From: Neglectibacter timonensis
GTDB taxonomy: Bacteria > Bacillota > Clostridia > Oscillospirales > Acutalibacteraceae
Reading direction: 5' to 3'
Length of the DNA: 64,000 bases
Assembly (NCBI RefSeq): GCF_900048895.1
Contig: NZ_LT160640.1
Coordinates: forward strand, 932,814 to 996,813
Positions 1 to 64,000 of this stretch are shown here, piece after piece; within the stretch, counting starts at the first letter, position 1; each line of letters starts with the position of its first letter. The translations under genes were made by a program, and so were the position numbers. A model generated the notes under the pieces. The model saw nothing but the letters and a program-made list of their open reading frames with translations, was not told the origin of the DNA and searched no databases.

Positions 1-48
1 GCAGATCACCGTAATCGCCGCCACGCTTCCAATTCCCGTCAGTTCCAT
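1..48 (-). CDS. Phage holin, N-terminal fragment (cut by window edge)
   Basis: Only the first 16 codons are present (MELTGIGSVAAITVIC), running off the left edge. The start ATG directly follows the TGA of the upstream gene (TGAATG), so the two are translationally coupled. The short polar head followed by a hydrophobic stretch matches the start of small clostridial phage holins, and the position after the tail-fibre genes fits a lysis cassette. The rest of the gene and any endolysin would lie to the left of the window. Confidence 0.5.
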   Translation of the reverse strand, partial: MELTGIGSVAAITVIC

Positions 49-270
49 TCAAGTTCCCCCTTTGATATGTTCCAGTTCCGAATTGACATCATCCAGCCTG
101 TGATGCGCCGACTTGATGGCATTCTCCGCCACCGCCATGCGCTCCACCACCTGGTTATGCTTTTCCACTTTCTTTTCCAACTGCTCCAGCCGGAAATTGG
201 TCATCCTCGCGCTGCCGAATATTCCCAGCAGGGAACCGATAAACGTCCCCGCCAGGGACAGCAGCGCCAC
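49..270 (-). CDS. Small membrane protein with coiled-coil tail, lysis-associated
   Basis: A 73-residue protein from a GTG start, with one hydrophobic segment at about residues 3-20 and a charged helical coiled coil after it (LEQLEKKVEKHNQVVERM). This layout is seen in small holin-partner proteins of clostridial phages. The frame stays open upstream and a good AGGAAG site lies near 290, so the true start may be up to about 8 codons earlier at a non-standard codon. It is coupled to the holin gene that follows. The role (holin partner or haemolysin-like membrane protein) is inferred from size, topology and position. Confidence 0.55.
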   Translation of the reverse strand: MALLSLAGTFIGSLLGIFGSARMTNFRLEQLEKKVEKHNQVVERMAVAENAIKSAHHRLDDVNSELEHIKGGT

Positions 271-342
271 AACTACAGTGCTGTCCGTAACATCACTTCC
301 TTTCTGCTCAGGCTTCAGGGAGAAGCCTGCTTCGGCCGCCGC

Positions 343-771
343 TCAGTTCGACCCGCCGGCATGTGTTCCTCCGTTTATTTTATTCTCCATCCCCCCATAC
401 CCATATGCCTTCACATACAGGGACACAGGCTTAGAGGAGTCGGCGCAGGAGATCACAATATTCCTGCTGGAAAGAGACAATGTGGATCGAGACAGATTGA
501 CAACGCCCTTGCTGGAGTCGCTTCCTGTCAGAATCAGCTGTGCACTTTCCCCTTTGTCTATTCCGGGGATAATAAAGTAAGGCACGAATTGCTGATAGTC
601 CTGAAGGATCAGATACCCTCCTGTGGCTGCCAGTGAATTAGCCGCCACACTTACCGTCGTGGCCCCCGCCGATGTCTCATCCAGCCTTTCCGGCAGAAAG
701 CCCACATATTCCTCTCCAGGAACCAGCAGCCCCGTTTCCATCTTCACCATCACCGGATTAAACACAGCCAT
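343..771 (-). CDS. Tail-fibre-cluster protein, unknown function
   Basis: A 142-residue protein. The start used here is the ATG at 771, which overlaps the stop of the upstream gene (TGATG); a longer open frame upstream is only the shadow of that gene. The sequence is rich in beta-type residues and resembles no enzyme I can name. It is the last gene of the tail-fibre run before the lysis genes, so a tip, cap or chaperone role for a fibre is possible but not shown. Confidence 0.5.
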   Translation of the reverse strand: MAVFNPVMVKMETGLLVPGEEYVGFLPERLDETSAGATTVSVAANSLAATGGYLILQDYQQFVPYFIIPGIDKGESAQLILTGSDSSKGVVNLSRSTLSLSSRNIVISCADSSKPVSLYVKAYGYGGMENKINGGTHAGGSN

Positions 772-1148
772 CACATCACCTCCCAAATCAGCGCCTGATA
801 GGTAAGGTCGGCCGCCGGGAGGGAAGAGCAGGTAAAGGTCAGGCTGTCCGGCGCCTGGGCCGTACAGCGCACCCCGGCCTGGCCCGCCTCCTCCCAGCTG
901 TCCGGAGCTGGGCAGGGGAACACTGCGTTGTCCGCCGTGACCCCCAGCGCCGCCACCGTCTGTACGCCGTCCGTCCACCCGGACGCAGCCAGCGTCACGG
1001 TAACGCAGAGGGCCTTTTGCGCTTTCTTGTCCCAGCCTTCTATTTTCTGCGCCAGAGGGACCCCCTGGGCGTCGTACACCGCCGCCGCAGAGGTCACCGG
1101 GTACAAATTTTCTCCCGCCGCCGTCTTCAGCGGCTTGATGATAGCCAT
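771..1148 (-). CDS. Short tail-fibre-like protein
   Basis: A 125-residue protein. The N-terminus (residues 1-35) has a pattern seen in phage fibre and receptor-binding proteins, in which a short motif with VTSAAAVYDAQGVPLAQKIE precedes a beta-rich domain. The C-terminal two thirds are rich in Ala, Thr, Ser and Val. It overlaps the next gene by a TGATG junction. The gene belongs to the fibre operon by position; the precise role is unknown. Confidence 0.5.
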   Translation of the reverse strand: MAIIKPLKTAAGENLYPVTSAAAVYDAQGVPLAQKIEGWDKKAQKALCVTVTLAASGWTDGVQTVAALGVTADNAVFPCPAPDSWEEAGQAGVRCTAQAPDSLTFTCSSLPAADLTYQALIWEVM

Positions 1149-1158
1149 AAAACCACTC

Positions 1159-1722
1159 CTATCTTATCAGCGGGCTGCCGCCCAAATACAGTTGTACCGC
1201 CTGTTTCGTTCCCAGATACGCCGTCTTGATCACCCCCGCGCCGATGGAAGCACGCAGAGATTCTTGAATCGGAGCTATCGCATACAGATTGGCAAACAAC
1301 GGACTTTCTGCTGAAAAGCTGCTGCCGTCCACACCGCATTCAAATAGGTAGCTCTGGTAATTGTCTTCCGTGGAAATCCGGCAGCCATAGCCTTCAAGGA
1401 AATTATTCATTTCCTCAATCACCAGACTCACAGACGCCGCGGTGATACTGTTTTTGTATCCTCCACCGGGAAGGGGGACGCTTTTAATTTCACCAGCCAA
1501 AACCTCATAGAGAGTGGGAAGGAAGACTGCAAACTCCCCAACAAAATCGTTCATTTCAGTCGAATCTTCATTGCTGATGAAAAAGTTCCTGATTTTATCC
1601 AGGAATCCCGCGTTCATAAGGATATTGGGATCCCCTTCCGGAAGGGGGAGAGGCGTATTTTTCAGATAGTTCAGGATTTCTGCTTCACGAGTAGAAGTGC
1701 CGCTCGGCATGTTGTTTCTCAC
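1159..1722 (-). CDS. Hypothetical protein of the tail-fibre cluster
   Basis: A 187-residue protein with no motif I recognise. Its start overlaps the stop of the collagen-like fibre gene (ATGA at 1719-1722), so the two are co-translated. The sequence is globular, with mixed charged and hydrophobic segments, no signal peptide and no transmembrane helix. Candidates would be a fibre assembly chaperone or an accessory receptor-binding protein; neither is supported by a motif. Confidence 0.45.
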   Translation of the reverse strand: MRNNMPSGTSTREAEILNYLKNTPLPLPEGDPNILMNAGFLDKIRNFFISNEDSTEMNDFVGEFAVFLPTLYEVLAGEIKSVPLPGGGYKNSITAASVSLVIEEMNNFLEGYGCRISTEDNYQSYLFECGVDGSSFSAESPLFANLYAIAPIQESLRASIGAGVIKTAYLGTKQAVQLYLGGSPLIR

Positions 1723-2867
1723 CCCACAATCAGATACAGCGTCTCCGGGTCCTTGACGGCTATGGCGTCATACTGCGCCTGAGAGCCGCTCCAGATGGCC
1801 TTAACCGTGGCGGACCGGGGATATTCCTCCGCCGGACGTCCCCCCAGCCTGTCGGCATTCAGCGCGGCGTCCTCTATGGGCAGGGCGTCCCCTTCCGCGT
1901 AAACCAGAGCGTCCGGCAGCTGGTTCGCCGGCACCTTTCCCTGTACCAGGTCCGGTTTTCCTTCCAGCCCCGCGGTATGGGCATCCGCCAGCTCCTTCAG
2001 TTCGGCAAGGTTGACGGTCACTGGATCAGTACCGTCAGGATTCCTGCTCACTTCCAGCCCTCCCGCCGTTATCTTAACGGGGCTGGCGTCCGGCAGTACA
2101 GTCAGTTTTTGTCCCTGTCCAGAAAAGACCTGCAGCTCGGATATCTTGCTTTCGGATTCCTCCACCCGCAGCCCGTAGCCTTCGGGCAGATAGAGCTTTT
2201 GGAAGGCAAATTGAGCGGGGCTCGCCTCCGAGGTGATCCCCAGCGGGACCGTGGTGTCCGTGGTGCTCAGCGTCACCTTGACGTAGGCGCAGTGGGAGGG
2301 CACCACAACGCTGCCGCCGTCGCTGACGTTCTTGTAGGAATAAGATTTCCCGTCGCTGAGATACCAGTCCAAGATGGGCGTTTTCCCGCCGTCATAGCAA
2401 AAGAGCACGTTCGTCAGTTTCTGACCGTTGTCCACGCTGACCTTCCTGCCCGGGTTCACTGGGATAAAGTCCGCCGTGCGCACCTTGGAGGAGCTTGCTT
2501 CCGGTTCTCCCGTGTCACGATTGATTCCCCCGGCTTCCAGTGCAGGAGAGGAGGTGCTTTCCGGATTTCCTCCCAGCGGATGATTGTCCGGATCCGACAC
2601 TGCTTGCAGCAGCGCCAGAGCGGGGGTGCGCTTTACAGCCCCGTCCTGCCTGGCGTACAGCTCCGTCTCCACTGTGAGCAAGCCTGCCTCCGGCGCGTCT
2701 CCCGCCCATTGGCCCGCTTCTCCCCTGTCTCCTTTCGGCCCCTGGATCCCAGGATCCCCCTTGTCTCCTTTTAGGCCTTGCGCTCCCGTAGAGCCGGTCT
2801 CTCCCTTAGGCCCTTGAGGCCCCGCAGGGCCAACCACCAGCCCAAGATCCACTGTCCTCAAAGCCAT
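1719..2867 (-). CDS. Collagen-like tail fibre protein
   Basis: A 382-residue protein started at the ATG at 2867, which has an AAGGAGG site 6 bases upstream. Residues about 12-55 are Gly-X-Y triplets (GPAGPQGPKGETGSTGAQG and onward), the collagen-like trimeric shaft common in phage fibres. A beta-rich head follows, with a KVPANQLPDAL segment near residue 310 that resembles fibre linker motifs in two other genes of this cluster. The N-terminal TVDLGLVVG is similar to the neighbouring gene at 2878-3240, suggesting a shared docking peptide. Good confidence for a fibre; the receptor is unknown. Confidence 0.75.
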   Translation of the reverse strand: MALRTVDLGLVVGPAGPQGPKGETGSTGAQGLKGDKGDPGIQGPKGDRGEAGQWAGDAPEAGLLTVETELYARQDGAVKRTPALALLQAVSDPDNHPLGGNPESTSSPALEAGGINRDTGEPEASSSKVRTADFIPVNPGRKVSVDNGQKLTNVLFCYDGGKTPILDWYLSDGKSYSYKNVSDGGSVVVPSHCAYVKVTLSTTDTTVPLGITSEASPAQFAFQKLYLPEGYGLRVEESESKISELQVFSGQGQKLTVLPDASPVKITAGGLEVSRNPDGTDPVTVNLAELKELADAHTAGLEGKPDLVQGKVPANQLPDALVYAEGDALPIEDAALNADRLGGRPAEEYPRSATVKAIWSGSQAQYDAIAVKDPETLYLIVG

Positions 2868-2877
2868 AACGCCCTCC

Positions 2878-3240
2878 TTATTCGTAGGTGGCAATCAGAT
2901 GTCCGTTGTCGTCGATAGCCAGGGAAGGGGTCTTGCCATCCGCTCCCGCTGCGCCGGGGGTGCCTGTGTCTCCTTTTTCTCCCTTGGCTCCGGTCAGTCC
3001 GGTGTCTCCTTTGGGCCCTTGAGCTCCCGCAGCGCCGGTGTCGCCTTTTGCTCCCGTATCGCCTTTGGGGCCTTTCAGGGTGCCGCGTTTCGTCCATCCG
3101 CTGTCCGTCTTTTCGTAAATGTCCCCGGCAACTGTGTCCAGCGCCCAATCTCCCACGATTCCCAAGGATGCTCCAGGGGCAGCGGTTACATTGTGCATTT
3201 GACTGCCGACGATTTTTCCAAGATCTATTGTCTGTGCCAT
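2878..3240 (-). CDS. Short collagen-like tail fibre protein
   Basis: A 120-residue protein with an N-terminal TIDLGKIVG segment, then about 15 Gly-X-Y triplets (residues 57-100), then a short tail ending DDNGHLIATYE. The same kind of tail (IDSAGHLLVSYE) ends the next gene upstream, and the N-terminus resembles the larger collagen-like fibre, so this looks like a minimal module built from shared fibre parts. It has no separate globular receptor domain. Confidence 0.7.
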   Translation of the reverse strand: MAQTIDLGKIVGSQMHNVTAAPGASLGIVGDWALDTVAGDIYEKTDSGWTKRGTLKGPKGDTGAKGDTGAAGAQGPKGDTGLTGAKGEKGDTGTPGAAGADGKTPSLAIDDNGHLIATYE

Positions 3241-3267
3241 ACCATTTCCTCCATATTCATTTCAAGG

Positions 3268-3615
3268 TCATTCGTAACTCACCAGCAGATGACCCGCCGA
3301 ATCGATGGAAAACACCGGCGTCCTTCCATCCGCTCCCGTTTTTCCGGGAGGCCCCTCCGCATTTCCGCAGTCAATTGTCTCCCCACTTGCCATCGTCAGA
3401 ACAAGGTGACCATCCTCCCGGACTGCCGCACTCAGAATCGTTTTTCCTTCGGCGCTCTGGTCCTGCAGCAGCCGAACCGCCTTGATGTTGTTGAGAATTG
3501 CCGTGAACAGCGGATTGAATGTTCTAGACGCAGAGGCAGGATCTGAATCCAGAAGGGCAGGGATTTTCTCCGTGTATTCCGGAAAATCCGCAAGCTGATA
3601 ATCTTTCCGTTTCAT
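3268..3615 (-). CDS. Tail-appendage protein, paralogue of the gene at 6753-7175
   Basis: A 115-residue protein. The ATG at 3615 is preferred because GGAAAGGGG lies just upstream. The N-terminal half (PEYTEKIPALLDSDPASAS then FNPLF) is clearly related to the N-terminus of the gene at 6753-7175 (PEYTVQIRRLQNSDPGNAE then FNPLF). The shared block is probably a docking domain for the baseplate or fibre base. A PPGKTGADGRT stretch near residue 90 is a short remnant of a collagen-like shaft. The pair flanks the radical SAM cassette. Confidence 0.6.
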   Translation of the reverse strand: MKRKDYQLADFPEYTEKIPALLDSDPASASRTFNPLFTAILNNIKAVRLLQDQSAEGKTILSAAVREDGHLVLTMASGETIDCGNAEGPPGKTGADGRTPVFSIDSAGHLLVSYE

Positions 3616-3699
3616 GAATATCCCCTTTCCATAAAAATTCACCTATTTTTTACACTCGCTGTCCCCCCTGCGCCATCGACATATTCGTGCCCTGAAAGG

Positions 3700-4035
3700 T
3701 CATACACCACCGGCCCCCTCCGGGTTCTCCGGCTGTCTCTCCAAAGTGACAGTCAGGTTTTTCTTCCCGTCCACCAAGAGCCGCTGGGCTATATCAGTGA
3801 TGCTGGTGTACCCTGTGTAAACAGCGCATTCCTCACCCCCGCAGGAAACGGTCAAGGTTTCCAAAGCCCCGGGGGCCTCCAGCAGTTCCCTGTAACTGTC
3901 CAGCCCATTCTGGGATCCGCTGTCCTCAATGGACAGCCTCCAGGGACTGGCACTGAACAAATTCGCCAAATTATAGCTCTCCTGCACCGAGGTGGCCGCA
4001 AAGGACGTACCATTTTTCAAAGTGACAGTAAACAT
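3700..4035 (-). CDS. Hypothetical protein coupled to the radical SAM gene
   Basis: A 111-residue protein started at the ATG at 4035 (TAATG overlap with the stop of the radical SAM gene; TTGGAGGAAG site upstream). It begins MFTVTLKNGTSFAA and is probably a small beta-sandwich or beta-barrel domain; it contains two cysteines in CGGEEC. No family recognised. Tight coupling to the maturase suggests either a fourth member of the cysteine-protein system or simply the next fibre-cluster gene. Confidence 0.5.
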   Translation of the reverse strand: MFTVTLKNGTSFAATSVQESYNLANLFSASPWRLSIEDSGSQNGLDSYRELLEAPGALETLTVSCGGEECAVYTGYTSITDIAQRLLVDGKKNLTVTLERQPENPEGAGGV

Positions 4036-5354
4036 TAAACTTCCTCCAATTCTTTCAGCATGTTCCATTCTGTTTCGTCGATAATTTCAAGCGCCCAGTC
4101 TTTCGGAATATAAATTTTGTGCCGCTTCCGGGAATCCTCCGCCCGGTATATTCGGTTCCAGTGGTAGGCGTTTGCCAGAGCCCTGGCTTTGTGCATCACA
4201 CAAATAAAAGTAGCACGCCTGTCCGGCGTGCCGAAAATCTGGTAATTATAGGCCGAGCACCAGGAGCAGCCCTCCGCAATGGGGCAGGAAAAGCATTCGT
4301 CGGTGCTCTGGGTGCGCCGGTCGATACACTGTAAACAGTGGGCGCAGTTTTTGTGTTCCTCCGAACGCAGAATCCCCGTGTCCACATGCCCAACGGTAAG
4401 GGGCTTAATCCCCTCTCCCAGGGAATTTGGCATGTACCTGATACAAGGGTAAATGTTCCCGGTGTAGTCCACGGAAATCATGTCCCCGGTGCCCCCGCAC
4501 CAATTTTGTAAATCTTTGGGATCCTTCGGGTGGAAAAAGTTTTCCTCAAACATGGAAATGTAAGCTTCCTTTTCCAGCCCATGTTCCAACACATACTCCG
4601 AAAGGTGCTTGAGCTGTCCATAGAGGATGCGGGCGTGGGAAAGTTCCCAGCCTTCTTCGTAGACGCAGTTTAAATTGATCTCCCGGTATCCGTTTTCCAG
4701 CAGGGACTTCACCGCCTCAAAGCTGTGCTCCACGTTTTGGGGGCAGAGGGTCATTTTGGAGCCCATCGTCCCGCCCAGCACGTCCACAAAATGCCGCACG
4801 CCCTTCATGGCCAGGTCGTAGCTGCCCCGGCCGTCAGGAAATACCCGGCAAGCGTCATGGAGTTCCTTGTTGCCGTCGATAGAAATAGAAAAGGAGAGAT
4901 GGGACATATGCTTTTTCAGATATTCCTGTACTTTTGGTTGGAAATAATGAGTCCCGTTGGAACAAATGGAGATACAAAATCGTGTAGCCCAGGGATGCTG
5001 CAGCCGGATCAATTCCCCGATGAAGTAATCGGTAATCTGGTCAATGAGTTCGATTTCCAACAGCGGCTCCCCGCCGATGAACTCAATGATAACCCCTGGG
5101 GAAAGTTCCGGATTGATGTACTCGTTGTCCGAGAGGATTAGGTCAATGAATTTTTTTGCCGTTTCAAATCGCATCACGTGATTTGCTTTCACACCCTGGT
5201 AGCAGTAGGTACACCGCAGAGAACAGGCGTCCGTCACGGCAAAGGTCACGGTGCGGGTGAGGACGCCCCGTTTGGAGACGCCTCCTCCAGACGACTGGTT
5301 GACAGGAAACAGCCGGGCAAGCCTGTCCTGGAACTGCTCCGTCCGGCGGGTCAT
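4035..5354 (-). CDS. Radical SAM/SPASM maturase of a cysteine-rich (CXXX-type) protein
   Basis: A 439-residue enzyme. Seen in the sequence: the radical SAM cluster motif CSLRCTYC (C44, C48, C51), the SAM-binding GGEP at 94-97, and a SPASM-type C-terminus with cysteines at 286, 304, 337, 340, 343, 354, 357, 363, 366 and 385 that would hold two further iron-sulfur clusters. Known for the family: such enzymes install carbon-carbon or thioether crosslinks, or other changes, on ribosomally made substrates whose gene is next door. The gene two upstream encodes a protein with about 59 cysteines, the obvious substrate. The start overlaps the stop of the small partner gene (ATGA). The assignment to the CXXX-repeat-target maturase group is from memory of that family; the chemistry is not known from sequence. 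Confidence 0.8.
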   Translation of the reverse strand: MTRRTEQFQDRLARLFPVNQSSGGGVSKRGVLTRTVTFAVTDACSLRCTYCYQGVKANHVMRFETAKKFIDLILSDNEYINPELSPGVIIEFIGGEPLLEIELIDQITDYFIGELIRLQHPWATRFCISICSNGTHYFQPKVQEYLKKHMSHLSFSISIDGNKELHDACRVFPDGRGSYDLAMKGVRHFVDVLGGTMGSKMTLCPQNVEHSFEAVKSLLENGYREINLNCVYEEGWELSHARILYGQLKHLSEYVLEHGLEKEAYISMFEENFFHPKDPKDLQNWCGGTGDMISVDYTGNIYPCIRYMPNSLGEGIKPLTVGHVDTGILRSEEHKNCAHCLQCIDRRTQSTDECFSCPIAEGCSWCSAYNYQIFGTPDRRATFICVMHKARALANAYHWNRIYRAEDSRKRHKIYIPKDWALEIIDETEWNMLKELEEV

Positions 5355-5647
5355 GCCCCTTCCCCCTGGGACAGCGCCACCTCTCCGGTCTGGTAGTCCA
5401 GCGTCCAGTTTAAAAGCCCTTCCTTTGCCCGGGGCAGCACAAATTTCTGCTCGAATTCCTTTTTCGCCGCCTCGAACTGCACAAAGAACTCCCGGTACTC
5501 GTCGTGGTACTTCCGGAAGCTCTCCCCGGTGATGTCCGCCCCCTGGCGCAGCATGGCCTCAATCAAAGCCCGCCTTGCCTCCACCTCAAACCCCAGGCTT
5601 TCGATGTAGTCGATCAGTTCTCTTTCCTTCACCATAAACGTCTTCAT
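5351..5647 (-). CDS. Small partner protein of the radical SAM system
   Basis: A 98-residue protein started at the ATG at 5647, with AGAGGA 9 bases upstream. It is highly charged and helical throughout (VKERELIDYIESLGFEVEA, then EFFVQFEAAKKEFEQKFV) and has no cysteine, so it is not itself a substrate. It sits between the cysteine-rich gene and the maturase and overlaps the latter by 4 bases. In CXXX-repeat peptide systems a small helical modification-system protein occupies this place; a substrate-delivery role is inferred by analogy. Confidence 0.55.
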   Translation of the reverse strand: MKTFMVKERELIDYIESLGFEVEARRALIEAMLRQGADITGESFRKYHDEYREFFVQFEAAKKEFEQKFVLPRAKEGLLNWTLDYQTGEVALSQGEGA

Positions 5648-5740
5648 GTTGCATGTCCTCTTTCTGTTATATTTTGTATAGGTCAAAACGGTTTTTAAAA
5701 TAAAAACAGCAGGGGAGAAGCCTCCTCTGCTTGCAAACCC

Positions 5741-6748
5741 TTATGTGCTGGTAGCTGAACCGTAGCACTGGGCCGCGCAGGTCCCCGTGCAGGTGGCCGT
5801 GCAGGCGGTGGAGCAGGAGGCCTTGCACTGTCCGGAGCACCCGGAAGAACATCCGGAGCATCCGGAACAGCCCCCGCAGCCCGAACAGCCCGAGCAGCCC
5901 CCACAGCTGGCGGAACACCCTCCGGAGCAACTTCCCCCGCAGCCGCTGCAGGTGTTGGAACAACCAGAGCAGCCGCTGCCGCAGCCTCCAGAGCAAGAAC
6001 CCCCGCACCCGGAGCAGCCTCCGCAGCCCTTGCACCCGGCGCTGCAACCTGTGTTGCAGTCCCCGCTGCAGCCTCCGCAGCCGGTACAGCCCACGCAGCC
6101 CACATGACAGCCTGTGCAGCTGCCCAGACAGGCTGTGGTGCATCCACCGCCGCAGCCGTTGCTGCAGCCCTTACAACCCGTGCAGCTTCCCGTGCAGCCA
6201 CTGCAGGCGTTGGTGCACCCGCTACTGCAGGAGGCACATCCGGAGGAGCACCCGGAACAGCCATTACAGCCTGTACATCCGGAACTGCAGTAACTGCCGC
6301 AGCTTGCAGAGCAGCCTCCGCAGCCGCTGCTTCCACTGGATCCTCTGCACCCGCTGCAGGTGCTGGTGCAGGTGGCGGCGCAAAGCCCCGAGCAGGCCCC
6401 CCGGCAGGAGCTGGAGGAGGCCGTCATGCCTTCCGTGCCATAGTTCGCAACCTTGTCCAACAAGGCCCCGTCAAAGGCGGCAGGGATGGGGTCCCCCGCA
6501 CCGGAAGGCGTTTCTCCCCCCGGCGTAATCCCCTCCACCAGCAAAAGGCCGGGAATGTCCGCAACCTCCAACAGGGGATTAATCACCTTTTTCCCGTGCT
6601 CCGCCAGCACCCGGCCCCCGGATTCCGGCTGGATCGTAAACTCCCAGTCCGCCCCGGAAAAGGAAGCGAGGCTCCCGTTTCCGGAGCGCCTTGCCATCTC
6701 CGTTTTCACCGCTTGCTTCAATTCCGCGATCTGTTGTATTGTCAGCAT
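5741..6748 (-). CDS. Cysteine-rich CXX/CXXX repeat protein, probable radical SAM substrate and tail appendage
   Basis: A 335-residue protein in two parts. Residues 1 to about 113 are cysteine-free and look like a folded leader or docking domain (start LTIQQIAELKQAVKTEMARR). Residues about 114-328 contain some 59 cysteines by my count, spaced two or three residues apart, with Gly, Ser, Thr and Ala between them (CSGCSGCGGCSGC is typical). There is a single longer gap near residue 135. The end YGSATST is cysteine-free. Gene order is this protein, small partner, radical SAM enzyme, which points to it being the substrate. Its place among fibre genes argues for a structural part of the virion rather than a secreted peptide. 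Free-thiol, disulfide or metal-binding alternatives cannot be excluded. Confidence 0.75.
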   Translation of the reverse strand: MLTIQQIAELKQAVKTEMARRSGNGSLASFSGADWEFTIQPESGGRVLAEHGKKVINPLLEVADIPGLLLVEGITPGGETPSGAGDPIPAAFDGALLDKVANYGTEGMTASSSSCRGACSGLCAATCTSTCSGCRGSSGSSGCGGCSASCGSYCSSGCTGCNGCSGCSSGCASCSSGCTNACSGCTGSCTGCKGCSNGCGGGCTTACLGSCTGCHVGCVGCTGCGGCSGDCNTGCSAGCKGCGGCSGCGGSCSGGCGSGCSGCSNTCSGCGGSCSGGCSASCGGCSGCSGCGGCSGCSGCSSGCSGQCKASCSTACTATCTGTCAAQCYGSATST

Positions 6749-6752
6749 TTTC

Positions 6753-7175
6753 TCACCCCCAGACCGCGTTCACGGCAATCCAATCCGTTCCGTTATAAAA
6801 CTTCAAAATGTTCCCATTCCCTGTGTCAATCCACCCGAGCTTCACATTCTCCGGCGCTGCTTCCTGCGCAACTAGCCCACCTTGGGCATTGAGGTATGTA
6901 TCCGGCACCTTCCCGTCCGCCCCCAGGGGGGCCACGCCGTTCGCCTCGCCTTTTTCTCCCCTGCCGATGTAATCCATGTCCGGCAGCTGCGCCTCCGGCA
7001 CTTTCCCGTTTACAAGGTCCGCCTTGTATAGATGATTTGCATGGATATTGTCCACCAGCTTCTGGAACAGCGGGTTGAATACCTCCTCCGCGTTGCCGGG
7101 ATCGCTGTTCTGCAGCCTGCGGATTTGTACCGTATATTCCGGCGATTGCGCCGGGTTGTAATAACTCTCTGGCAT
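6753..7175 (-). CDS. Tail-appendage protein with docking domain
   Basis: A 140-residue protein; the ATG at 7175 is preferred (GGGGGAAC upstream), since a start at 7223 would lie inside the previous gene. The N-terminal PEYTVQIRRL/SDPGNAE/FNPLF block is shared with the gene at 3268-3615. Two linker motifs, NGKVPEAQLPDMDYIG and DGKVPDTYL, are of the kind found between fibre shaft and head. The end (LKFYNGTDWIAVNAVWG) is a typical small fibre C-terminus. It directly precedes the cysteine-rich gene, 4 bases away. Confidence 0.65.
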   Translation of the reverse strand: MPESYYNPAQSPEYTVQIRRLQNSDPGNAEEVFNPLFQKLVDNIHANHLYKADLVNGKVPEAQLPDMDYIGRGEKGEANGVAPLGADGKVPDTYLNAQGGLVAQEAAPENVKLGWIDTGNGNILKFYNGTDWIAVNAVWG

Positions 7176-7194
7176 CCTTCCGTTCCCCCTGTTC

Positions 7195-7584
7195 CTATAG
7201 CTTGCAGTCAAAGACGAATTCAAACTCTTCGTCTTCCTCTTTGAACTTCGGCAAGGTGTTCCTCAGCATATAGAGGGCGCCGTCCCCGGACACCAGCGCC
7301 ATTTCATTCAGGCCCATGCCGGCCAGTTCTCCCTCCGGGACCACGATGCTGAACCGCGCCGTGGTCTCATCCGGATAGGCCGGTTCCGCAACCGGGTAGC
7401 GTCCCACCTCGTTGTGGAGGGATGCCTGCGTTTCAGAGGGGATTAGGGGGTTCCCCGCTTCGTCCTGCCCTCCGGTTCCCAGTGCAATATACCGGACAGG
7501 GGAGAGTGCCTGCAGCGATCCGCTGAGCAGCCCGCAGAGGCGTCTGCGCAGCTCCAGGCAGATCACATTGTTTTCACTTTCCAT
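7195..7584 (-). CDS. Tail-collar/fibre base protein
   Basis: A 129-residue protein. The pattern PVRYIALGTGG, then PSETQASLHNEVGR, then GLNEMALVSGDGALYM is typical of the N-terminal domain of phage tail-collar fibres (DUF3751-like), which attaches fibres to the baseplate. Unlike full collar fibres it has no long distal part, so it probably acts as an adaptor onto which the later fibre genes dock. It begins one base after the upstream tail gene ends. Confidence 0.6.
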   Translation of the reverse strand: MESENNVICLELRRRLCGLLSGSLQALSPVRYIALGTGGQDEAGNPLIPSETQASLHNEVGRYPVAEPAYPDETTARFSIVVPEGELAGMGLNEMALVSGDGALYMLRNTLPKFKEEDEEFEFVFDCKL

Positions 7585-8385
7585 TTAAAAATCCTCCTTT
7601 TTTGTCTGTCCCGCACGCAGCCGTTTTGTGCCATCCAGCAGATAGGTCCCGTCCAGCCTCCAGACAGGAGAATGCATGGTGACGGAAGCGCCGGACCGCA
7701 CCGGGAGCCTGCATGCCCACCGCAGCCGGAACGCATGGGGAAGGAAGAGGCCGAACCTCCAGAAACCCGGCTTCCAGCTTCCGTCCAGAAGCCTGCTGCC
7801 GTCCAGGGGTACCGGCTTCAACGCCCAAAAATCCACGCCCGCCCTTATGGTAAACAGAACGGGCGCAAGGCTCTGCTCAAGCAGGAATTCCGACAAATAG
7901 GGAATCTGAAAGGAAAAGGAGACTCCCGCCGGCAAAAGCTGGTCCAATATGGCCTTGATCTCCGCTTTGGAAGCCGGAGACTGTTCCAGAACCTGCGTGC
8001 CGGCGACCCGCATCCTCACCCGTCTGTCCCGGTCCTCCCTGTCGCGGATCGTGAACTCCCCCGGTCCGCATTCCATGATGTTCTGCAGCGCCACAGAAAT
8101 GTCCGGCTGAGTGCCGTCCCCCCGGTCCCGGGCCATTTTATGATACAGCAGCACCCGGTATCTGGCGTCGTCCGCGCTTCCCCGCGGCTGGCCCACCTTT
8201 TCTCCGTGCAGGTCCAGGGTTTTTCCAATCGCCGTGCGGATATCCTGGCTCTCCTCCGTCAGGGCGGCAGCCTCCCGCAGCTCCTCCAGAGCTTCCGCTG
8301 AAAGCTGCAGCAGCTTGTAGTTGTTGCTCTTTGGATCCTTCCGGTATACGTCGGGCAGCTTCCTTACCAGGTCACTGGTCTTCAT
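7585..8385 (-). CDS. Baseplate wedge / tail protein I-like (YmfQ, XkdU-like)
   Basis: A 266-residue protein with the usual start of this group (KTSDLVRKLPDVYRKD) and a long helical first half. The gene follows the baseplate J-like gene and overlaps it by 14 bases, as in PBSX-like phages. The C-terminus carries two copies of a small motif (LLDGSWK and LLDGTKRL) of the sort seen in proteins that contact fibres. Role: baseplate wedge component linking to the fibres. Confidence 0.75.
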   Translation of the reverse strand: MKTSDLVRKLPDVYRKDPKSNNYKLLQLSAEALEELREAAALTEESQDIRTAIGKTLDLHGEKVGQPRGSADDARYRVLLYHKMARDRGDGTQPDISVALQNIMECGPGEFTIRDREDRDRRVRMRVAGTQVLEQSPASKAEIKAILDQLLPAGVSFSFQIPYLSEFLLEQSLAPVLFTIRAGVDFWALKPVPLDGSRLLDGSWKPGFWRFGLFLPHAFRLRWACRLPVRSGASVTMHSPVWRLDGTYLLDGTKRLRAGQTKKEDF

Positions 8386-9550
8386 AGGTTTCCACCTCCA
8401 CCGTCACATGCTCCGGGGGAATTGTAGCCGCCTCCATTGCCGTACAGGAGATGTTTGCGGCGGAAAACGTCTCCCCGTCCGCAGAGAGCTCCAAGCTCAC
8501 CACGTCACAGACCCCGGGCACGGAGAGCACCGGACCGTACAGCCTGGACAGGATCACATCCGCTCCGTTGGAAAGCTTGTCCAGACAGGCGGAAATTTCC
8601 GCTTTCACCTGGTCGCTTCCTCCTTTAGGGAAGGAATCGTCCACAGCGATTCTGACCTTTGCGTACAGGATCTTGTCCAGTACATGGGAAAACCGGATAA
8701 GATGGGGCGTGCCGCTTTCATCCTTCACCTCAACGCCCACACTTCCCCAGGCCTTAATGCCGGCCGGCTTCCTGCGGAAAATCGCCTGGGCAATCTGCGC
8801 GTCAAGTTCCGACGGGGCAAACACGGCGCATTCAAAGGAGCCCGGAGGACGTCCAGCCGCATCGGTCTCCTCCCCGTCGTTTTCCATCACCGTGCAGGCG
8901 CGGACTCCGGAAACCCGGAGAACCGCCGCCCGGATCGCATCGGCGGTGGAACTGCCCGTGCCGGACCTGGCCTGGCGGTACCTGGTCCGGAGTTCCGGAT
9001 CCGTCTCCTCGTCCTTTCCGGATTCCTCTATGCCCAAATGGCGCAGCCCGGTCACGCGGGCATCAGCCTCCACAATCCTGACAAGAGAGCCTGCAGGCAC
9101 ATTCCCGCTTTCACCGGGTTCGTTAGCGTAGAACAGCGCTTCCGCCGTGCCGTCATCCCCCAGAACGGTATCCTGCTCCGTGTGGAATTCCAGACCATCT
9201 TCCGTCGCCGCCAGAAAGCCCGCAGGGACAGCGTATCCCGGAAGCCCTGTGAGCAAAACCCGGTGAACCGCCCGTGTCGCCGGGTTCCTCCCGTTGAGCC
9301 CCGCTTCTATGACGAGGCGCTGCAAACTGGACCCCGTTGCGGTGTTGGGGAAGATCGCATAGTAAATCCGTTCCAGTTCTTCATAAGCCTGCGCCAGGTT
9401 TTCCACCTCAAGCCGGATATATTTCCCGAAGGGCGTTTTCTCGTCCGTCTCAATATCCGCCCCAAACAGAGCCCTTGCCCGTTCCACCCGTTTTGCCAGC
9501 AGCTCTTCATACAGGGGCCGCTGAAATCCTTTTTCCGTCAATGCCGCCAT
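8372..9550 (-). CDS. Baseplate J-like protein (XkdT-like)
   Basis: A 392-residue wedge protein of contractile tails. The N-terminus (ARALFGADIETDEKTPFGKY), the central GTGSSTADAIRAAVLRVSGV block and the domain order match Mu gp47 / P2 J / XkdT relatives. It lies in the conserved order gp25-like, J-like, I-like. It follows the preceding baseplate gene by 11 bases and overlaps the next. Confidence 0.85.
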   Translation of the reverse strand: MAALTEKGFQRPLYEELLAKRVERARALFGADIETDEKTPFGKYIRLEVENLAQAYEELERIYYAIFPNTATGSSLQRLVIEAGLNGRNPATRAVHRVLLTGLPGYAVPAGFLAATEDGLEFHTEQDTVLGDDGTAEALFYANEPGESGNVPAGSLVRIVEADARVTGLRHLGIEESGKDEETDPELRTRYRQARSGTGSSTADAIRAAVLRVSGVRACTVMENDGEETDAAGRPPGSFECAVFAPSELDAQIAQAIFRRKPAGIKAWGSVGVEVKDESGTPHLIRFSHVLDKILYAKVRIAVDDSFPKGGSDQVKAEISACLDKLSNGADVILSRLYGPVLSVPGVCDVVSLELSADGETFSAANISCTAMEAATIPPEHVTVEVETYEDQ

Positions 9551-9561
9551 ACGTTCCCCCT

Positions 9562-9915
9562 TTATACCATCCTGCTGCCCGTCACTGCCTCCCCGCTTCC
9601 GCTGCGGGCGCTGAAGGTGAGCAGCAGCCTCCGCTCCGAGGTCATCTCACAGGAAAAACTCTCCAGAGAAAAGCTCTCATCCACCTGCTGCAGCCCTGCC
9701 AAAAGCTCTCCCCGCAGCGTTTCCCCGTCCGGATGCTTCCCTGTCAGCAGGGCCCTTCGGTCGATGCCCTCCTCGGGGTTCCCCGCCCATTCGCCCCGGT
9801 TTGTCCCCAAGACGCATTCGCAGGTCTGCCGGAGCAGCTCGTTCCCCTCTATCATTCGGATCCGTCCGCCGCGCAGCTCCAAATCACCGCCGTGGTCCAA
9901 CGCAAAGCCCTTCAT
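9562..9915 (-). CDS. Baseplate gp25-like protein (DUF2634, XkdS-like)
   Basis: A 117-residue protein with the gp25-like core (RGGRIRMIEGNELLRQTCEC, then LGTNRGEW). In contractile tails this lysozyme-fold protein without lysozyme activity starts sheath polymerisation at the baseplate. It overlaps the spike gene by 4 bases (ATGA) and precedes the J-like gene, the usual order. Confidence 0.8.
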   Translation of the reverse strand: MKGFALDHGGDLELRGGRIRMIEGNELLRQTCECVLGTNRGEWAGNPEEGIDRRALLTGKHPDGETLRGELLAGLQQVDESFSLESFSCEMTSERRLLLTFSARSGSGEAVTGSRMV

Positions 9916-10322
9916 ACGATCACCCCCGCCACCACGCTGTCCTTGATTTCGTGATGCCCTGCCGGCGGCGTTTCGGACCGCCCGCGCCGGGCGCCGGAAA
10001 TGTCCCGCTCACACACCACGCACAGGGCGATCTCCCCCGCCCGGATCGGCTCCATCACAAGATGCCGCCCCAAGCCCCCTGCGGCGGCGCAGGTCTCGCC
10101 CCAGCCCAGCTTGTACCGGGCATTCCAGAGGATGGGCACTCCCAGCACCGGGGGCTGCGGCGTCCCCTTTCCGCCCAGAGGCTTCTGCAGCGTCAACGGC
10201 TGCACGTCGGCCACCCCTTTTTCTAAATCCACCCGAAGCAGCCTTGCCAAATAGGCTGTATGGGTATGTAAAAGAGCCTGCTCAGCGATACCGCTGCCCA
10301 GGCCCCCTAAAGAATTTGCCAT
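9912..10322 (-). CDS. Baseplate spike protein, Gp138 N-terminal-like
   Basis: A 136-residue protein containing an OB-fold type segment (LRVDLEKGVADVQPLT, then VPILWNARYKLGWGETCA, then PIRAGEIALCVVCERDISG), the pattern of Gp138-type membrane-piercing spikes. These form the central needle tip of the contractile tail. The protein is short, so only the OB domain and a brief tail are present. Position between hub and gp25-like gene fits. Confidence 0.7.
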   Translation of the reverse strand: MANSLGGLGSGIAEQALLHTHTAYLARLLRVDLEKGVADVQPLTLQKPLGGKGTPQPPVLGVPILWNARYKLGWGETCAAAGGLGRHLVMEPIRAGEIALCVVCERDISGARRGRSETPPAGHHEIKDSVVAGVIV

Positions 10323-10325
10323 ACC

Positions 10326-11261
10326 TCAAATCACCGTCAATTCCGTAATAAAATCCGTGCCGTTATACACGTGCTTTCCCTCCAGCACATGGAAGGCCCC
10401 CGTCACATCCCTTGTCCTGAGATTTACCAGAGAACCCGTCATGGCCCGGTGCTGCAGCAGCAGCTTCAGCCTGTATCCCTTCCGGATCTCCGTCTCCCCG
10501 TCCTCCTTGAGCTCCTCCTGAAAGGGCTCCGGACTCTCCAGCAGCCCGTGGGAGGAATCCAAATCAAAACGCAGCCCGTTTGTGCTCTCCCGCACGTCCT
10601 GCGCATAAATCTTCCCGCGCTGGATATAGGTGGAGATGCCGCAGGTCCGGGCGTACCTGTCAATGCTCTGCATGATTCCCCCGCTCACCGTCACAGCGTC
10701 CTCATAGATGTGATCCTTCCGCGCCCGGAACACGGCGATCGGCAGCCCCAGGCGTTCCAGCAGAGCCCTCAGAATGTAGGATGCGCTGGTCCCGGCGGAA
10801 AAGGATATGTTCTCCACGTCCTTTTCCTTCAGAGCGGGATTGTCCACGGCGCTGATGACCGTCTTCCGGTCCACGCCCACCCAGGGACTCTTTACGTCCG
10901 AGATGACGCCGGAAAAGATCACGCCGGTATCGTCCCCATATCCCGCTGTCAGCGTGACTGCCTTGTCCAGCTCCAGCCGTTCCCGTGTGGCCCGGCTTAA
11001 ATTGTATACGGTAAATTCCGCCTCATTGGCGGTGGTGTCGTCGTCAAAAGGAACGGTAAACTCCAAATCCAGATTGGCAAGGTCAATAACGGACCCGCCC
11101 GCTCTCAAAACCGCTCTGGCGCCGAACAGCCCCGAAGGCGGCGAGGGTACCGATTGGGAAAGATCCTCCTTCAGCAGATCCAGCGCCCGGATCACCCTGG
11201 AATACCGTTCCCTTTCCCCTCGGGGTCCCAGCGCTTCCCCGCTGTATCTTTTGTCAGCCAA
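10326..11261 (-). CDS. Baseplate hub protein (XkdQ / gp27-like)
   Basis: A 311-residue protein. The central part (AEFTVYNLSRATRERLELDKAV in two pieces, then AGYGDDTGVIFSGVI) is the classic first domain of phage hub proteins related to T4 gp27 and P2 D. It would form the ring at the tail end of the tube on which the spike sits. It overlaps the plug gene upstream by 8 bases. Confidence 0.75.
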   Translation of the reverse strand: MADKRYSGEALGPRGERERYSRVIRALDLLKEDLSQSVPSPPSGLFGARAVLRAGGSVIDLANLDLEFTVPFDDDTTANEAEFTVYNLSRATRERLELDKAVTLTAGYGDDTGVIFSGVISDVKSPWVGVDRKTVISAVDNPALKEKDVENISFSAGTSASYILRALLERLGLPIAVFRARKDHIYEDAVTVSGGIMQSIDRYARTCGISTYIQRGKIYAQDVRESTNGLRFDLDSSHGLLESPEPFQEELKEDGETEIRKGYRLKLLLQHRAMTGSLVNLRTRDVTGAFHVLEGKHVYNGTDFITELTVI

Positions 11262-11589
11262 CAGCGCCGCCCCCTTCGTCGTCCACGGTCAGGAACACCG
11301 TCTCCCCCAGGTTTTCCCAGGTCACGGCCTGCTCCTGCCCGGATTCATCCAGCGGCGTCAGGTCCAGCGCCGGGAAAACCCCGGCCCGGTACACGTCCCG
11401 GAACAGCGGCATCCCGTAAACCAGGGGTTCCCCCGAGCAGAGCAGGGATCCTGCGCTGTCGTACAGGCTAACGGTAAAAAAACAGGCGGTCCGGTTGTAA
11501 TCCACGAAAAAGGTATAGGCCCTGCCCGCCAACACGATATCAAACCGATAGGGGATCAGATTTTTGTTAATCTCGATCCTGTCTCTCAT
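11254..11589 (-). CDS. Baseplate plug-like protein
   Basis: A 111-residue beta-rich protein starting with the segment NKNLIPYRFDIVLAGRAYTF and containing FVDYNRTACFFTVSLYD. It resembles the small plug proteins found between the LysM gene and the hub in simple contractile-tail phages (cyanophage Pam3 gp18-like, DUF6983-type). The assignment rests on sequence pattern and conserved position. Confidence 0.6.
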   Translation of the reverse strand: MRDRIEINKNLIPYRFDIVLAGRAYTFFVDYNRTACFFTVSLYDSAGSLLCSGEPLVYGMPLFRDVYRAGVFPALDLTPLDESGQEQAVTWENLGETVFLTVDDEGGGAVG

Positions 11590-11590
11590 A

Positions 11591-12211
11591 TCACTTCCTC
11601 CTGTTCCCTACCCAAAGCCTCGCCCCCACCTGCATGGAGGTGGGATCCCCGGATATGGAAAAGGCCTGTGGATTCCTGGCAATCACGTCGCTGCAGGTGA
11701 ACCCATAGGTCTTGGTGGGATACGGCGCATGAGGGGCAGCCACCAGATCCCAGATGGTGTCCCCCGCCTTCACAGTATAATAGACTTTTTCCTCCGTACT
11801 GTTTTCCTGAATCTGCTGCGTCCCGGCGTTTTGCCGCGGGTCGGAGGACTGGCCAACATAGGAATTTCTGGCAAACCTCCCGTGCTTCAGCTCCATCTCA
11901 AAGGTGAGCCCCGCCATCACACTGCCGGGGTGCCCCGTGTCGAACCTGGTAATAAGCATGTTTTTGTCGTAATTCCGCCCGGCATAGGTCACCGGTGTTG
12001 CGGTGGCGGCCAACTGCCGCAGCTTTGCCAGTTTCTGCGCCGCATCCGGCCCCACCACCTCCCCCTGCAGCTTGATCACAAAGGGCTGAGGCCGCAGATG
12101 GTCCGCAACCGCCTCCCCATCCTCCACCGGATGGCTGGAAAGCTCATATTCCTGTTCGACCCTTTCCCCGTCCTCATCGATAAACACATAGATCCCGTTG
12201 ATCAGCGCCAA
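11591..12211 (-). CDS. LysM-domain baseplate protein (XkdP-like)
   Basis: A 206-residue protein. Residues 1-110 form a beta-rich tail domain (INGIYVFIDEDGERV, then TAGRNYDKNMLITRFDT in part). Residues about 145-205 are a LysM domain (YYTVKAGDTIWDLVAAP, then ARNPQAFSI) that ends at the protein terminus. Such proteins clamp the tape measure and hub and may touch peptidoglycan. In PBSX-like order this gene should directly follow the tape measure gene; here a HicAB pair and a lipoprotein gene lie in between. Confidence 0.8.
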   Translation of the reverse strand: MALINGIYVFIDEDGERVEQEYELSSHPVEDGEAVADHLRPQPFVIKLQGEVVGPDAAQKLAKLRQLAATATPVTYAGRNYDKNMLITRFDTGHPGSVMAGLTFEMELKHGRFARNSYVGQSSDPRQNAGTQQIQENSTEEKVYYTVKAGDTIWDLVAAPHAPYPTKTYGFTCSDVIARNPQAFSISGDPTSMQVGARLWVGNRRK

Positions 12212-12230
12212 GCAGCCCCCTCCTTTCCAT

Positions 12231-12262
12231 AAAAAAGAAGCCCGCCGCGTGGCAGGCCTCCT
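12231..12262 (-). terminator. Rho-independent terminator after hicB
   Basis: On the minus strand, 7-bp arms GCCTGCC / GGCGGGC (12251-12257 and 12240-12246, one GU pair) enclose a 4-base loop and are followed by TTCTTTTTT. It closes the hicAB unit and would reduce read-through into the LysM gene. Confidence 0.65.
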
Positions 12263-12275
12263 CTTTTTGATCTTT

Positions 12276-12689
12276 TTACACCCTGGGCTGATCGTCGAGC
12301 CCCAGAGTCTGTTTCAGGGCGCTCTGCAGCACCTGCGAGAAATTGACGTTCTTCCGCTCCGCCGCGCTGTTCAGCCATGCGGGGATGGTCAGCGTTTTTT
12401 TCACTGAAACATTTTTCACCTGCTGGCGGACAAGAGGCATATAAACAGAGATCAGCGCAGGGACTTGGTTCTTCTCCAGATGGATTTTGCTGATTGGCGT
12501 TGATTCGGGAATCTCTTCTCCATCAGCCTCCATCCCATAAATGTGCAGTCCCATCGCCTCCTCCGCGTTACGCAAGGCTTCCTCCTGCGTCTGCGCGCAG
12601 GGCAGGCAGCCGGGGAGATCAGGAAACTCGATAGAGATTCCGTCCTCTGCAAAATCCAGTATGGCGATATAGGAATACGTGTCCTTCAT
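12276..12689 (-). CDS. hicB: HicB-family antitoxin
   Basis: A 137-residue protein. The N-terminal half is the HicB partial RNase H-like fold (YIAILDFAEDGISIEFPDLP, then GCLPCAQTQEEALRNAEEAM). The C-terminal part (KKTLTIPAWLNSAAERKNVN, then FSQVLQSALKQTLG) is a ribbon-helix-helix type DNA-binding domain. It neutralises HicA and represses the operon. It follows hicA by 46 bases, with the toxin gene first as is normal for this type. Likely autoregulation through the palindromes upstream of hicA. Confidence 0.85.
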   Translation of the reverse strand: MKDTYSYIAILDFAEDGISIEFPDLPGCLPCAQTQEEALRNAEEAMGLHIYGMEADGEEIPESTPISKIHLEKNQVPALISVYMPLVRQQVKNVSVKKTLTIPAWLNSAAERKNVNFSQVLQSALKQTLGLDDQPRV

Positions 12690-12735
12690 TGCCGGTTCTC
12701 CTTTCTGTACAAACTAGAGGGAAAGCGGAAGCCCG

Positions 12736-12933
12736 TCAGGGGAATTTTACCCCTGACTGCTTCTCTATGTTTCTTACTGTTCCCGCCGGGATATCCTTTT
12801 TCGGGTGGGTTACCGTTACCCGCCCTTTCTTTGTGGGATGCTTGAATTGATGATGGTCCCCAACGCAGCTCACTTCGTACCAGCCATCGTCCTGAAGCAT
12901 CTTGATAATTTCCCGCGAGGAATAGCTTTTCAT
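12736..12933 (-). CDS. hicA: HicA-family mRNA interferase toxin
   Basis: A 65-residue double-stranded-RNA-binding-fold toxin. Diagnostic features are SSREIIKMLQDDGWYEV and the catalytic-histidine region GDHHQFKHPTKKGRVTVTHP, followed by DIPAGTVRNIEKQSG. HicA cleaves mRNA when free of HicB. The pair sits as cargo inside the phage tail module with its own promoter, so it can be expressed in the lysogen; roles in prophage maintenance or defence against other phages are possible. Confidence 0.88.
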   Translation of the reverse strand: MKSYSSREIIKMLQDDGWYEVSCVGDHHQFKHPTKKGRVTVTHPKKDIPAGTVRNIEKQSGVKFP

Positions 12934-12959
12934 TCCGCCTTCCCCCTTTCACTGTACTT

Positions 12960-12988
12960 ATTATAGCACGTATTACGATACGTGTCAA
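12960..12988 (-). promoter_or_regulatory. Consensus promoter and palindromic operator of hicAB
   Basis: On the minus strand TTGACA (12988-12983) and TATAAT (12965-12960) are separated by exactly 17 bases. The spacer contains the inverted repeat CGTAT-n4-ATACG (12969-12982). Further upstream, ACACGTGT (13007-13014) and an ACGTAT (13023-13028) repeat the same core. These are good candidates for HicB operators. Confidence 0.8.
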
Positions 12989-13115
12989 TAAGAAAAGAGA
13001 AAATTTACACGTGTTTTCTTACGTATAAATCATAATAGGTATAAGAATTCCGCCCTAACAGTTATCGGGACAGGGCGTTTTTGGCGGTTCACCATAGGAT
13101 TTTAAAAATTTGTTC

Positions 13116-13703
13116 CTATGAAAAATTATAGTCTTGAAATCCCATCCCTATCTCTGCTATTTTTTCATCCTTGACATGGATGGTCATGCTATACACTTTT
13201 CGACCTTCCTTTATCATTCTGGCGTAATCATAATGTCCTTTTTCATCTGTTTCTAAATAAACTAGCTTTCCATCATCATCTTCATAATAGGAATACGTCA
13301 AGCCTAAGCACTCCTTACCTTTCAAGAAGTCGGGGGAATGCTTTATCGCTTCTTCTACAGTATATTTTTGTTTAAGATCAGCAATATTTGCTTTCTCTTC
13401 TTCTGTAGCAGAGCGCCAGTAGATGATTGTCCAATAAAATTTGTCTATATCATACTTTTCAAAAGCTGTTGTTGCCCTATCTCCTATTTTCACACCACAT
13501 CTTGTTTGAAAATCCCCGCCCTTTTCTGCATTCAGCCTCGTTAAATAGATCGAACTGTCTTCCGACGTAGGGAAATCTATCTCTTTACCACTATCGTCAT
13601 AAAAGGAAAAGTCCTCTATTGAAACAGTATTTGCAGTTTGTGAACACCCAGCAAACACAAGTAGCAGCAGCAGGCAAACAGATACTGTTAAACCTTTTTT
13701 CAT
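13116..13703 (-). CDS. Prophage-encoded lipoprotein, unknown function
   Basis: A 195-residue protein started at the ATG at 13703. A lipoprotein signal is clear: KK, a hydrophobic run (LTVSVCLLLLLVFAGC) and the lipobox cysteine at about residue 20. The mature part is acidic, with no family I recognise. Its AT-rich codon use differs from the GC-rich tail genes on both sides, so it is probably a recently acquired cargo gene expressed from the lysogen. Together with hicAB it forms a small non-structural island between the tape measure and LysM genes. Confidence 0.65.
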   Translation of the reverse strand: MKKGLTVSVCLLLLLVFAGCSQTANTVSIEDFSFYDDSGKEIDFPTSEDSSIYLTRLNAEKGGDFQTRCGVKIGDRATTAFEKYDIDKFYWTIIYWRSATEEEKANIADLKQKYTVEEAIKHSPDFLKGKECLGLTYSYYEDDDGKLVYLETDEKGHYDYARMIKEGRKVYSMTIHVKDEKIAEIGMGFQDYNFS

Positions 13704-13779
13704 GCCATCATTTCCTCTCCCCATTTTACTTTTATAATATCACAAAACAAGGAAAAGAAACAGCATTATTCACATGTGG

Positions 13780-16700
13780 CTATACCTCTAATACCGCCGG
13801 ATTCCTTCGGCTCTCCCGGGCCGTGTAATCATCCAGCGCGCCCAGAACCCACGCCCGCACCTTTTTCTCCATTTCCCGGTCTGTCGCCGTACCGCTGCCG
13901 AAGTTGGCGATAAACTGCGGGGCGTACTGGCTGTTGTCCACATAGCTTCGGGAAGAGCCCGACACCGCGGAAGGCCGGTAACTGATCTCCGGCTTTGGAA
14001 GCGGGCGGCTCCGGTCCGGCAGATCTGTTACGCCCAGGGCGCGGGCTGTGGTGCGAAGCAGTCCCAGGGAGCGGGTTCGCCGGCCCGGGTCCCAGGAAAT
14101 GACGGTTTCCGGATACTGATCCTCCGCCAGCCAGGAAAGCTGTTTTTGCCGGACAACGCCGCCCGCGGCATTTTCCCCAATTGCTCCTGCTTTAGCCCCG
14201 TTCGCCACACTCTCATAGACAGTTTCCGTCCTCACGACCTCCACATGCGCCGTGATAGGGTTTTCATTAAAGATGCCCTGCATGATGTCCAAAGCATTGT
14301 TTGCCACGGTCTGGCTGTTTGCTATTTCCCCCATTTTGGGGGCCGTCAGCGTGGACGCCGCAGATTTTGCATCCATGCTCTTTACAACATCCCCGATTTT
14401 CCCATTGGCTATATAGGCCAGCTGCCCGTCGTTATTGATCGCAAGCCCCATTTCGTCCAGCAGGCTTTGCGACAGCTCCACTCCCAGATTGTTGAGAGTC
14501 GCCGCAATCGCCGGTTTCTGCTCATCCGATACGGACTGCAGCTGGCTGAACAGCAGCATTGCCTGCACCCGCACAGCGGGCTCCTGCTCCATCAGGGACT
14601 GGACCAGCGAACCGGCGGCGTCTGTCCCCAGCTGGGAAAGCATGGTTTTAACCTGCGCCTCACCGGCTACCGCCGCCTCGTTAATCTGCAGGAATTGCCC
14701 GGCGGCGGAATTGTAAATCAGGCCATAATTCGAGGCCAAAGCATTCGCCAGTTCCATCGGGATCATTTCCCCTGTTTCCCGGACAGCCGCCGAAATGCTG
14801 CCCCGATAGGCCATGTTTCCCGCAATTTCAGAGGCCATCAGCCCCCACATATGCTCACCGGAAAGCTTTCCCGACGCCGCTTCCAGCCTGTAGCCCTCTT
14901 CCAGCCCCTTTGTGATGTTCTGCGGCGGGATCTGCCCGGCCCTGTAAAAGGTCTGGGCAATTTCCTCCAGCATAGACAGCTTCGGCCGCATGGATTCGAT
15001 CATCTTATCAATGGCTCCGGAATCTCCCCAATCCATCGAGGCAAACGCCTCTGTGACCAAATCGGGAATTCCGCCGGCCAAAAGATTCTGCAGGTTCTCC
15101 GGATTTTGGAGCAGCTCCTGCATCCTGCCGTTCATGCCTTCGTCCAGAGCCTTGGAAAACTGATTGAGAGGCTCTTCGAAATTCGTCTGCAGCGTCCCCA
15201 AATCCACCCGCAGGCTGTCCAGCACATAGCTGCCCCGGTTTTTCGCATCGTCCGTCAGGATGCTCTGCAGCATCCTGTCGTATTCCGCGCCGCCGTCAGG
15301 GTATTCCAGCCACAGCTGCCCCAGCGTCATGGTGAGCGAGGTGTCCGCATGGTCCAGGTTTTCCTGAAGCGCCTCCGTTGTCAGGCGGGAAACCTCGGCA
15401 AAGCTTTCCGCGTCCAGCCCTTCCCGGGGCGCGTCCAGCTGAATTTTCGCCAGCCTGCCGTGGATCTCCACCTCGGCCAGCTTGTCCGTATAGGCCTGCA
15501 GTTCCTTCCTTTTCTCTTCTATGACCGCGAATTCCTCCGCGCTCAGAATATTGTCCGACAGCGCGTCGTTGGTAAGCTGGGCCAGCTCGTCGCCCAGGCG
15601 GGTCATCTCCGCGCCGGTTTCCTCCTGGAATTTCTTCGTAAACGACTTCAAGTTGTCCGAAGCCGCGCTTCCCGGCGTCAGGGTAGCGTCGATCGCCAAA
15701 GTGGCTGTAAACTGGCTTTGCTGGAGCAGGTGGAGGCTCTCCTCGATGAAGGTCTCCATATTTTCCCGGAAGCTTCCGGTTTCTTCTTCCGTCAGCTCCA
15801 GGCCGATTCCCACTTTCCAGCCTGTCTTTTCAATCTCCTGGATCGCGGTCTCCAGATCGGAATAGATTTGATCCAGCTCCGCTTTTGCTTCCACCACCGC
15901 CCCCAGCTTCATGGTCCATCCGTTGGTGGTAAGCCGTCTGGCCACGTCCTCGCATTCCTCCATCGACAGCCTGACATCCCCAAAATGTTCCTTCAGGCTG
16001 TCAGCCGCGGCCTTTTCGCGCATGGCCTTAAGAGCTATCCCGGTCACTGCCGCCGCAGCTCCAACCAGCTTCAATTGTACAGGGAGCTTTCCAAGAATTC
16101 CCAACACGCCCTTGCCGCTCCCCAGGGATTTCGCGATCCCGCCAATCCCCTTGGTTACGCCGCCGATCACCTTTAGGGCGGGGCCCGACGCAGCAAGAAT
16201 ACCGCCCAGGCCCAGGAGATCGCCCTGCTGTTTGTCGGACAGGCCGCTGAACTTCTCCGCCGCGTTCCCTATGAACTCTACCAGCTTGGTTACCAACGGC
16301 AGAAGCTTTTCGCCCGCGTCTATCCCCGCCAGCTTGAGCTTATTCAGTTCCTTCTGCATTCGGGCTGCGGGGTCGCTGTCCATTTTTTCAAATGCCGTTT
16401 GGGTGGATCCCGCACTGTTCTTCATCTGCTCCAGAATGGAGTTGTATTCCGCGCCCCCGTCTTTCATGATGGTCAGCGCGGCCTTTCCGGCCTCCTGGCT
16501 TCCAAACATATCGGAGAGCTTTTTCCCGCTCTCCTCGGCGTTTGTTTTCAGGAGGTCCAGAACTTCGGTCATGGACTTTCCCTCGTTCAGCAACTCGGTA
16601 AAACCAAGCCCGGTCATTTCCCGAAGCGCCTTGTCCGCCTTGGTGCCGCTGGCTCCCAGCTCATTGAGCATGGAGTTAAAATAAGTCGTGGATTCCGCCG

Positions 16701-17508
16701 TGGCAATACCGTTCTTGGTCAGGTCGGCCATTGCCGCGCAGGTGTCGTCAATCCCAACATTGAACGCCTTTGCCGTGGGGATCACCCGGCCCAGGTTGCT
16801 GGCCAGCTGGTCTACCGTGGTCTTGCCGACATTCTGCGTCGTGATCAATTTATCCGAAACGCTCACAGCCTGGTCCGCGCTCATCTCATAGGCGTTCAGG
16901 GCGGAGGTGACAACGTCCACGGCTTTTTCCGTGGAGGTAAAACCGCCTTTCGCCAGCTTTACCATATCTCCGGTGAAGGCAATGGCGTTTCCGCTGTCCA
17001 CACCGGCCGATAGAGACTGATACAGGGCTTCGTTGAGGTCTGTGACCGCCACGCCCGTTTCCCTGGATGTCTTGGTAATACCGGATTTCAGCTTATCGTA
17101 GGAAAGCACTGTTTCGTCGGCAATCGTGGAAACCTTGGCATAGCTGGTTTCTGCATCCATGTAGAGCTTGGTGGCGGCAGTCGCCGCCGCTGTCAGCGGG
17201 ACGGCAAGCTTCGCCGTCAATTTTGACCCCAGGCCATCCAGCTTCCCGCCGAAGTTCTGGAGGGAATCCCCCATCCCCCGCAGTTTTCCCGAGGAGGCGT
17301 CCGCTGCCGTCCCAATCCCCAGCACATGGGAGGCGGCGGTTTTGGCAGGGGAGGAAAGGCCGCGCAGCCCGTCTCCCGCCCGGTCCGTGGCGGAGACGAC
17401 GGAGGTTTTCATCCGGTCGGCGCTTTTGCCGACCTTTTCCACAGGATCGTCCCGCACCTCGAAGGAAATCTCTACTACGTCCTGGCGTATTACATTCTTC
17501 CCCGCCAC
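13780..17508 (-). CDS. Tail tape measure protein (TP901-type)
   Basis: A 1242-residue protein; the GTG at 17508 has AGAGGGG upstream and lies one base after the stop of the frameshifted chaperone. The TP901-like core is present at about residues 110-330 (KLYMDAETSYAKVSTIADET, then GVAVTDLNEALYQSLSAG, then VIPTAKAFNVGIDDTCAAMA). A hydrophobic Gly/Ala/Leu stretch at about 430-510 could insert into the membrane during injection. Long helical segments follow. Length sets the tail length, predicting a tail of medium size. It is the longest gene in the window, as expected. Confidence 0.9.
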   Translation of the reverse strand: MAGKNVIRQDVVEISFEVRDDPVEKVGKSADRMKTSVVSATDRAGDGLRGLSSPAKTAASHVLGIGTAADASSGKLRGMGDSLQNFGGKLDGLGSKLTAKLAVPLTAAATAATKLYMDAETSYAKVSTIADETVLSYDKLKSGITKTSRETGVAVTDLNEALYQSLSAGVDSGNAIAFTGDMVKLAKGGFTSTEKAVDVVTSALNAYEMSADQAVSVSDKLITTQNVGKTTVDQLASNLGRVIPTAKAFNVGIDDTCAAMADLTKNGIATAESTTYFNSMLNELGASGTKADKALREMTGLGFTELLNEGKSMTEVLDLLKTNAEESGKKLSDMFGSQEAGKAALTIMKDGGAEYNSILEQMKNSAGSTQTAFEKMDSDPAARMQKELNKLKLAGIDAGEKLLPLVTKLVEFIGNAAEKFSGLSDKQQGDLLGLGGILAASGPALKVIGGVTKGIGGIAKSLGSGKGVLGILGKLPVQLKLVGAAAAVTGIALKAMREKAAADSLKEHFGDVRLSMEECEDVARRLTTNGWTMKLGAVVEAKAELDQIYSDLETAIQEIEKTGWKVGIGLELTEEETGSFRENMETFIEESLHLLQQSQFTATLAIDATLTPGSAASDNLKSFTKKFQEETGAEMTRLGDELAQLTNDALSDNILSAEEFAVIEEKRKELQAYTDKLAEVEIHGRLAKIQLDAPREGLDAESFAEVSRLTTEALQENLDHADTSLTMTLGQLWLEYPDGGAEYDRMLQSILTDDAKNRGSYVLDSLRVDLGTLQTNFEEPLNQFSKALDEGMNGRMQELLQNPENLQNLLAGGIPDLVTEAFASMDWGDSGAIDKMIESMRPKLSMLEEIAQTFYRAGQIPPQNITKGLEEGYRLEAASGKLSGEHMWGLMASEIAGNMAYRGSISAAVRETGEMIPMELANALASNYGLIYNSAAGQFLQINEAAVAGEAQVKTMLSQLGTDAAGSLVQSLMEQEPAVRVQAMLLFSQLQSVSDEQKPAIAATLNNLGVELSQSLLDEMGLAINNDGQLAYIANGKIGDVVKSMDAKSAASTLTAPKMGEIANSQTVANNALDIMQGIFNENPITAHVEVVRTETVYESVANGAKAGAIGENAAGGVVRQKQLSWLAEDQYPETVISWDPGRRTRSLGLLRTTARALGVTDLPDRSRPLPKPEISYRPSAVSGSSRSYVDNSQYAPQFIANFGSGTATDREMEKKVRAWVLGALDDYTARESRRNPAVLEV

Positions 17509-17509
17509 A

Positions 17510-17673
17510 TTATCCCCTCTTCCTGGCTTCGTTCTGAATCTGGATATAATAATCCAGCGCCGCGTTGGCTTCGCCAACCTCCTCCGGCGTCATCTGGTTC
17601 CAAACCGTGTTGTAACTGAGGCCTCCGTCAAAAATCAGCCTCCACATGGGCCAGTTTTCACTTGCCCTGTTTT
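17510..17673 (-). CDS. Frameshifted C-terminal extension of the tail assembly chaperone
   Basis: This frame, +1 (equivalently -2) relative to the chaperone gene at 17658-17966, continues from a run of five A (17674-17670) to a TAA at 17510-17512. It encodes about 53 residues ending YYIQIQNEARKRG, with WNQMTPEEVGEANAALDYY in the middle, a sequence typical of the second half of tail chaperones. A free start at the ATG at 17647 (45 residues) lacks a clear ribosome binding site. A two-base backward slip of the AAA-decoding tRNA on the A run would keep pairing and give the fusion. The frameshift itself is inferred. Confidence 0.55.
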
Positions 17674-17966
17674 TCAGCGTCTGCGTCTCCGGATTCTCCG
17701 CGAAACTTGCCGTTCGCTACCCCCAGCCCCCAGGTAACGACCTCGTTGAGCGTCTTCATATCCGGAAAAACATCGTCGTCCGCCGTAAGATGGGGCGGGT
17801 CCACAATGACATTTTCAAAAATATAGGCAGCCAGCTTTTCGTTGCTGGTCACGCCCGTACCGTCCATATTAATGGAGTCCTGCATTTTCAAAGCGGCGGA
17901 AAGGCCGTTGAATTGGGCGGTAAACAAAGTCCCGTTGAATTTTCTTTTGACCTGATAGGGTTTCAA
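17658..17966 (-). CDS. Tail assembly chaperone, short form (XkdN-like)
   Basis: A 102-residue protein from a TTG start 8 bases after AGGAGG; the nearby ATG is in a different frame. It follows the tube gene and precedes the tape measure gene, the fixed place of the tail chaperone. The terminal part is acidic (GESGDADAEKQGK) and ends at 17658, just after the A-rich slip site. The short and frameshifted forms together coat the tape measure protein during assembly. Confidence 0.7.
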   Translation of the reverse strand: MKPYQVKRKFNGTLFTAQFNGLSAALKMQDSINMDGTGVTSNEKLAAYIFENVIVDPPHLTADDDVFPDMKTLNEVVTWGLGVANGKFRGESGDADAEKQGK

Positions 17967-17985
17967 GTTTCATTCCTCCTAAATT

Positions 17986-18018
17986 AAAAAAAGGGCCGCA
18001 CGCTTTGCAGCGCACGGC
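17986..18018 (-). terminator. Terminator between tube and chaperone genes
   Basis: On the minus strand a 10-bp stem (GCCGTGCGCT with AGCGTGCGGC, two GU pairs, GCAA loop) is followed by CC and seven T. It would lower transcription of chaperone and tape measure genes relative to sheath and tube, matching the copy numbers needed. Confidence 0.75.
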
Positions 18019-18033
18019 TTTCCCATACTTTTC

Positions 18034-18429
18034 CTACGCGGGCTCTACCACGTAATCAAACACCTTAAACTGGAGCTCCCGGTCCTCTGCCTTGGCGCCG
18101 TTCTTCACATCCGGCACCTTGAGAATGCGCGCCTTGGTGCCTCCGAACCTCTCTCCCAGGCTCTTATTGGTTGCCCATACCGGCACCACTCTGCGGTTGC
18201 GGGCCAACTCCAGCAGGAAATTGTACTGCGGGCAGGTAGCCTGCACCGTAGCCGTCACCGTGCCCAGATCGTTGTTCCTCTCGTTGATGATCACGTCGCC
18301 CTGGGCGCCCACAACGGCCTCAAAGTCGTCCTCATCCTTCGAGCCGCTCACCATGCTTTCTCCAAATCCGGTGATGATTACATCGTCCACCGTAAAGGTG
18401 CATTCCTTTGCGTTGTACTGTTTTGTCAT
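18034..18429 (-). CDS. Tail tube protein (XkdM-like)
   Basis: A 131-residue protein that follows the sheath gene. The pattern KECTFTVDDVIITGFGESM, then EAVVGAQGDVIINERNNDLG, then TVTATVQATCPQYNFLLEL is characteristic of short tube proteins of PBSX-type phages (DUF3277/XkdM-like). It forms the inner tube through which DNA passes. Confidence 0.8.
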   Translation of the reverse strand: MTKQYNAKECTFTVDDVIITGFGESMVSGSKDEDDFEAVVGAQGDVIINERNNDLGTVTATVQATCPQYNFLLELARNRRVVPVWATNKSLGERFGGTKARILKVPDVKNGAKAEDRELQFKVFDYVVEPA

Positions 18430-18447
18430 CCTGTCTTCCCCCTTCCC

Positions 18448-19557
18448 TTAAACAATGATGCTGCCCTTGACCTTAGCTGTGTGAATAGCGCCCAGCAGGG
18501 AAAAGCTGAACCTTCCCAGCGTGTAGCGCCGGGCCTGCCTGTCAGCCGCGCTGGTCTCGCTGCGCCTGCCATAGTTTACGCTGTAGGCGGGTTTTCCGCT
18601 GTCATCGGTGTCGATAATCAGGTTCCCGTCGCCGTAGCATTCTTTCATGACGGTCACACAGACGTTTTCCAGCTGGGTGATCCCGCTGTCCGTATAGGCC
18701 ACCTTGTCGTTCTGGTTGAATACCTTCTGGCTCCCGTACTGAATGCGGTAGATCACATAGTCCTTGCTGTCGATAATGTCGATGTACTCGCCGCCCAGGG
18801 TCTTGCCCTCCGTGGTCACATTGTCCCCGGCCTTGGTCACAAAACAAAGGCAGCCCGCGTCATGGGCCGTCTTGATCTGCGTATCGTCCAGGGCTTCCGG
18901 TTCCAGCTCCTTTAAAATTTGATTTTTGCAGGTGTAGGTGCCGGGGTCCTTCTGGGCGATAGCCCCTACCAGGGCCGCAGCGGCATAAGCGTTTGTCCCA
19001 TGCTTAAAGCAGACCGTGCGGTCCCTGGGCGCGGTTTTACCCGCCTCCAATTCCACCGTTTTTCCCGGCGCTTCAGACAGGTCCTTCACCGTGGCAAAGT
19101 ACATGCGGTCCGTCTTTTCCACCGCGTCGGAAATCTCCTTGATTGTGCTGTCCGCTTCAGTCCCCGCCGTGGGCACTACCAGCTGCCGCCAATCCTTCCC
19201 CAACAGGGAGAAAACCTTCACCGCACTTTTTTCCTTCGCGCCGCATACCGCAATCTTGAACCGCTCCGTACTCTGGGCATACATCAGCTTTGCCGCATCA
19301 TGGACAGGCGTCCCCGCGGGGAACACCGCGGCCACCTCGTCCGCGTCCAGGCATTCGGTATAGGGGATCTCTTTCTCCTGACCGCCCACCAGGATCAGAG
19401 GGATCCCAAAACCGGACTTACCCACCGATTTGGAAAGGGAAAGCTCCACGTCCACATCATAGGAAGCGAGGTTCCCGGTATCGGTATCCGCGCCGCCCAC
19501 AACAGTATCCCCCGCCGCCGTTTCCCCGGCCAGCAGGGCCCTTGTTTTTTCTGCCAT
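18448..19557 (-). CDS. Tail sheath protein (XkdK-like)
   Basis: A 369-residue protein started at the ATG at 19557, 10 bases after AGGAG. It lies immediately before the tube gene. The C-terminal domain (SKDYVIYRIQYGSQKVFNQN, then GITQLENVCVTVMKECYGDG) matches contractile sheath proteins. The Gly-rich middle (FGIPLILVGGQEKEIPYTEC) is the start of the sheath core. It is somewhat short for a sheath, similar to those of clostridial phages. Confidence 0.8.
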   Translation of the reverse strand: MAEKTRALLAGETAAGDTVVGGADTDTGNLASYDVDVELSLSKSVGKSGFGIPLILVGGQEKEIPYTECLDADEVAAVFPAGTPVHDAAKLMYAQSTERFKIAVCGAKEKSAVKVFSLLGKDWRQLVVPTAGTEADSTIKEISDAVEKTDRMYFATVKDLSEAPGKTVELEAGKTAPRDRTVCFKHGTNAYAAAALVGAIAQKDPGTYTCKNQILKELEPEALDDTQIKTAHDAGCLCFVTKAGDNVTTEGKTLGGEYIDIIDSKDYVIYRIQYGSQKVFNQNDKVAYTDSGITQLENVCVTVMKECYGDGNLIIDTDDSGKPAYSVNYGRRSETSAADRQARRYTLGRFSFSLLGAIHTAKVKGSIIV

Positions 19558-19564
19558 ATCTCTA

Positions 19565-20047
19565 TCACTCCTTGTTAAATTCAATGGTTTCAATGGCCCC
19601 CGCCACATCGAACACAGTTTCCTTTGAAGTGTGCCGGAGCAGGAAGGTCACATCGAAGCCCTCCCGGTATTCGTATTGGATGGAAAGAAGATTGTCCCGG
19701 TTCCCGATATTTCCCAGGCCTTGTACGACGATCCCCCGCTCTGCCAAGTACAGGTTCCCGGACTCTGTGGAAAGCCACTCGTAAGCGTCCAAAGCTATCT
19801 GTGCAGCTTGAAAGGGATCTTCGGACTGAACCGTGAAGCTCCATATCTGCGCCAGGTCTTTGAACTCTCTGCCGTCACGGTCCCTGGCCCAGCCTTTCCC
19901 ATCGGAAACCACCGGCGTTGTCACGGTAAAGGACACATAAGGATAAGAAGGGGATGGCCCCGTCTGGTTGGAGGCGATCACCTCACAGCCCAGAGCCCTT
20001 TTCATCCCCTCCGCGATATCCGTCTGTACTTTCTTCTGATTCTCCAA
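19565..20047 (-). CDS. Neck/tail terminator protein (LIC_12616-like)
   Basis: A 160-residue protein from a TTG start. The start is chosen because the whole N-terminus, up to IASNQTGPSPSYPYVSFTVT, matches the usual pattern of phage neck terminators. The alternative ATG at 20005 would cut into that domain. It overlaps the preceding gene by 65 bases, which is long but not rare in this operon. It caps the tail at the neck and stops tube growth. Confidence 0.7.
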   Translation of the reverse strand: MENQKKVQTDIAEGMKRALGCEVIASNQTGPSPSYPYVSFTVTTPVVSDGKGWARDRDGREFKDLAQIWSFTVQSEDPFQAAQIALDAYEWLSTESGNLYLAERGIVVQGLGNIGNRDNLLSIQYEYREGFDVTFLLRHTSKETVFDVAGAIETIEFNKE

Positions 20048-20402
20048 ATTTGCTCACCCACTTCAAAACGTACACGCACACGTCCGCATATTCCGTCCAA
20101 TCGGCATCCTGGACCGGCTCATACAGGTTTCCCCGGTATTGCACCTTTGCCCCCTCCAGCGCGTCCGGCAAAGGCGCCGGCACATAGAGCTGACAGTCCC
20201 TTTCCGTATAGGTCCCGCCGGAATCCTGGATACGCTTCTGGGACATGGGAACGACGGCCCCTGTTCTTGTTTCCGGCTCCGGCTTCTCCAAAGCCCGCCA
20301 GTAGCCGCCCACATATTCGCCTCCGGAAGACGGCCGCAAAAGCTCAAATTCACAGGAGTATTTCCGCAGCAGGCGGGTAAAATTGAAAAGTTTCGGCATC
20401 AT
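19983..20402 (-). CDS. Neck protein, unknown family
   Basis: A 139-residue protein in the head-tail joining cluster (connector, completion protein, this gene, terminator). It contains RGNLYEPVQDADWTEYADVC near its C-terminus, a pattern common in small neck proteins, but I cannot name a family. The start has two ATG codons in a row. Confidence 0.5.
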   Translation of the reverse strand: MMPKLFNFTRLLRKYSCEFELLRPSSGGEYVGGYWRALEKPEPETRTGAVVPMSQKRIQDSGGTYTERDCQLYVPAPLPDALEGAKVQYRGNLYEPVQDADWTEYADVCVYVLKWVSKFGESEESTDGYRGGDEKGSGL

Positions 20403-20947
20403 TCCACCTCGTAGCTGATACTTTCGATCAACCCGCCCGTGTCCACCAGAGGATTGGAGCCGCCCTTGCGTTCCCGGGTCATGGAAGCGTTTGGCGGATT
20501 GGACAGATCGCGTGCATACTTTTTGATCTTACCGGCAAGCTCCAGGCCAACCCCCTGCAAAAACTTGTCCATTGAAATCCCTCCCGCCAGGGCAGCGCTT
20601 AAATTGCCGTCGTACTTCTCCAATACATCCTCTGCATATTCGTCGAATCCGGCCCGAAGAAAGGAACGTTCGGGAATCACGATTTCCGTGGTGCCTTTTT
20701 TCAGGGGGAATCCATTCCTGGCAAACCAGGCCCGCATTTTCGGCGTCACCTTAATCCGGCAGCCGTATTCATGGATTCCGGCGAGCCAAGCGTTTTCCCC
20801 GGTACTCCCCACAGTCACCTTCCGCCCCTGCAAATCCTTTACCGCAGCCTGCATGTCTGGAAATTTGTTCTTTGCCGTGGTCCACTTTACCGCCAATCGC
20901 TCCACCGCCTCTTTGCCGGGATTACCCTGCCCTCCGGTTTCAGCCAC
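20399..20947 (-). CDS. Head-tail completion / gp10-like neck protein
   Basis: A 182-residue protein with the pattern VGSTGENAWLAGIHEYGCRI, then PERSFLRAGFDE, then NPLVDTGGLIESI, typical of HK97 gp10-like or virion morphogenesis proteins at the neck. The GTG start at 20947 gives a 61-base overlap with the upstream gene; a GTG at 20905 would give a 168-residue product and a shorter overlap and may be the real start. Confidence 0.65.
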   Translation of the reverse strand: MAETGGQGNPGKEAVERLAVKWTTAKNKFPDMQAAVKDLQGRKVTVGSTGENAWLAGIHEYGCRIKVTPKMRAWFARNGFPLKKGTTEIVIPERSFLRAGFDEYAEDVLEKYDGNLSAALAGGISMDKFLQGVGLELAGKIKKYARDLSNPPNASMTRERKGGSNPLVDTGGLIESISYEVE

Positions 20948-21231
20948 GGGCTCAACAGGGCTTTGGCATAGGAACGCAGGAGCAAGCCTTTGTTGGCGCT
21001 GTCCATCGTTTGGGACATTCCTCCCAGGCTTTCAGACGTGACCCCGGCCGTGGAGGCCATCAGGTCGATATACTTCAGAACGAACAGCTTCACGGCGTTG
21101 GGCAGCTCCTTTTCCTTGGAAAGCGTGGTATGCTCCCAAACCCATTCCAAAGCCGCGTCCGCCATCAATCCCGTTTCCGGGCTGTCGTCCGGCAGCGGAA
21201 TCTCCAGCCGCGCCCAATCCTCGGCGTTCAT
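20887..21231 (-). CDS. Head-tail connector protein (gp6-like)
   Basis: A 114-residue helical protein. The size, a central helix (PNAVKLFVLKYIDLMASTAG) and the place after the capsid gene match head-tail adaptor proteins that bind the portal. Overlaps its upstream neighbour by 4 bases. Confidence 0.6.
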   Translation of the reverse strand: MNAEDWARLEIPLPDDSPETGLMADAALEWVWEHTTLSKEKELPNAVKLFVLKYIDLMASTAGVTSESLGGMSQTMDSANKGLLLRSYAKALLSPWLKPEGRVIPAKRRWSDWR

Positions 21232-21437
21232 TCCGCCAGCACGCCGGAGGCGCGCAGCGAGGCAAGCAGAGCATTGAGCGTCGCGGCAAGAGCCGCGGCG
21301 TCCGCATCCTGCGCCACGTCCGCAACCGCCGCGCCGGGAGCCGTATATGCCTCAGCGATCCCCTGCTCCATATGGTTCAGGTGTTCCGCGTCCAGGGGCG
21401 TTTCATGGTCTGCCCAGGTCTGTTTGGTATAAGGCAT
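21228..21437 (-). CDS. Small head-fibre-like protein
   Basis: A 69-residue protein with AAGGAGG upstream. It begins MPYTKQTWADHETPLDAEHL and continues NHMEQGIAEAY, a trimerising N-terminal module that also occurs at the base of many phage head and tail fibres, followed by an Ala-rich helix. The receptor part of a normal fibre is missing. It may be a minimal head decoration or stabiliser. Confidence 0.5.
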   Translation of the reverse strand: MPYTKQTWADHETPLDAEHLNHMEQGIAEAYTAPGAAVADVAQDADAAALAATLNALLASLRASGVLAE

Positions 21438-21450
21438 TTGTCACCCCTCC

Positions 21451-22488
21451 TTATGCGATGGTGATAGTCGCGGTCACAAGCCCGTTGGGATTCGGGATGA
21501 CCGGGATAAACACGCCGCTGGCCTTGGTCCAAACCGCCACCGGGTCCGGCGTCGCCCAACGGGTCAGGGTGATAAACTGCTTTGCCGACTTCTCCGTATA
21601 GGGACCGGCTTCCTCTTCCTCGGGCGTTACGCCCCACAGGCCCGCGCCCAGGGCGCCGCTGTTTCCAGGCTCAAACAGGCTCATGGCGTTCTCTGCAAAG
21701 AAACGGCTGGTCTTTTTCTTGCCCGTTTTCTGAGAATCCTCGTAGGTCACATAGCGCTGGTCATCCACCGTAAGCGTCAAGCCGCCGAACATATCGGAAA
21801 GCAAAGCATTGAGCTGCGCAGCGGATGTGAACACGCCCACCCCTGTGGAGCCGTGAATGGCTTTCTGGATGGCTTCGTTCTTCTGCATCAGGCGCAAAAT
21901 CTTGGTGGAGGTCACGCCCTTGGTCAGCGCATGGCCGTTTTCCGCTCCAATATCCACCCACTTCTGAATATCTCCCAGAATGTCCGCCGTGGGTTCTTTC
22001 CAGTTTGCCGTCACCTTATTCCCGGCGGGTACGCCGTAATCCATCTGGATCTTCACGCCGTTTTCCGCAATGGTCACCTTGCCGGTCTGCAGGGCTTCCA
22101 TCTTCATGGCTTCGGTGCGGGTCTTCACCGCTTCGGCCATATTCCCCATATCGTCCCACAGGGTATTGATCAGCGCGGTATCCTTCACCCCGTGATTCAA
22201 CAGCAGACGGGCCTTTTCGGAGAGATTGATCTTCTCTTTGATCAGAAGCTTTTCCACCGTTACGCGGGTCAGGTCTTTTCTTGTGCCGATACGGGCCTCG
22301 GTATCAAAACCGTGGACCTCCGCCGCATAGGGTAAATTTGGTTCGTCCGCCAGCCGCATATATTCGGCCTCCAGGTGTTCGGTCTTCCGGTCCGGGAACA
22401 GGGCGTCCCCCATAAAGCTGCGCTGGATGGGATAATTCTGCGAGAACTCCAGCAAGTCCTTGTCAGAAATCAGTTCCAAAAGATTCAT
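21451..22488 (-). CDS. Major capsid protein (E-like)
   Basis: A 345-residue protein with strong AAGGAGG upstream. It follows scaffold and decoration genes, and its sequence (FPDRKTEHLEAEYMRLADE, then GTRKDLTRVTVEKLLIKEKI, and a C-terminal ITLTRWATPDPVAVWTKASG) is that of lambda E-like capsid proteins found in clostridial phages. It forms the icosahedral shell. Confidence 0.85.
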   Translation of the reverse strand: MNLLELISDKDLLEFSQNYPIQRSFMGDALFPDRKTEHLEAEYMRLADEPNLPYAAEVHGFDTEARIGTRKDLTRVTVEKLLIKEKINLSEKARLLLNHGVKDTALINTLWDDMGNMAEAVKTRTEAMKMEALQTGKVTIAENGVKIQMDYGVPAGNKVTANWKEPTADILGDIQKWVDIGAENGHALTKGVTSTKILRLMQKNEAIQKAIHGSTGVGVFTSAAQLNALLSDMFGGLTLTVDDQRYVTYEDSQKTGKKKTSRFFAENAMSLFEPGNSGALGAGLWGVTPEEEEAGPYTEKSAKQFITLTRWATPDPVAVWTKASGVFIPVIPNPNGLVTATITIA

Positions 22489-22503
22489 CTGTTATTTCCT
22501 CCT

Positions 22504-22878
22504 TTACTTCGTGGGTGTCTCGGGAACCGCAGGAACCCAATCGTCAAAATACAGTCCCTTCGCCAGAAGCGCCTCCTGGGCCTCCGCCGTAGGCTCGGCG
22601 GGAAGCTGCTTGCCCAGCAGATGGCCCGAGGTCACAATCGCGCCCACACGGTCCCCGTTGGTCACGTTGGCGTCCTCGAACAGCACCCCTTGCGCCGTGG
22701 CGTCATTGGCCGGGATGACAGTTCCCGCAGGAACGATCTTAAACTTCCCGTCCTGTTTCCCCAGGGAGGCGGGCACCTGTACGGTCTTTTTGATCAGCCC
22801 CACCTCACTCCCGATAAAATTGGGCCTTGCGGCGGTGCTTTCCGTATGGAAGTAACCGCCGGTCGCATACTCTGCCAT
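22504..22878 (-). CDS. Head decoration protein (gpD-like)
   Basis: A 124-residue protein from the ATG at 22878 (AAGGAGG upstream). The sequence runs KFKIVPAGTVIPANDATAQG, then LFEDANVTNGDRVGAIVTSG, the fold of lambda D-type capsid stabilisers. The position immediately upstream of the capsid gene in transcription fits. Confidence 0.75.
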   Translation of the reverse strand: MAEYATGGYFHTESTAARPNFIGSEVGLIKKTVQVPASLGKQDGKFKIVPAGTVIPANDATAQGVLFEDANVTNGDRVGAIVTSGHLLGKQLPAEPTAEAQEALLAKGLYFDDWVPAVPETPTK

Positions 22879-22891
22879 GTTGTTGTCCTCC

Positions 22892-23452
22892 TTACAGTTT
22901 GATTTTTTCCGCATACCGCTTTGCGGCGCGAATCCCTATGCCGGATTCCTCCAGCTCTGCCTCCGTCCCCTTGCCGGGGATTCTTCCCGCGGACTTAAAA
23001 GTGGCTTCCACCTTTGCGTCCACATATTTCTGCACCAACGCGCCAAACGCTTTCACCCGTGCGTCGATCTGTGCCTCGTCGTCGCCCAGCACGAAATCCA
23101 CCAGCTCCAAGGCGTTATCTCCGCCGTCGTCCAGTCCGGCTTTTTTGATGGCCTTGACTGCGTACATGCGGCTCCGCTCGTTCTGCAGCTCCGCCTCCCG
23201 CTGGGCCAGCTCCCTTTCCCTCTCGGTAAGGTCGGCCTGCTTTTTTTCGTCCTCGGTCATATGGGCCTTTTTCACGCTGTCCAACTCCCGGCGCACCTTT
23301 TTCAGCTCGGCTTCGGCCTCCTTCTTGGCTTCCGCCACCGCCTTGGAAATGCGCTCCGACACGTCTTCCTGCGTATCAGGTTCCGCGCTCAACGGCTCTG
23401 CGTTCCTCCCCGCGGCCTCTCCCGGCTGCATGGTTTCTGTCTCTTCCGCCAT
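22892..23452 (-). CDS. Capsid scaffold protein (DUF4355-like)
   Basis: A 186-residue protein from the ATG at 23452 (AAAGGAGG upstream). It is almost all charged coiled coil (VAEAKKEAEAELKKVRRELD, then LTERERELAQREAELQNERS), with a small C-terminal domain that would touch the capsid protein (GIGIRAAKRYAEKIKL). Typical of DUF4355 scaffolds located just before decoration and capsid genes. Confidence 0.8.
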   Translation of the reverse strand: MAEETETMQPGEAAGRNAEPLSAEPDTQEDVSERISKAVAEAKKEAEAELKKVRRELDSVKKAHMTEDEKKQADLTERERELAQREAELQNERSRMYAVKAIKKAGLDDGGDNALELVDFVLGDDEAQIDARVKAFGALVQKYVDAKVEATFKSAGRIPGKGTEAELEESGIGIRAAKRYAEKIKL

Positions 23453-23517
23453 CTCTTTTCCTCCTTTGGATCGTAAACCCGCGCCCTTCCGGCGCCCTGT
23501 TTCTGTCTTTGGGTATG

Positions 23518-23547
23518 AAAAAACCACCCCGGCAAACGCCGGGGCGG
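23518..23547 (-). terminator. Strong terminator before the scaffold gene
   Basis: On the minus strand CCGCCCCGGCG and a GC-rich complement (GCCGGGGTGG) form a stem of about 10 bp around GTTT, followed by TTTTTT. It separates the head-assembly genes (portal, minor head) from scaffold and capsid, implying a further promoter or read-through control for the abundant capsid genes. Confidence 0.7.
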
Positions 23548-23651
23548 TCTGTTCCTTATTTTCTGCGCTGATCGTGCCGGCCGGGCCGCAGCCCCGCCAA
23601 CCATCAGTATTTTAGTATCCTACAGCTCGACCTTTTTTGTATTGGAAGCCA

Positions 23652-23888
23652 TTACGAATAAACCAGTCCTTCCGGCGGCGTATGACCCGTCCGAAATCCT
23701 GGAAGAACCTCAATGCGGGAAATATGGCAGGCGTGTTTACAGTCTTCACACCAGATATCTCCGTAGCCAAGACGCTTCTCGGGCACCACCACGGAAAAGG
23801 AGCAATCCGTATGGCTGCCGCCGCAATGCGGGCATTTCCCCGGCGGGCCGCCGTGGGTAATCGCCTCCAAATTTTTCAGCCAGATCAT
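23652..23888 (-). CDS. Small zinc-ribbon protein
   Basis: A 78-residue protein with four metal-type cysteines (CPHCGG and CEDCKHAC) and two histidines in between, probably a single zinc ribbon. Typical of small phage proteins of unknown role between portal and scaffold genes. Start supported by GAAGGTGAAAGG upstream. Confidence 0.5.
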   Translation of the reverse strand: MIWLKNLEAITHGGPPGKCPHCGGSHTDCSFSVVVPEKRLGYGDIWCEDCKHACHISRIEVLPGFRTGHTPPEGLVYS

Positions 23889-23967
23889 CCTTTCACCTTC
23901 TTTTGGATTTCATTCCGCTTCTAGAGTAAACCATTGAAACCCTGCTGAATGAATCGTACTATATCCC

Positions 23968-24231
23968 CTAATGCGGCAGCTTTAAGCGGGCCTCGAAGTC
24001 ATAGTCATCACCGTTTTTCACGGCTTCTTCAGCCTGCCGCAGGGTTTCCCGAATGGTCTCCCAGGAATAATTCAATGCCTTTGCCCGCTCCACATAGCTT
24101 TGAGACCGTCTCGCCATTTCTTCCTCACAAAGCCTTTGCCAGGTGGCCTCCATGCGGTCCCTGTCCATATCCCCGTCGAACATCAGCTCATCATATTCAT
24201 ACGGTTTAGCCTTTTTTGTATTGGAATCCAT
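23968..24231 (-). CDS. Hypothetical protein
   Basis: An 87-residue acidic, helical protein overlapping the end of the minor head protein gene by 26 bases. No family recognised. It contains RSQSYVERAKALNYSWETIR and a second helix, so it may be a small helical bundle. Frame and overlap suggest it is real, but its ribosome binding site (AAAGG one base from ATG) is poor. Confidence 0.4.
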   Translation of the reverse strand: MDSNTKKAKPYEYDELMFDGDMDRDRMEATWQRLCEEEMARRSQSYVERAKALNYSWETIRETLRQAEEAVKNGDDYDFEARLKLPH

Positions 24232-25687
24232 ACCTTTTGGCCCCCTCTAGCAGTTTCTCCATAAAATCCACATAGGCTTCCGGATCCCTATCATACCCCG
24301 GATGCAGGCCCTGCAATGCTTTCCTGAATTTATTGAAACCATTCACATTGCTGTCTCCCACCTTTTCAAACAGGTACACCGAACCATCATTGCCCACAGC
24401 CGTCATCATACGCAGCTTATCATTTGCCAGAAAAGCTGTGACGTCCCCCATCGAGAATGTCTCCCCGCTGGGATGGTTATGAATCACGATGTAATTCTGA
24501 TTGAAACGAGGCACCTTTACTTTACCCAACATACCAATGCGGCTGTCCAACAGGCCCATCTCCGAATCATAGGCGCGAAACGCCTCCGTGCCCACGGGCT
24601 GATCCATGACGACGCGGAGCAAGCTCTGGTGGGATTCCTGCAACTTACGATTATTCTCCGGGGACAAAAAGCGGCTCTCCACCAGTGCTACCCGGTTGAT
24701 GCTCTCTCCCGTCACAGGCAGATATTCTATGTTCACTGTATTCAGTATATCCCCATTTTCCGGGGATTGCAACGGTTTCATCCCGTATTCCAGAAAACAT
24801 CTGCAGTTGATATCCTGCCCCGCCACTCCGGATTGACCGGGGGCTTTCGCTTTTACGCCGCCGCCCAGATCGAACTCCTGATCCACAGGTACGGAAACGC
24901 CCTCCATCTTTTGATGGTCCGCCGGACCGCGCCGCACCGTCTTCCAGCCGCTCTTAGTCCTATAGCGGGCATTGGGCCGCACCCGTTCGTCTTTCATGGT
25001 GCGCCAGGTTTTCACCATCTGCAGCCCAGCCGCTCTGGCAGCACTGTCTACTTCCAGGGCCGAGTCATGGAAGCCCGCTTCACGGACCCGGTGCGTTTCC
25101 GTCCGCACGATACGCACGGCCTTTTTGTAGTTTCCCTCCACCTCCCCCGCCACCCGGCGGGCCATCGTGGAATAGCGGTCTCCCTGGGTCAGTCCCGTGC
25201 CCAGCTGCTGCTTGATGTTGTAGATCACCTCCTGGCGGTGCTTTTCCAACCGGTCATTCAGGGTCAGGCCGGAAACAGGGTTGATCACGGCCCGCTTCAC
25301 CACCTCCGGCGTGACGCCGCGCACTCCCCGCAGGGCATCCCGCAAGGCAGCGGAATCGGCGCTTTTCCCCACAGCCTCCTGAAAATCCCTCCAACACCGG
25401 GCATAGGTCTGCTCGATAATGTCCCGGACTTCCCGCTTCACCTCGGGCTCGTGGGCGTTTACGATCTTTTGGGTTTCCTCCAGAAACCGGGCGAACTCCC
25501 CTTTTTGCTGAAGTATGGAGAAATCCAGCCTGTCATCCACGGCAAACCGCTCGTACTCCCCCGCCACAAAGGCCCGGAGATCCTTCAACAGGTTTTGGTA
25601 TACCCGCCGGATTTCGCCCTCCGCCTCTTTCGTCCGGTGTTCACTGATCCGCCTGGCCTGTGTCAGCAGCCTTTGAAGTTCCGGCAT
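24206..25687 (-). CDS. Minor head protein (Mu F/SPP1 gp7-like) with C-terminal JAB/MPN-type domain
   Basis: A 493-residue protein. Residues 1-300 are a phage head morphogenesis domain, ending with the usual RxRTExH-like helix (VRIVRTETHRVREAGF) and the zinc-type end GQDINCRCFLEY. Residues about 310-493 are an extra domain with IHNHPSGETFSMGD (H403, H405, S412, D415), which resembles the metal site of JAMM/RadC proteases, one residue shorter between H and S. An upstream glutamate (VALVESRF, E337) could complete the site. Packaged in small numbers near the portal, it may be injected with DNA. The enzymatic activity is a guess. Confidence 0.8.
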   Translation of the reverse strand: MPELQRLLTQARRISEHRTKEAEGEIRRVYQNLLKDLRAFVAGEYERFAVDDRLDFSILQQKGEFARFLEETQKIVNAHEPEVKREVRDIIEQTYARCWRDFQEAVGKSADSAALRDALRGVRGVTPEVVKRAVINPVSGLTLNDRLEKHRQEVIYNIKQQLGTGLTQGDRYSTMARRVAGEVEGNYKKAVRIVRTETHRVREAGFHDSALEVDSAARAAGLQMVKTWRTMKDERVRPNARYRTKSGWKTVRRGPADHQKMEGVSVPVDQEFDLGGGVKAKAPGQSGVAGQDINCRCFLEYGMKPLQSPENGDILNTVNIEYLPVTGESINRVALVESRFLSPENNRKLQESHQSLLRVVMDQPVGTEAFRAYDSEMGLLDSRIGMLGKVKVPRFNQNYIVIHNHPSGETFSMGDVTAFLANDKLRMMTAVGNDGSVYLFEKVGDSNVNGFNKFRKALQGLHPGYDRDPEAYVDFMEKLLEGAKRYGFQYKKG

Positions 25688-27092
25688 TCACAGTCACCTG
25701 CCCTTCCTCCAGCGGTGGGATATCCTCCTTCTCGTTTTCGATCTCCTGCAGCACCTCGTCCACGTCGTCAATGCCGGAGAAAGCCAGTCCATAAACCACA
25801 CGCTTTGGAAGTCCCGCGGCGATCATCGTCTGCGCCGCCTGCGCCTCGCTTACCAGATCCAGCGGGAAGTTCCGGCTGAACTTCATGTCCACCTCCAGGG
25901 GATCAAATCGAATTCCTTTTTTGCCCCAGGCTTTCGCAAGGGCACGGAATAGGTAAATGCCCGCTTTCTGCATTTTGGACTGAAACATGCCGCATTTGCT
26001 TTCCAACCCCGTGAGCCGGAATTTCAGCGCCACGCCGGAAGCCGTCCCGAAGGATTCATCGTTGAGATTCGGGGTCTTTGAAAACCGGTAAATATTGTCC
26101 TCCAGACGGTCCAGGTGCTGTTGGGTCTGCGTGCCGCTGGTGTCCTTCGTGATAAAGCCCACATGCCCATCCACGCCTGGATCTGTGGAATACTGGATAG
26201 ACCCGCTTGACTGCGCCTTGTCGATGTCTCCATCTTCCATCTGGACATTCTTATATTCCATGTAGGCGTTGGCAAAGGATTCGATCTCGTTGCTCTCGTC
26301 GGAAAATACCCGGTCGTAATCGTCGATCTCGCCCAACACTTTTTCCGCATCCCCCAGCATTTCCAGGTTGTTCGGGACTCCCTGCAGCGGGCATAGCTCA
26401 TACAGGTTTTCCTTTGTCTCGCCGGTGTCCTTCAGCGCGCCGTAATCTCCCCGGTAAAACCGGATGGTTTCCCCATCGTAAAATTCCGCCGTCCAGTATT
26501 CGACGTTATCCAGGTCCTTGTGCTGGCAGTAACGCACCGCAAAATCCGGCTCCGTGATATCTCCCATCTCGGAAAGCAGGATCGTCTCCCAGGGCGGTGT
26601 GGGCATCGCCCGTTCCCGCCCTTCGGGATCGTGGTATAAGAGCCTGCCGGAATAGCCGCAGACCGTGGCGAACTTGGTGACCTCCATATCCACATCCGGG
26701 AAGCTGTTCAGGTACACGAAGTCTGCCAGAACCTTATTCGCCCTGCCCACTGCCTCCTCGCCGCCCGTGTCCGCCTTGCTGTCCTCCGACCTGTTGTAGC
26801 TATAGGAAATAGGCTTGCCCGCAAAGTATCCGATCTTAAAGTCGCAGATCTCGCCAAAGAAGTCATTGTTCACCCGGTTGTTGATGGTGTCCTCTTCGAA
26901 CCGCGGCTTTCGCTGGAAAATCGGCACCGCTTCCTGCAGCACCTCGTATCGTTCATACAGCTTTTTCATGCAGTTCCGGCAATGCTTGTGCTTGTCTATC
27001 ATACTGTTGAGCAGCTCTTCCGAAATGCCGTCCTGCTTGATCTTGGCCGCTTCCGCCCCGTAATCCGGGTATAGTTCCTCTCTTTTCCGCAC
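25641..27092 (-). CDS. Portal protein (SPP1 gp6-like)
   Basis: A 483-residue protein. The order terminase, portal, minor head protein is standard and the sequence (INNRVNNDFFGEICDFKIGY, then FAGKPISY, then PLQGVPNNLEMLGDAEKV, then DESNEIESFANAYM) is that of SPP1-type portals. It forms the dodecameric ring for DNA entry. It overlaps the minor head gene by 47 bases. Confidence 0.88.
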   Translation of the reverse strand: MRKREELYPDYGAEAAKIKQDGISEELLNSMIDKHKHCRNCMKKLYERYEVLQEAVPIFQRKPRFEEDTINNRVNNDFFGEICDFKIGYFAGKPISYSYNRSEDSKADTGGEEAVGRANKVLADFVYLNSFPDVDMEVTKFATVCGYSGRLLYHDPEGRERAMPTPPWETILLSEMGDITEPDFAVRYCQHKDLDNVEYWTAEFYDGETIRFYRGDYGALKDTGETKENLYELCPLQGVPNNLEMLGDAEKVLGEIDDYDRVFSDESNEIESFANAYMEYKNVQMEDGDIDKAQSSGSIQYSTDPGVDGHVGFITKDTSGTQTQQHLDRLEDNIYRFSKTPNLNDESFGTASGVALKFRLTGLESKCGMFQSKMQKAGIYLFRALAKAWGKKGIRFDPLEVDMKFSRNFPLDLVSEAQAAQTMIAAGLPKRVVYGLAFSGIDDVDEVLQEIENEKEDIPPLEEGQVTVNAGTSKAADTGQADQ

Positions 27093-27110
27093 CGTATCCC
27101 CCCTTCCGCG

Positions 27111-28340
27111 TCACAATCTACGGGCGGCACGAGCTATGCCGTGACCGCTCAAGACCGTATTGACAAAGTAACGTATTTCATCCATCGCATGGTCGTTCTC
27201 CTTGATTGGCTTGTCCTCGTTCTTCTTGTCATCCCAGCGGTAGGAAGAAAACTCCGACACCGCGCCGGAGCAGCAGTCGCACACCGCCACCTTTCCCTCC
27301 TGAAACGCGCCGGCGGTCTTCCTGATTCCATCCAGCACATCGTTCCTGGCATGGCGAACGAAAAAGCGTCCGTGCTTTCTGATACAGGCAATAAAAGAAG
27401 CCGCGCTGGGGTCCACAACCACCATTTCAATTTTCCGGTCCCCAGCCAGCTTTTCAAGCTCCTGATAATATTCCTCGTCGGTCAACTGCCGGCGCAGCTC
27501 CCGCCCATTATGGTAAAACTCTTTGAAGCGGTACCATACCCCATCACACAGGCCCCATAGGCCCATGCTGCAGGGATTCAGCGTGCCGTAATCGATAGAG
27601 ATCGCATACTTGACATAGTTCCTCGGTACGCTCGGCACAATCCCCAGGCCAGCGGCCACCTCGGGGTAAATCAGTCCCTCCGCCACCGTCCATTTCCCAA
27701 GGATATACCTGTCCCGGAACACACCCGAATACATGTTTTCGTACCGCTCCTTGACCTCTTGGGGCAGCGACGGGTTATCGTCCAGCAGGAAATGCAGATG
27801 CAGCCGGTTTTTCTTGTGCTCCCGGTCTATGACCCATTCCTCATTGAACCAGTGCCGGGGATTCTCCGGGTTGCAGTTAAACCAGAACCGGGAGCCCTGT
27901 ACAGAACACCGGGCCAGCGCCTGCTCCACAAAGGACCGGGGCATCAAGGCCACCTCATCCAGCAGCACCCCGGCCAGCGTCACGCCTTGGATCAGCATAT
28001 AGGAGCTTTCGTCCTTTCCGCCGAATACAAAGAAACGATTTGTCCGGCTGCCCCTTGTTACCGTGAGACAGTGCGTGGAAATGGAGTAATTCAGCCGAAA
28101 CCCGTTTTTGGGGAAGTATGTCACCCCCATGAGCGGCTGGATCACGTTGCGGACCGCGCTTTGCACGCTTTTGCCGCAGATCGCAAAGTTCTGCTGGTCA
28201 AAGTTCGACATGGCCCAAAGCAGAAAGGAGAGGGACATGACGCTGGTCTTCCCAGAGCGGATCGCACCGTCGCACACCAGGGCGGTATATTTAGTCTTCG
28301 GGAACAGCAATATCTCCAGCTGCTTTTTCGAGAAGGCCAT
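27111..28340 (-). CDS. Terminase large subunit (PBSX family)
   Basis: A 409-residue packaging motor. Walker A CDGAIRSGKT at residues 23-32, Walker B-like GVLLDEVALM near 120, and a nuclease domain in the C-terminal half with acidic residues in AISIDYGTLNP and MVVVDPSAASF. The PBSX/SPP1 type suggests headful packaging. It overlaps the small subunit gene by 50 bases. Confidence 0.92.
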   Translation of the reverse strand: MAFSKKQLEILLFPKTKYTALVCDGAIRSGKTSVMSLSFLLWAMSNFDQQNFAICGKSVQSAVRNVIQPLMGVTYFPKNGFRLNYSISTHCLTVTRGSRTNRFFVFGGKDESSYMLIQGVTLAGVLLDEVALMPRSFVEQALARCSVQGSRFWFNCNPENPRHWFNEEWVIDREHKKNRLHLHFLLDDNPSLPQEVKERYENMYSGVFRDRYILGKWTVAEGLIYPEVAAGLGIVPSVPRNYVKYAISIDYGTLNPCSMGLWGLCDGVWYRFKEFYHNGRELRRQLTDEEYYQELEKLAGDRKIEMVVVDPSAASFIACIRKHGRFFVRHARNDVLDGIRKTAGAFQEGKVAVCDCCSGAVSEFSSYRWDDKKNEDKPIKENDHAMDEIRYFVNTVLSGHGIARAARRL

Positions 28341-29223
28341 CGTCTATCACCTCTTTTATAGACCGGCTCAAAGGATCGTCGGCCAGCTCTGGACCAGCCT
28401 CTCCAAACCTGACCTTTTCTTCCAGCTCCAAGCGTTTCTGGTCGTATTCCACCTTGTGCTGGTCCATTGGGTTCGCCATAAAGTAGGTGGAAAGCCATTG
28501 CAGAGCCTTATCCCTGTTAGCCAGCTTCACGCTGGCCCCGTCCCGGCCCACCTTGACCTCCTCCAAAACCGAGCCGTCCACCTGTGAGGACTCCTTGAAT
28601 CGAACGGCGTTTACTTCTTTCATCAGCGGCACTTTCTCCCCGGTCTCCGGGTCTGTAACCTGCACCGGGCCGAACGCCGCCATCACCGGGACCTCTTCCC
28701 GGCCCCACTCTATGTAATCAGACAGGTCCGCAAATGCGATCCGCATCTGCTTTTCCACCAGATCGTCCACATCGGCAAAGAGAGACTGTCGCTTGATTTC
28801 CTTTAACCGCTGGATTTCTACCCGAATCCGAGGATTTGTCAGGGTTGCGGGACCTTCCGTCAAGGCCGTGGAATAGGCGCAGCCATATGCCTTTAGGTAA
28901 GACTGTGTGGCGTTGAAGCTCTTCACATAGTAAAGACAAAAAAGCTTCTGTTTCTCGGTCAACTCCTCGTTGGCCTCAACAGAAGCGATCATTTTTTTCT
29001 CTGCCGCTCGTTTTGCTTTCCGAGCGTTCGCTTTCTCTTTCCGAACGTTCGCCTCCCGCTTACTTCCCTCTCCATCCCACTTATAGGTACTTTTCCAGCG
29101 ACGCACGGTGCCAGCGGGTATTTCCAGCTTACGGGCAATGTCGGCCAGCTTTTCGCCATCACGGTAAAGCTGCTCGGCTTCTACCGCTTTTTCATTCTGC
29201 TTTCCTGCCACCGGTTTCCTCAC
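28291..29223 (-). CDS. Terminase small subunit
   Basis: A 310-residue protein. Residues about 10-50 are a helix-turn-helix (EKLADIARKLEIPAGTVRRW). Residues about 90-150 carry the small-terminase core (LTEKQKLFCLYYVKSFNATQ, then SYLKAYGCAYSTAL). The rest is helical and would assemble the ring that recognises the packaging site. It precedes the large subunit as usual. Confidence 0.85.
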   Translation of the reverse strand: MRKPVAGKQNEKAVEAEQLYRDGEKLADIARKLEIPAGTVRRWKSTYKWDGEGSKREANVRKEKANARKAKRAAEKKMIASVEANEELTEKQKLFCLYYVKSFNATQSYLKAYGCAYSTALTEGPATLTNPRIRVEIQRLKEIKRQSLFADVDDLVEKQMRIAFADLSDYIEWGREEVPVMAAFGPVQVTDPETGEKVPLMKEVNAVRFKESSQVDGSVLEEVKVGRDGASVKLANRDKALQWLSTYFMANPMDQHKVEYDQKRLELEEKVRFGEAGPELADDPLSRSIKEVIDDGLLEKAAGDIAVPED

Positions 29224-29438
29224 CCGCTCTCCAGCAGCTCGGCATACTGCGCTTTGAGCCTGTCCAGATAAGCCTCCTGCCTCTCGGTACGGCTTTCCAG
29301 CGCCGCCAGCTGCTTAATCTGGCCGGCAAGAATACGCCTTGTATGGATCCGGTAAGGGCATTTCACACGGCCGCACGTATGCTCGCCGGTGCGTCGGAAC
29401 GCGTCATATTCACATGCAGTAGGATAAGGGCAAAGCAT
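29220..29438 (-). CDS. Small cysteine-containing phage protein, first gene of the late operon
   Basis: A 72-residue protein from the ATG at 29438 (AAAGGAAG upstream). Four cysteines (CPYPTACEYDAF, then CGRVKCPYR) suggest a zinc finger at the N-terminus, followed by a coiled coil to the end (LAALESRTERQEAYLDRLKA). It overlaps the small terminase by 4 bases. Role unknown. Confidence 0.5.
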   Translation of the reverse strand: MLCPYPTACEYDAFRRTGEHTCGRVKCPYRIHTRRILAGQIKQLAALESRTERQEAYLDRLKAQYAELLESG

Positions 29439-29481
29439 CGCGTCACTTCCTTTGTCACTATAAGTCACAATATATCACAAT

Positions 29482-29512
29482 TTGTTTCTCCAGAATATTC
29501 CAGGGATACAAT
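29482..29512 (+). promoter_or_regulatory. Candidate promoter of the Spo0A-like gene
   Basis: TTGTTT (29482-29487) and TACAAT (29507-29512) are spaced by 19 bases, a little long. The inverted 0A-box-like sites begin at the -10 element, a layout suited to repression by the product. Confidence 0.35.
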
Positions 29513-29550
29513 AGCAATTGTCGATTTTACGCTAAATTTGACAACTATTG
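29509..29550. promoter_or_regulatory. Inverted pair of 0A-box-like sites
   Basis: An imperfect dyad: CAATAG at 29509-29514 and CTATTG at 29545-29550 flank TTGTCGA (29518-29524) and its inverted partner TTTGACAA (29537-29544, reading TTGTCAAA on the other strand). Both inner sites match the Spo0A recognition core TGTCRAA or nearly so (TGTCGAT, TGTCAAA). They lie directly upstream of a gene for a Spo0A-C-like protein. Confidence 0.55.
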
Positions 29551-29568
29551 TATTGGAGGTTTTTTCTT

Positions 29569-29874
29569 ATGAACAAAATGATTAAAACTCTCAAACCGCT
29601 CGTACAAGGAGGCTATCACACGGATATCCGATATCTTGTGCGCGCCATGCAGATCATCCTGGACGCCGGGAAATTTCCCAAGAATCTCTGCGATCTGGTG
29701 GCTGCTCAAGAAGAAACCACCCGTCTTGCCGTCCGAAAAGGATTTTCCCGGATCGCCAAGATAATCTGGAAAAACAGTGCCGGAATCCTTCACGAGGAAG
29801 GTGAGAAATGCCCCCTGCCTTTCGACGTACTGCACGATCTGGCCTTCCTTTTATCCGACGGGGAAATCCTGTGA
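29569..29874 (+). CDS. Stand-alone Spo0A C-terminal-domain-like DNA-binding protein
   Basis: A 101-residue protein with TTGGAGG 8 bases before ATG. It has no receiver domain. The sequence follows the Spo0A effector fold: a GYHTDIRYLVRAMQIILDAG segment corresponds to the KGYxYLRxAI start, EETTRLAVRKGFSRIAKIIW to the recognition-helix region (TPSRVERAIRHAIEVAW in Spo0A), and FDVLHDLAFLL to the last helix. It is the only rightward gene within the leftward lytic region, and lies in a gap between the late operon and its presumed activator gene. It could read or mimic sporulation control. Relation to Spo0A is by eye and should be treated as likely, not proven. Confidence 0.6.
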   Translation: MNKMIKTLKPLVQGGYHTDIRYLVRAMQIILDAGKFPKNLCDLVAAQEETTRLAVRKGFSRIAKIIWKNSAGILHEEGEKCPLPFDVLHDLAFLLSDGEIL

Positions 29875-29953
29875 GCATGAGAAAAGCGTCCTGCCGAAGC
29901 AAGACGCCATATGTATCTTCCGTAAGCCTGTAATCTATACTGGCTCTATTATT

Positions 29954-29995
29954 ATTATAGACGGACACGGCGGACATGGCGGACACGGCGGACAA
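29954..29995 (-). promoter_or_regulatory. Candidate activator-dependent late promoter with 9-bp tandem repeats
   Basis: On the minus strand a TATAAT (29959-29954) has no -35 element. Instead, three exact-phase 9-bp repeats GGACAYGGC (29963-29971, 29972-29980, 29981-29989, partial fourth to 29994) fill the region where an activator would bind. The RinA-like gene ends just upstream at 29998. Transcription would enter the late operon at 29438 after crossing the Spo0A-like gene in antisense. Confidence 0.5.
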
Positions 29996-29997
29996 AA

Positions 29998-30375
29998 TTA
30001 TTTGCAGTCAGTAAAGATTCTGTCATAGGTTTTTCTCAAGCTTTCTGCTGCGCTGGGAGGATATCCAAGTTTCCTTGCAATTTTAGGCCAGGGAGGAAGT
30101 TTTCCGTGTTCAATAACTGCTTTGGCAATCCTCCGTTGCCTGCTTTCAGGTAATAGCGCTATAAAGGATTCAATCTCAAGTTTTTGCCTCAAAAGGATCT
30201 CTCGCTGTTGGGCCATATCAGGAGGGATTCCCTTGATAGAAACCGCGTGCTGGGTATAAGGGTAGTCCTCACTGGAACCGGAAACCGTATCTGTCACCGG
30301 CTCACGCATCCGTTGCTCCAGTTCCTTAATCTCCGCGCAGATATCCGGATACTGCTCTAAAAGCTCTTTCGTCAA
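29998..30375 (-). CDS. RinA/ArpU-like late transcription activator
   Basis: A 125-residue protein. I use the TTG at 30375, which has GGGAGG upstream and overlaps the previous stop (TTGA); an ATG at 30390 is an alternative. The N-terminal part is a helical KELLEQYPDICAEIKELEQR segment. The C-terminal part (ALLPESRQRRIAKAVIEHG, then PPWPKIARKLGYPPSAAES) looks like a sigma region 4-type helix-turn-helix. The last gene before terminase, in this layout, is usually the late activator. Specific DNA targets are inferred. Confidence 0.6.
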   Translation of the reverse strand: MTKELLEQYPDICAEIKELEQRMREPVTDTVSGSSEDYPYTQHAVSIKGIPPDMAQQREILLRQKLEIESFIALLPESRQRRIAKAVIEHGKLPPWPKIARKLGYPPSAAESLRKTYDRIFTDCK

Positions 30376-30602
30376 GTTCTTTCCTCCCATTCGTCGCAAA
30401 ATCCATCCGGCTCCTTGGTAGTCAAATAATTCTGGCAGATAGGCTTGTCTATGTCGCATTGGTACCAATCGCAGGAGCCGCAGCACTTGATCCCATACCT
30501 CTCCGCCAGCTCAAACCAGCTGCACACCTCCCGCCTGACCTCTTCCGGAGCGCTCCTGTGGTCGCACCTGTCCCGCATAGGGCAGCAGCTGCAGGGGCTC
30601 AT
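30372..30602 (-). CDS. Cysteine-rich small phage protein
   Basis: A 76-residue protein from the ATG at 30602 (AAGGAG 8 bases upstream; ATGA overlap with the preceding stop). Nine cysteines in pairs (CSCCPMRDRC, then CCGSCDWYQC, then CQNY and CDEW) suggest a metal-binding mini-protein. No known function. Confidence 0.5.
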   Translation of the reverse strand: MSPCSCCPMRDRCDHRSAPEEVRREVCSWFELAERYGIKCCGSCDWYQCDIDKPICQNYLTTKEPDGFCDEWEERT

Positions 30603-31042
30603 GGAGCGAACTCCTTCGGCGGTTCTGGAAGTTCCATCCAATGGGTGATATCAGTGATTTTGTACTTTGCAATTTCGTCAAAATCATAGCAGTTAAATGC
30701 CTGATGCCTTGATGAAAAATGCAACACATATTGATTTACGGAATTTTGAAGCGCCAAATAATCCCCGCTTTCCTCTGGAAGCCTGTCCTTGACGCTGATC
30801 CAGTCACTCGTCGCATAGTGACCCTCCAATCTCTTTTTCAACTCTGTCCAAGCCTCATCTGTGAGAGGACGGCCACAAAATGGACAAAAGCTGATTGTTT
30901 CACCTTCCCATCCGTAATGCCGATCAAAGTAGTAAATAGCATCTTCATGCACTCTAAATTCGTGTGGCATTCCATCTTCCCATTCTAAACATCCATCCTG
31001 AATACAACGCTCACAGCTGGGCCATTTTGTATTTTCAATCAC
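30599..31042 (-). CDS. DUF551 protein with N-terminal zinc ribbon
   Basis: A 147-residue protein. Residues 1-60 hold two CxxC pairs (CERC and CPFCGRPL). Residues about 80-145 are the DUF551 signature, WISVKDRLPEESGDYLAL to ITHWMELPEPP. DUF551 proteins are common in prophages but their role is not known. Confidence 0.7.
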   Translation of the reverse strand: MIENTKWPSCERCIQDGCLEWEDGMPHEFRVHEDAIYYFDRHYGWEGETISFCPFCGRPLTDEAWTELKKRLEGHYATSDWISVKDRLPEESGDYLALQNSVNQYVLHFSSRHQAFNCYDFDEIAKYKITDITHWMELPEPPKEFAP

Positions 31043-31586
31043 GGTCTATCTCCTTTGATTCGGCCTTGCGCTTAGCATAAAACTCCGTACGCTTAGCGTT
31101 GTACTTTTCTTTTGCCAATGCTACTTCTTCCTCAAGGCGCTTAACCTCGGCAGATATTTCCGGTTTGACTTGTTTTCTTTCTTTATAACGAAACATTTCA
31201 TTTGTGAAATTGATTGCCTCGGCAAAGTCGGAAGCCAAACGCTCCACGGCCTTTTGAGCTTGCAAGGCTTTTTCCGCCTGTTTTAACTCTCTAATCTCTC
31301 CCCGACAATACCAGCGCATTTCCCGTCTGGTCTCTACGGCTTTTTCTGCACGTTCTTTCTTTTTCCGTTCTTCCCGTATTTTTCTGTCTTCGCGTTCCTC
31401 CCACTTCTGTTGTTGGATTAAGAACCTTTCCACCCATATGTCAAGATCGGTGTCGTCGGCGAAACTGCAACACGGAGGTTCTATTGGTTCATTGCCATAA
31501 CATTTCCAGCCTCCCGGGCAGATTTCATTTTCAAGTAAAGGGCATCCGTCGCAACTTTCTTTCTCAGCAAAATCTTTCCAGAGCAT
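31035..31586 (-). CDS. Coiled-coil protein with cysteine-rich N-terminus
   Basis: A 183-residue protein. The first 45 residues contain six cysteines (CDGCPLLENEIC, then CYGN, then CCSF). The rest is a very charged, Lys/Glu/Arg-rich coiled coil to the C-terminus. No family assigned. It follows the RyR-domain gene directly. Confidence 0.5.
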   Translation of the reverse strand: MLWKDFAEKESCDGCPLLENEICPGGWKCYGNEPIEPPCCSFADDTDLDIWVERFLIQQQKWEEREDRKIREERKKKERAEKAVETRREMRWYCRGEIRELKQAEKALQAQKAVERLASDFAEAINFTNEMFRYKERKQVKPEISAEVKRLEEEVALAKEKYNAKRTEFYAKRKAESKEIDRD

Positions 31587-31979
31587 TTATTCCGCCTCCT
31601 TTGGCTTGCGGCGGTAGGCAAGTCCAAGCGCATCCAAAACTCGTCTTGTTGTTACCCTATCGTATTCTTTTACTTCCTCGGATAACTCCGAATATGGAAT
31701 CATATCAGGATGATCGGTTACTCCCTGACGTTTCTTCTCTTCCCACCAGCCATTATGTACTGCTTCACAGATTTCCTCGAACCGTTCTTCTGAAAGCGGC
31801 TCGTTCTTCTCCTTTTCTATCTGTGCTTGGTTGGATGACTCGGGGATAGAGAGCTCCTTGATTCCCATGCCGACTGCTTCTAAAAAGTTGTCAATCTTGT
31901 CACCGTCCACACACAGTTGACCGCCTAGTGAACGGAACCAATCATTCTTTAGATGATTAATCGCTTCCTGTCTAGTCAT
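31587..31979 (-). CDS. RyR-domain protein
   Basis: A 130-residue protein. The C-terminal half (EEICEAVHNGWWEEKKRQG, then PYSELSEEVKEYDRVTTRRV) matches the ryanodine-receptor (RyR) domain, known in bacteria and phages where it may bind nucleotide-derived ligands. The N-terminal half is a small helical region. Phage RyR proteins are usually found, as here, among accessory early genes. Ligand and role unknown. Confidence 0.75.
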   Translation of the reverse strand: MTRQEAINHLKNDWFRSLGGQLCVDGDKIDNFLEAVGMGIKELSIPESSNQAQIEKEKNEPLSEERFEEICEAVHNGWWEEKKRQGVTDHPDMIPYSELSEEVKEYDRVTTRRVLDALGLAYRRKPKEAE

Positions 31980-31992
31980 TTTGAACTCTCCT

Positions 31993-32079
31993 TTAATTAA
32001 TTATGTTTCCTCTATAGATATTGATGGCATAGTCGCCGTACTCTCCGGCACGGCCTTTCGGTTTATAGATAGGTTTCAT
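31993..32079 (-). pseudogene. 28-codon remnant of a phage radical SAM gene
   Basis: A tiny ORF beginning MKPIYKPKGRAGEYGDYAI. This is the typical N-terminus of a family of phage radical SAM proteins (SplB-like), in which the next residues are NIYxGCxHGCxYC. Here the sequence changes to RGNIIN and stops just where the first cluster cysteine should be. It therefore looks like the truncated start of a lost enzyme, or a short peptide kept for another reason. It is followed by a good AAGGAG for the RyR gene. Confidence 0.5.
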
Positions 32080-32112
32080 TTTTCACGCTTCCTTTCCAAT
32101 CCCGCCGGGTGA

Positions 32113-32874
32113 TCAGCTCCGGGGCGTCGTCATGATGTTGTAGATTGCCTGAAAGATAGGGTAGAACTGCTGGGGCACTACGGCGTTGCCTAAGCATTTA
32201 AGTCTGTCCACCCTATGGGGAATCCCATCAGCCACTCCATAAGGGCGGGATTCGAGCGTCCACCATTCCCCTGCGTCAAATTTCGGCGCTCCTCCTCTGT
32301 GATTATTCCTGCATCCCGCAGCGCCTCCATCTGCCGGAAATTCCCCGTTCCTCCGCATAACGGCGCTCCTGTCGTTGGACGCGGCCACAACAGCGATCCT
32401 TTCCCCTGCAAAGAGCGCCCCGACTTCACTAGCCTTGAAAGTGTATGCCCTCGCGGCGTAACCCGCCTGTTCGAGATTCTCAAGTATTTCGTCAAGTACA
32501 ATTCGAACCAGTCCGGAAACATTCTCGCCAACGACCCAAGCAGGCCGGAGCTCCGAAACAACGCGGAGCATTTCAGGCCAGAGGTAACGGTCATCCTCCT
32601 TGCCTCTTCGCTTTCCGGCAACAGAAAAGGGCTGGCAGGGGAATCCCCCGGAAATAACGTCAACTGTCCGTATACCTGTCCGCTCATAAAAACTCTCCTT
32701 TGTCAGCGTCCTGATGTCCCGCCAGCGGGGAACCTCCGGCCAGTGCTTTTCCAGCACCTTTGTGGGGTAATCCGCCCATTCGCATTGGCCCACGGTCTTG
32801 AACCCGGCCATTTCCGCCGCCAGGTCCAGCCCTCCGATTCCGGAAAACAGGCTCAAATGGGTCAGTTCTCTCAT
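32113..32874 (-). CDS. C5 DNA cytosine methyltransferase
   Basis: A 253-residue enzyme from the ATG at 32874 (ATGA overlap with the XRE gene). Motif I LFSGIGGLDL at 9-18, motif IV GGFPCQPFS with catalytic C80, motif VI ENV at 117-119, and motifs IX-X RLKCLGNAVVPQQ at the end. Motif VIII is degenerate: AGERI takes the place of the usual QRxR. The target-recognition region is very short. It could protect phage DNA from host restriction. A second, well-initiated frame runs inside this gene (see 32190-32687). Confidence 0.85.
   Translation of the reverse strand: MRELTHLSLFSGIGGLDLAAEMAGFKTVGQCEWADYPTKVLEKHWPEVPRWRDIRTLTKESFYERTGIRTVDVISGGFPCQPFSVAGKRRGKEDDRYLWPEMLRVVSELRPAWVVGENVSGLVRIVLDEILENLEQAGYAARAYTFKASEVGALFAGERIAVVAASNDRSAVMRRNGEFPADGGAAGCRNNHRGGAPKFDAGEWWTLESRPYGVADGIPHRVDRLKCLGNAVVPQQFYPIFQAIYNIMTTPRS
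32190..32687 (-). CDS. Possible overlapping gene inside the methyltransferase gene
   Basis: A 165-codon frame fully inside the methyltransferase gene on the same strand, in another reading frame. Its ATG has AAGGAG 7 bases upstream, better than many real starts here. The product (begins MSGQVYGQLTLFPGDSPASP, contains SNPALMEWLMGFPIGWTDL near the end) resembles phage proteins I know as companions of cytosine methyltransferases, which may themselves have arisen by overprinting. Translation is not proven and databases contain artefacts of this kind. Confidence 0.4.
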   Translation of the reverse strand: MSGQVYGQLTLFPGDSPASPFLLPESEEARRMTVTSGLKCSALFRSSGLLGSLARMFPDWFELYLTKYLRISNRRVTPRGHTLSRLVKSGRSLQGKGSLLWPRPTTGAPLCGGTGNFRQMEALRDAGIITEEERRNLTQGNGGRSNPALMEWLMGFPIGWTDLNA

Positions 32875-33086
32875 GATTCCCTCAACCCCAACAAAACGTC
32901 CGCCGAAACCCCCAGCGCCCTGCAAAGCAGCCCCAGCCTGGCCGCAGTGGGCATGACACCCCGGGCGTATTCCTGTATCGTGGTATAGGGAATCTCTGTC
33001 CTCCGGGATAATTCCGCCAAGCTCATGGCGCTGCTGTTGATGGCCTCCGCCAGCCGGCTCTTTACTTCTTGCTCATATTCCATCAT
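32871..33086 (-). CDS. XRE-family transcriptional regulator
   Basis: A 71-residue helix-turn-helix protein (SLAELSRRTEIPYTTIQEYA, then LGLLCRALGVSADVLLG), the size of a bare DNA-binding domain. It is co-transcribed with and overlaps the methyltransferase gene, so it may control it. Confidence 0.75.
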   Translation of the reverse strand: MMEYEQEVKSRLAEAINSSAMSLAELSRRTEIPYTTIQEYARGVMPTAARLGLLCRALGVSADVLLGLRES

Positions 33087-33120
33087 AGCCGGTCCTCCCG
33101 CCGCACGTTTTCCCGCCGGC

Positions 33121-33243
33121 TCATACTCTCCACTTCCTCGCTAATTCTATCATCGCTCTTTCATAGGCCAGCGGGGAAATCCCCAATTCTATCAGCTTCT
33201 GTTTCTCCGCCTCGTATCTCTTCAAACGTTCTTCATAGCTCAC
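33121..33243 (-). CDS. Short conserved phage protein
   Basis: A 40-residue helical protein from a GTG start that overlaps the previous stop (GTGA). Sequence begins VSYEERLKRYEAEKQKLIEL and ends MIELARKWRV. The pattern recurs in clostridial prophages. Function unknown. Confidence 0.45.
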   Translation of the reverse strand: MSYEERLKRYEAEKQKLIELGISPLAYERAMIELARKWRV

Positions 33244-33569
33244 GGTCTTTTCCTCCCATCAAATAGTTGAACCAGTTCCCGGCAGTGAGGGCATCCGCTC
33301 TTTTCCGCCGCGGTGAGTCTGTGGCTCATGGTATTTCGTATTCGGATGTTTTCCTGATATATTTCGTGAAACCGTTGTTCTTGCCGGAAATCATCCACCA
33401 GCAGTTTTTTCTCGCGCCTTGCCTGTTCCCGGCCGATGATCCTGTTTCTGAATTCCCAATGCAGAATCCGCAGGGAGAGGAACAAGAGCTGTTCCGGCTG
33501 GCTGTATCCCTCCGGCAGCCCGCAGCCCGTCATGGCCAGGCGTTCTATTTCTTCTATCCTGTGTCTCAT
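33240..33569 (-). CDS. Hypothetical phage protein
   Basis: A 109-residue helical protein with one CPHC pair near its C-terminus. No family recognised. It lies just downstream of the candidate origin and is coupled by GTGA to the 40-residue gene. Confidence 0.45.
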   Translation of the reverse strand: MRHRIEEIERLAMTGCGLPEGYSQPEQLLFLSLRILHWEFRNRIIGREQARREKKLLVDDFRQEQRFHEIYQENIRIRNTMSHRLTAAEKSGCPHCRELVQLFDGRKRP

Positions 33570-33581
33570 CTTTCCTCCTGT

Positions 33582-33849
33582 GCGGAACCTGCGGAACGCC
33601 GCGGTACAGCTGTTCCGCGCAAAATATTCAGCGTTTCTGCGGGTTTGAGGCCTCCCGCGGAACTGCGGAACAGATTTACACGATTTCTCCTATAGGGAAA
33701 ACTTTTTATTTTATGGGGAAATTTAAAAATATTTTATCTCTATAAGATGGTATGTTTTTCTGTTCCGCGTGTTCCGCAGTTCCGCAGGCCCAGTATTTAT
33801 GCGGGTTTGCGGGATTTTCTTCGTTCCGCGGAGGATCCGCGTGTTCCGC
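33582..33849. other. Iteron cluster with AT-rich core: candidate phage replication origin
   Basis: Ten copies of the heptamer GTTCCGC / GCGGAAC lie in 268 non-coding bases. Left block: GCGGAAC at 33582, 33591, 33657 and 33665, GTTCCGC at 33612. Right block: GTTCCGC at 33762, 33771, 33779, 33823 and 33843. The blocks are largely inverted to each other and enclose an AT-rich core at about 33672-33760. The DUF927 helicase gene ends at its right edge. Layout as in iteron origins; binding protein unknown. Confidence 0.6.
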
Positions 33850-33850
33850 A

Positions 33851-35668
33851 TCAAAACAAGTCGTCATCGGCGGTGATTTCCCCCGTGTCCACCCGCAGGC
33901 AGACGCATTCGGTGCGCACCCCGTTGATCCGCCGGGAACAGGTCATGGCCCGGCCCCGGGTCTCGATGAGGTTTTCCTCCTTCAGATAGGACAGCAGCGC
34001 CGCCGGGGAGAAGCCGGCTTCCTCCGCCACTTGATTGAAAACTTTGCGGATGATGCACACCTGCGCCCCGCTGATGACGCCGTACACGTCGCCCTGCTCG
34101 TTGTCCTGGCGCAGCCGGTTGGCGTTCTGGGCCGCCCAATCGCAGAAATACTCGTATCCCCGCCGCCCGCTGGATACCGCCGCCCTGCTGGCCAGGAATC
34201 CGGAGATTTCCTGCACCGTGACGGCGTTCCCGTCTTGAAAGAGCCAATCGGTTGCCAGCTCGTCCGCCGTCAGGATCACCGCGGCAGCCATTGCCTGCTT
34301 TTCCGTGGTGTCGTTTTCGGAAAGCACCCGGAAATGCTTCTTGTACAGCTCTGCCGCCAGTTGGGCATTGTCCTCCTGATAGAGCTTTTCCACGAACTCC
34401 CGTCCCGCAAAACCGTAGTTCTTGCGAAGCACTCCGGCTGTAGCATGCCCGTCCTCAATGATCCTGTGGGCGGTCCGGCATTCTATCTCGATGACCCGGT
34501 TCACCGCTCCCGCGCCGCTGGAAGCCCCCGTGATGGGCGTCTCTCCGCTGGTGAGGATACAGTTCTGCCAGGTGGGCGTCTGGTCCACGCCGCCGTTCTT
34601 GTTGCCCCGGGTGCGTCCCACGCCTTCCGCCAGGGCATATACATCAAAATTGAGCTTTCCACGTCCATCCCTTGCAAGCTGCAGTTCGTCCACGATCAGC
34701 GGCAGGTGGTTCAAAAACGCCGCCAGCTTTTCCCGGCCCACCACCGTGCTGTTAAAGGTCTGGATGTACCGCCCCATCTCCGGGTTCCCCCAGACGGAGG
34801 CCGCCAGCATCAAGGCCACGGTCTTTCCCGTGCCGGATTCCCCGCCCCAGAGATGCACAAAAAAGGGCAGGGACCCGCAGGGCTTCACCAGCACGGACGC
34901 GAAGGAGGCCGCTAAAACGATCCGGGCCATCACGTTCCCCTGCCGGAGGGAAAGCGCCAGCTCCAGCCATTCCCGGCGTTTTCCAGCGCTCCGGATGCTC
35001 TCGAAGATGTGCCGGAAATTGGCGTCACCGTCGAAGATCAGGCCGTCCACATAGGGAGAAAAGCCCTCGCTTTCGATATATCCCAGCCGGGAGACGCTTT
35101 TGCGCTCCGGGATCAGGTCATAGTTCAGGTTTTCCAGGTCGGATATGTAATGCACCAGGGCCCGGCTGTTCTCACTGGTGACGGCAATGCCCATGTTGGC
35201 CAGCTCCAGAATGCTGTTGTTGGAAGCCAGCAGCTTCTTGTCCGCCACCACCTCCCGCCAGCGCCGGTCCCCCTTGCAGAAGGCCAGCTTCAGCTTCTCC
35301 ACGCCGGTGTCGATGTTCACCAGCCGCTCCACCGGCAGGATGGGATGGGGGCAGGCAATCTCCTCCCCGAATTTTCCCCGGCGGGACACCCCGAAATCGT
35401 CCGCCTGCCATTCCCCCGCGTCCAGCTCCAGCTTTTGGCCGGTGAACTCCGTCACCTGGTCCACATACACCATGCGCTCGTTCTGTTTTTTCGATTCCAG
35501 ATAGGTCTTGAGCATCCGCTTGAACCCGCTGGCGCCGATGCCCACCTGCTTTGCATATTCCGCCAGTTGATTGGTGGCCACCTCCCGCTCAAAGGGGTTT
35601 GAAATGGACAGTACCGCCTCATAAGGCTCCGGGGTGGAAAAGTCCTCTTTCTGATAGTCAAATTCCAA
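33851..35668 (-). CDS. DUF927-type replication helicase
   Basis: A 605-residue protein. The TTG at 35668 with GGAGGTG 5 bases upstream is preferred to a longer frame that overlaps the preceding gene. Walker A WGGESGTGKT and Walker B LPLIVDELQL are in the second half, with GVGRTRGNKN following. DUF927 proteins are plasmid and phage replicative helicases, often next to a CHC2 primase-like gene as here. The C-terminal 100 residues resemble a winged-helix region (IRKVFNQVAEEAGFSPAALL) that may bind the nearby repeats. Confidence 0.75.
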   Translation of the reverse strand: MEFDYQKEDFSTPEPYEAVLSISNPFEREVATNQLAEYAKQVGIGASGFKRMLKTYLESKKQNERMVYVDQVTEFTGQKLELDAGEWQADDFGVSRRGKFGEEIACPHPILPVERLVNIDTGVEKLKLAFCKGDRRWREVVADKKLLASNNSILELANMGIAVTSENSRALVHYISDLENLNYDLIPERKSVSRLGYIESEGFSPYVDGLIFDGDANFRHIFESIRSAGKRREWLELALSLRQGNVMARIVLAASFASVLVKPCGSLPFFVHLWGGESGTGKTVALMLAASVWGNPEMGRYIQTFNSTVVGREKLAAFLNHLPLIVDELQLARDGRGKLNFDVYALAEGVGRTRGNKNGGVDQTPTWQNCILTSGETPITGASSGAGAVNRVIEIECRTAHRIIEDGHATAGVLRKNYGFAGREFVEKLYQEDNAQLAAELYKKHFRVLSENDTTEKQAMAAAVILTADELATDWLFQDGNAVTVQEISGFLASRAAVSSGRRGYEYFCDWAAQNANRLRQDNEQGDVYGVISGAQVCIIRKVFNQVAEEAGFSPAALLSYLKEENLIETRGRAMTCSRRINGVRTECVCLRVDTGEITADDDLF

Positions 35669-35672
35669 GTTT

Positions 35673-36170
35673 TCACCTCCAGGGATTTTCCCGGAACCAG
35701 TGCTCCAGTTCGTCCAGCCGCCCCAGGAGCTCCCCGGCACGGCCCCCGCGGGGGAGCATAAACAGCTCCTGCCGCAGGTCGATAAATTCCCGCTGGCGCT
35801 CCAGATAGGCGCTTTCAAAGGCCTGCTCCCGCTGCCTGCGGCGATAGGCGGCGTGCTGCCGGGCTCTGGCCTCCAGCCGCCGGGCGGGCCCGGCAGCCAG
35901 CCCCAAAGAAAAATCCCCGTTGAGCTTCAGGGCGGCCTCCCGGGGGCTGATGGAAAACAGCCTGCTCACAAAGTCGATGACGCTGCCGCCCTGATCGCAC
36001 ACATAGCACCACCAGCCCCGGCCATTATGGTAGAGCTGCAGGCTGGGGTGGCTGTCCTCATGGAATGGGCAGCGGATTTTGCGCTGCCTGTCCGGCTCAA
36101 ACCCGTACCGCCGTGCCGCCTCCTCCATGGATACCAGCCGCCTCACTTCCCCGAATAGGTCCATGCTCAT
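35673..36170 (-). CDS. CHC2 zinc-finger primase-like protein
   Basis: A 165-residue protein with the DnaG N-terminal zinc finger (CPFHEDSHPSLQLY, then GWWCYVCDQGGSVIDFV). No TOPRIM domain is present; the remainder is charged helix. It may load or regulate the neighbouring helicase. ATGA overlap with the ERCC4 nuclease gene. Confidence 0.75.
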   Translation of the reverse strand: MSMDLFGEVRRLVSMEEAARRYGFEPDRQRKIRCPFHEDSHPSLQLYHNGRGWWCYVCDQGGSVIDFVSRLFSISPREAALKLNGDFSLGLAAGPARRLEARARQHAAYRRRQREQAFESAYLERQREFIDLRQELFMLPRGGRAGELLGRLDELEHWFRENPWR

Positions 36171-36709
36171 CCCTCCAGTTTGTTCTTCAGCCAGTAATAC
36201 AGGATTCCATATAGGATGCGCCCGGTCTCAGCCGGACGGCAGAATTGCACTGTAACGTTGTATCTAGCTTGCCAGGAAAGCAGGCTGCCGTAAAGGGATT
36301 TCGGGTTGAGTCTGCTTTGATAGTTGTGGGAGAATACATCTTCCCAAGAAGCGTTCTCGATAAGCAGGAATACCTTGATGCCGTTTGCCTTGGCCCGGAT
36401 GAATTCCCGTTCGAACCTCTCCCTGCCCACAGTGAAATTCCCCGCGATTTCGTCCAGATTTGCCTTCCGTTCAATCACGATTTCATCCTGCAGGGAAGTT
36501 ATCCCCGGGACGCCGCCGCACCCCGGGAAAGCATTCATAGGGACAAAGGCCGTGTAATCTCCTTGATCCAGCTTGCCTCTCTCCACAGGACATTTTAGGG
36601 ATTCCAGGGATTTTTTCACATGGTCCCACACCTGCTCCCTGGTATCGGCCAGTATTCCCATTTGTTTGAGAATGGCTGCCGCCTCTTTTTCAGTAAAACG
36701 CCGCTTCAT
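36167..36709 (-). CDS. ERCC4-type nuclease
   Basis: A 180-residue nuclease. ILADTREQ at residues 19-26, then LDQGDYTAFV, then the core EIVIERKANLDEIAG give the ERCC4/Mus81 active site (GD-ERKxxxD). There is no C-terminal HhH2, so specificity probably comes from partners. In phages it resolves branched DNA in replication or recombination. Confidence 0.75.
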   Translation of the reverse strand: MKRRFTEKEAAAILKQMGILADTREQVWDHVKKSLESLKCPVERGKLDQGDYTAFVPMNAFPGCGGVPGITSLQDEIVIERKANLDEIAGNFTVGRERFEREFIRAKANGIKVFLLIENASWEDVFSHNYQSRLNPKSLYGSLLSWQARYNVTVQFCRPAETGRILYGILYYWLKNKLEG

Positions 36710-36713
36710 GGCG

Positions 36714-37154
36714 TCAGAAAGGGAGGTCTTCTTCCGTCAGCTCCTCAAAGCTTCCAGAAACTGAATGGATTTTCTGGCGTTCCGGAAGGTCTCCCTCCCA
36801 GGGGGGAAGCTTGTCCTGCTTTTCTGGAGAAAGAAAATACTGCACCTTCAGGTAACCGTCTTTGTCTTCTCTTAGTTTTGCTCCGCCGACAGCTCCAATC
36901 CAAGAAAGCGTCTCATAGTTTCCTTCCTCAATCCCAAAACTGTCGAAAAGGTCCGTCAGGTTGCGGTTGAAATATTCATTCTTGACGATGTAGTGATTGA
37001 TCCTGATATCCGACCCGTTGGGCTGGATCGCCACCACCAGCATAGGGTTTCCCGCCTGGCTTTCTTTTTCCTCCACACCCACAATGGATACCCGGTAATC
37101 TCCGGGTTCCGTGCGTTTCCGTTCTTCTCTTCTGTACCCGTCAAAAATGCTCAT
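36714..37154 (-). CDS. Single-strand-binding-like DUF669 protein
   Basis: A 146-residue protein with the DUF669 beginning (GDYRVSIVGVEEKESQAGNP) and OB-type beta strands. The last residues are acidic with a hydrophobic end (ELTEEDLPF), the kind of tip used by SSB proteins to recruit partners. It sits with the Sak4-like ATPase, as DUF669 proteins often do. Confidence 0.7.
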   Translation of the reverse strand: MSIFDGYRREERKRTEPGDYRVSIVGVEEKESQAGNPMLVVAIQPNGSDIRINHYIVKNEYFNRNLTDLFDSFGIEEGNYETLSWIGAVGGAKLREDKDGYLKVQYFLSPEKQDKLPPWEGDLPERQKIHSVSGSFEELTEEDLPF

Positions 37155-37747
37155 TTCTGTTCCTCCTTGGTTTCGTCTAAATAGGTGGCCTGCATATCCG
37201 CCAGATGAGTCAGCAGGGCCAGGGGGTACTCTCCGTAAGCTCCGGTCAAAGCATAGCTCCCGCCTTTTACCGCTTCGTCGAATCCGCCCATATGCCAGCG
37301 GATCGCCATCGCTTCTTCCCGTGACAGCCTCATAAACCCGCTGATGATATATACGCTCTTTTCACCATGGCCATAGGGGAGCTGGTCGTTCACCACATAA
37401 AACGGGTACTTCTCCCATTGCCCCTGCCCGTTTTTACGGTTTCGCATCTCAACGGCATAGAAGTCGGCCTTGCAAATGTCGTGCAGGAGCCCGCAGACGG
37501 CCATCGTCTCCACAGACGGTCCTTTCAAAGCTGCTTTCCCCTGGGATTCCAATCCGCAAAGCGCCCGCAGCCGCTCAAAAACATGGATGCTGTGCTCCGC
37601 CAGCCCTCCCTCATATGCCCCGTGATACCGTGTGCTGGCCGGGGCGGTGAAAAAGTCTGTCTTTTCCAGCCAGGCCAGCAATTTGTCCGCTCCCTCGCGG
37701 TGGATCTCTTTTCGATAGATCTCAATGAATTCCTCTTTTTTGGTCAT
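37151..37747 (-). CDS. HD-domain hydrolase
   Basis: A 198-residue protein from the ATG at 37747. HD-superfamily metal motifs are visible: AEHSIHVFER, then GLLHDICKADF, with a later THLADMQATYL. Phage HD proteins of this type are predicted nucleotide or nucleic-acid phosphohydrolases; the substrate is unknown. Confidence 0.7.
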   Translation of the reverse strand: MTKKEEFIEIYRKEIHREGADKLLAWLEKTDFFTAPASTRYHGAYEGGLAEHSIHVFERLRALCGLESQGKAALKGPSVETMAVCGLLHDICKADFYAVEMRNRKNGQGQWEKYPFYVVNDQLPYGHGEKSVYIISGFMRLSREEAMAIRWHMGGFDEAVKGGSYALTGAYGEYPLALLTHLADMQATYLDETKEEQK

Positions 37748-38349
37748 AACGCTTCCCACTTTTCACAATAAAGTTTGTCCAGCCCGGTGTCTTCCAAATA
37801 CCGGATAAAATCCCGGATGATTCTCTCGATGGGAACCGTTTCCCCGGGAGTATAGGATTCCACGCATACGTCTTTGCCTGTGTACACTACATAATCAAAA
37901 CGTTTGGCTTCCGGTACACAGGCGAAATACATGGGGTGTTGGGGACTATCCAAATATTTTCCGACCTGATAACCCCGGCTGAATTTGATGTCAAAAATAA
38001 TTCCCGCCTGCAGCCCGTCCAACCTGCCGTAGAGCAAAAACGGGATCCCGTCCACCAGGATATCCCGATAGGCCGGCACCTGGAATTGACACCCGCGCAC
38101 TCTATTTCCAATGCCGCGAATACCTTCTTCCCATTCGTGACCTTGGGGCAGTTCAGCCCCCGCACAGAATTCCGTTACCATGTTCTCAAATTTGATCCCG
38201 TCCAGCATGGCCTGGTTCGGCCTGGTTTTTTCCCGGCGCAGCGTCCGCAGGAATTCCCTGTGAGCGCTTTCCGGGTCAAAGGCTTTGAATTGCCACTGCC
38301 ATGCAGACAACAAGGATTGTGTCATGAGCAGCCTAGGCTTCTTCGACAT
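37744..38349 (-). CDS. PD-(D/E)XK nuclease (RecB/Cas4-like)
   Basis: A 201-residue protein. The active-site pattern GRLDGLQAGIIFDIKFSRG (D and D-x-K) is followed by the typical QHPMYFACV helix with its conserved Q. The family includes phage exonucleases that cooperate with single-strand annealing or Sak4 proteins. It overlaps the Sak4-like gene by 17 bases. Confidence 0.75.
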   Translation of the reverse strand: MSKKPRLLMTQSLLSAWQWQFKAFDPESAHREFLRTLRREKTRPNQAMLDGIKFENMVTEFCAGAELPQGHEWEEGIRGIGNRVRGCQFQVPAYRDILVDGIPFLLYGRLDGLQAGIIFDIKFSRGYQVGKYLDSPQHPMYFACVPEAKRFDYVVYTGKDVCVESYTPGETVPIERIIRDFIRYLEDTGLDKLYCEKWEAL

Positions 38350-39280
38350 ACGCTTTCGCCGCCTTATCCCATTTCAAGCCCAGATCCTTTGTCCTGGCTG
38401 ACAGCATAGCCCGGGCTTCCCGTTCGCTGGAAAGGGCATGCTCCAACTTTTTTAATCCCTCCGCGGCCGCTCCGGCGCTTCCGGCGTCTTCAACCCCGGC
38501 GACGATCTGTTTTACCTGTTCCATGGCAGCCTCGTATTTTGCCTGGTTCTCTGCTCCTTCCGACGCTTCCCGGACAATGTTTTCACGCGCTTTTTGGAAA
38601 AGATGTGTAATCAGGTCGTTGGGCGTGGATTCCGTCAGTTCCGGGACCTCGACCAGGCCGCTGATCCCATAGCATCCTTTCGCAAAATACTGCTCTGTCG
38701 GCGTAAATCCCAGGTAGCGCTTGTTCCCTGTGATCATCATGTAGCATCCCAGGTCGCAGGGCTGCCAAACAATGTTCCGGGCCGAACCCTCGCACATCAA
38801 CCGGTATTTGGTGACATCCCCGTCCTTTTCCTCCACTGTATGAAAAATGTAGATCACATTCTTTTTCATGACCGTCCGCAATACGTTGGTGAATCTCACA
38901 AACTCTGCTTTTACCGCTCCAAATCCTTTCTGGGAGATGGCGTTGCTGCTTTTTTGCTTATTCACAGTGGAGTTGTCCCGGATAGCCCAGTCTTGCAAGT
39001 AAGTAATGAAGGCTCCTCCTGTGTCGATCACGATAGTTTTGGCGTCCTTCACCAACTGGGAGGTCTCAATATCGTCTCGGATTTCCTCATAGGTCTTTCC
39101 CATGATAGTCGGCTTACGGTGCCTTGCTTTGACACGGCTCACACCTTCGTCAAAATCCACCAGCACCGGATCCGGCGCTGACAGCGCCAGCGTTGTCTTG
39201 CCAATACCAGGCGATCCGCTGATAATCATGGAAAAATTTTTGCCTTGAAAATCCATTTCATTGGGCATATATACCGCCAT
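38333..39280 (-). CDS. Sak4-like RecA-fold ATPase
   Basis: A 315-residue protein with Walker A SGSPGIGKTT near residue 22 and Walker B-type KTIVIDTGGAF. The short RecA core without N-terminal domain is the Sak4 type of phage recombinase. The C-terminal 90 residues are a helical tail. It forms a recombination module with the nuclease and SSB-like genes downstream. Confidence 0.75.
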   Translation of the reverse strand: MAVYMPNEMDFQGKNFSMIISGSPGIGKTTLALSAPDPVLVDFDEGVSRVKARHRKPTIMGKTYEEIRDDIETSQLVKDAKTIVIDTGGAFITYLQDWAIRDNSTVNKQKSSNAISQKGFGAVKAEFVRFTNVLRTVMKKNVIYIFHTVEEKDGDVTKYRLMCEGSARNIVWQPCDLGCYMMITGNKRYLGFTPTEQYFAKGCYGISGLVEVPELTESTPNDLITHLFQKARENIVREASEGAENQAKYEAAMEQVKQIVAGVEDAGSAGAAAEGLKKLEHALSSEREARAMLSARTKDLGLKWDKAAKAYVEEA

Positions 39281-39291
39281 TATTAATCCTC

Positions 39292-39711
39292 CTATGCCGC
39301 CCCGTCCCGGCTCTCTATGTAGTCCGCAAACTCGCTCTTGCTGCTGTGAATGTACTCCGACACAATTCCGGATTTCTCGTTCTGCTTCTGGGGGAACGGC
39401 GTCTCATACTCATGGCAAAAGGCCTCCATAGCGATCCGCCCCTGCTCCTCCGGCGGCAGGTTCTGAAACCAGAATTCCAGCGCAAACCGCCGCTGCTCCT
39501 CCCTGCTCCGGTTGATAAAGCTCCAGTACCGGCCCCGGCAGGCCTCCCGGTAGTACTCCGTCCGGCATTCCAGGCACAGCAGCTGCCCGTCCACTTCCTT
39601 CAGCCCCCGGTGCCACCCGCAACGCTCACACCTTGCCCCTTCCTCCGGCAGCTCCGGCGCCTCCGGATAGCTCCCCGCTCCCAGTCCCCGGGTCTCTATC
39701 GTGTTCACCAT
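39292..39711 (-). CDS. Zinc-ribbon protein, unknown function
   Basis: A 139-residue protein with CERC and CLEC pairs in the first half (residues about 28-52), then a helical part. A short gene of this kind often precedes the phage recombination genes. No further assignment. Confidence 0.45.
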   Translation of the reverse strand: MVNTIETRGLGAGSYPEAPELPEEGARCERCGWHRGLKEVDGQLLCLECRTEYYREACRGRYWSFINRSREEQRRFALEFWFQNLPPEEQGRIAMEAFCHEYETPFPQKQNEKSGIVSEYIHSSKSEFADYIESRDGAA

Positions 39712-39762
39712 TTGACAAACACTTCCTTTCTCATATTACTCTCTGGGCAGGGTGAAAGAATC

Positions 39763-39912
39763 TTAAGTAACCCGGCCCAGTATATAGTTGAGCCCGTTTT
39801 CTTTCTCTACCACGCGGAATACAATCCACTTTCCTGTTTTGAGCTTTTCTACCAATTCGGATATTTCCATGGTTTCATAAACCTCTTTTACTTCTCGTAA
39901 GATTGCTTTCAT
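39763..39912 (-). CDS. Short conserved phage protein
   Basis: A 49-residue protein (starts MKAILREVKEVYETMEISEL, ends NYILGRVT) with AGAGG 10 bases before ATG. It has a helix then beta strands (GKWIVFRVVEKENG). Likely an early phage gene; role unknown. Confidence 0.45.
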   Translation of the reverse strand: MKAILREVKEVYETMEISELVEKLKTGKWIVFRVVEKENGLNYILGRVT

Positions 39913-39998
39913 TGACTTTTTTCCTCTTTTCTGCTATATTCTATTTAGGTTATTTTTTGTGCGCCGCTTTTCCGATGCCAGTCGGAGAGCGGCTTTTC

Positions 39999-40154
39999 TT
40001 ATTGCTCCGGGTTGTGCAGATAGTCCACCGCCCCCTCCCGCCTTTTCGGCTCCGGCAGCGCCCTGCGCTCCCTCTTGCGGGGCCTGTCCATCAGGTACCC
40101 CATCGCTCCCAGCACCAGGCTGGTCAGGCCCAGCGTTCCTAATATGTAAATCAT
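39999..40154 (-). CDS. Small single-pass membrane protein
   Basis: A 51-residue protein: hydrophobic residues 2-20 (IYILGTLGLTSLVLGAMGYL) followed by a basic cytoplasmic tail rich in Arg and Pro. It overlaps the upstream HTH gene by ATGA. Possible membrane effector, for example superinfection exclusion, but no evidence beyond topology. Confidence 0.5.
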   Translation of the reverse strand: MIYILGTLGLTSLVLGAMGYLMDRPRKRERRALPEPKRREGAVDYLHNPEQ

Positions 40155-40366
40155 GATAGGTCCCCTCCCAGTTCTCTATCCGCTGCTTTTTCCAGGAACA
40201 GCTGCTGCTCCAACGAATCGATGTCCACCAGTTTTTTTCTTCCCACCTGGAAATAAGGCAGAACTCCCGTCAATACGCTTTTCCGTATCAGGTCGTATGT
40301 AACCGCCGTTTTCGGATCCTGCTTTTTCAGTTCAAACGCCGCGTGCTTCATATCTCGTAACCGCAT
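40151..40366 (-). CDS. Excisionase-like / MerR-type DNA-binding protein
   Basis: A 71-residue protein with TYDLIRKSVLTGVLPYFQVG followed by RKKLVDIDSLEQQL, the winged-helix pattern of excisionase-like proteins. It is the first gene of the leftward early operon, the usual place for an excision or early control protein. Confidence 0.55.
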   Translation of the reverse strand: MRLRDMKHAAFELKKQDPKTAVTYDLIRKSVLTGVLPYFQVGRKKLVDIDSLEQQLFLEKAADRELGGDLS

Positions 40367-40572
40367 TCTTTCACCACCTTTCTCCCATCATTTCCTTTCT
40401 TCACGCTCCGGCCCTACCTACAATAGGCATTCATCTTGCTTTCTGTTTTGTAGCTGTACCAATTGTCTTTTGTTCCCGCCCCATCTGTTTTACCTCCCTT
40501 CTCCCCCTCCTTTCTCACTCCGCCGGGTCATATAGTCCGAGTAAAGTAATCACTCGCCATATGTTTAAGAAG

Positions 40573-40600
40573 GTTATAGATATCCACAAAATGTTGTAAA
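40573..40600 (-). promoter_or_regulatory. Candidate early leftward promoter
   Basis: On the minus strand TTTACA (40600-40595) and TATAAC (40578-40573) with a 16-base spacer, reading toward the early operon beginning at 40366. Confidence 0.4.
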
Positions 40601-40640
40601 CCACCTCTTTAAATTCTCGTATTTAACACCATATATAGTG

Positions 40641-40669
40641 TTGACGTTTCCTTCCCATAAAGATATAAT
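40641..40669 (+). promoter_or_regulatory. Strong rightward promoter
   Basis: TTGACG (40641-40646), 17-base spacer, TATAAT (40664-40669), followed 10 bases later by GGGAGGTG and the 44-codon gene. Near consensus. Confidence 0.75.
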
Positions 40670-40694
40670 AATTCCGTAGAAGGGAGGTGAACGA

Positions 40695-40829
40695 ATGAAT
40701 AAGAGACAAACGAGTCCTAGAGCTGCATCTGCTGCATCAAAGGTATTGCGTGATGGCCGCACAAGTAAAGCCAGTAAAACCGCAGCCGGTAGTGCTTTGT
40801 CACAGACACGCAGTAGCAAGAAAAAGTAA
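40695..40829 (+). CDS. 44-residue basic Ser/Lys-rich protein
   Basis: A short gene with a near-perfect promoter, GGGAGGTG site and its own terminator. The product (NKRQTSPRAASAASKVLRDG then RTSKASKTAAGSALSQ) is basic and low in hydrophobics; similar small proteins occur widely in Firmicutes mobile elements with no known function. It could bind nucleic acid. Transcribed from the lysogeny-side strand, so probably expressed in the lysogen. Confidence 0.7.
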   Translation: MNKRQTSPRAASAASKVLRDGRTSKASKTAAGSALSQTRSSKKK

Positions 40830-40847
40830 ATCGTTCTACCAACTGGG

Positions 40848-40878
40848 CCGGATGTTGCAGCATCCGGTTCAATTTTTT
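40848..40878 (+). terminator. Rho-independent terminator
   Basis: CCGGATG (40848-40854), loop TTGCAG, CATCCGG (40861-40867), then six T at 40873-40878. Ends the 44-codon gene. Confidence 0.75.
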
Positions 40879-41087
40879 GCTTTGTCACTGGTAGCAAAAA
40901 GATCTTTTACCTCCACATCGGGGAAAAAATGCTGTTGAATTATTTGTACTTCCGGCCAGGTAAATTGAACCTTGCCTAATAATCGGTTAGTCAGCGATTT
41001 GCTGCACACCCCTATGCTGTCAGCTATCGTTTTCTTTTTAATTCCGCGTTTTGCAATTTCCCCTATCAAAACTGGATAAGTTACCAT
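40869..41087 (-). CDS. XRE-like phage regulator
   Basis: A 72-residue protein with a helix-turn-helix (GIKKKTIADSIGVCSKSLTN) and a tail common in small phage regulators (EVQIIQQHFFPDVEVKDLFA). AAGGAGG before the start. It is the last gene of the short unit starting with the HNH/HTH gene and could be the Cro-like member of the switch. Confidence 0.6.
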   Translation of the reverse strand: MVTYPVLIGEIAKRGIKKKTIADSIGVCSKSLTNRLLGKVQFTWPEVQIIQQHFFPDVEVKDLFATSDKAKN

Positions 41088-41104
41088 TTCATTTCACCTC
41101 CTTC

Positions 41105-41275
41105 TTAAGCCGGCTTGTCGTGCGGGGCGGGTGGGCAATTTTTTTGGTCGTGCAGGGTTTGGCTGGCAAGCAGTAGTTGAATGGAATGGTCTACTATCAC
41201 CTGATTCTGATGATCCAACTTGCACAGATCCTCTGCCATTTCTCTGGCTTCCCTCTTTTTCTTTGGTTGTAACAT
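41105..41275 (-). CDS. Short hypothetical protein
   Basis: A 56-residue protein (begins MLQPKKKREAREMAEDLCKL) with GAGGTGAC upstream, lying between the HNH/HTH gene and the small XRE gene. N-terminal half helical, C-terminal part Pro-rich. Function unknown. Confidence 0.45.
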   Translation of the reverse strand: MLQPKKKREAREMAEDLCKLDHQNQVIVDHSIQLLLASQTLHDQKNCPPAPHDKPA

Positions 41276-41291
41276 GGCGTCACCTCAAATC

Positions 41292-42095
41292 TTATGCTAT
41301 TTGGGAAATGTCATTTGAAACTTGCAGATCACTTATAGATTTTTCAAGTTCCATTATTTCCTTTTTCAAAATGTCTTCGCTTAATTGTAGACGAGATAAC
41401 TGGGATTCCTTTTTGAAAAGTTTGCATTGGTATTGTTTGATTTGTCGGCTTATTACAGAATTAATCTTAGGTGGATTGTTTGATTTTAAATACGCACGTT
41501 TAATGGAATCGTCCACACATTGGCGGGAAACGCCGTACATATCTGCAATTTCCTGCAAAGTGTACCCCTCTATCCTTAAATTTAAGTATTTCTGCTGTGT
41601 AGGTGTCAGCCGAGTTTGATCAATCTGCAGTAAGGAATCTCTCAATTCAGCAAATCGGTCTACTCTTTTTGCTTCGCTTTTCAAATGAATTTTACAGTCG
41701 TGGCAAATTACGTCTTTTGAAAGAGTAGGTTCACCACAATATTGGCAGGGAGCGGCTTTCGAATAAGGATTAATCAAACCTGTTCTATAAGCGTGCTGTA
41801 CATTTTCCTTTGCTGTACACCACTCTAAATTCGTCACATCATTGTTAGAAGGATTGCCGTCAAGATGATTTACCATAGGCAAGTTGTAGGGATTCGGGAT
41901 GAACGCCTCCGCAACGAGTCTATGGACATAAAAATGTTTTTGCTTTCCAGATACAAAAGCTGTTACACAAAGGTATTTTCCGTCCTTGCCAGTTTTAATT
42001 TGCTTTGCCAGTTCCTTGTGGGAACCCTTCATTCTGTAGACTTCTCCAGAATCCGTTACTTCAAATAAGCCTTTATGAACCATACGTGAGCTCAA
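41292..42095 (-). CDS. HNH endonuclease-domain protein with sigma-region-4-like HTH
   Basis: A 267-residue protein. The TTG at 42095, with GGAGGAG 5 bases upstream, is chosen over longer frames that run through the promoter. Residues about 30-110: HNH homing-type nuclease ([17 protein letters not shown], then [11 protein letters not shown], then [18 protein letters not shown]). Residues about 115-135: a zinc pair-of-pairs (CQYCGEP, CHDC). Residues about 160-205: HTH ([20 protein letters not shown], then [20 protein letters not shown]). A coiled coil ends the protein. It occupies the place of Cro opposite the repressor gene, so it may be regulator, nuclease or both. Confidence 0.7.
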
Positions 42096-42126
42096 GGTTT
42101 CTCCTCCTTTTGTTTTCATTGCCCAC

Positions 42127-42155
42127 ATTATAAGTGATTTTGAAAACAAAGTCAA
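42127..42155 (-). promoter_or_regulatory. Leftward lytic promoter with operator
   Basis: On the minus strand TTGACT (42155-42150), 17-base spacer, TATAAT (42132-42127). The spacer contains GTTTTCA (42147-42141), and another GTTTTCA lies at 42112-42118. The same heptamer marks the repressor operator, so the repressor probably controls this promoter. Confidence 0.75.
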
Positions 42156-42200
42156 TAGGGTTTGAGTAAAAAAAGTTGGCAAAGAAAACATCAAATTTTT

Positions 42201-42240
42201 GTTTTCAACGTGTTGACATTGAAAACAGACCTGTTATAAT
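42201..42240 (+). promoter_or_regulatory. Repressor promoter with perfect inverted-repeat operator
   Basis: GTTTTCAA (42201-42208) and TTGAAAAC (42219-42226) are perfect inverted arms flanking the -35 TTGACA (42213-42218); TATAAT follows at 42235-42240 after 16 bases. The repressor would bind its own -35 region. Confidence 0.8.
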
Positions 42241-42260
42241 TAAGCAAGATGGAGGTGAAA

Positions 42261-42644
42261 ATGTTGAGTAACAGCCTATCTAAACGATTAGTTAAGATTC
42301 GAGAAACACTTAAAATAAGCCAAGATGAATTAGGCACCAAGATAGGAATTTCAAGATTTTCTGTTTCGAACTATGAATCAGGTAAAAGAAATATAACCGA
42401 GCGTGTAATTAAAGATATTTGCCGCGAGTTCGACGTAAACGAAGAATGGCTCCGCACCGGCGAAGGAGAGATGTTCGTTGAACTGCCGGAGGGAACCGAA
42501 TTGGGGAAATATATTGCTGATGTAATTGGTGGAGAGGACGATTTTATTAAAAACATTATCATCTCCTATATGAAGCTTGATGAAAAAAACAAAAAAATAA
42601 TCCGAGACTTCGTAAAAAGTCTCGGATGCGAGGGTAAGGCATAA
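42261..42644 (+). CDS. CI-like XRE repressor
   Basis: A 127-residue protein with GGAGGTG before the ATG at 42261. Residues 8-60 are a classic HTH (SQDELGTKIGISRFSVSNYE, then VIKDICREFDVNEEWLRTGE). The C-terminal part (about 70-127) is short and helical, not a peptidase-type LexA domain, so induction is unlikely to be by RecA-stimulated self-cleavage. Main lysogeny repressor by position and operators. Confidence 0.85.
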   Translation: MLSNSLSKRLVKIRETLKISQDELGTKIGISRFSVSNYESGKRNITERVIKDICREFDVNEEWLRTGEGEMFVELPEGTELGKYIADVIGGEDDFIKNIIISYMKLDEKNKKIIRDFVKSLGCEGKA

Positions 42645-42647
42645 GAA

Positions 42648-42758
42648 TTATCTGCCTGCAAGCCGTTTGATGATGCTATAGATTTCCAGCAAAATCTTTC
42701 GATTTTGTATGTAGTCCAACAAGTGAATGATTTTTTCTTTACATTCTTCACTGCTCAT
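42648..42758 (-). CDS. 36-residue phage protein
   Basis: A short frame from the ATG at 42758 with GGAGGGTG upstream (MSSEECKEKIIHLLDYIQNR, then ILLEIYSIIKRLAGR). A similar helical mini-protein is common next to phage repressors in Clostridia. It is convergent with the repressor gene. Function unknown. Confidence 0.5.
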   Translation of the reverse strand: MSSEECKEKIIHLLDYIQNRKILLEIYSIIKRLAGR

Positions 42759-42833
42759 AACGGCACCCTCCAAACGCCAACCAGTTTTTTGTAAGCTCAT
42801 TATAGAACATCTGTTCGCAATATGCAAGCACAA

Positions 42834-43065
42834 AGTAAAGATATTCTGTAATGAAAAATGTGGAATTAAAGTGAGATTGCGTATTTTTCCTTTATTTACA
42901 TGTTAATACGATACAAATCATAAATCAAATGAAATATATTCACACTAAACCATTCGCGGTCAAAAATCGACCGTTCGAGGACACTTACAAAAATTACCAG
43001 TGCTGCAAATTCACGGTACTTGTTTTTGATACCGTGGAAACAATTATGAAAGAGGGCTTGAGGTA
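42834..43065. other. Leader region of the SLH gene
   Basis: 232 AT-rich bases without a gene. It contains the inverted repeats CGGTC-n6-GACCG (42957-42975 region) and CACGGTA...TACCGTG (about 43012-43033). A clear promoter for the SLH gene is not visible; a TTGTTT near 43019 followed by ATTATG is weak. Confidence 0.4.
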
Positions 43066-44280
43066 ATGAAAAAGAAAATTTTGGCAATGCTGCTGTCCGT
43101 AGCCCTGTTGGCCGGCGCGATTCCGGTCACAGCCTCCGCCGCCTCTGTGGAGCAGTTTTCCGACGTCAAAGCGAGGGACTGGTTCTACGACGCGGTGGAG
43201 TACGCCGTCTCAAACGGACTGTTTCACGGCACCGGCGAAACCACCTTCAGCCCGGAGCAGTCCATGACCCGCGGCATGTTCGTCACTGTGTTGGGGCGGA
43301 AATCCAACGTGGAGCAAAGCCTGTATACGGAGCAGCAATTCGAGGACGTGAAGGCAGGGCAGTACTATGCCCCCTACGTCAATTGGGCCGCCAGCAACGG
43401 AATCGTCAATGGTACGGGAGCGGGGAAATTCAGCCCGGACGCCCCCATCACCCGGGAGCAGATCGCAAAAATATTGTACGGCTATGCCCAGAAAACGGGA
43501 AACGATACCACCTTCCGTTCAGACCGCTTCAACCAATTCTTCGACAAAAGCAATGCGTCCAATTATGCTGTCGAAAGCCTGGAATGGGCGACCACCCATA
43601 TGATTATAAACGGGACGGACGATGGATATCTGATCCCGAAATTAGAGGCGACCCGGGCGCAGGTGGCGCAAATCCTGTATTGCGCCGATAGAATCCTTGT
43701 GAATACCGAAATCACGGATGATCCAAAGCCCACGGACGAGCTCCTCACCTTGAGGGACGAAGCCGGAAACGCCACCCTGTCCATCCCGATTCCCGCGACC
43801 TGGAAAGACCGGTATACCGCCACCGGGCGCAGCGACGGCCTGGGGGCCACCTTCTATTCCACCAATAACCTCTATACCGGCCACGGCGGCATGCTGTTCC
43901 AGCTCAGCGCATATGCCGGCCGTGAGGAGTATATCCATATTCCCTCCACCCATTTTCTAACCCAGGTCACCGTGGATGGAGTCAACTATCACATCGTGTG
44001 GCGTGAGCCCACCGATTACCAGTACGACATGGAATACCAGCAGGAATACCTGCAGATGCAGGCGGATATCCCGCGTATGATCGAAGGAATTGAGTTTTTC
44101 GTCCCCATCGCCTCGGAGCAGCCGGAGCCCGGCGCCGCGGTGTATTGGGTCGTAAACGGCGCGGTTTACCATTCCACAGACCAGTGCCCCTCCCTCTCCC
44201 GTTCCAAAAACATCCAAAGCGGAACGGTGGAAGAAGCCGCTGCGGCTGGGAAAACCAGAGCGTGCCCCAATTGCCATTAA
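43066..44280 (+). CDS. Secreted SLH-domain surface protein (prophage cargo)
   Basis: A 404-residue protein. Signal peptide at residues 1-26 (KKKILAMLLSVALLAGAIPV, then TASAA). Three SLH repeats at about 28-225 (FSDVKARDWFYDAVEYAVSN, then FEDVKAGQYYAPYVNWAASN, then a divergent third) should anchor it to cell-wall polymers. A beta-rich domain follows, and the last 50 residues form a small metal-type domain (VYHSTDQCPSL, then TRACPNCH). It lies between repressor and integrase, on the lysogen-expressed strand, so it probably alters the surface of the lysogen, for example blocking other phages or aiding colonisation. Confidence 0.75.
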   Translation: MKKKILAMLLSVALLAGAIPVTASAASVEQFSDVKARDWFYDAVEYAVSNGLFHGTGETTFSPEQSMTRGMFVTVLGRKSNVEQSLYTEQQFEDVKAGQYYAPYVNWAASNGIVNGTGAGKFSPDAPITREQIAKILYGYAQKTGNDTTFRSDRFNQFFDKSNASNYAVESLEWATTHMIINGTDDGYLIPKLEATRAQVAQILYCADRILVNTEITDDPKPTDELLTLRDEAGNATLSIPIPATWKDRYTATGRSDGLGATFYSTNNLYTGHGGMLFQLSAYAGREEYIHIPSTHFLTQVTVDGVNYHIVWREPTDYQYDMEYQQEYLQMQADIPRMIEGIEFFVPIASEQPEPGAAVYWVVNGAVYHSTDQCPSLSRSKNIQSGTVEEAAAAGKTRACPNCH

Positions 44281-44288
44281 ATTGAAAT

Positions 44289-44328
44289 AAAAAAACCGCC
44301 CGCTCCGTCTAGCACACGGAACGAGCGG
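44289..44328 (-). terminator. Minus-strand terminator between SLH gene and integrase
   Basis: On the minus strand a 13-bp stem (44328-44316 with 44308-44296, two GU pairs) is followed by seven T. It would stop leftward transcription entering from the integrase/att side and shield the SLH and repressor genes. Confidence 0.6.
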
Positions 44329-44382
44329 CCACCACCGGACGGGCCGGAGGTACAGAATCAACTGCATTGATATTGTACCCTA

Positions 44383-44415
44383 TCCCGTCCCCAAAATCAA
44401 GAGGGCGGGATTTTT
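44383..44415 (+). terminator. Plus-strand terminator before the integrase
   Basis: TCCCGTCC (44383-44390) pairs with GGGCGGGA (44403-44410, one GU), followed by TTTTT. It ends the SLH transcript 24 bases before the integrase start. Confidence 0.6.
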
Positions 44416-44439
44416 GCGCCCAGAAACAGGAGGCAGGAC

Positions 44440-45615
44440 ATGGCAAACATCACAAAACGCGGAGCGTCCTACCGGATCCGCTGCTCCTGCGGGTACGGGC
44501 CAAACGGGAATCAGGTCATGAAATCCATGACCTGGACCCCGGATCCCAAGATGACAGCGAAACAGATTGAAAAAGAGCTGAACCGTCAGGCCGTTCTGTT
44601 CGAAGAAAAATGCCGGAACGGCCTTGCAAACGGAAACACAAAATTCCAGGATTTTGCAGAGCAGTGGTTTGAAGAATACGCGAGGTCTCATTTGAAAACA
44701 AAAACCCTGGAAGAGGCCAAAGCGCTGACAAAACGGGTATATCCGGCTCTGGGCCATATCAAAATCGGGAAGCTCAGGCCCGAGCATTTCCGGAATTTTT
44801 ATAACAGTCTGGGGCAGCCCGGGCAAAATAAGCGGACAAAGGAGGGACTGTCCGCAAAGACCATTTGGAACTATCATGCTTTTTGCTCGAGCATTTTAGG
44901 GTATGCCGTAAAAAATGAGATCCTTTTGCGCAACCCCTGCGCCGCAGCCGCGCCGAAAAAGCCGGCCAGTGAGATCAATTGCCTGGATGACGTGGCGGCC
45001 AGAAAGTTTCTCGACGCGCTGGAGAAGGAGCCCGTACAGGATAGAGCCTTTTTTACCCTGGCTCTTTTGACTGGCTACCGGCGCGGAGAGATGCTGGGCC
45101 TGGAATGGCCGGATGTAGATTTTGAAAACGCGGTGATAACCGTGCGCAGAACCTCTCAATACCAGTCTAAGGTCGGCATATACACCGATACGCCAAAGAC
45201 AAAACGATCGCAGCGCAGCACCAAAGTTTCGGCAGCGCTGATGGATCTGTTGAGGGAGCTGAAGGTAGCCCAGGCCACAAAGCGGCTGCAGATGGGAGAC
45301 CTCTGGAACCCGGAATGGGAGCGGCATCCCCGGTTGTTCACAACAGAATACGGATTTCCTCTGCACCCTGGCATACCGGGGAAGCATATGTCCGGCATCC
45401 TGGAAAGAAACGGTCTGCCCCGAGTCACATTGCATTCACTCCGGCACACCAATGCCACCCTGCTGATTTCCGGCGGAGTGGATGTCCGCACGGTGTCCGG
45501 ACGCCTGGGGCATAGCCAGGCCAGTACCACCATGAATATTTACGCAGAAACGATTCAAAGCGCCGAAGCGGCAGCAGCAGATGTCCTCGATAACATCCTG
45601 CTCAAAAAGGCCTGA
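44440..45615 (+). CDS. int: Tyrosine-type site-specific integrase
   Basis: A 391-residue recombinase. N-terminal arm-binding domain, core-binding domain at about 70-165, catalytic domain with R in LLTGYRRGEMLGLEW, H-x-x-R in HSLRHTNATLL, and the end GHSQASTTMNIYAE containing H and the nucleophile Y. RBS CAGGAGG. The att site is 160 bases downstream, as usual. Confidence 0.92.
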   Translation: MANITKRGASYRIRCSCGYGPNGNQVMKSMTWTPDPKMTAKQIEKELNRQAVLFEEKCRNGLANGNTKFQDFAEQWFEEYARSHLKTKTLEEAKALTKRVYPALGHIKIGKLRPEHFRNFYNSLGQPGQNKRTKEGLSAKTIWNYHAFCSSILGYAVKNEILLRNPCAAAAPKKPASEINCLDDVAARKFLDALEKEPVQDRAFFTLALLTGYRRGEMLGLEWPDVDFENAVITVRRTSQYQSKVGIYTDTPKTKRSQRSTKVSAALMDLLRELKVAQATKRLQMGDLWNPEWERHPRLFTTEYGFPLHPGIPGKHMSGILERNGLPRVTLHSLRHTNATLLISGGVDVRTVSGRLGHSQASTTMNIYAETIQSAEAAAADVLDNILLKKA

Positions 45616-45776
45616 AGCCCCGTCATCCAACCAATTTTCTGGTCATTGTTTGGTCATTATCTGTCCAAAACCAAAGCAAATCCACCTTTGCTATTTCTCA
45701 TTGGCCCCTTGTTTTATCCGCGCCATTCCTAACTTTTTATCATCCCATAAAACCCCCGAAAATTCAATTTTTGAAA

Positions 45777-45799
45777 TTCAAATCCTGTCACCTCGACCA
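45777..45799 (+). other. attR: 3' end of a tRNA gene (predicted tRNA-Pro)
   Basis: TTCAAAT, then CCTGT, then CACCTCG, then ACCA are the T-loop, T-stem 3' strand, acceptor 3' strand and CCA end of a tRNA. The bases before do not complete the T-stem, so only the 3' part is here. Base 72 is G, implying C1-G72, a pair typical of bacterial tRNA-Pro. The intact tRNA should lie at the left end of the prophage, outside the window, on the + strand. Confidence 0.75.
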
Positions 45800-45808
45800 A
45801 TTTGTCGA

Positions 45809-45850
45809 AAGAAGTCGATTGCTGAAAAGTGATCGGCTTCTTTTATTTTT
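45809..45850 (+). terminator. Terminator after the tRNA 3' end
   Basis: AAGAAGTCGAT (45809-45819) pairs with ATCGGCTTCTT (45832-45842; one GU), followed by TTTATTTTT. It is the original terminator of the host tRNA, now separated from the tRNA by the prophage. Confidence 0.75.
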
Positions 45851-45942
45851 ACTGATGTAATGCTATACTTAGGGACATAGTGGTTATCTTCCCGATACTA
45901 TGAAAAAACATACCATCTTACCTTTTTTCTAGACATAAAAAC

Positions 45943-45971
45943 TTGATAGAAAAGTGATATTGCTATATTAT
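45943..45971 (+). promoter_or_regulatory. Promoter of the small membrane protein gene
   Basis: TTGATA (45943-45948), 17-base spacer, TATTAT (45966-45971), 31 bases before the start codon. Confidence 0.65.
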
Positions 45972-46002
45972 ATAAAAAACTATTTTTACTCAAGGAGCAG
46001 TT

Positions 46003-46233
46003 ATGATGGAAGCTTTTTATATCGATGAAAATGGGACTAGACAAATGTTAGAAATACCTGACAATGCCACAAACCTAACAGAATCACTAAATTCGAGTCG
46101 CACGGTAAGATTACTCCTGAAGCAACATGAAGAACAATGTAAACAAAACAAAAGGCTGTTCTGGATATCTATAATTACTTCGCTCATATCAGCAGGTGCC
46201 CTTATTGTATCAATCATTGCATTAATCGGATGA
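46003..46233 (+). CDS. Small single-pass membrane protein
   Basis: A 76-residue protein with AAGGAG 5 bases before ATG. The first 50 residues are polar (MMEAFYIDENGTRQMLEIPD and onward); residues about 51-75 are one hydrophobic helix (LFWISIITSLISAGALIVSI). First gene outside the prophage. Function unknown. Confidence 0.6.
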   Translation: MMEAFYIDENGTRQMLEIPDNATNLTESLNSSRTVRLLLKQHEEQCKQNKRLFWISIITSLISAGALIVSIIALIG

Positions 46234-46310
46234 TTTCTTTTTTCGTAATGCAAAGTCACCGAATAAAACCGAGAAAAACAGCTTTTGAACCCCTCTGTCT
46301 ACTTTTCTTC

Positions 46311-46340
46311 TTGTTTTATCGGCAGCCTTCATAGTATAAT
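46311..46340 (+). promoter_or_regulatory. Promoter upstream of the TM1266-like gene
   Basis: TTGTTT (46311-46316), 18-base spacer, TATAAT (46335-46340). Confidence 0.55.
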
Positions 46341-46375
46341 GGTTAAAAACCATGGTTTGGAGGGAGTTGAATCTT

Positions 46376-46450
46376 ATGGCTTCTTCTCCTCTTTGGAAAA
46401 ACACCGGTTCTCCCGTGCAGGCCATGGATACAGGAAAAAAATTTCTCTGA
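46376..46450 (+). CDS. Possible 24-codon leader ORF
   Basis: A short frame with GGAGGGAG before ATG, encoding a 24-residue peptide (MASSPLWKNTGSPVQAMDTG then KKFL), ending 21 bases before the next gene. It may be a real small protein, a coupling ORF, or chance. Confidence 0.3.
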   Translation: MASSPLWKNTGSPVQAMDTGKKFL

Positions 46451-46471
46451 ATCAGGAAAGGAGTGTCGTTC

Positions 46472-46726
46472 ATGAAATGCTATTACATCGTTGGGCTGCG
46501 GGTCAATCATCGAACGGGAAACGCGGTCAAATTACAGGAAGTTCTGACACAATTTGGATGTAACATCAAGCTTCGCGTCGGCCTTCACGAGACCAGTGAG
46601 GAATACTGCTCTGACGACGGCGTCATCATGCTGCAGGCCTGTGGCGAACCCGATACCATCACCGCCATGCTGGATGCCTTTAACCAACTGGAAGGCGTCA
46701 GCGCAAAAATGCTGGACCTCAACTAA
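46472..46726 (+). CDS. TM1266-like ACT-fold protein (iron-only hydrogenase system regulator type)
   Basis: An 84-residue protein with GGAAAGGAG before the ATG at 46472. Pattern YIVGLRVNHRTGNAVKLQEV, then IKLRVGLHE, then DTITAMLDAFNQLEGVSAK is the ferredoxin-like ACT fold seen in TM1266 and the small regulator of [FeFe]-hydrogenase maturation clusters. No hydrogenase gene is near, so the function here is open. Confidence 0.55.
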   Translation: MKCYYIVGLRVNHRTGNAVKLQEVLTQFGCNIKLRVGLHETSEEYCSDDGVIMLQACGEPDTITAMLDAFNQLEGVSAKMLDLN

Positions 46727-46739
46727 AGACGACAAAACA

Positions 46740-46771
46740 GGGCCGCATGGAGGAATTATTCCATGCGGCCC
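46740..46771. terminator. Intergenic hairpin
   Basis: GGGCCGCATGG (46740-46750) and CCATGCGGCCC (46761-46771) form a perfect 11-bp stem; no T-run follows, so it may be a weak terminator or mRNA stabiliser. Confidence 0.5.
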
Positions 46772-46788
46772 TCTAAGGAGAAATACCC

Positions 46789-47499
46789 ATGCCTTTTTCA
46801 AAAGAAACGTTGAATTTCCTTGTGGAAAACCGGCTCAATGACAGCCGAAGCTGGTTTCACGAGCACAATAAAGAATACCGCAGCCTGGTTTTGCAGCCGC
46901 TGCAGGAATTGGTGCTCTCCCTCACCCCGGCAATGTTGGAAATTGACGGCGAATTCATCACAGAACCGCGGGTGGACAAGACAATCAGCCGTATTTGGCG
47001 GGACACCCGCTATACGCACGATCCCTCCCTATACCGGGAAAACATGTGGATCATCTTCAAACGCGGCAGGATGCACACCACTGAATTTCCCGGAATCTAT
47101 TTTGAAATCACGCCGGACGGCTTCGGTTATGGCTGCGGTTTCTACCACGCCTCCACCTCTTACATGAACACCCTGCGTAAAAGCATCCTGGAAGGCTCCC
47201 CCGTTTTTCTAACTGCCCAGAAGGCTTTCTCCGCCCAAGACATTTACCAAATAGAGGGAGATCTCTTTAAGCGGCCCAGATACAGGGAGTATCCGGATTC
47301 CCTCCGGGAATGGCTGGAACGCCGCAACATCAGCCTGAACGCAGAAAGCCATGATTTTGAGCTGCTCTTCTCCCCCGGGCTTTCGGAAAAACTCATAGCA
47401 AACCTGAAGCTCCTTGCGCCAATGTACCGTTTCCTGCTGGAAACCGCCCTCCGAGAGCAGCGTGAAGGCACCGCCTTGGAACTGCTTCAGCGGAACTGA
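46789..47499 (+). CDS. DUF2461 family protein
   Basis: A 236-residue protein with the family signature: SKETLNFLVENRLNDSRSWF at the N-terminus, then DKTISRIWRDTRYTHDPSLY, then FEITPDGFGYGCGFYH. Family function is unknown; members occur across bacteria. AAGGAG upstream. It is convergent with the AraC gene. Confidence 0.85.
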   Translation: MPFSKETLNFLVENRLNDSRSWFHEHNKEYRSLVLQPLQELVLSLTPAMLEIDGEFITEPRVDKTISRIWRDTRYTHDPSLYRENMWIIFKRGRMHTTEFPGIYFEITPDGFGYGCGFYHASTSYMNTLRKSILEGSPVFLTAQKAFSAQDIYQIEGDLFKRPRYREYPDSLREWLERRNISLNAESHDFELLFSPGLSEKLIANLKLLAPMYRFLLETALREQREGTALELLQRN

Positions 47500-47505
47500 C
47501 CGCCG

Positions 47506-48360
47506 CTACATTGTATGGTACTGTCTGCGGTATTTCGCAGGCGTTATGCCTTCCATTCTCTTAAAGGTGCTGACAAAATTCCCCGCATAGGAAAATCCAA
47601 CCGCCAGAGCAATCTCCCCTACAGGGATCCTGCTGCTTAAAAGCAGCTCCTTGGCCCGGGAGATTCTGTATTTCAGCAGATATTCATAGGGGGTATACCC
47701 TGTGGTGGCTTCAAAGAGCTTTACCAAATGGCTGCGGCTGATAAATGCTGCTTTTGCCATCATCTCCAAATCGATATGGCCTTTATAGCTGCTGTGGATA
47801 AATTCCAGAACCTTGGCAACCGCCTCGTTCTGGTCGGCCATCTCCTCCGGTATGACAGCTACCAGCTGGTGGAGCATCACGGCGATCAGCTCGGAAGCAA
47901 TGGTCTCAAAATCGGTTTCCCGCTGAATTTTCAAATCCAGAATCCGCTGGATATTGTCCCGGCACGCTTCCGCTACCGCACCGGACAGTACGCCGCAATT
48001 TTTCTGCCGGATATACTCTGCAAATTTTTCAGAGCCTGAACCGGAAAAGTGAAGCCAGTAAAATTCCCACTGTCCGCCTTTCGGCGTCCTGTAGGAATGG
48101 GGACAGCCGGGCGCAACCAATGCCACGGAGCCCGGCTGCAGCTGATAGATACTGCCGCCATACTCCAAAACACCTCTTCCGCCGATCGTACAGAGAAGCA
48201 GGCAGTTGTCATTCCCCGTTTCCCGTTCTATGTGATAGCGGTCATTGCAAAAATGCCAGCCTGCGGACTGCACGCAGTAATAAAGCCTGCGGGCAAGAAC
48301 GCTGGGTGAATGTGCAATCAGCCGTACCCTCCCGAAATCTCCGTCCCTATCATATTCCAA
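47506..48360 (-). CDS. AraC-family transcriptional regulator
   Basis: A 284-residue protein: cupin sensor domain at about 40-130 (LEYGGSIYQLQPGSVALVAP, then GCPHSYRTP) and two HTH motifs at about 185-280 (LEMMAKAAFISRSHLVKLFE, then GEIALAVGFSYAGNFVSTFK). AraC regulators of this shape respond to sugars. The divergent gene across a 298-base gap is a likely target. Confidence 0.85.
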   Translation of the reverse strand: MEYDRDGDFGRVRLIAHSPSVLARRLYYCVQSAGWHFCNDRYHIERETGNDNCLLLCTIGGRGVLEYGGSIYQLQPGSVALVAPGCPHSYRTPKGGQWEFYWLHFSGSGSEKFAEYIRQKNCGVLSGAVAEACRDNIQRILDLKIQRETDFETIASELIAVMLHQLVAVIPEEMADQNEAVAKVLEFIHSSYKGHIDLEMMAKAAFISRSHLVKLFEATTGYTPYEYLLKYRISRAKELLLSSRIPVGEIALAVGFSYAGNFVSTFKRMEGITPAKYRRQYHTM

Positions 48361-48658
48361 CTTCCCACCCCCTTTTCGTCATTGTACCACGGCTCCGGCT
48401 CCCAAGGAAGCAAATTCTACCATGGGCCACAAAAATTAGCAAATCGTATTTCTTTTCTCTTCAGAACTTTTCATTTCCTTTCTCTTGGATTATGCTACTG
48501 ACTAAGAGGGCGCCGGATGGTTGGAAAGCCTGCAGCGGCAGGAACCCGCATTGCATGCAGGACCATCCTCCCAAATACAGAGAGGGCTGGACGGGAGAGA
48601 CGGATTGTTTGCCGGCCGTTTCCTTCCATTCCTCAGAGAAAGGAAGCTTTTAGACAGT

Positions 48659-49726
48659 ATGGCAGAAATGACAACACACGAGCGGGTTCAGCGTATGTTT
48701 GAACACCGTGAAGCAGACCGTGTCCCCATTACAGACGACCCTTGGGCGGGAACGATCCGCAGATGGCATCGTGAAGGAATGCCGGAGGGCGTCGATTGGC
48801 GGGACTATTTTGGAATTGACAAAATAGAGCGTATCTCCGTGGACATCACGCCCCGCTATGAGGAAAAAATCCTGGAAGAGACCGAAGATTACATTATTTC
48901 CACCACCCCTTGGGGCGTCACGCTGAAAAATTTTAAGCTGGAGGATTCCACTCCCGAATTCCTCGATTTTACAATCACCACTCCCGACAAGTGGGAGGAG
49001 GCAAAAAAGCGCATGCTGCCTACGCCCGACCGGATCGATTGGGATCTGCTCAAACGGAATTATCCCAAATGGAAGGCAAACGGAAGCTGGATTCAGGCTG
49101 CATTTTGGTTCGGTTTCGACGTTACTCATTCCTGGACGGTGGGTACGGAAACCTTCCTCATCGCCCTGTTGGAGGAACCGGAATGGGCCATGGATATGTT
49201 CAACACCTATCTGGATATGTGCATCTCCCTGTATGAACAGATATGGGACGCGGGATATCAATTTGACAGCATCTTCTGGTGGGACGACATGGGATATAAA
49301 AACTCTCAGTTCTTTTCGCTGAATACCTATCGGGAACTTCTAAAGCCTGTCCACAAACGCGCTGTGGAATGGGCGCATTCCCGGGGCGTCAAGGCCCATC
49401 TGCACTCCTGCGGCGACATCATGCCCTTTGTGCCGGAGCTGGTGGAAATTGGTGTGGACGCTCTCAACCCGCTGGAGGTTAAGGCCGGTATGAAGCCTAA
49501 AGAGCTGAAGCAGCGTTTTGGTTCCGACCTGGTTTTCCACGGAGGGGTCAACGCCGTTCTCTGGGACGACAAAGAGGCCATCGGGGAGGAAATCCGAAGC
49601 CTGATTCCCACGATGAAGGAAAACGGCGGCTATATTTTCTCCTCCGACCATTCCATTCCCAACTCAGTCAGTCTGGAAAACATGTGGAGCATTATCAATC
49701 TGATCAAGGAAGTGGGCAAATACTAA
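48659..49726 (+). CDS. Uroporphyrinogen decarboxylase-family protein
   Basis: A 355-residue protein from the ATG at 48659 (AAAGGAAGC upstream). The fold's hallmarks are visible: TTHERVQRMFEHREADRVPI near the start, GVKAHLHSCGDIMPFVPELV and GVDALNPLEVKAGMKPKELK. The HSCGDI and family type fit corrinoid-dependent methyltransferases (MtaA/CmuA relatives) rather than haem synthesis. Alone here, with an AraC regulator opposite. Substrate unknown. Confidence 0.75.
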   Translation: MAEMTTHERVQRMFEHREADRVPITDDPWAGTIRRWHREGMPEGVDWRDYFGIDKIERISVDITPRYEEKILEETEDYIISTTPWGVTLKNFKLEDSTPEFLDFTITTPDKWEEAKKRMLPTPDRIDWDLLKRNYPKWKANGSWIQAAFWFGFDVTHSWTVGTETFLIALLEEPEWAMDMFNTYLDMCISLYEQIWDAGYQFDSIFWWDDMGYKNSQFFSLNTYRELLKPVHKRAVEWAHSRGVKAHLHSCGDIMPFVPELVEIGVDALNPLEVKAGMKPKELKQRFGSDLVFHGGVNAVLWDDKEAIGEEIRSLIPTMKENGGYIFSSDHSIPNSVSLENMWSIINLIKEVGKY

Positions 49727-49765
49727 AAGCTTTTCTCCTCCGTAGCTGAAGGACAAGAGCAAAAG

Positions 49766-49798
49766 GGGCCGCTGCAGATGACTCTCTGCAGCGGCCCC
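49766..49798. repeat. 33-bp palindromic repeat, copy 1
   Basis: GGGCCGCTGCAGA and its complement around TGACTC, identical to copy 2. With one extra G at 49765 the stem is 14 bp. Possibly the terminator of the upstream gene, though no T-run follows. Confidence 0.7.
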
Positions 49799-49996
49799 AG
49801 CTTGTCGAAAAAGATCGTTTCGCCAAGCTGGGGAATTTTGCTGAGTAGCTTAGTGTCTTAAAAATAGCCATTTATGAGCAAAATTCCTCTGAATCAACGC
49901 GGAAGAGGGACCCTGACGGTCCCCGCAGAACCCGGGTTCTGTCCATACCTTTCCTCCCTCCGAAACCGTTGGCTCTTACGTTTATCGACAGACTGA

Positions 49997-50029
49997 GGGC
50001 CGCTGCAGATGACTCTCTGCAGCGGCCCC
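49997..50029. repeat. 33-bp palindromic repeat, copy 2
   Basis: Exact copy of 49766-49798, 231 bases on. Followed by TTCTTTTTC on the + strand, so it can act as a rho-independent terminator there, and it forms a hairpin just after the glgP stop on the - strand. Confidence 0.7.
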
Positions 50030-50038
50030 TTCTTTTTC

Positions 50039-52297
50039 TTACTTTAAATGCCAAATATCCTTGTTGTACTGATCTATCGCACGGTCAGAGGAGAAGAAGC
50101 CTGCTTTTGCAATATTCACAAGCATCTTCCTGGCCCATGCGGTACGGTCCTCATACTCGCCGAGGGCCTTTTCCTTTTCTGCAATATAGCTCTTCAGATC
50201 CAGCAGCGCCATGAACCAGTCTTTATGGGTCATATCCTTATAGAGCCGCGCCAGATTTTCCGGATCCCCCAGCCGCATCATCTCCGGGCTAATGATAAAA
50301 TCGACCAATCCGGCAATTTCCGGGTCGGCAGGATAGAAGTCCCCAGGATGGTAGGCCTGCTTTTCATAGAGCGCTATCACCTCTTCGCTGGACTTTCCAA
50401 AGATATAGATGTTCTCCTCGCCAACCAGGTCGTGAATTTCCACATTGGCTCCGTCCATAGTCCCCAGGGTCACTGCGCCGTTGAGCATGAACTTCATGTT
50501 TCCGGTACCGCTGGCCTCTTTGGACGCCAGCGAAATCTGCTCTGAAATGTCGCAGGCAGGAATCAGCTTTTCCGCCTTGGTCACATTGTAATTTTCCACC
50601 ATCACAATCCGCAGCCAGGGGCTCACCTCCGGATCCTTCGCAATCATATCCTGGAGACAGAGGATCAGATGGATGATATCCTTTGCGATGATATAAGCAG
50701 GGGCAGCTTTGGCGCCGAACAGCAAGGTGAGCGGCCGCTTCGGTTTGTTCCCAGCTTTAATCTGCCGGTACTTCCAGATGATATAGAGGGCGTTCATCTG
50801 CTGGCGTTTATACTCATGCAGACGCTTGATCTGGATGTCATAAATGGAAGTTTCATCAATGCTGATCTGTTCGGAAGCTTCCAGATATTCCTTCAGCGCA
50901 TGCTTATTATTTTGTTTGATCTCCAGCAGCCTGTTCAGCACGGTTTCATCGTCCCGGAAAGCCAGCAGCTTTTCCAGCTCGCCCGCGTCCTTTTTCCAGC
51001 CGCTTCCGATCAGCTCGGTGATAAGGGCGGAAAGCGCCGGGTTACAATGCATCAGCCATCGGCGGAAGGTGATGCCGTTGGTTTTGTTGTTGAACTTTTC
51101 CGGATAGATGTCATGGAACACCTTCAGCTCAGAGGATTTCAGAATCTCCGTATGCAGCGCCGCCACGCCGTTGACAGAAAAGCCATAGTGTATATCCATG
51201 TGGGCCATATGCACCAGGTTGCCGTCATCGATGATTGACAGTTTGGGATCCCCATACTTTTCCCTGACCCGGCGGTCAAGCTCCCGGATGATGGGCATAA
51301 GCTGCGGAACGGCTTCCTCCAGATAGTCGACAGGCCATTTTTCCAGCGCCTCCGCCAGAATCGTATGGTTGGTATAAGCGCAGGTTTGGGTGACGATGGA
51401 GATCGCTTCCTCCATGGAAATACCGTCCTTCATCATCAGCCGGATCAATTCCGGAATGATCATGGAAGGATGGGTATCGTTGATCTGGATAACGGCGTGC
51501 TTCGCCAAATCCCGCATGGCATAACCCTTCCCGGCAAGCTCTTTCAGGATGAGCTGGGCAGCGTTGCTGACCATAAAGTATTGCTGATACACCCGCAGCA
51601 GGCGGCCGGCGCGGTCGCTGTCATCCGGATAGAGGAACAGCGTCAGGTTATGGGGAATGTCGGTCTTGTCAAAATCAATGCCGTCCTTCACCATAGCTTC
51701 ATCCGGCGCCTCAATATCAAACAGATGAAGCTTATTTTTCCCGTTATCATAGCCCGCTACGTCGATGTCGTACATGACGGAACGCAGGGTAAAATCCCGA
51801 AAGGGCACTTCAAAGCTGACTCCTGTCTTCTGCAGCCATCCTTCCGGCTTTATCCAGGGGTTCGGCCTTTCCGCCTGCTTGTGGTCCTTGAAATACTGTT
51901 CAAACAGGCCGAAGTGGTAATTCAGCCCCACGCCGTCCCCGCTGAGGCCAAGTGTGGCTACGGAATCCAGATAGCAGGCCGCCAGGCGTCCCAGACCGCC
52001 GTTCCCCAGAGAGGGTTCTGGCTCCAGCTCTTCCAAATCGGACAGCTTTTTTCCGGCTTCCGCCAACACCGCCCTGACTTCATCATACATTCCCAAATTG
52101 ATCAGGTTGTTGGACAGCAGCTTTCCGATGAGAAACTCCGCGGAAACATAGTAAAGCTTCCTGTCCCCCGTTATGGCCGGCACAGCCTGCAGCCTTTCCT
52201 TGGTCAGCTGAAGCAGCGCCTGGTAGATCTCTGTGTTTTCGGCCTCCTGAAGCGTCTTCCCGCCCAGCTTCTGTGTCAATTCTTCTTTCAGCGCCAT
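50039..52297 (-). CDS. glgP: Glycogen/maltodextrin phosphorylase
   Basis: A 752-residue enzyme from the ATG at 52297 (AGGAGG 7 bases upstream). It releases glucose-1-phosphate from alpha-1,4-glucan ends. Conserved: [20 protein letters not shown] near residue 90, and the PLP-lysine region [20 protein letters not shown] near 635 with EASGTGNMK. Third gene of a glucan operon with a GH13 enzyme and malQ. Confidence 0.93.
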
Positions 52298-52324
52298 ATC
52301 GAATCCTCCTGTCATCGTCATTTT

Positions 52325-53818
52325 TCAGCGGTCGCGGCCATAGAGCTTTGTCAGCCGCGCCATCTTTTGGGCCAGAGCCATATCCATCTGATCCTTTGTC
52401 ATCCTCCAGCGCCAGTTATTGCCGCCCAGGGTCGAGGGTGTATTGATACGCGCCTCGCTTCCGAGATTCAGATAGTCCTGCATGGGAACGACTGCCAGGT
52501 CGGCCACGCTTCCCAGAGCAGCCCGGATGAAGCCCCAGTTTCCGTCGGTATCATCCGGAAGCCCCATATATTCCAGAGCCAGGGCCACGTCTTCAGGACC
52601 TGCCGTAGAAAACCAGCCCCGCACCGTATCGTTATCGTGAGTTCCGGTATAAACCACACAATGATTCTGGTAATTATGGGGCATATAATCGCTCTCTTCC
52701 CGGGAATCAAAAGCGAATTCCAGCACCTTCATGCCAGGATATCCGCTGCTCTTCAGCAAGCGCTTTACCGCGGGCGTCAGATACCCCAGATCCTCCGCAA
52801 TGATGTTCGCGTTGCCCAGCGCCTTGTTAACTGCGCCTACAAACGCCATGCCGGGCCCTTGCCGCCAGCGTCCGTTCCGGGCGGTTTCATCTCCATAGGG
52901 TATTGCGTAATAGCTTTCCAAGCCACGGAAATGGTCGATACGCAGCACATCCACTAAAGTGAGATTTGCTTTCAGCCGTTTGATCCACCACTGGAAACCA
53001 TCTTTTTCCATCTCATCCCAGCGGTAAAGCGGATTGCCCCAAAGCTGGCCGTCCTCTGAGAAGGCGTCCGGCGGGCATCCGGCCACCTCGGTGGGCACAT
53101 TGTTCTCATCCAGCTGAAACAGCCCGGGATTGGCCCATACATCTGCGCTGTCCATGGCGACATAGATCGGCGCGTCCCCGATAATGGAGATTCCCTTCTC
53201 ATTGGCATACTTTTTCAGTTTCGTCCACTGCTCAAAGAAAAGATACTGTACGAAGATGTGATACTCGATATCCTCCGCGCATTTCGCCTTCCATTTTTTC
53301 AGCGCTTCCGGACGGCGCATCCGGATATCTTCTTCCCATTCATTCCAGGCGCGAAGCCCCATCTGGGCCTTCACCGCCATGTAGAGGGCATAATCCTCCA
53401 CCCAGCCGGCGTTCTTCTTGCGGAATTTTTCCAAAGCCTTTTTGTCCGTGAAATTGGAAAAAGCTTTCCGCAGCACCTTTTCACGGTGCTCATAGATGGT
53501 GCCGTAGTCCACCTGGGTTTTGCTTTCTCCCCACTTGACCTTTTTGCAGCGTCCTTTTTTCAGCAGTCCCTGCTCGCACAGGAATTCCAGATCTACAAAA
53601 TAGGGGTTGCCGGCAAATGCAGAAAAACTCTGATAGGGGCTGTCGCCGTAGCTGGTGGGGCCCAGCGGCAGAACCTGCCAGTACTTCTGCCCCGCCTCCG
53701 CGAGAAAATCTACCCATTTGTAGGCGGCCTTTCCAAACGTGCCGATTCCGTACTTAGAGGGCAGGCTGCTCACAGGTAGAAGTACGCCCGCCGCTCTGGT
53801 CATCCAGGTTTTCGCCAT
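52325..53818 (-). CDS. malQ: 4-alpha-glucanotransferase (amylomaltase)
   Basis: A 497-residue GH77 enzyme. N-terminus GVLLPVSSLPSKYGIGTFG, nucleophile region VDVLRIDHFRGLESYYAIP, acid/base region ANIIAEDLGYLTPAVKRLL and the VYTGTHDNDTVRGWF end motif. It transfers maltodextrin segments to make longer chains for the phosphorylase encoded 27 bases downstream. Confidence 0.93.
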   Translation of the reverse strand: MAKTWMTRAAGVLLPVSSLPSKYGIGTFGKAAYKWVDFLAEAGQKYWQVLPLGPTSYGDSPYQSFSAFAGNPYFVDLEFLCEQGLLKKGRCKKVKWGESKTQVDYGTIYEHREKVLRKAFSNFTDKKALEKFRKKNAGWVEDYALYMAVKAQMGLRAWNEWEEDIRMRRPEALKKWKAKCAEDIEYHIFVQYLFFEQWTKLKKYANEKGISIIGDAPIYVAMDSADVWANPGLFQLDENNVPTEVAGCPPDAFSEDGQLWGNPLYRWDEMEKDGFQWWIKRLKANLTLVDVLRIDHFRGLESYYAIPYGDETARNGRWRQGPGMAFVGAVNKALGNANIIAEDLGYLTPAVKRLLKSSGYPGMKVLEFAFDSREESDYMPHNYQNHCVVYTGTHDNDTVRGWFSTAGPEDVALALEYMGLPDDTDGNWGFIRAALGSVADLAVVPMQDYLNLGSEARINTPSTLGGNNWRWRMTKDQMDMALAQKMARLTKLYGRDR

Positions 53819-53833
53819 GGTGTTACACTCCTT

Positions 53834-55114
53834 TTATACGCGCAGAACCAGAGGTTCCCCTGTGGTCTCCGCCTTTTTATTCTTTACAGTGACAGTGCTG
53901 TCATCCAAAAGATTCCGGTATTCCCCATCCGGCAGGCCGATTGCCGCTTCACCCTGTTTTCCCTTCAGGCTGAACACTCCCGCAATTGTCTGACTGCCCA
54001 GGCTCCAACGGATGGAAACCAGATCCGCCGCGTCGTCCGCCTCCATCTCGAAAATGCCTGTACCGAAGATTTCCTCCTTCTTCAAAGCGCACAGCTTCTG
54101 AAGAAGAGGGGTGATGGAAAGACCGGTATTCCAGTTCACAGTATCCTTCACAAACAGGTCGGGACGGTGGTCGCTGCATACCTCCTGTCCGCCGTAAATC
54201 AGGGGCATGCCTTTGAGCAGGAAATAGAAAGCTGTCCAGTTGCGCAGCATTTTTTGATCGGGTATCAAAGCCTTTGCCCGCTGGCGGTCATGGTTTTCCA
54301 GGTTACGCAGCTTGACATAATTCGCCGGATAGATCGCCTCTTGCTGCCAGATCGCGTCGGTATAAACGCTGAGCGGGATTTGTCCCTGCAGGTAGGCGTC
54401 ATATTTTCCGCGGATGTCATAATCATAGCAGAGATCGAACGCGCTGTAGACCTCGCAGTCTGAAGCGGCGTAAAAGCCGCGGTTGCGGTTATCGAGAATG
54501 AATTCCGGTTCCACCGATTCCGAAAGCCAGATACAGCCCGGGCGCACCTGCTCCACCGCGGCCCTTGCCTTCAGCCAGAAATCCATGGGCACCAGCGGGG
54601 CCACGTCACAGCGGAAGCCGTCGATATAGTTTGCCCAGAAGCAGAGGGTTTCGATCTGATAGTCCCAAAGCTCCGGATGAGAATAATCCAAATCCACGAT
54701 ATCCGTCCATTCCGCGGTTTTGTTGCCCATTTTCCCGTCCGGCTTCCGGTAAAACCATTCGGGGTGGTTTTCCACCAGCCAGCTGTCCGGGGAAGTGTGG
54801 TTGTACACCACATCGATGATGCATTTCATGTCTCTGCGATGGATTTCCCGAACCAGATGTTCAAAATCCTCCATCGTGCCGAATTCCGGGTTGATCTTGC
54901 GGTAATCCGCAATTGCATAAGGACTTCCAAGGTCGCCCTTTCTTTCCTTCTGGCCGATGGGATGAATGGGCATGAGCCAAATGACGTCGGTGCCCAACGC
55001 CCGGATGCGGTCCAGGTCCTTCTCCAAGGCGGCAAAGGTCCCTTCCTCTGTGTGATTGCGCACGAAAACCGAATACATTGTTTGACGGCGCAGGTCAGTG
55101 CTGGTATTCCTCAT
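53834..55114 (-). CDS. GH13 alpha-amylase-family enzyme
   Basis: A 426-residue intracellular enzyme (no signal peptide). GH13 regions: DVVYNHTS (I), GFRCDVAPL (II, with the nucleophile D), WLSESVE (III) and RNLENHDRQ (IV, with LENHD in place of the usual xxxHD). Small size fits maltogenic or maltodextrin-degrading amylases. First gene of the operon, controlled by the LacI-type operator upstream. Confidence 0.85.
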   Translation of the reverse strand: MRNTSTDLRRQTMYSVFVRNHTEEGTFAALEKDLDRIRALGTDVIWLMPIHPIGQKERKGDLGSPYAIADYRKINPEFGTMEDFEHLVREIHRRDMKCIIDVVYNHTSPDSWLVENHPEWFYRKPDGKMGNKTAEWTDIVDLDYSHPELWDYQIETLCFWANYIDGFRCDVAPLVPMDFWLKARAAVEQVRPGCIWLSESVEPEFILDNRNRGFYAASDCEVYSAFDLCYDYDIRGKYDAYLQGQIPLSVYTDAIWQQEAIYPANYVKLRNLENHDRQRAKALIPDQKMLRNWTAFYFLLKGMPLIYGGQEVCSDHRPDLFVKDTVNWNTGLSITPLLQKLCALKKEEIFGTGIFEMEADDAADLVSIRWSLGSQTIAGVFSLKGKQGEAAIGLPDGEYRNLLDDSTVTVKNKKAETTGEPLVLRV

Positions 55115-55157
55115 AGTATCTTCTCCCTTTCTGGCAATATTGTCCGCTTCTTTTTTC

Positions 55158-55184
55158 TGATATCGTTTTCTGATAACGTTTTCA
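55158..55184. promoter_or_regulatory. LacI-family operator of the glucan operon
   Basis: TGATAACGTTTTCA (55171-55184) is a near-palindromic LacI/GalR-type site with the central CG. A second, degenerate copy TGATATCGTTTTCT abuts it (55158-55171). They lie just downstream of the promoter and next to the lacI-type gene. Confidence 0.75.
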
Positions 55185-55197
55185 GAATTTGCCCTTT

Positions 55198-55226
55198 ATT
55201 ATACCTGTTTTCCTGTTATAAAACAA
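55198..55226 (-). promoter_or_regulatory. Promoter of the glucan operon
   Basis: On the minus strand TTGTTT (55226-55221), 17 bases, TATAAT (55203-55198). The -35 lies inside the end of the lacI-type gene. Confidence 0.7.
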
Positions 55227-56244
55227 GAGGTTCCTCCAACTTCACAAAACTTTCCCCTTCGAAGAACTCCGCGGGAAACACCAGATGGCTGCTCTGCCTT
55301 CCCTGTTCGATACAGCCAATCAGCACCCCGACTCCGCTTTCCGCCATAGCCTCACCCGGCTGTCTGACCGTCGCGAGAGACGGAACGGAAAAACGTCCCG
55401 CTTCAATCCCATCGAAGCCGATCACCGCGATATCCTCTGGAACCCGCAGGCCCGCCTCATGAATTGCCCGCATGGCGCCCAGCGCCAGCACGTCTGCAAT
55501 ACAGAACAGGCAGGTGATATGTTCTTCCTGTCTGAGCAGTTTCTTCGCGGCAGAGTATCCAGCCTCCATACTGAAGGAGTCCGCCTTGATAATACGCCCC
55601 TCTGCAGAGCCGCAATCCCAAAGCGCCTGCTGAAACGCGCTGACCCGCAGGCCGCTCACACTGGTCTCCCTCTCATGGAACCCCATCACCGCAACTCTGC
55701 GGTGCCCGGCACGCCATACCCGACGCCCCACCTCGTAAGTCTCCCGGTAATCGTCGATGGAAACGCTGGAATACCGGCTGTCCTCCACCCGGTCCCGGTT
55801 CATCATCATGGCCAGCATCACATAGGGAACGCTCAGCAGATCCAGCTTTTCCCTGCCATGCTCAAAATTTCCACCCAAAAAAAGAATGCCCATTGGTTTC
55901 TTTTCCTTAACCAGGGAGACGGCCTCCTCCACCTCATCCTCCAGCGGGTCAATCGGGTGCAGGTACATCAGATACCCTTTTTCCTCTAAAACCCTCTGAA
56001 CCACGTCCAGCATACGTACAAAGAATGGGTTGGAAAAGCCCTTTACCACAATCCCCACCGCTTTCACGGCTTCCCGCTTCAAATTTCTGGCGCTGTTATT
56101 GGGAATATAGTGGTATTTCTCAATCGCCCGCAGTACCTTTTCCCGGGTCTCCTGCCGGATATATCCTTGACCGTTTAAAACACGCGACACCGTACTGACA
56201 CTGACGCCTGCATGGCGTGCGATATCCTTCATATTTACTTCCAT
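55216..56244 (-). CDS. LacI-family repressor (maltodextrin type)
   Basis: A 342-residue protein. HTH MKDIARHAGVSVSTVSRVLN at the N-terminus, hinge around residues 50-60, then a periplasmic-binding-protein-like effector domain (GIVVKGFSNPFFVRMLDVVQ, then AVIGFDGIEAGRFSVPSLAT). It probably represses the glucan operon directly downstream through the operators at 55158-55184. Confidence 0.9.
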   Translation of the reverse strand: MEVNMKDIARHAGVSVSTVSRVLNGQGYIRQETREKVLRAIEKYHYIPNNSARNLKREAVKAVGIVVKGFSNPFFVRMLDVVQRVLEEKGYLMYLHPIDPLEDEVEEAVSLVKEKKPMGILFLGGNFEHGREKLDLLSVPYVMLAMMMNRDRVEDSRYSSVSIDDYRETYEVGRRVWRAGHRRVAVMGFHERETSVSGLRVSAFQQALWDCGSAEGRIIKADSFSMEAGYSAAKKLLRQEEHITCLFCIADVLALGAMRAIHEAGLRVPEDIAVIGFDGIEAGRFSVPSLATVRQPGEAMAESGVGVLIGCIEQGRQSSHLVFPAEFFEGESFVKLEEPLVL

Positions 56245-56287
56245 ATTTCCTCGCAGTCTTTCTTTCTCCCTTCACATTCGCTGATTT

Positions 56288-56316
56288 AGTATAACATCCA
56301 TACGGAATACCCGCAA
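56288..56316 (-). promoter_or_regulatory. Promoter of the lacI-type gene
   Basis: TTGCGG (56316-56311), 17 bases, TATACT (56293-56288) on the minus strand. Confidence 0.55.
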
Positions 56317-56334
56317 GGGGATTCCTGTTGGGAA

Positions 56335-56363
56335 TTGCCAAATTTTGGAAATAGCGTTATAAT
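56335..56363 (+). promoter_or_regulatory. recQ promoter
   Basis: TTGCCA (56335-56340), 17 bases, TATAAT (56358-56363), 30 bases before the start codon. Confidence 0.7.
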
Positions 56364-56393
56364 TCCACTAGTAATAAAGTGAGGGAAAACGAC

Positions 56394-58241
56394 ATGACTA
56401 AGCTTGAAATTTTACACCGTTTTTTTGGTTACTCATCCTTTCGTGAAGGTCAGGAATCCCTGATTGACGCCATTCTTTCCGGATGTGACGCAGTGGGCGT
56501 CATGCCCACCGGCGCCGGAAAATCTCTCTGTTTTCAGATTCCCGCGCTGCTGTTTCCGGGCATTACCCTGGTGGTTTCCCCGTTGATTTCCCTAATGAAG
56601 GATCAGGTAAACTCTCTGGTACAAAACGGCGTACGCGGCGCCTACCTGAACAGCTCTTTGACCTATTCCCAATACCGGGCGGCCCTGCGCAACGCAAAAG
56701 CAGGCGTCTACAAACTCATTTATGTGGCCCCGGAAAGGCTTTTGACTCCGGAATTTCTCGACTTTGCGGCACACGCCGATATTTCCATGGTCACCATAGA
56801 CGAAGCTCACTGCGTCTCTCAATGGGGTCAGGATTTCCGCCCGAGCTATCTCAGCATCCCGGAATTCATCCGGCAGCTGCCGAAACGTCCGGTGGTGTCG
56901 GCTTTCACTGCAACCGCCACCCCAAAGGTCCGGGAGGATATCCTTCAGCTGCTCGCCCTGCAGAATCCCACTGTGATGCTGACCGGCTTCAACCGCCAGA
57001 ATCTATATTTTGAGGTCCGGCATCCCAAGGACAAACTTGCTGAAACGTTTCGCATACTGGAGGAGCATCCTGGAAAAAGCGGCGTCATCTACTGCTCTAC
57101 CCGCAAGGCGGTGGAAGAGGTGTGCAGCGCCCTGATTCAGAGGGGATATGCCGCCGTGCGTTACCACGCCGGGCTTTCCGATGAGGAACGGCAGAGCAGC
57201 CAGGAAAGCTTTCTCTACGACCGCACGCCCATCATAGTCGCCACCAACGCCTTCGGTATGGGAATTGACAAGTCCAACGTCTCCTTCGTTATCCATTACA
57301 ACATGCCGAAGGATCTGGAAAGCTACTACCAGGAGGCAGGCAGGGCCGGACGCGACGGCGCTCCGGCAGACTGCATCCTGCTCTACAGCGGCCAGGACGT
57401 AATCACCAACCGCTTCCTCTCCTCCCACGCAGAAGAAAACGAACAGCTGAACGAAGAAGACAGAGCCCTGGTACTGCAGCAGACGGAAGAACGGCTGAAA
57501 GCCATGACCTTCTACTGCCATACTACCGGCTGCCTGAGAGAATATATCCTGCGCTATTTCGGAGAACGCAGTTCAGCAGGGTACTGCGGCAACTGCTATA
57601 ACTGCAATCACCTGTTCCGGGAGGAGGACGTGACGGAACCTGCCAAAACCGTCTGTACCTGCGTCAAGGATTTAAACGAACGGTACGGGGTCAAGCTGGT
57701 ATGCGACGTGCTGCGGGGCAGCAAAAACGAACGGGTGCAGCGGCTGGGGCTCACACGGCTTTCCCTGCACGGGTCGCTGGCTCACCTCAAGGAATCCCGG
57801 CTTCGGGAAATCGTCCAATTCATGGTGATGGAAGGATACCTTTCCCTCACCGCCGGTGATTATCCCGTCTTGGGGCTGGGCTCCAAAAGTGCAGAGCTGC
57901 TGCAGGGGGACGCCGTCATCCGGATGAAGCTGCCGGAAGAGGCAAAACCCCGGAAAAAGATGCAGACGGCGGCTCCTGCTCCCGCGCAGACCGCGCCTGG
58001 CACGCATGACCCCGTCCTGTTCGAACGGCTCAGGAATCTGCGCGCCAGATTGGCCGCCGAACAGCACATCCCCTCTTATGTGATCTTCTCCAACGCTTCC
58101 CTGGAAGACATGTGTATCCGCCTTCCGGAAACCTCGGAAGAATTTCTGCAGGTTTCCGGCGTCGGCGAAAAAAAGCTGGAGCATTACGGTTCCTATTTCA
58201 TGGAGGAAATTTCCGATTATCTCCGGGAAAAATCGTCCTGA
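56394..58241 (+). CDS. recQ: ATP-dependent DNA helicase RecQ
   Basis: A 615-residue helicase from the ATG at 56394 (GAGGG 8 bases upstream). Motif 0/I PTGAGKSLCFQIP, DEAH box TIDEAHCVSQWGQDFRPSY, motif VI YYQEAGRAGRDG, zinc-binding cysteines in the RQC region (CHTTGCLREYIL, then CGNCYNC) and an HRDC domain at the end (LPETSEEFLQVSGVGEKKLE). Repairs stalled forks. Single-gene unit. Confidence 0.95.
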   Translation: MTKLEILHRFFGYSSFREGQESLIDAILSGCDAVGVMPTGAGKSLCFQIPALLFPGITLVVSPLISLMKDQVNSLVQNGVRGAYLNSSLTYSQYRAALRNAKAGVYKLIYVAPERLLTPEFLDFAAHADISMVTIDEAHCVSQWGQDFRPSYLSIPEFIRQLPKRPVVSAFTATATPKVREDILQLLALQNPTVMLTGFNRQNLYFEVRHPKDKLAETFRILEEHPGKSGVIYCSTRKAVEEVCSALIQRGYAAVRYHAGLSDEERQSSQESFLYDRTPIIVATNAFGMGIDKSNVSFVIHYNMPKDLESYYQEAGRAGRDGAPADCILLYSGQDVITNRFLSSHAEENEQLNEEDRALVLQQTEERLKAMTFYCHTTGCLREYILRYFGERSSAGYCGNCYNCNHLFREEDVTEPAKTVCTCVKDLNERYGVKLVCDVLRGSKNERVQRLGLTRLSLHGSLAHLKESRLREIVQFMVMEGYLSLTAGDYPVLGLGSKSAELLQGDAVIRMKLPEEAKPRKKMQTAAPAPAQTAPGTHDPVLFERLRNLRARLAAEQHIPSYVIFSNASLEDMCIRLPETSEEFLQVSGVGEKKLEHYGSYFMEEISDYLREKSS

Positions 58242-58274
58242 AAAATGCCGTTCCCCTGCTGCGGCCCGGCAGAA

Positions 58275-58320
58275 AGAAAGCGCCGGCTCTGTCCTTTGAC
58301 AGTGCCGGCGCTTTCTTGTC
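58275..58320 (+). terminator. recQ terminator
   Basis: GAAAGCGCCGGC (58276-58287) and GCCGGCGCTTTC (58304-58315) form a long stem extended by CTGTC/GACAG inside the loop; TTGTCTT follows. Confidence 0.8.
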
Positions 58321-58510
58321 TTCCTCCATACCTCTACGAAGCCTCCCCCTTGTACACAGCCGCTGCATGCACAAGGCGAAAGCTTACAAATCCGTTTATT
58401 GTTCTTTCAGAAGCCCTGAACCGGACCAGCCGGGCTGAAAACAGGTAAGAAAACCGAATAAATGCTTTGTTTTTATTCTTTTGCTAGTGCCGCCTTATGT
58501 GATTACAAAC

Positions 58511-59431
58511 TTATTTCACTTGGGTATACCATGTCGGGACAGTGCTATTCATATGATCAAACCACTTTAAGACATTTTGATTTAATTCTAAAATGGAAGA
58601 GAGTCTATCCGGCGCAAAATATTTGGACCATACAATCGAAGTGATTGCACTGGCAGAAAGATAATATGCAAGAAGTTTCCAAAAATCCTCGGGAACATGA
58701 TTGTCAAAATAACCGTCAATTTGACCGGATGCAAAATAAGGATATTCCATACCGATTCGATTAAACTCATACCATGGGTCTCCGTAATTCTCAAAATCAA
58801 CAGTATGCCAATCTATAACAAAAAGCTGCCCGCTTTTTGATTGAATGAGATTCCCTAAATGATAGTCGCCATGATGATAACACTGCGGCCGTTTTTGAAG
58901 CATATGCCTATTGGTGTCAATGTAGTTTAAAATAATATCGTTTCCCTCAAACAGGATACCTTCCCTGCGAAATGCTTCCAGTCTTTTATCCATGGTTGAA
59001 AAATACCGCGTCTCCCAGTCTTCAGTATTTTCCGGTGCATTGAGAGTATGGATTCTTTGCAGTATCCTTCCCGATTCTTTCCCTAATTCATATTGTTTCT
59101 CTTTGGATAATTTGGGTATAGCAATTTCAGCTTCTTCTCCGTCTATCCAGGACAATAAAGTATATACACTCGATTCGTTATTGCAAACTCCAAAGTCTAT
59201 TGGCGACGGCATTGGAATATTCAAATGGAAAAGTTTTTTCATCAATTCGTATTCAGCTTTTTTTCTATCAAATTCTTTATATTCCGCTAACCGCAATAAA
59301 AAATGCTCCCCATTTTGGGCAGTGACAAAGTATTTTTCATCACTTGACATACCCTTTTTGATGGGCTGAATGTCTTGAAACTTAGTTGCCATTGGAATAT
59401 CTTTCAAAATTCTCACTCTTTCACAAAACAA
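58511..59431 (-). CDS. Aminoglycoside phosphotransferase (APH)-family kinase
   Basis: A 306-residue kinase-like protein with HHGDYHLGNLIQSKSGQLFV and VIDWHTVDFENYGDPWYEFN, the catalytic loop and metal site of APH-type kinases. Start uncertain: TTG at 59431 or GTG at 59416; an ATG at 59392 would lose the conserved KDIP segment. AT-rich compared with its neighbours, so possibly acquired. Substrate may be a sugar, amino alcohol or antibiotic; resistance cannot be claimed. Confidence 0.75.
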   Translation of the reverse strand: MFCERVRILKDIPMATKFQDIQPIKKGMSSDEKYFVTAQNGEHFLLRLAEYKEFDRKKAEYELMKKLFHLNIPMPSPIDFGVCNNESSVYTLLSWIDGEEAEIAIPKLSKEKQYELGKESGRILQRIHTLNAPENTEDWETRYFSTMDKRLEAFRREGILFEGNDIILNYIDTNRHMLQKRPQCYHHGDYHLGNLIQSKSGQLFVIDWHTVDFENYGDPWYEFNRIGMEYPYFASGQIDGYFDNHVPEDFWKLLAYYLSASAITSIVWSKYFAPDRLSSILELNQNVLKWFDHMNSTVPTWYTQVK

Positions 59432-59653
59432 ATACCAGCATTCATTCTTCTGTTATTCCCGCACAATCCTTTTTCCTTCTCCTGAAACTGGATGATAATG
59501 CCAAAAAGAGCCTCGGTCAATTGATCCGCCCCCGTCAAATAATGTAAGTATAAGTTAAGGGGTATCATATCAATCGAAGACCTTGGATCTTCTCCCTGGA
59601 AGTACAACTATCGCGACCGAATCTGGTTTTCTTTTCTGCAAAATTTATCCCGC

Positions 59654-60325
59654 TTATTTTTTTCTCACAAAGGCCTTCTTCGGCATCTTACAGATGGGGC
59701 AGGTCCAGTCGTGAGGCAGCTCTTCAAACCCAAAATTCGGGTCGCTGTATACATAGCCGCACACCGAACAGACAAAGCTTTCCCCGCTGCTCTTGTCGAA
59801 AGTCAGCTCCGGCGGAAGATAGGTGGGCGATTTTCTCGGGGAGGCGCCGCCCAGTTTTTCCACATAGTAACGATAGGTCATAGGTGTTCCCACCGATACG
59901 TCGCTGCCTGCCACAACCTCGGCCAAAAATACAGTCTGTCCCGCCAGCTGCACCTGTTCCTTCACCTGGCACAGAAACCAGCAGCAGGTGTTCTCCTTGA
60001 TGACGGGCACACCTTCCAGCAGCACCTTGTGGCGGACATTTTCCAGCTTATCCGTCTTTCTACCGGACACGAGTCCCAAAGCGCCGATTACCGTGGCCGG
60101 GGTAGCTTCAGAGAGCACGGAAATGGAAAAGACGCCACTCTTCTCGATACACTCGCAGCTGTAGTTTTCCCGATTCATGCTCAACGCCACCAGAGGCGCG
60201 TCAGATGGGGTGGCTTTAGAAATCTGCATCACGGTATTCACAATGCAGGCATTGGGTCTTTTGGCGTCCTTTGTGCCGATTGCGTATATGCCATAAGAAA
60301 GATTGCTGAGAACCTGTGGTTTCAC
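59654..60325 (-). CDS. High-molecular-weight rubredoxin (flavin reductase-like + rubredoxin)
   Basis: A 223-residue fusion. Residues 1-150 are a flavin reductase-like FMN-binding domain ([20 protein letters not shown]). Residues about 175-220 are a rubredoxin ([20 protein letters not shown], then [11 protein letters not shown]), with two CxxC iron ligands. In anaerobes such proteins pass electrons to diiron flavoproteins that remove oxygen or NO. Confidence 0.88.
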
Positions 60326-60378
60326 GTTCCAATACCTCCGTTTTTTTATCGCTCACTCTATCATATCGGAACAAGCTT

Positions 60379-61644
60379 TCAAATATTCTTGATTTTGTCC
60401 CAATATGCTTTGAAACTTTGTTCGTTTTTATTGTCTCCGAATTCATAATACCGGACCCCCAGCAGCGCGTCCGGCAGATACTGCTGCGGCAGCCAATGGT
60501 AAGGGGCTTCGTGGGGGTACTGGTAAAACTGCCCCTTTTTCTGCACGTCCTCCCCGTCATAGTGTTTATTCTGCAGATTTCTCGGAATACTGCCCGCTTT
60601 TCCCTTCCGAATGTCCTCTATCGCCCTGTCCAGCGCTGTGTAGGCGGAATTGGACTTGGGTGCGGTGCTGGTCAGCACCACCGCGTCCGCCAGTGGAATC
60701 CGTGCTTCCGGCAGGCCCACCATCAAGGCGGTATCCACGGCAGCTTTCACAATGGGGATGATCTGCGGCCAGGCCAGACCCACATCCTCACAGGCACAGA
60801 CCAGAAGCCTTCTGCAGGCGGAGGGCAGATCGCCCGCTTCCAGCAGCCGTCCCAGATAGTGCAGCGCCGCATCCGGGTCCGAACCGCGCATGGATTTTTG
60901 AAACGCGGACAGGATATCGTAATGCTCGTCTCCCCCTTTGTCATACCGCAGGGCGCTTTTCTGGGTCAGCTCCCTTGCGCTTTCCAGGGTGATCCGGATT
61001 TCTTCCTCCCCGCCGTCGCAGGCCAGGGTACAGAGCTCCGCGGCGTTCATGGCCTTGCGCACATCGCCGCCGCAGGCAAAAGAAATATGGCGGCAAACGC
61101 CCTCCTCAGGTACAATGTCCTGCTGTCTTTCCACCGACAGAATGGAAAAAGCCCGCTCTACCGCCTTTTCAATCTCAGTTTGCTCCACAGGCTTAAATTC
61201 AAACACGGTGGAACGGCTGAGAATGGCGTTATACACATAGAAATAGGGGTTTTCCGTGGTGGAGGCGATCAGCGTGATGCTGCCGTTTTCAATGAATTCC
61301 AACAGGGTCTGCTGCTGTTTCTTGTTAAAATACTGGATCTCATCCAGGTACAGCAGAATGCCGTTAATCCCTTCGAAGGTGTCGATGCGGGCCACCGCGT
61401 CCTTGATATCCGCCGTGGAGGCGGTGGTGCCGTTGAGCTTCACCAGATGCCGCTCCGTATTCTTTGCGATAATGGAGGCAACCGTCGTCTTCCCAACACC
61501 CGAAGGGCCGTAGAACACCATATTGGGGATTTCCCCTGAATCGATGATCTTCCTCAGCGCCCGGCCGGGTCCCAATATATGCTTTTGGCCCACCACCTCG
61601 TCGAGAATGGCTGGACGTATGCGATCCGCAAGCGGAGCCGGCAC
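60379..61644 (-). CDS. rarA: Replication-associated recombination ATPase RarA/MgsA
   Basis: A 421-residue AAA+ protein: PLADRIRPAILDEVVGQKHI, Walker A YGPSGVGKTT, Walker B LLYLDEIQYF, sensor 1 TLIASTTENPYFYV, and the C-terminal tetramerisation part (KSNSAYTALDRAIEDIRKGK). Acts at stalled replication forks. Confidence 0.93.
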   Translation of the reverse strand: MPAPLADRIRPAILDEVVGQKHILGPGRALRKIIDSGEIPNMVFYGPSGVGKTTVASIIAKNTERHLVKLNGTTASTADIKDAVARIDTFEGINGILLYLDEIQYFNKKQQQTLLEFIENGSITLIASTTENPYFYVYNAILSRSTVFEFKPVEQTEIEKAVERAFSILSVERQQDIVPEEGVCRHISFACGGDVRKAMNAAELCTLACDGGEEEIRITLESARELTQKSALRYDKGGDEHYDILSAFQKSMRGSDPDAALHYLGRLLEAGDLPSACRRLLVCACEDVGLAWPQIIPIVKAAVDTALMVGLPEARIPLADAVVLTSTAPKSNSAYTALDRAIEDIRKGKAGSIPRNLQNKHYDGEDVQKKGQFYQYPHEAPYHWLPQQYLPDALLGVRYYEFGDNKNEQSFKAYWDKIKNI

Positions 61645-61719
61645 CGAAATCCCCCCAAACCTTTCGCCTTTTCCAAAGCGTATTTTTCCTTTTCTGATTC
61701 TATCATATCATCTTTCGTC

Positions 61720-61749
61720 AAAAATCGCAAACGTTTGTTTGCGATTTTT
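61720..61749. terminator. Perfect 13-bp hairpin upstream of rarA
   Basis: AAAAATCGCAAAC, loop GTTT, GTTTGCGATTTTT. Symmetric, so it can end transcription in either direction (A and T runs are within the stem). It follows the glyA terminator. Confidence 0.6.
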
Positions 61750-61754
61750 TCAGA

Positions 61755-61799
61755 AAGAAGCCGGGATGCAAAACGAAAACCTTCATTCTGCATCCCGGC
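61755..61799 (-). terminator. glyA terminator
   Basis: On the minus strand GCCGGGATGCA (61799-61789) and TGCATCCCGGC (61770-61760) enclose 18 bases and are followed by TTCTTTC. Confidence 0.7.
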
Positions 61800-61819
61800 A
61801 TAGACATAACAGGATTTCT

Positions 61820-63076
61820 TTATTGATACAGTGGATATTTTCTGCACACAGAGTCCACCAGTTCACGGATGGCCCCAATATTCTCTTCGAAATCGTCCCG
61901 CATGCTTCTGCTGATGCATTCGGCGATCACATCCATATCCTCTTCCTTCAGGCCCCGGGTGGTGACGGCAGGCGTGCCCAACCGCACGCCGCTGGTGGTG
62001 AAGGGACTGCGTTTTTCACCGGGAACCGTGTTCTTGTTGGCGGTGATATAAACATCGTCCAGTCTCCTCTCCAATTCTTTGCCGGTCAGCTCAGAGTCGG
62101 AAAGGTCGACGAGCATCAGGTGGTTATCCGTACCGCCGGAAACCAGCTTAACCCCGCGCTTCAGAAGCCCGTTTGCCAAAGCCTGCGCATTGCTGATGAT
62201 CTGCCGGCCGTACTCCTGGAACTCAGGTTGCAGCGCCTCGCCCAGGCACACCGCCTTTGCGGCGATGACGTGCATCAGCGGGCCGCCCTGGGTACCGGGG
62301 AAAATGGCCTTGTCGATCTGCTTGGCAAATTCTTCCCGGCAGAGAATCATGCCGCCCCGGGGACCGCGCAGCGTCTTGTGGGTGGTGGTGGTGACCACTT
62401 CCGCATAGGGCACAGGATTCTGGTGGCAGCCGGAGGCCACCAGACCGGCAATGTGGGCCATATCCACCATGAGATAGGCGCCGCAGGCATCGCAAATCTC
62501 CCGGAATTTCTTGAAATCAATGGCTCTGGGGTAGGCGCTGGCGCCTGCCACGATCATCTTGGGCTTGACCTCCATAGCCTGTTCCATCAGCTTATCATAA
62601 TCAATACAGCCCGTTTCCGGGTCTACGCCATAAGCCACAAAATGATACAGCGCGCCCGACATATTGACCGGCGAACCGTGGGTGAGATGTCCGCCCTCCG
62701 CCAGATTCATGCCCATGACCGTGTCGCCTGGCTGAAGCAGCGCAAAGTAAACGGCCAGATTGGCCTGCGCACCGGAGTGAGGCTGTACGTTGGCATGCTC
62801 GGCGCCGAACAGTTTACACGCTCTCTCCCGGGCGATGTTCTCTACGACGTCCACGCACTGGCAGCCGCCATAATAACGCTTTCCAGGATATCCCTCCGCA
62901 TATTTGTTGGTGAGCACAGTGCCCATGGCGGCCATCACCGCAGGAGATACAATATTCTCCGAGGCAATCAGCTCGATGTTTCTCTGCTGGCGGGCAAATT
63001 CCTTCTGCATGGCTTCGCCCACAGCCTCATCCTTACCTGTCACGAAGCCAATGGTATCCATCAGATCGTTAAACAT
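61820..63076 (-). CDS. glyA: Serine hydroxymethyltransferase
   Basis: A 418-residue PLP enzyme from the ATG at 63076 (AAGGATG upstream); a longer open frame is ignored because it would run through the promoter. It interconverts serine and glycine with tetrahydrofolate. Conserved: [38 protein letters not shown] lysine in [16 protein letters not shown]. Single gene. Confidence 0.96.
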
Positions 63077-63158
63077 TTGTAAAACATCCTTTCTTCCCCG
63101 CACAGCGACGGAGTTGCTTTCATCCATTCCTGGATTACAGTGCTGAATCGATATGATT

Positions 63159-63187
63159 ATTATACCGCAAACGCCCTCTGATGGCAA
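63159..63187 (-). promoter_or_regulatory. glyA promoter
   Basis: On the minus strand TTGCCA (63187-63182), 17 bases, TATAAT (63164-63159). The roughly 75-base leader shows no riboswitch fold that I can see. Confidence 0.7.
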
Positions 63188-63202
63188 CACAGAGCGGAAA
63201 TT

Positions 63203-63898
63203 TTACGGCAGGACCAGGACATTGAGCAGAACCAGAAACAACAGATGGGCTGGATAAAACACATAGAAGAAATACCGGGGCATCCTCCTTCCCCTTTTCC
63301 CGTTGTAGAAAAACAGCGGTACGGCGGCAAACACCGCCCAGATCTGGAACATGCTGCCGTGCGCCGCGCAGTAGAGGACTGTGCAGGCTGTAAGAAGCGC
63401 AGCTGCCAACAGCCCCCGTTTCCACCCGGCATCTTCATTTTTTTCCTCCCCGAGGAAGGCCCGGCTGCAGAAATAGAAACAGAGAGGCAGCGCCACGCCG
63501 TATGCGCCATAGCTGAAGCCGCCCAGCTCCGCCCCTAAAGCCAGCAGGGCGGCGCCGAAGAAAAATCCCCCGCCCCGCTCCGCACACCACAGCGCTCCAA
63601 AGGCCAGCAGCAGGGAAAACAGGATGTTTTTCATGGGAAAGAGAGTGCCGAGCCTTTCGGGGCCGTACAGGAAGAGCTCATAGGGCAGCTCAGAAAGCAC
63701 AGCGAACACAGCCAGGCGAAGCGCGTATTTTTTTCGATCCGACGTGTGGCGGAAGCCCTCCGCCAGCAAAAAAGAAAAGATGGGAAAAGAAATCCGCCCA
63801 AAGGCCCGGAGAAGCGGAATTTCCGGGAACAGGAGATATCCCACATGATCCACAGCCATAGCGAGTACGGCGATCCACTGCAGTGCCGCAGAAGTCAC
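63203..63898 (-). CDS. TraX-family membrane protein
   Basis: A 231-residue integral membrane protein with about eight hydrophobic segments, GTG start with GGGAGG 4 bases upstream. The start (LQWIAVLAMAVDHVGYLLFP, then GRISFPIFSFLLAEGFRHTS) and middle (YALRLAVFAVLSELPYELFL) are the TraX/TraX-like signature. These are related to acyltransferases; chromosomal members may modify a surface polymer. Confidence 0.85.
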   Translation of the reverse strand: MTSAALQWIAVLAMAVDHVGYLLFPEIPLLRAFGRISFPIFSFLLAEGFRHTSDRKKYALRLAVFAVLSELPYELFLYGPERLGTLFPMKNILFSLLLAFGALWCAERGGGFFFGAALLALGAELGGFSYGAYGVALPLCFYFCSRAFLGEEKNEDAGWKRGLLAAALLTACTVLYCAAHGSMFQIWAVFAAVPLFFYNGKRGRRMPRYFFYVFYPAHLLFLVLLNVLVLP

Positions 63899-63941
63899 AA
63901 AGCCTCCCCCCCTTTTTTCAAAAAATCAATTCTTTCCTGTT

Positions 63942-63970
63942 ATTGTCACACGCCCCGTCCGGCTTGTCAA
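63942..63970 (-). promoter_or_regulatory. Promoter of the TraX-family gene
   Basis: TTGACA (63970-63965), 17 bases, GACAAT (63947-63942) on the minus strand. Confidence 0.55.
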
Positions 63971-64000
63971 TATACGAAAATTGTTGTAAAATGAGATATC

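Follow-up and report, generated by a model that had tools for sequence, protein, structure and literature searches.

A radical SAM maturase beside a cysteine-repeat protein in a contractile prophage tail locus: a candidate cross-linked phage appendage

In the 64,000-nucleotide stretch of Neglectibacter timonensis DNA analysed here (the window), three consecutive genes of a contractile prophage, whose host is probably a gut bacterium, encode a radical SAM/SPASM enzyme (P0001), a small partner (P0002) and a cysteine-repeat protein (P0003; Table 1). The stop codon of P0002 overlaps the start of P0001, and 93 bases separate P0003 from P0002. Around this cassette lie genes for sheath, tape measure, hub, gpW/J/I-type baseplate proteins, capsid, portal and terminase, and fibre-like genes flank it on both sides. 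The first-pass annotation had described three coupled genes of this kind, namely a protein with about 59 closely spaced cysteines, a small cysteine-free helical partner and a SPASM enzyme with an intact cysteine set, arranged like a ribosomally synthesized and post-translationally modified peptide (RiPP) system within the fibre locus of a contractile phage. Each of these elements is borne out by closer analysis.

Table 1. Genes of the cassette and its surroundings, in window coordinates. The letters gpJ and gpW are presumptive.
Feature	Position	Strand	Remarks
Collagen-like fibre protein with Phage_tail_C tip, downstream of cassette	1719-2894	minus	
Collagen-like fibre protein, downstream of cassette	2878-3240	minus	
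Small accessory protein	3700..4035	minus	111 aa; ATG shares one base with P0001 stop
P0001, radical SAM/SPASM peptide maturase, TIGR04115 family	4035..5354	minus	470.6 bits against a cut-off of 350
P0002, small partner	5351..5647	minus	98 aa from ATG at 5647
P0003, proposed substrate	5741..6748	minus	335 aa, 59 Cys
Tail-fibre-like protein, directly upstream of P0003	6753..7223	minus	weak tail PHROGs
Tail-collar/fibre N-terminal-like protein	7195..7584	minus	Pfam E 0.008, below cut-off; baseplate wedge PHROG, E 5e-10
Baseplate gene	7585-8385	minus	
gpJ-like baseplate wedge	8372-9550	minus	
gpW-like baseplate wedge	9562-9915	minus	
Baseplate hub	10326-11261	minus	

Some neighbours travel with the cassette. 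Homologues of the fibre-like protein directly upstream of P0003 occupy the same place in several relatives, and a homologue of the small accessory protein lies directly 3′ of the enzyme in a few. The accessory family comprises nine ORFs in nine loci, one being the window's own, four near-identical and one weak; its family scans and homologue search used 3700-4023, four residues short. The N. timonensis genome also holds a second cassette, with an enzyme scoring 386-387 bits against TIGR04115 and a Cys gene starting 10 bases downstream of a collagen-like tail-fibre gene of 876 aa. An Rfam search of the window gave no match. A terminator-like hairpin between P0003 and P0002 (~5707-5731) was rejected, its folding being not unusual (z -1.4); it is not listed by a standard terminator scan, and a similar hairpin occurs in 1 of 22 relatives.

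Comparison with radical SAM subgroup models and phage families places P0001 in TIGR04115 and also in phrog_1802. Its second-best NCBIfam family is PapB (NF047865), at 166 bits and under that family's cut-off of 340. NCBIfam annotates these two families for CXXX-repeat targets and as ranthipeptide maturases, respectively. P0001 carries the CSLRCTYC motif and seven SPASM cysteines, and all ten cluster-binding cysteines (CxxxCxxC plus SPASM) are invariant across 12 aligned sequences. Against two relatives, dN/dS (Nei-Gojobori) is 0.09 and 0.14, with dS over 2 and therefore saturated.

P0003 consists of an N-terminal domain of ~110 aa, helical in a poor AF2 model (pLDDT 66), followed by a 214-residue stretch that holds every cysteine. 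Of the 58 Cys-Cys gaps, 57 span 3 or 4 residues (24 and 33, or 41% CxxC and 57% CxxxC) and one spans 9. When the stretch was shuffled 20,000 times, such gaps averaged 25% and reached 48% at most. The stretch is rich in Gly, Ser and Thr, with a single acidic residue. An origin of the pattern as a DNA repeat artefact is ruled out by the mixed Cys codons (45 TGC, 14 TGT) together with the TRF result at default score, which gave two short overlapping 18-bp arrays of 2.3-2.4 copies. No NCBIfam model matched P0003 at E up to 0.1, TIGR04114 and TIGR04117 included. By eye no Tat signal is evident; an Arg pair at 20-21 has no hydrophobic stretch behind it. Even when no enzyme acts on them, Cys-dense proteins may form disulphides or bind metal.

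Read from the ATG at 5647, P0002 has no cysteine; the listed TTG start would add one. Its AF2 model (pLDDT 93.6) shows two long helices and a beta hairpin, in the order strand-helix-helix-strand-strand, and has no PDB match at E up to 0.001. The RiPP recognition element (RRE) fold is a winged helix. P0002 was rejected as an RRE domain because its modelled fold has none. A profile-profile comparison with a TIGR04116-type family gave E 1.3e-5 at 80% probability, and P0002 is probably the phage counterpart of TIGR04116. Direct TIGR04116 searches matched neither P0002 nor anything across the genome, and the controls of the genome search likewise gave none.

These relationships point to the CXXX-repeat system (NCBIfam TIGR04114/04115/04116/04117/04119), which is mainly found in Bacteroidales among the loci examined. 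In both settings an enzyme of the same family adjoins a Cys-repeat substrate and is accompanied by a small partner of similar length and closing motif. The differences lie in the substrate and the surroundings. Gaps in the CXXX-repeat targets are mostly CxxxC (84%), whereas those of P0003 are mixed. The targets bear a Tat-like signal where P0003 has a different N-terminal domain, and the Bacteroidales operon includes tatA and tatC whereas the phage cassette has no tat genes beside it and sits in a tail operon. In the whole N. timonensis genome neither tatC (control positive in 11 of 14 genomes) nor, at E up to 0.001, the second maturase TIGR04119 (control 1 of 14 genomes, below cut-off) found a match. 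For a Bacteroidales target, L161, the matches to TIGR04117 and TIGR04114 themselves fall short of the cut-offs. PapB-type maturases share the radical SAM/SPASM architecture of P0001, but their substrates carry short Cys-acid motifs, unlike the nearly acid-free stretch of P0003. The CXXX-repeat system is the known relative of the cassette, whose substrate domain and phage tail setting set it apart. A metallothionein-like role, in which P0003 would buffer metal or thiols for the infected cell and the enzyme would alter it for that purpose, would suit so CxxC-rich a sequence. It is nonetheless very improbable, given the lone acidic residue, the tail-operon position and the Tat-like signals on relatives with the same kind of repeat.

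The pairing of enzyme and Cys-repeat gene recurs widely. An IMG/VR survey recovered 43 viral clusters (56 loci carrying the enzyme). A Cys-dense ORF lies on the same strand within 3.3 kb of the enzyme in 39 clusters under the standard code, and in the other four once TAG or TGA is taken to encode a residue, so that the substrate/enzyme layout is found in 43/43; a divergent version occurs in all seven enterobacterial jumbo phages examined. The converse search began from the P0003 domain, independently of the enzyme. Its 18-row alignment (A1) proved too diverse for searching and an 8-row subset (A2) was used. The first-pass annotation had held that its proposal would fail if related phages kept the Cys gene but always lacked the enzyme. 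No such pattern emerges: the enzyme is present in 27 of 31 domain-found loci, and in 15 of the 19 whose contigs the enzyme search had not picked up before. In three of the four exceptions the DNA ends 1, 72 and 958 bases after the ORF; the fourth, L104, has no enzyme despite 1.7 kb of downstream DNA. Across 216 loci, several of them overlapping, the domain profile found 90 ORFs, 89 of them Cys-dense in the standard code; the ninetieth (L050) is interrupted by a recoded TGA and becomes Cys-dense if TGA encodes W. PHROG 6085 matches on Cys regions looked compositional and were set aside.

Bacterial genomes give a similar picture when the criterion is relaxed to 8 or more Cys in 60 residues no further than 5 kb from the enzyme: a Cys-dense ORF appears in 18 of 22 Firmicutes-type loci (L121-L140, L158, L164) and in 56 of 58 others, all but L152 and L197. 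One carrier of the cassette, at locus L134, is the cultured anaerobe Anaerobacterium chartisolvens DSM 27016. No Cys gene was found near the enzyme in G097 and G055, two of the three family genomes with an over-cut-off enzyme, nor near the enzymes of L204 and L205 (683 and 686 aa; L205 has a weak A5 match). L122, where the enzyme match lacks the first 44 residues, shows no Cys gene, nor does L127, which has a run of N in its upstream ORF; the pair looks incomplete in L132 and L164, with little upstream DNA or a partial enzyme. Left out of the enzyme tree were nine viral clusters whose enzyme ORFs are long, L040, whose match contains one stop, and also L135 and L164; its 15 Bacteroidales-type rows are 14 of the 58 genome loci plus MT837480.

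Tail genes were recognised near the cassette in 19 of the 43 viral clusters: by comparison with the window's tail proteins in 9 of 43, and by PHROGs in 10 of 15 examined, four of these by short matches only. They also adjoin the cassette in L203 and L206. The limited searches recognised none in the other 24 clusters, and the window's gpJ used as a query against viral contigs found no relative. Neighbours of other kinds include a glycosyltransferase (L052), an endolysin (L017), an exonuclease (L023) and an ATPase (L011).

The reading we favour, at a probability of roughly 0.6, is that a tail-appendage protein receives thioether-type cross-links from the enzyme and is released when the cell lyses. 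P0003 would be made late in infection alongside the tail fibres, P0002 would help P0001 to handle it, and P0001 would work along the Cys-repeat stretch, installing many intramolecular bonds. That P0001 modifies P0003 is, from the genetic coupling, near certain. The bonds would most likely join Cys sulphur to carbons of neighbouring Gly, Ser, Thr or Asn, since acidic acceptors are almost lacking; confidence in this chemistry is moderate. SPASM enzymes carry out many reactions, and the appendage might instead bear another modification (epimerisation, C-C or C-O links) while its cysteines form disulphides or bind metal. This is quite unlikely in view of the annotated targets of the two best-scoring families, and Cys spacing is the feature that the Cys-repeat proteins keep most strictly. 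Thioether-type cross-linking would convert a flexible chain of Gly, Ser, Thr and Cys into a rod or knob that is compact and resists proteases, for which we suggest, with weak confidence, a mechanical or adhesive role.

The N-terminal domain, which is C-terminal in some relatives, would anchor P0003 to the assembly of tail or fibres and perhaps double as the enzyme's recognition handle. The modified protein would then exit on the virion by lysis, unlike its Bacteroidales relatives, for which the route is Tat export. Its presence in the virion is held with moderate confidence. In the loci examined the domain is found only with Cys repeats and is not common to ordinary fibres, so it could serve as a leader or for recognition instead of docking on the virion. 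This, the RiPP-making reputation of P0001's general class by family names, and the absence of any Cys-repeat protein among the virion detections seen would fit a moron whose product is a modified RiPP-like effector or bacteriocin, freed at lysis outside the particle. That alternative is unlikely: substrates can be as long as 766-1,072 aa and then have extended regions free of cysteine, and the L020 protein joins its Cys repeat to a Gly-rich domain (PF12810, over cut-off) that two adjacent genes also encode. The cassette recurs, moreover, next to the tail genes of various phages, among them jumbo phages, and an undirected view of ORF lists showed no gene for immunity, a peptidase or a transporter adjoining it.

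A widespread class of radical-SAM-cross-linked Cys-repeat tail appendages, with covalent architecture written by a radical enzyme, is conceivable, at slightly less than even odds. Such a class would span clostridial phages with different tail modules, recoded phages and, in divergent form, cultured enterobacterial jumbo phages; it would have been missed because its ORFs are mostly unannotated and standard mass spectrometry searches assume alkylatable cysteines. No virus particle is known to us whose maturation involves a radical SAM enzyme, and none appeared among the matches listed in the open full-text literature (titles and abstract openings). The class would introduce a post-translational step of a new kind into the assembly of phages, supply a function for the radical SAM genes of jumbo phages and for ORFs missed by annotation, and offer a route to very stable protein rods.

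The jumbo phages examined infect Salmonella, Erwinia and Cronobacter. Like the window, these SPN3US-type loci (Seoulvirus, Derbicusvirus, Machinavirus, Wellingtonvirus) place Cys-repeat ORFs, two in each, upstream of radical SAM genes, and the large enzyme's best NCBIfam match is TIGR04115. Unlike P0001, that enzyme scores below cut-off (125.6 bits) and sits on a long branch of the enzyme tree; a second radical SAM-annotated gene is present, and the Cys proteins have other N-terminal segments. No P0002-type partner was matched among four SPN3US neighbours tested. The two SPN3US Cys-repeat ORFs (record positions 143828-144220 and 143413-143817, minus strand, both lacking an in-frame annotation) come after genes 167-170, and products 168-170, of which 168 is essential, are reported from virions by mass spectrometry as baseplate or tail-fibre candidates (PMC5694885). 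The Cys-repeat proteins are not mentioned in the available portions of the SPN3US virion studies. They were perhaps not searchable there, because 13 of the 14 jumbo-phage Cys-repeat ORFs are not annotated in frame. SPN3US_0166 is annotated in another frame and is not one of these proteins. The SPN3US mass spectrometry search settings given in PMC10052503 treat carbamidomethylation of Cys as fixed. With its amber mutants and published virion proteomics, SPN3US offers a test case. Campylobacter phages CP220 and CPt10 also encode radical SAM proteins, 11 and 12 per genome; these are read as metabolic, with no Cys-repeat partner discussed in the available parts of that report (PMC2853527).

The cassette belongs to the late region of a contractile prophage and has fibre-like genes on either side. 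The first-pass annotation had called three coupled genes here, and these are real, on the minus strand and where it had placed them. The proposed substrate, P0003, carries 59 cysteines, and 57 of their 58 gaps (98%) measure 3 or 4 residues, against a maximum of 48% when the cysteine stretch was shuffled. The enzyme, P0001, scores 470.6 bits against TIGR04115, an NCBIfam model of the CXXX-repeat radical SAM system (cut-off 350; next-best PapB, 166 bits), and also matches phrog_1802. Its three radical SAM and seven SPASM cysteines are all invariant across 12 aligned sequences, and its sequence is that of an intact radical SAM/SPASM enzyme. Because of the gene coupling, it is near certain that P0001 would act on P0003. 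Between P0003 and its small partner, P0002 (window 5707-5731, minus strand), an imperfect hairpin precedes a T run, a similar one occurring in 1 of 22 relatives; it could perhaps limit the enzyme relative to the substrate.

Location of the cassette genes and of related loci (window positions unless a record is named)
Feature	Location	Strand	Remark
P0003, proposed substrate	5741-6748	-	start 4 bases past stop of fibre-like gene 6753-7223
P0002, small partner	ATG at 5647	-	93 bases after P0003
P0001, enzyme	4035-5354	-	overlaps P0002 stop by four bases
111-aa gene	3700-4035	-	one base in common with P0001 stop
Cysteine-repeat ORFs, SPN3US	L207, record 143413-144220		other jumbo phages, L210-L215
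Second, divergent cassette, window's genome	L203 (G000:C10:8000-24000), 6711-9595		

A search of IMG/VR with P0001 returned 56 loci, forming 43 viral clusters at 90% identity. Under the standard code, a Cys-dense ORF (at least 12 cysteines per 60 residues) lies on the same strand within 3.3 kb of the enzyme in 39 of these. The remaining four have 1 to 5 in-frame stops within the enzyme, only TAG in L030 and L047 and only TGA in L050 and L056; reading TAG as glutamine or TGA as tryptophan opens all four enzymes, each with an adjoining Cys-dense ORF (15-16 cysteines in 60). Counting recoded stops thus brings the pair to 43/43 clusters, and it is retained in both recoding types. The enzymes of L011 and L029, with one TAG each, likewise open only with a recoded stop. 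The largest distance, 3.25 kb, is in L020, whose cysteine protein (L020:352-4052) fuses a 53-cysteine repeat to a Gly-rich domain, PF12810, also present in the genes flanking it on both sides; on inspection, the gene is of the same kind as the others. Its end appears to be out of frame with the PF12810 domain. Inteins (Pfam Intein_splicing over cut-off) sit within the radical SAM enzymes at L020:4870-7221, inside the CxxxCxxC motif, and L044:4825-7212, and the long enzyme ORFs of L012, L024, L037-L039, L052 and L054 may similarly contain one. Judged by sequence, what the phage Cys-repeat proteins have in common is cysteine spacing: gaps of 3 and 4 make up 25% and 72% in proteins under 600 aa (n = 32; 1,818 gaps), and 9% and 78% in longer ones (575 gaps). 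One phage carries a second radical SAM gene (L007:11513-13312; PapB best match, below the PapB cut-off) followed by a CxC-dense protein, which looks like another Cys-rich maturation pair, and in L107 and L120 two tandem radical SAM genes lie downstream of the Cys-repeat gene.

The converse search, with an eight-sequence profile of the P0003 N-terminal domain, found 31 viral loci, 12 on contigs already known through the enzyme; four of those on new contigs are near-identical (L109-L112). A Cys-dense ORF is at or next to the domain in 31/31, and an enzyme match is present in 27/31 (in pieces in L117) and on 15 of the 19 new contigs. In three enzyme-less loci the DNA left past the ORF amounts to 72 bases (L115), 958 (L116) and 1 (L119). 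The short domain-bearing Cys-repeat gene of L104 (3043-3588) is a real exception to the pairing: the 1.7 kb downstream of it contain no enzyme. Across 216 loci, a trimmed profile matched 90 ORFs, 89 of them with a Cys-dense stretch, the other (L050) being cut short through recoding; the domain thus accompanies Cys repeats, as expected if it serves as a dedicated dock, as a recognition handle or as the two combined. It is C-terminal in five of the ORFs listed.

Homologues of P0002 lie directly upstream of the enzyme in 22/43 viral clusters (one phmmer pass). Its AF2 model (pLDDT 93.6) shows one strand, a pair of long helices and a beta hairpin; nothing in the PDB matched it at E up to 0.001. 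In Bacteroidales the counterpart is TIGR04116. The P0002 family profile matches a TIGR04116-type profile with 80% probability (E 1.3e-5) along 81 aligned columns, which take in a closing Trp-x-Leu/Ile-Asp/Asn-Phe/Tyr motif present in most members, and on this alignment the two families are taken as homologous, short of proof. Among the best 80 of 191 loci in the genome-contig scan are clostridial, mostly prophage-like ones, the others being mostly Bacteroidales or its families by title; the closest full-length relative among these 80 (73% identity) is from Oscillospiraceae. The Bacteroidales operon, pieced together from L161 (TIGR04119 and TIGR04116) and L170 (tatA and tatC), runs Cys-repeat protein with twin-arginine signal, TIGR04115, TIGR04119, TIGR04116, tatA, tatC; the L161 Cys-repeat protein scores 40.9 bits against TIGR04117 (cut-off 50). 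The Bacteroidales-type repeat is mainly CxxxC (84% of 1,385 gaps, 55 proteins), and where its substrate has an N-terminal Tat signal, that of the phage cassette bears a domain of its own. In a 75-row tree, a branch (100/100) sets the 15 Bacteroidales-type rows apart, with clostridial and phage rows close by; the four enterobacterial jumbo phages are set apart in their turn, on a very long branch. A locus titled Spirochaetales (L152:4591-8928) carries TIGR04115-like enzymes as a tandem pair, together with a TIGR04116-type partner; no Cys-dense ORF was found in it.

Whereas the chromosomal relatives have tat genes in the operon, the window's whole genome gave no tatC match (control positive in 11/14 genomes), so export of the product by Tat is unlikely; lysis is the obvious exit route. 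Profiles for TIGR04119 (weak control, positive in 1/14) and TIGR04116 (no match in any control genome either) also had no match there. The main rival explanation is that the cassette makes a RiPP-like product released at lysis. Where the gene lies, and the lack of an export route, point to a place for P0003 in the virion. Most likely, P0003 would be produced together with the fibres, P0001 would cross-link its cysteine run by radical chemistry with P0002 as helper, and the matured protein would be assembled onto the tail; we infer thioether chemistry from family kinship with PapB and SCIFF-type maturases. The Haft paper is reportedly the source of TIGR04114-04117 and TIGR04119. Searches of the open-access full-text literature turned up no description of a phage protein matured by a radical SAM enzyme, nor a paper naming these models by number; "phage" and "CXXX" are absent from the main text of a review on radical SAM enzymes in RiPP maturation (PMC8326336).

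P0001 also matches 95 phage records, all below 60% identity; for 61 of these the phage name gives an Enterobacterales host (Erwinia 34, Salmonella 22, Cronobacter 2, Enterobacteria 1, Escherichia 1, Proteus 1). Seven of the 61, from four genera, were examined (SPN3US, Phobos, EarlPhillipIV, CR5, Caitlin, Huxley and pEa_SNUABM_11), and 7/7 carry two Cys-repeat ORFs (127-153 aa, 20-23 cysteines), downstream of a gene annotated as a virion structural protein (hypothetical in pEa_SNUABM_11) and upstream of radical SAM genes. Just 1 of the 14 is annotated in frame (the first in EarlPhillipIV); opposite-strand genes are annotated across them in four phages, and in SPN3US gene 0166 lies in a different frame. 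The fecal phage contig L216 yielded no Cys-repeat ORF. For the large jumbo-phage enzyme TIGR04115 is the best NCBIfam model, at 125.6 bits, below cut-off. By locus tag, 0163 and 0164 are the SPN3US radical SAM genes, and the Cys ORFs are located between 0167 and 0165; products 168, 169 and 170 are reported in virions as baseplate/tail-fibre candidates, 168 being marked essential (PMC5694885). The strings gp165-gp167 are absent from the main texts of PMC5694885, PMC10052503, PMC5105663 and PMC7411985, bare product numbers in tables having been checked for Table 1 of PMC5694885 only. The 2023 SPN3US study set cysteine as fixed carbamidomethylated (PMC10052503), and cross-linked cysteine peptides would therefore be hidden even with the ORFs in the database.

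With the window's tail proteins as queries, a tail/fibre homologue was found near the cassette in 9/43 clusters. When one or two large neighbours from 15 clusters were compared with PHROGs, tail matches came up in 10 clusters (short in L011, L029, L033 and L036) and none among those scanned in L007, L017, L019, L023 and L052, with a glycosyltransferase in L052, an endolysin in L017 and an exonuclease in L023; the two approaches together place tail genes near the cassette in 19/43. Over-cut-off TIGR04115 copies occur in 3/300 genomes of the family: the window's own, G097 and G055. No Cys gene was found beside the enzyme in the latter two, which counts against universal pairing outside phages. 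The window's genome has a second copy on contig C10 (386 bits), within a second cassette ordered as an 876-aa collagen-like tail-fibre gene, 10 bases, a Cys gene, a P0002-type gene and the enzyme, and a same-genus genome, G217, has the matching order behind a fibre homologue, as far as the contig end.
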